This document shows, piece after piece, positions 1-13,496 of a DNA stretch of 13,496 nt. Position numbers and translations under genes: made by a program. Each line of letters begins with the position of its first letter. Within the stretch, counting starts at the first letter, position 1. Source of the DNA: a bacterium (GTDB taxonomy: Bacteria > UBP14 > UBA6098 > JAFGQG01); the NCBI GenBank assembly GCA_016930435.1, contig JAFGGQ010000156.1, positions 1-13,496 of the forward strand, written 5' to 3'. The notes under the pieces were generated by a model that did no database searches, was not told the origin of the DNA, and saw nothing but the letters and a program-made list of their open reading frames with translations.

Positions 1-566
1 CCTGAAAAATTCCAATGCCCATAAAAGTATTCATTCCATTCTTCTTTCGATAGTCTTGAAGCTTCTTTTATATCTTTCGGCACCGAACGTGTTTTTCCTC
101 TTTTCTTGAAAATCAAAATGAATTCATAATCAATCTTTATTATCCCATTTCTTGGATAAGGATAAGAGCCCATTATTGTTGCACCACCTGTAGTGTTGCA
201 GGTTGTTACTTTCTGCCATATTATTGCCCCCATATAATCAAAGCCAATTACCTCACAAAATTTAATAATCTCAGTTCGAATTGGAATTACTTTATATCTT
301 CCATAATAAACAGAACGTGCAAATTGATCTCCGATATTTACACAAAGCCTGCAACCATTCCCAAGAACACGGTAACACTCTTTCCAAACCAGGTTTAGAT
401 TATTAATGTATTCTTCATAGCTATCATTGAAACCAATCTGATTTCCATCTCCATAATCTTTAAGTTGCCAATAAGGAGGAGAAGTGACAACAAGGTTTAC
501 CGCATTGTCTTTAACAGATTCCATTTGCCTGGAATCACCGATTATTATTTTGTGAGAAGTTTTCAT
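1..566 (-). CDS. Site-specific DNA methyltransferase, TSPPYW type (partial, C-terminus off window)
   Basis: The first 188 residues of a DNA methyltransferase are visible; the gene runs off the left edge. Residues 28-33 read TSPPYW, the catalytic motif IV typical of N4-cytosine (sometimes N6-adenine) DNA methyltransferases, close to the N-terminus. A catalytic motif this early, with no FxGxG SAM-binding motif before it, is the motif order of the beta class, so SAM-binding motif I should lie off the window. The N-terminus (KIIIGDSRQME) is also typical of these enzymes. The start at 566 is the first ATG after in-frame stops; the Shine-Dalgarno is weak. The gene is AT-rich and forms the third cassette, beginning just after the attC-like site at 626-756. 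It could be an orphan methyltransferase or half of a restriction-modification pair; no nuclease is visible in this window. Confidence 0.88.
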   Translation of the reverse strand, partial: MKTSHKIIIGDSRQMESVKDNAVNLVVTSPPYWQLKDYGDGNQIGFNDSYEEYINNLNLVWKECYRVLGNGCRLCVNIGDQFARSVYYGRYKVIPIRTEIIKFCEVIGFDYMGAIIWQKVTTCNTTGGATIMGSYPYPRNGIIKIDYEFILIFKKRGKTRSVPKDIKEASRLSKEEWNEYFYGHWNFS

Positions 567-625
567 AGTATGTTAATATAAATGATATTCCATTTATAGA
601 AAAGAAAAAATTATCTCTGTCTTTC

Positions 626-756
626 TAATGGGCGCCGGGTCAGCTGCAGAGCCGGGAACAAGCTTTGCTTGGACTCGAAGCCGAAAGGTGCAACCGGTTT
701 GTCTCTGCGCGTGTAGCGCAACGGAGTAAAAATCCAGTGCAGCGATTTGTTAGCCC
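626..756 (-). repeat. Long attC-like recombination site at the 3' end of the DUF262 cassette (repeat copy 1)
   Basis: Read on the minus strand, the site opens with GGGCTAAC (756-749), which contains the DUF262 stop codon, followed by AAATCGCTGCA, a common attC left-hand sequence. It closes with GCGCCCA|TTAG (core at 629/628). Outer arms can pair: GCTGCA (643-648) with TGCAGC (738-743), and ATGGGC (628-633) with GCCCAT (753-758). The length of about 130 bp is at the upper end of known attC sites. The inner 95 bp (626-720) recurs at 4257-4351 with 6 mismatches. The base before TT is A rather than the G usual in attC cores. Spurious reading frames cross the site and should not be annotated as genes. 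Confidence 0.75.
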
Positions 757-3008
757 ATAAACCGCTGTTTGATATATTCCTGCGTCTGACTTGCACTTAG
801 CTCTGTGGTAGAAGGCCCTGTGCGTATATAAAACCGTTCGATATTGCCGTCTTTGAGAAATATCGGCGTTGGAGATTTTCGACATTTTATAACCATAACC
901 CGGCAGTCATCATGATCATCGAAATGAGCGTGTAGGCTGGTCATAGCTTGGACGCCCATACGAGATTTAACGATATTCACCAGATGCAGGCTCATCTTGT
1001 CTTCATTGGTAAAATCATCTGCTTGTATCCCAACTGGAGTGCCATCATCCGAAAGCCCTATAACCAACATGCCACCATTTGTGTTTAAAAAACCTGACAG
1101 AGTCTTGAGTACTGCCAACTCCATGCGACCGTCTTTGTCACCGGTATGTAGATTCGTACGCAGGGTAGACTTAAACTCGACCGCCTCTGATTCGCCATTT
1201 AAAACTAATTTTGACAGATCAATCTCCGCCTCCTCCAAATCTTCTCCGATTCTTTCAGCAACAAGAGTAGAGTAACCTTCTGCGATCACCTGTGCCATAA
1301 GCTCACGCCGTTTCTCCAGAAAGTCACGGTAATCAAGGTGCTCCCAGTTTGGAGGGAGCGCATGTAATCGATACATCCGCTCAAGCTCCATTTTGTTGAA
1401 CCTTGCTTTCATATTGGGCAAGTAATCTGCAGGTGCTTGATCGGAGATATTTGCATTATCACCCCATTCCACCAAGGCGTAGTTGGCAATCTGATTGGTA
1501 TCCCGGATGCCTGTAATCTTTTGTTTACTAAGGAAGCCTTTGGGGAATAGATGATGCCGTTCCACGGCGGCGCGGTTTGCATGCATTGATGGGTCAAGCA
1601 AATCTGCCACCTTGATCTTGGAGAAAAGTGCTTTTGCATCCAAAAGCACCAGCGCTGCATGATACGCGAATAAAGATGGGCTTCGCGGAGAAGATGTGGC
1701 CAAGTCATTTGGTAACGATACGGCCCAAAAATCATTAGTAAGGGTGATGTCACAAATATGGCTAAGGGTCCTCACAAATTCATCAGAGGTTTCCACGTCC
1801 CGTAAACGGGCCAAATCAAATTCCATTGCTGATTCTGGCGAACCAGTAAAACGACCGGTAACAGCAGACATAAAAAACCAGCGAGCAATCACACGCCGAA
1901 GGTCGAACTCGGGCACATTGTACTCGGTGCGACCAATCAGGTAAAGAATGTAAGAAAATAAAAGGTTGTTTTGCGAGCTGATCATTTTGCCACTGCGGAA
2001 ACCGGCTTGGCGAATACAATTCATGAAGTCATGCCAATATTGCAGGTTTAGTGTCCGTTGCTGTGCATCCTTGAGCAATTTAAATTGCTGCTCCCGGCGC
2101 TCATCACTAAACTTTTCTGTTTCCAAATCTTTGCCGCGCAAAATCGAGTAGACGTATTTCAACCTGGCACGCTTAAATGCCAGGCCGACGCCGACTCTCA
2201 ACAACTGATCTGGAGACGGTTCAATAAAGTGATTAAACGGTGAGGCCTCGCTTTTTGATGGCTTGCGAGATTCGCGACAGAATTGCTCTAGTGTGGCGCG
2301 CCCCTCGTCCCAAAAAACCGACATTAAGGTTAGAATAAAGTCGGCTTGATTTAGCGGAGTTCCCTTGCTATTGATTCGCACAAAAACATCTGAAACGGCC
2401 TCCTCATCAATATCCGATGCCAATTCGAGGGCAGTGAATGGAAAACTCAATAACCCCTGAAGTTTACTTATCGATTTCTTGATAGCCTTGCTCTCTTCAG
2501 TGCTGACTTCACGGGATGAACTTAGACCATCAAGATAGTTTTCAACCACCTCAAAAAGATCAGTTTTATCATTCCAGAGCAAGGAAATAGACGGGATAAA
2601 AGATTTGTCCCGACGAATAGCGGCATCCGCCACCTCAAATCTTTCTTCCAGTGGATTAAATGCAATATGTATTTGTTCGCTTTCGAAATTCTCGCGCAAC
2701 ACGGGAATGTTCTTAACAACTGCATAAAGAGAAGTAAGGCGCTGCTGGCCGTCCACGATAACAAGCCGTGGGGGTTTTTGTTTGCTATCGATACCAATGG
2801 TTCGAGCAGAGTCGGTTAAGGCGTTTTGCCAGAAAAGCAGATAACCCACGGGATAGCCTCTATACATGGAATCAAATAGATCCCGCACCTTTGCATTCTT
2901 CCAGACAAATGGCCGCTGGATGTCAGGCAATCCTATCTCACCAAGACCAATATATTTGACTAATGAGCCAAGGTCATAATCGACTTTTGTGAATACGGTT
3001 TCGCTCAT
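750..3008 (-). CDS. DUF262 / HNH-like / AlbA_2 fusion protein, GmrSD-related defence candidate
   Basis: A 752-residue protein with three parts. Residues 8-100 are a DUF262 (GmrS-like, ParB/sulfiredoxin-fold) domain, with IQRPFVW at 30-36 and the signature DGQQR at 86-90. Residues 480-525 hold an HNH-like segment: HHLFPK at 485-490 followed by the Asn-rich NQIANYALV and NANIS, as in the DUF1524 half of GmrSD proteins. Residues 605-750 match an AlbA_2 (Schlafen-type) domain: AVEFKSTLR, then a Gly-rich FLNTNGGMLVIGLSDDG. Known: GmrSD proteins are NTP-dependent type IV enzymes that cut modified phage DNA; DUF262 family members are frequent in defence islands. Inferred: anti-phage function, with the extra AlbA_2 domain binding nucleic acid. 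The start is well set: a GGAG Shine-Dalgarno sits 6 nt before ATG and only 19 nt after the cassette boundary. The stop lies inside the attC-like box, typical of compact cassettes. Confidence 0.85.
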   Translation of the reverse strand: MSETVFTKVDYDLGSLVKYIGLGEIGLPDIQRPFVWKNAKVRDLFDSMYRGYPVGYLLFWQNALTDSARTIGIDSKQKPPRLVIVDGQQRLTSLYAVVKNIPVLRENFESEQIHIAFNPLEERFEVADAAIRRDKSFIPSISLLWNDKTDLFEVVENYLDGLSSSREVSTEESKAIKKSISKLQGLLSFPFTALELASDIDEEAVSDVFVRINSKGTPLNQADFILTLMSVFWDEGRATLEQFCRESRKPSKSEASPFNHFIEPSPDQLLRVGVGLAFKRARLKYVYSILRGKDLETEKFSDERREQQFKLLKDAQQRTLNLQYWHDFMNCIRQAGFRSGKMISSQNNLLFSYILYLIGRTEYNVPEFDLRRVIARWFFMSAVTGRFTGSPESAMEFDLARLRDVETSDEFVRTLSHICDITLTNDFWAVSLPNDLATSSPRSPSLFAYHAALVLLDAKALFSKIKVADLLDPSMHANRAAVERHHLFPKGFLSKQKITGIRDTNQIANYALVEWGDNANISDQAPADYLPNMKARFNKMELERMYRLHALPPNWEHLDYRDFLEKRRELMAQVIAEGYSTLVAERIGEDLEEAEIDLSKLVLNGESEAVEFKSTLRTNLHTGDKDGRMELAVLKTLSGFLNTNGGMLVIGLSDDGTPVGIQADDFTNEDKMSLHLVNIVKSRMGVQAMTSLHAHFDDHDDCRVMVIKCRKSPTPIFLKDGNIERFYIRTGPSTTELSASQTQEYIKQRFMG

Positions 3009-3020
3009 TCTTACTCCATT

Positions 3021-3097
3021 GGGCTAACATTGAAAATCACCTGCCTTTGGAGCAGCTTGAGCCGCGGAAAAGGTCAGGTGGATTGCCTTGTTATAGG
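3021..3097 (-). repeat. attC site between the KilA-N and DUF262 cassettes
   Basis: On the minus strand the site runs from CCTATAAC (3097-3090) to GTTAGCCC (3028-3021), 77 bp in all, starting 3 nt after the KilA-N stop codon. The inner arms AATCACCTGCC (3035-3045) and GGTCAGGTGGATT (3072-3084) pair along 11 bp and leave two single bases bulged on one side. Such bulged (extrahelical) bases direct integrase to the correct strand in known attC sites. The core is a standard G|TT (3028/3027). The two end boxes do not match each other, as expected for a linear array where they belong to two different cassettes: GTTAGCCC matches the 3' box at 749-756, and CCTATAAC matches the cassette start at 4259. 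Confidence 0.85.
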
Positions 3098-3100
3098 TCT

Positions 3101-3916
3101 TTATTTTTGCTCCATGCGTTTAACTGCGAACTCGTCTATTAATAGCTTCATCTGCTGGATCGCAATTTTATTTAATTTTACCAACCGTTTTTCTTGAGAA
3201 ATACCTTCAGAGATAAACAAGGCGTTTAGATTTTCCAAGTTAGATAAACATATCAGCTGTGATATATTGGCATAATCTCTGATATTTCCTTTTTTGTCAG
3301 GATTTTTACTGCGCCACTCCTGCGCTGTCATCCCAAACAAAGCCATATTTAGGATATCAGCTTCAGAGGCATAGATATGATTGATTTGAGTTTTTGATAA
3401 TTCTAAAGGGATTAGATTTTCTTTGATGGCGTCAGTATGAATACGGTAATTTATCTTAGCAAGATTCCTTTTTATATCCCAACCAAGTAATTTTTGCTCT
3501 TCATTTTTAAGTCTTTGAAATTCTTTAATCAGGTACAATTTGAACTCTACGGATATCCATGAAGCAAATTCAAAAGCAATATCCTTATGGGCGTATGTTC
3601 CGCCGTATCTTCCGGCTTTCGAGATCAGCCCAATGGCGTTTGTCGATGTGATCCATTGTTTTGGGGTCAGGGTAAAGCTGTTAAGACCGGCTTGTTTTCT
3701 AAACCCGTCGAATTCCACGGGTTTAAAATCAGGATTGTTTAAATGTTCCCAAACCCCTAAAAATTCAATGGTATTGCGGTTTCTTAACCAGTTTCTGATA
3801 AGATCGTCAGTTCTTTCCGGATTCTTATATCGTGCGATATCTGTAATGCAGATGTAGTCTTCCTTATCCTGCTTAAATACAGTGATCTCTTTGCCTTTAA
3901 CCTTTATAGTTGCCAT
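3101..3916 (-). CDS. KilA-N domain protein
   Basis: A 271-residue protein starting MATIKVKGKEITVF. The N-terminal half is a KilA-N domain (about residues 10-135): DYICITDIARYKNP at 20-33, then a strongly conserved block GRYGGTYAHKDIAFEFASW (102-120) and EFKLYLIKEFQRLK (124-137). The C-terminal half is a helical region with DAIKENLIP and ALFGMTAQEWR, found in full-length bacterial members. Known: KilA-N is a small DNA-binding domain of phage and poxvirus proteins, also frequent in bacterial accessory regions; the cellular role of this form is unknown. The frame stays open upstream to 4147, but I chose 3916 because a GAAGG Shine-Dalgarno lies 8-9 nt before this ATG and the family starts here. 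The upstream extension resembles a different protein. The gene is AT-rich and occupies the cassette nearest intI. Confidence 0.85.
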   Translation of the reverse strand: MATIKVKGKEITVFKQDKEDYICITDIARYKNPERTDDLIRNWLRNRNTIEFLGVWEHLNNPDFKPVEFDGFRKQAGLNSFTLTPKQWITSTNAIGLISKAGRYGGTYAHKDIAFEFASWISVEFKLYLIKEFQRLKNEEQKLLGWDIKRNLAKINYRIHTDAIKENLIPLELSKTQINHIYASEADILNMALFGMTAQEWRSKNPDKKGNIRDYANISQLICLSNLENLNALFISEGISQEKRLVKLNKIAIQQMKLLIDEFAVKRMEQK

Positions 3917-4242
3917 AGCATATGCCTTCTCAACCAATTCCTTTGCCGCTCTGTGTAATTCTTCTGTACTTATGGATATATAATTATTCCATATTGTACC
4001 ATTAATATCATTGGGGTATCCCAGTAGATTGTTTATGCAGTTTATTATAACGATTTTTATTTCTTGATCATATTTTATATTGGGCCATAGGTCTGCTATT
4101 ATTGAAGTTTTTCTATAGAAACACCTATCACTAAGGGCACTTCCCAATATGGATTTTCCGAATTTTTATCCTTTATAAATGGCCCATAAGCTATTGCCTT
4201 TAAGCATTCTCCGATAATCTTGTTTTTTTCTTCATTATTAAT
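3917..4242 (-). pseudogene. Small conserved-type gene broken by a frameshift, upstream of the KilA-N gene
   Basis: Two adjacent reading frames together make one protein of about 100 residues. Part 1 (4242 to about 4110) reads INNEEKNKIIGECLKAIAYG, then PFIKDKNSENPYWEVPLVIGVSIEK, and stops. Part 2 (about 4107 to 3917, a different frame) continues IIADLWPNIKYD and NCINNLLGYPND. The join is at a run of five A residues on the coding strand (4108-4112); a sixth A would restore one frame. From memory, small bacterial proteins with GPFF-DWEF-LFG followed by NNxLNNLLGYP have this layout, but I cannot name a family. No ATG begins part 1; ATT at 4242, or a lost start, is possible. Part 2 runs in frame into KilA-N without a stop. 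A sequencing error in the A-run is a real alternative to mutation. Confidence 0.6.
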
Positions 4243-4256
4243 TTTCTTTTATCCTA

Positions 4257-4385
4257 TAATGGGCACCGGGTCACCTGCAGAGCCGGGAACAAGCTTTGCT
4301 TAGACTCGAAGCCGAAAGGCGCAACCGGTTTGTTCCTGCGCGTGTAGCGCAAAGGGACAATTTGGGCGGACGCACGGCGCCCATT
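4257..4385 (-). repeat. Long attC-like site upstream of the first intact cassette (repeat copy 2)
   Basis: Bases 4257-4351 repeat 626-720 with 6 mismatches by eye. The element is bounded by AATGGGCACCG (4258-4268) and CGGCGCCCATT (4375-4385), an inverted repeat matching at 10 of 11 positions. GGAACAA (4286-4292) can also pair with TTGTTCC (4330-4336). On the minus strand it ends CCCA|TTATAGG, so the next cassette starts at 4259. Unlike copy 1 it lacks a clear AAC box at its far end; that part differs completely from copy 1. Beyond it, 4390-4407 forms a short GC-rich hairpin (CGGCG...CGCCG). Inferred: a remnant attC of a lost or gene-less cassette between attI and the KilA-N cassette. A small palindromic element inserted next to both sites is an alternative. 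Confidence 0.65.
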
Positions 4386-4444
4386 CCAGCGGCGCGAAGC
4401 GACGCCGGAACAAGTAATTCTATTGTTTTCTGTATAATATCCAA

Positions 4445-4472
4445 AATCTAAAACATTGTTGTTGACAGTCAA
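4445..4472 (-). promoter_or_regulatory. Candidate cassette promoter (Pc-like)
   Basis: On the minus strand, TTGACT (4472-4467) is followed after 16 bp by TAGATT (4450-4445), 5/6 and 4/6 matches to the sigma-70 consensus. It points into the cassette array, as Pc does in other integrons. It shares base 4467 and a palindrome with the opposed intI promoter candidate. Between it and the first cassette start (4259) lie repeat copy 2 and a GC-rich hairpin. Predicted from pattern only. Confidence 0.4.
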
Positions 4473-4490
4473 GTAAAAACTAACTGTTAT
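4462..4490 (+). promoter_or_regulatory. Candidate intI promoter
   Basis: TTGACA (4462-4467), a perfect -35, is followed after 17 bp by TGTTAT (4485-4490), a 4/6 match to -10. The intI fragment starts 31 bp downstream at 4522. The -35 box is the left half of the perfect palindrome TTGACAGTCAA (4462-4472), whose other half reads TTGACT on the opposite strand. No clear LexA-type CTGT-N8-ACAG box is visible here. Confidence 0.5.
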
Positions 4491-4521
4491 GTCATAAATC
4501 TAACTATATTTAATAATAGAA

Positions 4522-4842
4522 ATGTGGCATTATTTCCCCAGAACTTATAAAACGTATGCTGCCTGTCTCCGAAAGTTCCAGTATTTCACCAGGCATCAAC
4601 ATCCTGATTCTATAAGCACTGAGGAAGTAAAAGCATATCTAACACATTTAGCAGTTAATAAAAAAGTTGCCGCTTCTACTCAAAACCAGCACTTTAACGC
4701 CCTTCTATTCCTATTTAAACATATCCTTAAACGAGAGAAAAATTTCTCTGGTTTCGAAGGAGTGCCCAGAGCGGAAAAAAGGTTCATATGCAATTTAGTT
4801 GCATGGTATTATTTGAAATTTACCATAACTGCCACTGGATGA
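4522..4842 (+). pseudogene. intI: Integron integrase IntI, N-terminal fragment
   Basis: 106 codons, of which about the first 87 match the N-terminal (SAM-like, core-binding) domain of integron integrases: HYFPRTYKTYA at 3-13, TEEVKAYLTHLAV at 33-45, then KKVAASTQNQHFNALLFLFK at 47-66. The run AxSTQNQxxNALLFL is highly characteristic of IntI and closely related tyrosine recombinases. Homology ends near 4782 after GVPRAEKR. The remaining 19 codons look unrelated, and the whole catalytic domain (Arg, His-x-x-Arg, Tyr, and the IntI-specific patch), normally about 230 more residues, is absent from all frames down to 4984. The N-terminus starts a little later than in full-length IntI (about 337 residues in IntI1). 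It is divergent from the cassette genes, the usual intI orientation. It should be inactive. Confidence 0.88.
4788..4804. repeat. Short inverted repeat at the intI break
   Basis: ATGCAA (4788-4793) and TTGCAT (4799-4804) are exact inverted copies around a 5-bp loop. The repeat sits 5 bp after IntI similarity stops (about 4782). It may be a scar of the event that removed the 3' part of intI, or chance in AT-rich DNA. Confidence 0.35.
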
Positions 4843-4863
4843 ATGGATGGTTGGATGACTGGA
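4836..4863. repeat. 8-bp near-tandem repeat, 3.5 units
   Basis: Units TGGATGAA (4836-4843), TGGATGGT (4844-4851), TGGATGAC (4852-4859) and a partial TGGA (4860-4863) share the core TGGATG. It overlaps the stop codon of the intI fragment and lies in the junction between the integron and the convergent acyl-CoA synthetase gene. The function is unknown; slippage-prone junction DNA is the simplest reading. Confidence 0.55.
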
Positions 4864-4983
4864 AAAACGTCACTAAAATCTTGTAAAAACCTTAATCAAT
4901 AAAAATAGATATCATACTTCACATTCCTCATTTAAGGTATAATGTTTCATATACAGATCAGTCGCATAATATGGCGCTATGGA

Positions 4984-7900
4984 TTAACTGTTCAAGAACC
5001 TGATCAGTCCGCCATACCGTTGATCCACACCAAACCCATGCGGCAGATAAAAATCGATAAGCATGAACTGGGTTTTAACCGCCTTGAAATTCAGGGTTTT
5101 CATCCGATTACAGAAGTCCTCGAGCAATGCACCGGCAATTCCCCTGTGTCTTAAAGACCCAGTAATAATTAGACCATCAAGGTCTATTATATTTGTTTCC
5201 AGAATTTTATAGGATAATCCTCCCAGGACAATATCCTGTTTGTCCAGTACGACAAGGTAGTGGTTTGAGGATGATATAGTCCTTGGCAATCCTGATTTCA
5301 GCATCATCCGGTACAAACGGCCGACTTCAGATGCCTCCAGTGGTTCGCGAACGTAGTAAGACCCTCCTTTCTTATCGGAAATCTGTGTGGTAACCACAAG
5401 TCCGTCTTCTCCCCTTTGAGCAAGGTTTACCACCTTAATTGGAGAGGATACTTTACCGCTGGGAAAAGCCATGTCGCTAAATGCGGCAAGTTCACCTTCT
5501 CCGGAAAGATATTCCTGCAAATCAGAGAGTTCCTGGAATCGGGTAGCTTCTTTACCGGGGTATAATGCCATTTGTTGGAGCAGAAGATCAAACCTGCGCC
5601 TGGTCTCATAACCTGCTTCCCGGAAATAAGTATAGCGATAAAAATAGTAGCGGCTGATAACCCCAAAGCGCCGGAGTCTGTATATTGCGTATAATTCATT
5701 GATAATCTCGATACGGGCTTCATCTGAAGCCTGAGGATTGAATTGGAGCCATTGTAAGTACCTTTGGACTGCGGACTGGAGTGGTAAAGGGGCCTGAAAT
5801 CCATCATTGTAGCGTTCAAGTACCCCCCTGATGAAAATGAGAGTATCGTTAGGCAAAGAGTGATTACCGGACAGTTGCAGCTCCCCCCGAAGTTCCTCCA
5901 GAAAACTGACTGCTTCTGTTTTTGTCAGGCTTTCAAAAAGGGCTTCCGGCAGCCAGGAGAAGTCCATATATCTCCTAAGAGAAGGAAAAGCGCTTTCCAC
6001 CGCAAGAAAAAATTGTATGTAGATAGAATTTAATAATCTTAAGGGACCATTGTATTCCTCCCATTGTAGGAGCGAAAGGAGACAGCAGTCCTCCTGGAAA
6101 TTATTAGGCGGAATATAGAGATTATGCGGGGAAAGATCACCCGGAACGATCCGGAAATTCGAGTTCCGCAAAAGCGTATATACTACTGATATAGCTCTGA
6201 TTATCAAGGTTTTCAGGTCGAATCGAAGAGCTTCCTGATCGTCAGTAAAATTCCTGGAACTCAATTCCTGCAGTCTTTTCCATACAGTCAGCCATTTATA
6301 TTCCGTAGTAAAAGCAGAATAATGATGATTATAGCTTCCCAGAGCAGGCAGGATATTCAGTCCGAAAGGATAATCATTAATGGCTGCCATCCAGTAGAAA
6401 GTATTTCTTGCCTGGCAGGGGTCTTGTAATATGGTAAGCAGCAGGTCAAAATGTTTACCGTTCTTTTTGTCTATATTTAAGAGAAATTGAGACCATTTCT
6501 CCTTTTGTTTATATGGCGCTATCCAGATCCCTTCATTCTGGATATCATCCAGGGCGAAGGGTTCACCATCAAAGGCATTTCTAAGTGATTCGGGAAGCAG
6601 GGAAGTGCTTGTAATCAACTTCATCAGGAGCCTTTTATCGGATTCTTCAACAGATTCCTGAAATGATAATTTAGGCTCCCAATTATTCAGGTTTTCAGTT
6701 GGCAGTTTAAGGTACGATTTTTGTTGTTCCTTTAGCATCATTCTATAATGCTTCAGGGCTTTATTTTCAATTTCCGGCTGGGTTGGGAAAACTACCCAAC
6801 TTAAGAGCATTCCCCTCACTTTGGGAAAATACTCGGGATAATTATGAACAAAATTCGCTAACAGTTCGAAGACCGTATTGAACTGATCCACGGTGTGGGT
6901 ACCCACCGGCCAGTTCAGCCTGGTGCGGTAATTATGCAGTCTTTTCTGCAGGGCGCTCAGGCGTGGTTTGTCCAGGTTTGCATGGGCAATCTGGGCGATG
7001 CTCCCGGGGTTAAGGAAGGGCAAACCGGAATAGATAAAGCCGGGGAATTGCTCGGTATAGTGCTCCTCCGGTTCATCAAGGAGCAGGATACGATAGGCAG
7101 CACACCGGACTTCAAAGCATGAATGGAAAGCCAGCGCACCCAGACGATAGCGGATCACATTTCTGAGCCGTATGTCGTACAAACCCAGTGCTTCTTCCAG
7201 ATGATCCAGCGCTGCAAGTGCTTTTTCAGGAGAAAAAAATAAAGCATCAGTACACCAGCGATTAACCCTGCTTACCTGCTGATCTTTGACCAGCGGCCAG
7301 TTTTGAGGGACATTGATCCGGTTAGTCATCCCAAGGGCATCCGGCAAGCTGACCTTGGGGGAAATCCCCTGCAGCGGATGATCCCAGCCCAGTTTACATT
7401 GAAAATAAGTCCAGAGATTGGGATTACCTATCCAGAGCCTGGGTTGCTTGATGAACGATCCCAGATCAACCCGTGAATCATTTAGTTGATAAAACAAATC
7501 GCCCACTTGCAATGCCGAGGAAGAGCTCTTGAACGCGATCTTAAGAAGTTCTCCTGAGCGCCGGTTATATATGCCCTCCGGCACTACTGTAAGGTCCTGT
7601 TTCAGTACTCCCAGATCGCGGTAAACCCAAAGCGGAATCTCTATTATCAGATCCTGAAATTTAATTATATTTTTATCACTCTTATAAAGTTCTTCGATAA
7701 CAGGGTTAAAATGCTCTAAAATGGCTTTTCGGTTATATGAACCTTTAGGGGTGATTTCGTTCCGGGCGAGCTCAAAATCTCGTTCTGCGAGTGCAAAATT
7801 TATCACCCGTTCATAAGGCGCAAGGTTCTGATTCGCTGTAAATATAATCTTTTGAAAATACTCCATGGTTTGTTCGGGTGAAGGGGATTCCCTGATCACC

Positions 7901-9588
7901 GGGTCATCATTTTGGGGGATTATCAGAAGGACGTTATAATCCCTGCCATCCCCAACCAGAAAAGCTCTTTTAAAACCAGGCACATCCAGAAATTCTTTTT
8001 CTATGGATCGTGGAGCAAGTGTCTGCCCCTTGCTGTTCTTATAAATGTCCTTTACCCGGTCCACAATTTCATAATAACCATTTTGATCAACCCTAAAAAT
8101 ATCACCTGTCGGCAGCCAGTATCCGGCTTCACCGGAATTAATATCCCGGTTCAGGTCTATTTCATCCAGATAACGTGCTACGTATGGCCCGTTTATCAAC
8201 ATCTCGCCAGTATCATTTAATCGTATATTCATACCGGGGAGGGTTTTGCCAACCGAATCCCGCAGGTATTCACCGGGAGGTGTCATGGTAATGCCTCCGG
8301 TAGCCTCGGTCATTCCAAAACCCGAGCAGAGGTTTACTCCAAGATCGTTGAAGAACTGGAATACATGGTGATTCAGGTATCCGGCGGCGGAAAGCCCCCA
8401 ATGCAATTTATCACCAACAGTTTCCCGAAAAAGGTGCTCACGGGCCGAAGGATTACTTATCCCCTCTATCATATCCTGGCAGTGTTCCCATAACTGCTGC
8501 CATCTCAGCGGTATCCCGATGAGAACAGAGGGTTGAATATTTCTCATCATGACCAGCAATGTATTCCAGGAAGCATTCTCGGCAAAGACGTACGTTCCCC
8601 CCCAAAAAAGCGTTCCTAACAGCTCCAGAAACCTGCCGAAGGTATGAAAAAGCGGGAGGTAGCAGAGCATTACCTCTTCATTTCCGACCCGGGGCAAAGC
8701 TGCCGCCCGGGCAAACCTCTTGGTTAGCAGATTATATTGATTATAAACAACACCCTTGGGAAGGCCCGTCGATCCGGAGGTATAAAGAGCTGTGCACGGT
8801 TTGAACAGGTCGATCTTCAGTTCTTTTAATAGATTCTCCCTCTGAAAAGAGGAAATCCCTGCAACCTCTTTATCCATCAAACGCACTGGGAAATCAGGGG
8901 TATCCTGAAACTGGTTTAAGCTTAGTATAATAACCTTCCTGCTAATACCCTTCAAGGCTTCCTGAACATTTTTCAGGCTCTCGGGGCTATCCAGAATTAC
9001 TATATTTATGGTCAGTTCCTGAAATATTTTACAGAGTATCCGGGGGCTGAAATGCACATTAAGGGGGGTCACAAAGATTCCAAACAAGAGACATGACAGG
9101 TCGCAGCAGGCATTGTCCACCGAATTCCCGGCTATAATGGCTACACGGGGTGGATCCGGAACCAGCGAAAGCAATAGCGCTGCGTAAGCCTGCAGTCTGT
9201 GGTAGATCTGACGGTAGTTCCAGCAAACATAATCCTGCCGAGCCCTTTCCATAAATAGAGTACGGTCGGGGTGTTCAGCCATTCGCTGTTCAAAGAGCGC
9301 CTTCAAGTCGAAATTACATCTCGGGATAAGGTGAAACGTAGTCTCCGCCCAGCGTTTACGATTATCTTCATTTACCAGGGCCTGCAGAAAAACTGGCTTT
9401 CGGGTAAGATCAAGATAATGGCGGCATTGTAAATCGGAAGGCTTTAGGGCTGACTCATCTAAAATACTCTTTTCTACCCCGGTCAGGATATCCATTGCGG
9501 CTGAAGGATCTACAAACCCTCTGTAAACCGCCTCCTCCAGATTTTTGAGTAATTCCGAAAAGCGGGGATTTTCAATCTCACTATTCAT
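4984..9588 (-). CDS. Giant multidomain protein: AMP-forming acyl-CoA synthetase, phosphotransferase-like middle, C-terminal GNAT
   Basis: 1534 residues. Residues 90-630 are an AMP-forming ligase of the long-chain acyl-CoA synthetase type: P-loop TALYTSGSTGLPKGV (266-280), YLPLFHTFGR (310-319), GFGMTEATGG (423-432), TGD (494-496), then IVDRVKDIYKNSKGQ (508-522) and ITPKGSYNRK (612-621), where the catalytic Lys is expected. A typical enzyme would end near here. Residues 640-1400 are mostly helical and unrecognised; VPGDLSPHN (1148-1156) resembles the catalytic loop of aminoglycoside/choline-type phosphotransferases (GDxxxxN), but I see no convincing N-lobe. Residues 1410-1530 are a GNAT acetyltransferase with the acetyl-CoA loop RHRGIAGALL (1480-1489) and LPHGFG (1515-1520). 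No signal peptide or clear membrane segment is seen. Inferred role: activating an acyl group and passing it on, perhaps in lipid or surface modification; the substrate is unknown. No Shine-Dalgarno precedes the ATG. The 3' end converges on the intI remnant. Confidence 0.82.
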   Translation of the reverse strand: MNSEIENPRFSELLKNLEEAVYRGFVDPSAAMDILTGVEKSILDESALKPSDLQCRHYLDLTRKPVFLQALVNEDNRKRWAETTFHLIPRCNFDLKALFEQRMAEHPDRTLFMERARQDYVCWNYRQIYHRLQAYAALLLSLVPDPPRVAIIAGNSVDNACCDLSCLLFGIFVTPLNVHFSPRILCKIFQELTINIVILDSPESLKNVQEALKGISRKVIILSLNQFQDTPDFPVRLMDKEVAGISSFQRENLLKELKIDLFKPCTALYTSGSTGLPKGVVYNQYNLLTKRFARAAALPRVGNEEVMLCYLPLFHTFGRFLELLGTLFWGGTYVFAENASWNTLLVMMRNIQPSVLIGIPLRWQQLWEHCQDMIEGISNPSAREHLFRETVGDKLHWGLSAAGYLNHHVFQFFNDLGVNLCSGFGMTEATGGITMTPPGEYLRDSVGKTLPGMNIRLNDTGEMLINGPYVARYLDEIDLNRDINSGEAGYWLPTGDIFRVDQNGYYEIVDRVKDIYKNSKGQTLAPRSIEKEFLDVPGFKRAFLVGDGRDYNVLLIIPQNDDPVIRESPSPEQTMEYFQKIIFTANQNLAPYERVINFALAERDFELARNEITPKGSYNRKAILEHFNPVIEELYKSDKNIIKFQDLIIEIPLWVYRDLGVLKQDLTVVPEGIYNRRSGELLKIAFKSSSSALQVGDLFYQLNDSRVDLGSFIKQPRLWIGNPNLWTYFQCKLGWDHPLQGISPKVSLPDALGMTNRINVPQNWPLVKDQQVSRVNRWCTDALFFSPEKALAALDHLEEALGLYDIRLRNVIRYRLGALAFHSCFEVRCAAYRILLLDEPEEHYTEQFPGFIYSGLPFLNPGSIAQIAHANLDKPRLSALQKRLHNYRTRLNWPVGTHTVDQFNTVFELLANFVHNYPEYFPKVRGMLLSWVVFPTQPEIENKALKHYRMMLKEQQKSYLKLPTENLNNWEPKLSFQESVEESDKRLLMKLITSTSLLPESLRNAFDGEPFALDDIQNEGIWIAPYKQKEKWSQFLLNIDKKNGKHFDLLLTILQDPCQARNTFYWMAAINDYPFGLNILPALGSYNHHYSAFTTEYKWLTVWKRLQELSSRNFTDDQEALRFDLKTLIIRAISVVYTLLRNSNFRIVPGDLSPHNLYIPPNNFQEDCCLLSLLQWEEYNGPLRLLNSIYIQFFLAVESAFPSLRRYMDFSWLPEALFESLTKTEAVSFLEELRGELQLSGNHSLPNDTLIFIRGVLERYNDGFQAPLPLQSAVQRYLQWLQFNPQASDEARIEIINELYAIYRLRRFGVISRYYFYRYTYFREAGYETRRRFDLLLQQMALYPGKEATRFQELSDLQEYLSGEGELAAFSDMAFPSGKVSSPIKVVNLAQRGEDGLVVTTQISDKKGGSYYVREPLEASEVGRLYRMMLKSGLPRTISSSNHYLVVLDKQDIVLGGLSYKILETNIIDLDGLIITGSLRHRGIAGALLEDFCNRMKTLNFKAVKTQFMLIDFYLPHGFGVDQRYGGLIRFLNS

Positions 9589-9649
9589 AAACGGTTAATC
9601 TACAATTGAATTATTAAATATCAATATAAATTTGGGGAGCAAGGGCTAT

Positions 9650-9679
9650 ATTATACCGTATTATGCAGTTGAAAATCAA
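9650..9679 (-). promoter_or_regulatory. Candidate promoter of the acyl-CoA synthetase fusion gene
   Basis: On the minus strand TTGATT (9679-9674) and a perfect TATAAT (9655-9650) are separated by 18 bp. It lies in the 159-bp gap between pyrC and the fusion gene, about 60 bp upstream of the ATG. This suggests the large gene has its own transcription start rather than depending only on the upstream cluster. No hairpin with a T-run was found after pyrC. Confidence 0.55.
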
Positions 9680-9747
9680 AATAATGCCTGAAATATCAAA
9701 AAAAAGAAGATTAGAATATTAACTAAGGCTATATCATAATTCAGGGC

Positions 9748-11034
9748 TTAAGTATCCGAATATTTTATGGAGCCTTCTACTATGGTCATTACGGTTTTGC
9801 CCTTCAGGCTTCTTCTCAGGAATGGAGAATTTGAAGATTTTGATCTGAAATTCCGGGCTTCTACCACCCATTCCCTGTTCGGATCAATGATGGTAACATC
9901 GGCCAGGCTGCCTGGTTTCAGTGTGCCACCGGGAAGGTTAAAAATCCTCGCCGGATTGACAGACATCGCCTTAACCATCGCATCCAGGGTCAATTTTTTC
10001 TTGTGGATCAGTTCACTGAATACTAAACCCACCGCCGTCTCAAGTCCCACCATTCCGAAAGGAGCGTAGTTATACTCCTTGTCCTTTTCCTGTGGAGGGT
10101 GAGGAGCGTGATCGGTAGCTATACAATCAATTATATCATTAACCAATGCTTTCTGTAAAGCAATCCTGTCCTTTGCGGATCTTACCGGGGGATTGACCTT
10201 GGTATTGGAATCATAGTCCAGTTCTTTGACTATCTCATCCGTCAATGTAAGGTGATGGGGGGTTACTTCGCAGGTAACCTGAACCCCTCGCATCCGGGCG
10301 TTTTTGATCAGGATAGGTGAATAAGCTGCGCTCAGGTGACAGACGTGTAGTCTTCCACCGGTGTATTCGGCAATGATCAGGTCCCGGGCGAGCATAGCGG
10401 TCTCACTAATATCGGGAATGCCTACCAGTCCTAATTCAGTGGAGATATCCCCTTCATGCATTACCCCGTCATGGGCAAGGGCAGGGTCTTCAGTATGGGT
10501 GATGATTGGGACTCCAAACATCTGGGAATATTCCAGAGCATTGCGCAGAATCTCACCGGAAACCACCGGCTTGCCATCATCCGAGAAGCCTACCGCGCCG
10601 CTCTTAATAATTTCCCCCATCTCGGTAAGCTCCTTCCCCTCTATTTTCTTGGTGATTGCAGCTACAGGATAGACCTTGCAATGGGCTTTGGAGGCTTTAT
10701 CCAACACGAATTTCACTACTTCAGCATTGTCAATAGGGGGGTTAGTGTTTGGCATACACATTATTGTAGTAAAGCCGCCGGCAACAGCTGCGGCAGAACC
10801 GGAAAGGATGGTTTCAGAATCTTCTCCACCAGGTTCCCGCAAGTGGGTATGCACGTCGATCAACCCCGGCGTTACTATACAGCCCCCAGCATCGATCACT
10901 TCGTAATCCTTCCCCCCCGAACCCCCGATCTTCTCAATTTTTTTGCCTTTAATGAAAAGGTTGTCAATTCTATTGATACCCTGGGAAGGATCAACTATCC
11001 TGGCGCCCTTTATCAATATTTTGCTCTGGGTCAT
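9748..11034 (-). CDS. pyrC: Dihydroorotase, class I (PyrC)
   Basis: Zinc amidohydrolase that interconverts N-carbamoyl-L-aspartate and dihydroorotate, step 3 of de novo pyrimidine synthesis, in the cytosol. At 428 residues it has the usual length of the long bacterial (class I, Aquifex/Bacillus type) enzyme. Visible motifs: DVHTHLREPG at 60-69 with metal ligands H62 and H64; GGFTTIMCMPNTNP (86-99); SDDG at 151-154 supplying the bridging Asp; THTED with H180; CHLSAA with H233; N277; and ATDHAPH with D308, the catalytic base. All expected active-site residues are present. The start is supported by a GGGGAG Shine-Dalgarno 7 nt upstream. It follows the heptose kinase gene by 12 bp and is the last member of the cluster. 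Confidence 0.96.
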   Translation of the reverse strand: MTQSKILIKGARIVDPSQGINRIDNLFIKGKKIEKIGGSGGKDYEVIDAGGCIVTPGLIDVHTHLREPGGEDSETILSGSAAAVAGGFTTIMCMPNTNPPIDNAEVVKFVLDKASKAHCKVYPVAAITKKIEGKELTEMGEIIKSGAVGFSDDGKPVVSGEILRNALEYSQMFGVPIITHTEDPALAHDGVMHEGDISTELGLVGIPDISETAMLARDLIIAEYTGGRLHVCHLSAAYSPILIKNARMRGVQVTCEVTPHHLTLTDEIVKELDYDSNTKVNPPVRSAKDRIALQKALVNDIIDCIATDHAPHPPQEKDKEYNYAPFGMVGLETAVGLVFSELIHKKKLTLDAMVKAMSVNPARIFNLPGGTLKPGSLADVTIIDPNREWVVEARNFRSKSSNSPFLRRSLKGKTVMTIVEGSIKYSDT

Positions 11035-11046
11035 ATTATTCTCCCC

Positions 11047-12066
11047 TTATTCTTTTGGTTTCTTTATGTTTGAATTGCAATCATCATCTTCGATATGAGC
11101 CAGTAATTTATCCAGAGTTACTGCTGCGGTACCTACCTCACCTACTACTATTCCGGCAGAATGATTGGAGATATAAGCGGCTTCAAAATATGAGGCTCCG
11201 GAGATCGCCGCAAGGGTCAAGGAGGCAGTTACCGTATCCCCGGCTCCGGTAACATCATATACCTCCTTTGCCACTGTAGGCAAATAATAATAATCGCCAT
11301 TTTGCTGAAAGAGTGACATTCCCTTTTCGCCCCGGGTAATCAACACATTTTTTGCTTCCAGCATTTTAAGCAGTTTCTCCCCTGCGGCTACCAGCTCATC
11401 TTCCGAGCGGATCCGGGTCTTCAAAGCCGTCTCCGTTTCATGAACATTGGGCGTGATTATCGAAATTCCCTTGTAGTACTGAAAGTATTTCTCCTTGGGG
11501 TCCACCGCAATAAATTTTTGTTGTTTCCGACATGAATGAATGACTTCCTGAACCATTTCCCGGGTGAGCAACCCTTTTCCATAGTCGGAAATGATCACCC
11601 CGTCAGCATGGGGGAGGTTGGTTCGGAAAACGGCAAGTACCTCTTCAAGTATGGGAGAATCGATATCCTCCCGGTTTTCCCGGTCAACCCTGACTACCTG
11701 CTGATGGTGGGCGATGATCCGGGTTTTAAGCGTAGTAGGACGACTGTAATCAGTTATCAGGGATTTTGAAGCGATCTTTTCCTGACTTAATAATTCCATT
11801 AACCGTTGCGATGTGGGGTCTTCCCCCACGATGGAGACCAGAATGGGTTCTGCGCCGAGTTTTTTCAGGTTCCAGGCCACATTGGCAGCTCCACCCAGCC
11901 GCAGGGAAGTGGTCTGAACATCCACCACCGGCACTGGCGCTTCGGGTGATATCCGCTCCACTACCCCCCAGATATATTCGTCCAGCATGGAGTCACCCAG
12001 CACTATCACTTTTTGTTTCTTGAAATTCGCAAAAATACTATTCAGCCGCGAAGTCTCGATTTTCAT
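11047..12066 (-). CDS. hldE: D-glycero-beta-D-manno-heptose-7-phosphate kinase (HldE domain I / RfaE1)
   Basis: PfkB/ribokinase-family kinase that adds phosphate at C1 of heptose-7-phosphate in the ADP-heptose pathway for the LPS inner core. At 339 residues it covers only the kinase half of bifunctional E. coli HldE (477 residues); the nucleotidyltransferase (RfaE2) must be encoded elsewhere, as in many bacteria outside the enterics. Motifs: GDSMLDEYIWG (24-34) and SPEAPVPV (40-47), diagnostic of RfaE1; LGGAANVAWNL (57-67); SDYGKGLL (160-167); and the PfkB signature DVTGAGDTVTAS (271-282) with catalytic D277. A GGAG Shine-Dalgarno lies 7 nt before the ATG. It sits between nrdR and pyrC with 12-bp gaps on both sides, so it is probably co-transcribed. 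It is the main evidence that the host has an LPS-type outer membrane. Confidence 0.93.
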   Translation of the reverse strand: MKIETSRLNSIFANFKKQKVIVLGDSMLDEYIWGVVERISPEAPVPVVDVQTTSLRLGGAANVAWNLKKLGAEPILVSIVGEDPTSQRLMELLSQEKIASKSLITDYSRPTTLKTRIIAHHQQVVRVDRENREDIDSPILEEVLAVFRTNLPHADGVIISDYGKGLLTREMVQEVIHSCRKQQKFIAVDPKEKYFQYYKGISIITPNVHETETALKTRIRSEDELVAAGEKLLKMLEAKNVLITRGEKGMSLFQQNGDYYYLPTVAKEVYDVTGAGDTVTASLTLAAISGASYFEAAYISNHSAGIVVGEVGTAAVTLDKLLAHIEDDDCNSNIKKPKE

Positions 12067-12078
12067 TTAATCTCCATA

Positions 12079-12552
12079 TTATTTTAAATTTTCTGGCTCT
12101 TCCTTTCCCAATAGCTCCTTGAGCATATTCCAGAACTCATTAACATCTTTAAACTTCTTGTAAACAGAAGCAAAACGCACATAAGCGACTTCGTCTATCC
12201 CTCGAAGGGCTTCCATCACCAGGCCACCAATGTACTTGCTTTCGATCTCACCGCGTGAGAGATTCATCAGCTGGTTTTCCACTTCATCCACTATGGCTTC
12301 TATTTTTTTAGCGGATACCGGCCGCTTTCGACAAGCAATGGTTATTCCCTGTAGTAGTTTCTGTCGTTCATAGGGCTCCCTGCGGCCATCGACCTTTATA
12401 ACGATGAGGTCAAAGTCCTGAATGTATTCATAGGTGGTATATCTCTTTTCGCACTGGGAACACTCCCTACGCCGCCGGACTGCCCTGCCATCCTTCACGC
12501 TGCGGGAATCAACAACTTTATCTCCGTCAAAACCACAATAAGGGCATTTCAT
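12079..12552 (-). CDS. nrdR: Transcriptional repressor NrdR
   Basis: Zinc-ribbon/ATP-cone regulator that represses ribonucleotide reductase genes when (d)ATP binds its ATP-cone. The 157 residues fit the family (about 150). The N-terminus MKCPYCG with C3 and C6, and ECSQCEKRYTTYE with C31 and C34, form the zinc ribbon; the basic GRAVRRRREC segment (22-31) is the conserved DNA-contact region. Residues 49-139 form the ATP-cone (VIKVDGRREPYERQKL onward). The start codon is preceded by AAGGAG, which overlaps the stop codon of the upstream deaminase-like gene (3-bp gap), so the two are likely translationally coupled. The setting, next to dCMP-deaminase-like genes, fits control of deoxynucleotide supply. 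No NrdR box was searched for in detail, because no nrd gene is in the window. Confidence 0.97.
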   Translation of the reverse strand: MKCPYCGFDGDKVVDSRSVKDGRAVRRRRECSQCEKRYTTYEYIQDFDLIVIKVDGRREPYERQKLLQGITIACRKRPVSAKKIEAIVDEVENQLMNLSRGEIESKYIGGLVMEALRGIDEVAYVRFASVYKKFKDVNEFWNMLKELLGKEEPENLK

Positions 12553-12555
12553 CCT

Positions 12556-13050
12556 TTACTCCTTGGCTATCGTTATGAATTCCAACTTGATCTTGGTTTT
12601 TTCCAGCATATCCCTGGTCAGATTAGTTGATATGCTGTCCAGTTGAGGGAAAGAAGGCATTCCATTTATGTAAATTTCCTTAATCCCCGAGTTTATAAGC
12701 ATCTTCAAACAGATGATGCAGGGAAACCTTGTAGAATAAAGAATGGAATTTTGGGTACTGACACCGAAAATAGCTGCTTGAATGATAGCGTTCTGAATAG
12801 CGTGAAGTCCCCTGCAGATCTCCTGTTTTTCATCACCGTGAAGGCCCCTTTGGTCCCGAAGGCATCCCACTTCCAGACAGCTATCTATCCCGGCTGGTGC
12901 CCCATTGTATCCGGTGGTCAGGATTCGCCGTTCACGGACCAGGATCGCCCCCTGTTTTTCCTTCAGGCAGGTGGAGCGGTTGGAGACAAAATCCGTTACC
13001 CGCATAAAATATTCGTTCCAGGAGGGCCGGTTTAAATCAGATTTGCTCAT
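12556..13050 (-). CDS. dCMP-deaminase-like protein lacking the catalytic Glu (probable pseudoenzyme)
   Basis: 164 residues, closely similar in layout to the protein encoded immediately upstream and to dCMP deaminases (ComEB type). Zinc-site residues are present: H83 in GLHAIQNAI and C111/C114 in PCIIC. The second metal-site residues of this subfamily also appear to remain (C58, C63, H71, C79). However, the Glu that follows HA in the catalytic HAE motif and shuttles the proton is Ile85 here (codon ATT). Deamination is therefore unlikely. Inferred: a divergent duplicate kept for a structural or regulatory role, such as mixed hexamers with the active copy, or an early stage of decay; the reading frame is intact. 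The start overlaps the upstream gene by 14 bp. The first residues (RPSWNEYFM) align with the upstream copy (RPSWDQYFM), which supports this start. Confidence 0.9.
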
Positions 13051-13496
13051 GTTCTATCTTGTGTATCTTAATTTTACTTTCCTTTAATAACAATGAACTC
13101 AATTCATCGGGGTAATAATCTGCCAGATAAATTTCCTTAATACGGGCATTTATAAGCATCTTGGTGCAGATCACGCAAGGCTGATTAGTGCAATATAGAA
13201 TGCTGTTTTCCAGACTAATACCAAACAAGGCTGCCTGGATTATTGCGTTTTGCTCGGCATGCAGACCCCGGCATAACTCATGATGTTCACCCGAAGGAAT
13301 TCCAAGCTCATCCCTCAAACAGCCAATTTCCAAACAATGGTCCATCCCGGTCGGCGCTCCGTTGTAACCCGTGGTAAGAATACGATTATTACGAACCATC
13401 ACTGCTCCTACCTTGCGGCGCTTGCAGGTTGAACGGGAGGCCACTAAAAATGCCATTTGCATAAAATATTGGTCCCAGGAGGGCCGTTTACTGTTA
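13037..13496 (-). CDS. dCMP deaminase, ComEB type (partial, N-terminus off window)
   Basis: Zinc-dependent cytidylate deaminase producing dUMP from dCMP for dTMP synthesis. 152 residues are visible, starting [12 protein letters not shown]; the start codon lies just beyond the right edge, since the frame is open and the paralogue begins only a few residues earlier. An internal ATG at 13462 is too late because it would cut the conserved RPSW segment. The catalytic set is complete: HAEQNAI with the proton-shuttle Glu, and PCVIC supplying two zinc Cys ligands. The [10 protein letters not shown]...ELCRGLH stretch is the extra metal site of the ComEB/phage T4-like group. It overlaps the downstream paralogue by 14 bp and is the first visible gene of the cluster. 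Confidence 0.93.

What the first reader, a model, noticed from the sequence alone, without database searches (positions are those of the whole stretch)
1..4842. A decayed chromosomal integron whose visible cassettes all look like defence or mobile-DNA genes
An IntI N-terminal fragment divergent from a same-strand array of genes separated by attC-like sites is integron architecture. The cargo (KilA-N protein, DUF262/HNH/AlbA_2 protein, TSPPYW DNA methyltransferase) is not metabolic; two of the three types belong to restriction-like families. This would be a small defence-carrying integron in a Gram-negative lineage I cannot place. The organisation is seen in the sequence; the defence role is inferred from family knowledge.
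Basis: partly seen in the sequence, partly recalled or inferred. Interest (0 to 1): 0.75.

Follow-up and report, generated by a model that had tools for sequence, protein, structure and literature searches.

The report
Broken chromosomal integron with restriction genes
This is the remnant of a gene-capturing platform (an integron) in an uncultured bacterium, with a dead integrase, a recognisable insertion site and captured genes that look restriction- or phage-related; it is a further example of something already known, not a new kind of system.

Summary
The IntI fragment (4522-4779) is 72/86 identical to an intact integron integrase (366 bits) in the only other held genome of the same family. 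An attC covariance model built without window sequences finds 3022-3096 (29.6 bits, E 1.3e-4). Site 626-756 has only a good attC 5' half; 4257-4385 gives no hit. Those two share a 99-bp, 93%-identical 3' part found in no other genome searched. The same genome has two further attC sites, behind a type II methyltransferase-endonuclease pair and behind a DUF5655/PDC-S18 fragment. All five gene units linked to attI or attC in this genome match restriction or candidate-defence models, against one strong match among ten cassette genes from three other integrons. The KilA-N gene, however, is mainly a phage gene, and no function is tested. Integrons as defence stores were published in 2025.

The parts
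4522..4842 (+). Truncated intI: N-terminal SAM-like domain of an integron integrase (86 homologous codons, then 20 unrelated codons and a stop)
   Evidence: TIGR02249 69.8 bits; Phage_int_SAM_4; 72/86 identical to G001 IntI
4409..4505 (-). attI region; crossover between 4411 and 4410 (ACTTG^TT)
   Evidence: 74% to G001:C88, E 3.7e-11, match ends at GTT; alignment to G001:C42 ends at the same base, score 112 against shuffle maximum 55
4445..4472 (-). Candidate cassette promoter Pc: TTGACT-N16-TAGATT, 34 nt before the crossover
   Evidence: Same motif, spacing and distance in G001 C88 and C42; activity not tested
4257..4385 (-). Copy 2 of the 116-bp repeat; attC-like 3' half (L' box GCAGGTGA, end CCCA^TTA), no R'' box; not a complete attC
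   Evidence: 93% to copy 1 over 99 bp; no model hit
3101..3916 (-). KilA-N protein (271 aa from the ATG; PDC-S22)
   Evidence: KilA-N 86.7 bits; PDC-S22 454 bits; PHROG 2657 221.8 bits
3022..3096 (-). attC site, complete
   Evidence: 29.6 bits, E 1.3e-4; folds better than shuffles, z -2.1
750..3008 (-). 752-aa GmrSD_N (DUF262) + HNH-like motif + Schlafen AlbA_2 protein
   Evidence: GmrSD_N 109.8 bits, SLFN_AlbA_2 64 bits; HEC-05 119.8 bits
626..756 (-). Copy 1 of the repeat; hybrid or degenerate attC: good 5' half (R'' GGCTAAC overlapping the stop codon of the DUF262 gene), 3' half shared with copy 2, end CCCA^TTAGAA
   Evidence: Model 14.4 bits, E 0.21, 5' half only; first 40 nt 88% to G064 and 83% to a G060 attC
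3..566 (-). Type II-like DNA methyltransferase, N-terminal 188 aa, cut by the contig end
   Evidence: N6_N4_Mtase; MTase_II PDLC03259 344 bits, profile 2-186 of 423

Best explanation
A sedentary chromosomal integron that has lost its integrase. The intact ancestor had IntI, an attI site with an outward promoter, and cassettes taken in at attI through attC sites. In this lineage the catalytic part of intI has been lost, leaving an N-terminal fragment, the attI region and at least three captured genes read away from intI. Shown: the IntI fragment, the attI cut-off at G^TT, one complete attC in the window and two on other contigs, and the gene families. Inferred: that the genes entered by IntI recombination, that they are transcribed from the attI promoter, and that they act as restriction or anti-phage genes. 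The cassettes are probably frozen now unless an intact IntI lies in the missing 10% of the genome or arrives from outside.
For: IntI-specific model match and 84% identity to an intact IntI of the sister genome; that IntI is 41-45% identical to annotated integron integrases; attI conserved in three copies up to G^TT and no further in the window; conserved promoter-like motif at fixed distance; attC at 3022-3096 by a model built without the window; two more attC in the genome, behind a type II RM pair and a DUF5655/PDC-S18 fragment; only XerC and XerD besides in the genome.
Against: Two of three proposed attC sites are not complete attC. No empty-site comparison was possible: the neighbouring 1534-aa gene was not found in seven other genomes of the class. 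G001 shows no attC although it has an intact IntI. The contig ends inside the methyltransferase. The defence role rests on family models, some of them unproven candidates.
Confidence: 0.85

Rival explanations
1. An ordinary defence or phage-derived island beside a stray tyrosine-recombinase fragment; the repeats are island repeats and the attC-like hairpin is chance.
For: KilA-N protein is mostly in phages; its homologues in 18 other genomes have no attC beside them; two repeats are not attC by model.
Against: Fragment fits the IntI model and an intact IntI orthologue; attI similarity stops at G^TT; attC lies between two genes on the expected strand, E 1.3e-4.
Confidence: 0.08
2. All three proposed sites, including the 116-bp repeat copies, are working attC sites of an unusual long type that my model misses; the array is a normal series of cassettes.
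For: Both copies end CCCA^TTA; copy 2 has the L' box GCAGGTGA seen in both good attC sites nearby and on C171; copy 1 continues TTAGAAAGACAGA after the break, as does the C171 attC; copy 1 can pair GCTGCA with TGCAGC.
Against: No model support for copy 2 and weak support for copy 1; no fold signal; copy 2 has no R'' box; other shared 12-14-mers in the same comparison are chance.
Confidence: 0.2
3. The genes are cassettes but not defence genes: captured phage regulator, orphan methyltransferase and a DUF262 protein with another role.
For: KilA-N matches phage transcriptional regulators; no endonuclease partner seen for the window methyltransferase.
Against: Two-gene MTase+REase unit ended by an attC in the same genome; all five units match restriction or candidate-defence models, against one strong match in ten control cassette genes.
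Confidence: 0.3

Closest known systems
Sedentary chromosomal integrons as anti-phage stores (Darracq et al. 2025; Getz et al. 2025; as cited in PMC12444791 and PMC12409362)
   Same: IntI, attI, attC and same-strand cassettes with restriction-like cargo in a chromosome
   Different: Short, broken array; integrase truncated; large units (2.3-kb gene; two-gene RM unit on C171) where the literature stresses small defence cassettes; uncultured lineage
CALIN and attG insertions (attC clusters or single cassettes without integrase; Loot et al. 2024, cited in PMC12444791)
   Same: The C171 and C145 attC units have no integrase in the stretches read
   Different: The window still has attI and an intI fragment, so it is a decayed platform, not a CALIN
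GmrSD-type (DUF262/DUF1524) type IV restriction
   Same: GmrSD_N domain and HNH-like motif
   Different: C-terminal Schlafen AlbA_2 domain; best plasmid relative 37% identical over 88%; GmrSD_C model not hit
PADLOC candidate PDC-S22 (KilA-N)
   Same: 454 bits, nearly full length
   Different: Candidate only; most relatives found are phage regulators

Membership tests
integron | integron integrase (IntI) gene | tested here: met
   Met as a remnant only: N-terminal fragment, catalytic domain missing
integron | functional integrase in the genome | tested here: not met
   Only XerC and XerD otherwise; genome 90% complete
integron | attI next to intI | tested here: met
   4409-4505, similarity ends at G^TT
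integron | attC sites between same-strand genes | tested here: met
   One complete site 3022-3096; 626-756 half; 4257-4385 not detected
integron | Pc promoter reading into cassettes | tested here: inconclusive
   Conserved promoter-like motif in three attI copies; no expression data
integron | recombination at attI x attC | not testable with these tools
   needs an assay
sedentary chromosomal integron | chromosomal location | tested here: met
   pyrC-like, RfaE/HldE-type kinase and nrdR genes on the contig
sedentary chromosomal integron | large array (more than about 20 cassettes) | tested here: inconclusive
   Three genes seen, then contig end; three attC in the whole draft genome
anti-phage defence system | protects cells against phage | not testable with these tools
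   Family matches only

The most novel reading that the evidence does not exclude
In this uncultured lineage integrons serve almost only as restriction/defence stores and accept large or two-gene defence units (a 2.3-kb DUF262-AlbA_2 gene, a type II MTase+REase pair in one attC-ended unit and, in the sister genus, a whole type I restriction operon placed directly after an attI), in part through hybrid attC sites in which different 5' halves share one 3' half.
Probability: 0.2. Interest if true: 0.55.

Novelty: new member of a known kind. Interest (0 to 1): 0.36.

Why it matters
It adds an integron remnant from a poorly sampled lineage, with attI identified by comparison and a cargo in line with the 2025 proposal that integrons store defence genes. 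The two-gene restriction unit ended by an attC in the same genome bears on the supposed size limit of defence cassettes.

Tried and rejected
Rfam on the window, both modes: no hit. My own R''/R' arm scan finds 3022-3096 but shuffles reach the same scores, so I replaced it by a covariance model. The 116-bp repeat: a 20-base core pattern gave two Pseudomonas matches in 84,980 genomes that extend to only 22 nt, so chance; none in viral contigs or plasmids or in other genomes sampled. IntI fragment in viral contigs: none. Flank synteny: the 1534-aa neighbour was not found in seven other genomes of the class. attC beside KilA-N homologues: none. attC in G001: none. DUF262-AlbA_2 protein in viral contigs: none. 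Frameshifted small ORF upstream of the KilA-N gene: no family.

Full report
What was claimed. An IntI N-terminal fragment divergent from a same-strand gene array with attC-like sites at 626-756, 3021-3097 and 4257-4385, read as a small decayed integron carrying defence genes.

Setting. The window is an entire contig (C25, 13,496 bp) of a 2.85-Mb draft genome in 180 contigs, 90% complete, so nothing left of base 1 can be read. To the right lie a 1534-aa AMP-binding protein, a dihydroorotase, an RfaE/HldE-type kinase, NrdR and two ComEB-like deaminases: an ordinary chromosomal setting. Seventeen genomes of the class are held and only one other (G001) of the family. The host could not be named with these tools.

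Integrase. 4522-4842 gives TIGR02249 (integron integrase) 69.8 bits, other recombinase models less. A whole-genome search with that model gave this fragment and two other proteins, which I take as XerC and XerD from their neighbours (rlmH-like; topA/hslV-like) and because they miss the middle of the IntI profile. G001 has an intact IntI core above the curated cut-off (366 bits; 307-aa ORF), 44.8% identical to an annotated integron integrase of Kovacikia and 40.8% to IntI1. The window fragment is identical to it at 72 of 86 positions and then departs into 20 unrelated codons and a stop. The DNA beyond the break weakly resembles the region downstream of G001 intI (score 68, shuffle maximum 63), which would fit an internal deletion but is not proof.

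attI. Searching with the region beside G001 intI found further copies in G001. One, at C88, aligns to the window at 4409-4505 with E 3.7e-11, and the match stops at ACTTG^TT. The alignment with another copy (C42) stops at the same base, score 112 against a shuffle maximum of 55. That is how attI looks when different sequences follow G^TT. All three copies carry TTGACY-N16-TARATT pointing into the cassettes, ending 34 nt before the crossover: a candidate Pc promoter, function inferred. In G001:C88 the first genes after attI are a type I restriction operon, hsdM, a Schlafen AlbA_2 protein, hsdS and hsdR. No attC was found at its end, so I do not call that operon a cassette.

attC. With filters off the window gives one clear hit, 3022-3096(-), 29.6 bits, E 1.3e-4; then 716-755, 14.4 bits, E 0.21; then noise. 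As a control the model also recovers sites that were not seeds in other integron loci (for example L079 at 90, 608, 2758 and 3642). The two repeat copies (609-724 and 4240-4355) are therefore not complete attC sites. Copy 1 begins as a good attC: the stop codon of the DUF262 gene lies in its R'' box, and 40 nt of it recur in G064 (88%) and inside an attC of G060 (83%; that attC was a seed of the model). Its right half is the 99-bp segment shared with copy 2, ending CCCA^TTA rather than G^TTA. I read copy 1 as a degenerate or hybrid attC and copy 2 as the same 3' half with an unrelated left end. The segment was found nowhere else. How it arose is not explained.

More cassettes in the genome. 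The model finds two more sites: C171:2015-2086, 44.8 bits, directly behind a two-gene type II restriction unit (N6_N4 methyltransferase; MutH/MvaI_BcnI-type endonuclease), and C145:34809-34866, 27.1 bits, behind a DUF5655/PDC-S18 fragment. The whole-genome E-value of the C145 site is only 0.09, so it is the weaker of the two; for comparison the window site scores 0.027 there. The C171 unit starts at a good core site, GTTAGAC, at 485. No integrase lies in the stretches read, so these may be CALIN or attG-type insertions.

Cargo. KilA-N protein: PDC-S22, 454 bits, but also a phage transcriptional-regulator family and 51 viral loci at 48-77% identity; it was found in 18 other sampled genomes, with no attC beside it. 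A phage gene captured as a cassette is as likely as a defence gene. DUF262-AlbA_2 protein: restriction-like by domains, relatives on plasmids at most 37% identical in the best rows. Methyltransferase: type II-like, cut by the contig end; the rest was not found elsewhere in the genome. With C171 and C145, all five linked units match PADLOC models. Ten cassette genes from three other integrons gave one strong match (AriAB) and one weak TPR match. That control is small and not matched for size or lineage, and PADLOC includes unproven candidates, so this is suggestive only.

Compared with what is known. Integrons as anti-phage stores were reported in 2025 (Darracq, Getz, Kieffer), as cited in PMC12444791 and PMC12409362; I read passages of the citing papers, not the originals. 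PMC12444791 reports 1.8% of Xanthomonas cassette orthologues flagged by DefenseFinder. The present case is a further, degraded member. Somewhat unusual are the size of the units and the hybrid attC repeat.

Verdict. A real, degraded chromosomal integron. A defence role is plausible but untested. New member of a known kind.

Noticed in passing
L115 (G000:C171) 485-2086: Two-gene type II restriction unit (methyltransferase + MutH/MvaI_BcnI-type endonuclease) bounded by GTTAGAC and a 44.8-bit attC, with no integrase nearby: a lone cassette, perhaps an attG-type insertion.
   Followed up: partly
L116 (G000:C145) 3810-3867: attC-like site behind a DUF5655/PDC-S18 fragment, followed by an ORF that looks like a REP-associated transposase.
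   Followed up: partly
L028 and L029 (G001:C88): A type I restriction operon with an embedded AlbA_2 protein starts 86 bp after an attI copy from which intI is missing; no attC at its end.
   Followed up: partly
G001: C88:19113-19283, C42:75-218, C58:1-56, C186:9282-9426: The attI region is present in three good copies and one weak copy in the sister genome, in different surroundings, although only one intact intI is seen.
   Followed up: partly
L025 (G001:C58) 54-442: Reading frame upstream of the intact IntI looks like an N-terminal extension interrupted by one in-frame TAG; a partial second copy on C124 reads TGG there.
   Followed up: no
window 4843-4861; L025 1442-1475; L028 1342-1366: Short ATGGATGG-type repeats lie near the intI 3' side in all three loci.
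   Followed up: partly
window 4984-9588: 1534-aa protein with AMP-binding N-terminal part and long unassigned C-terminal part, not found in seven other genomes of the class.
   Followed up: partly
window 12556-13495: Two tandem ComEB-like dCMP deaminases, one cut by the contig end.
   Followed up: no
window 3917-4250: Between copy 2 and the KilA-N gene, a small coding-looking stretch broken by a frameshift, no known family.
   Followed up: partly
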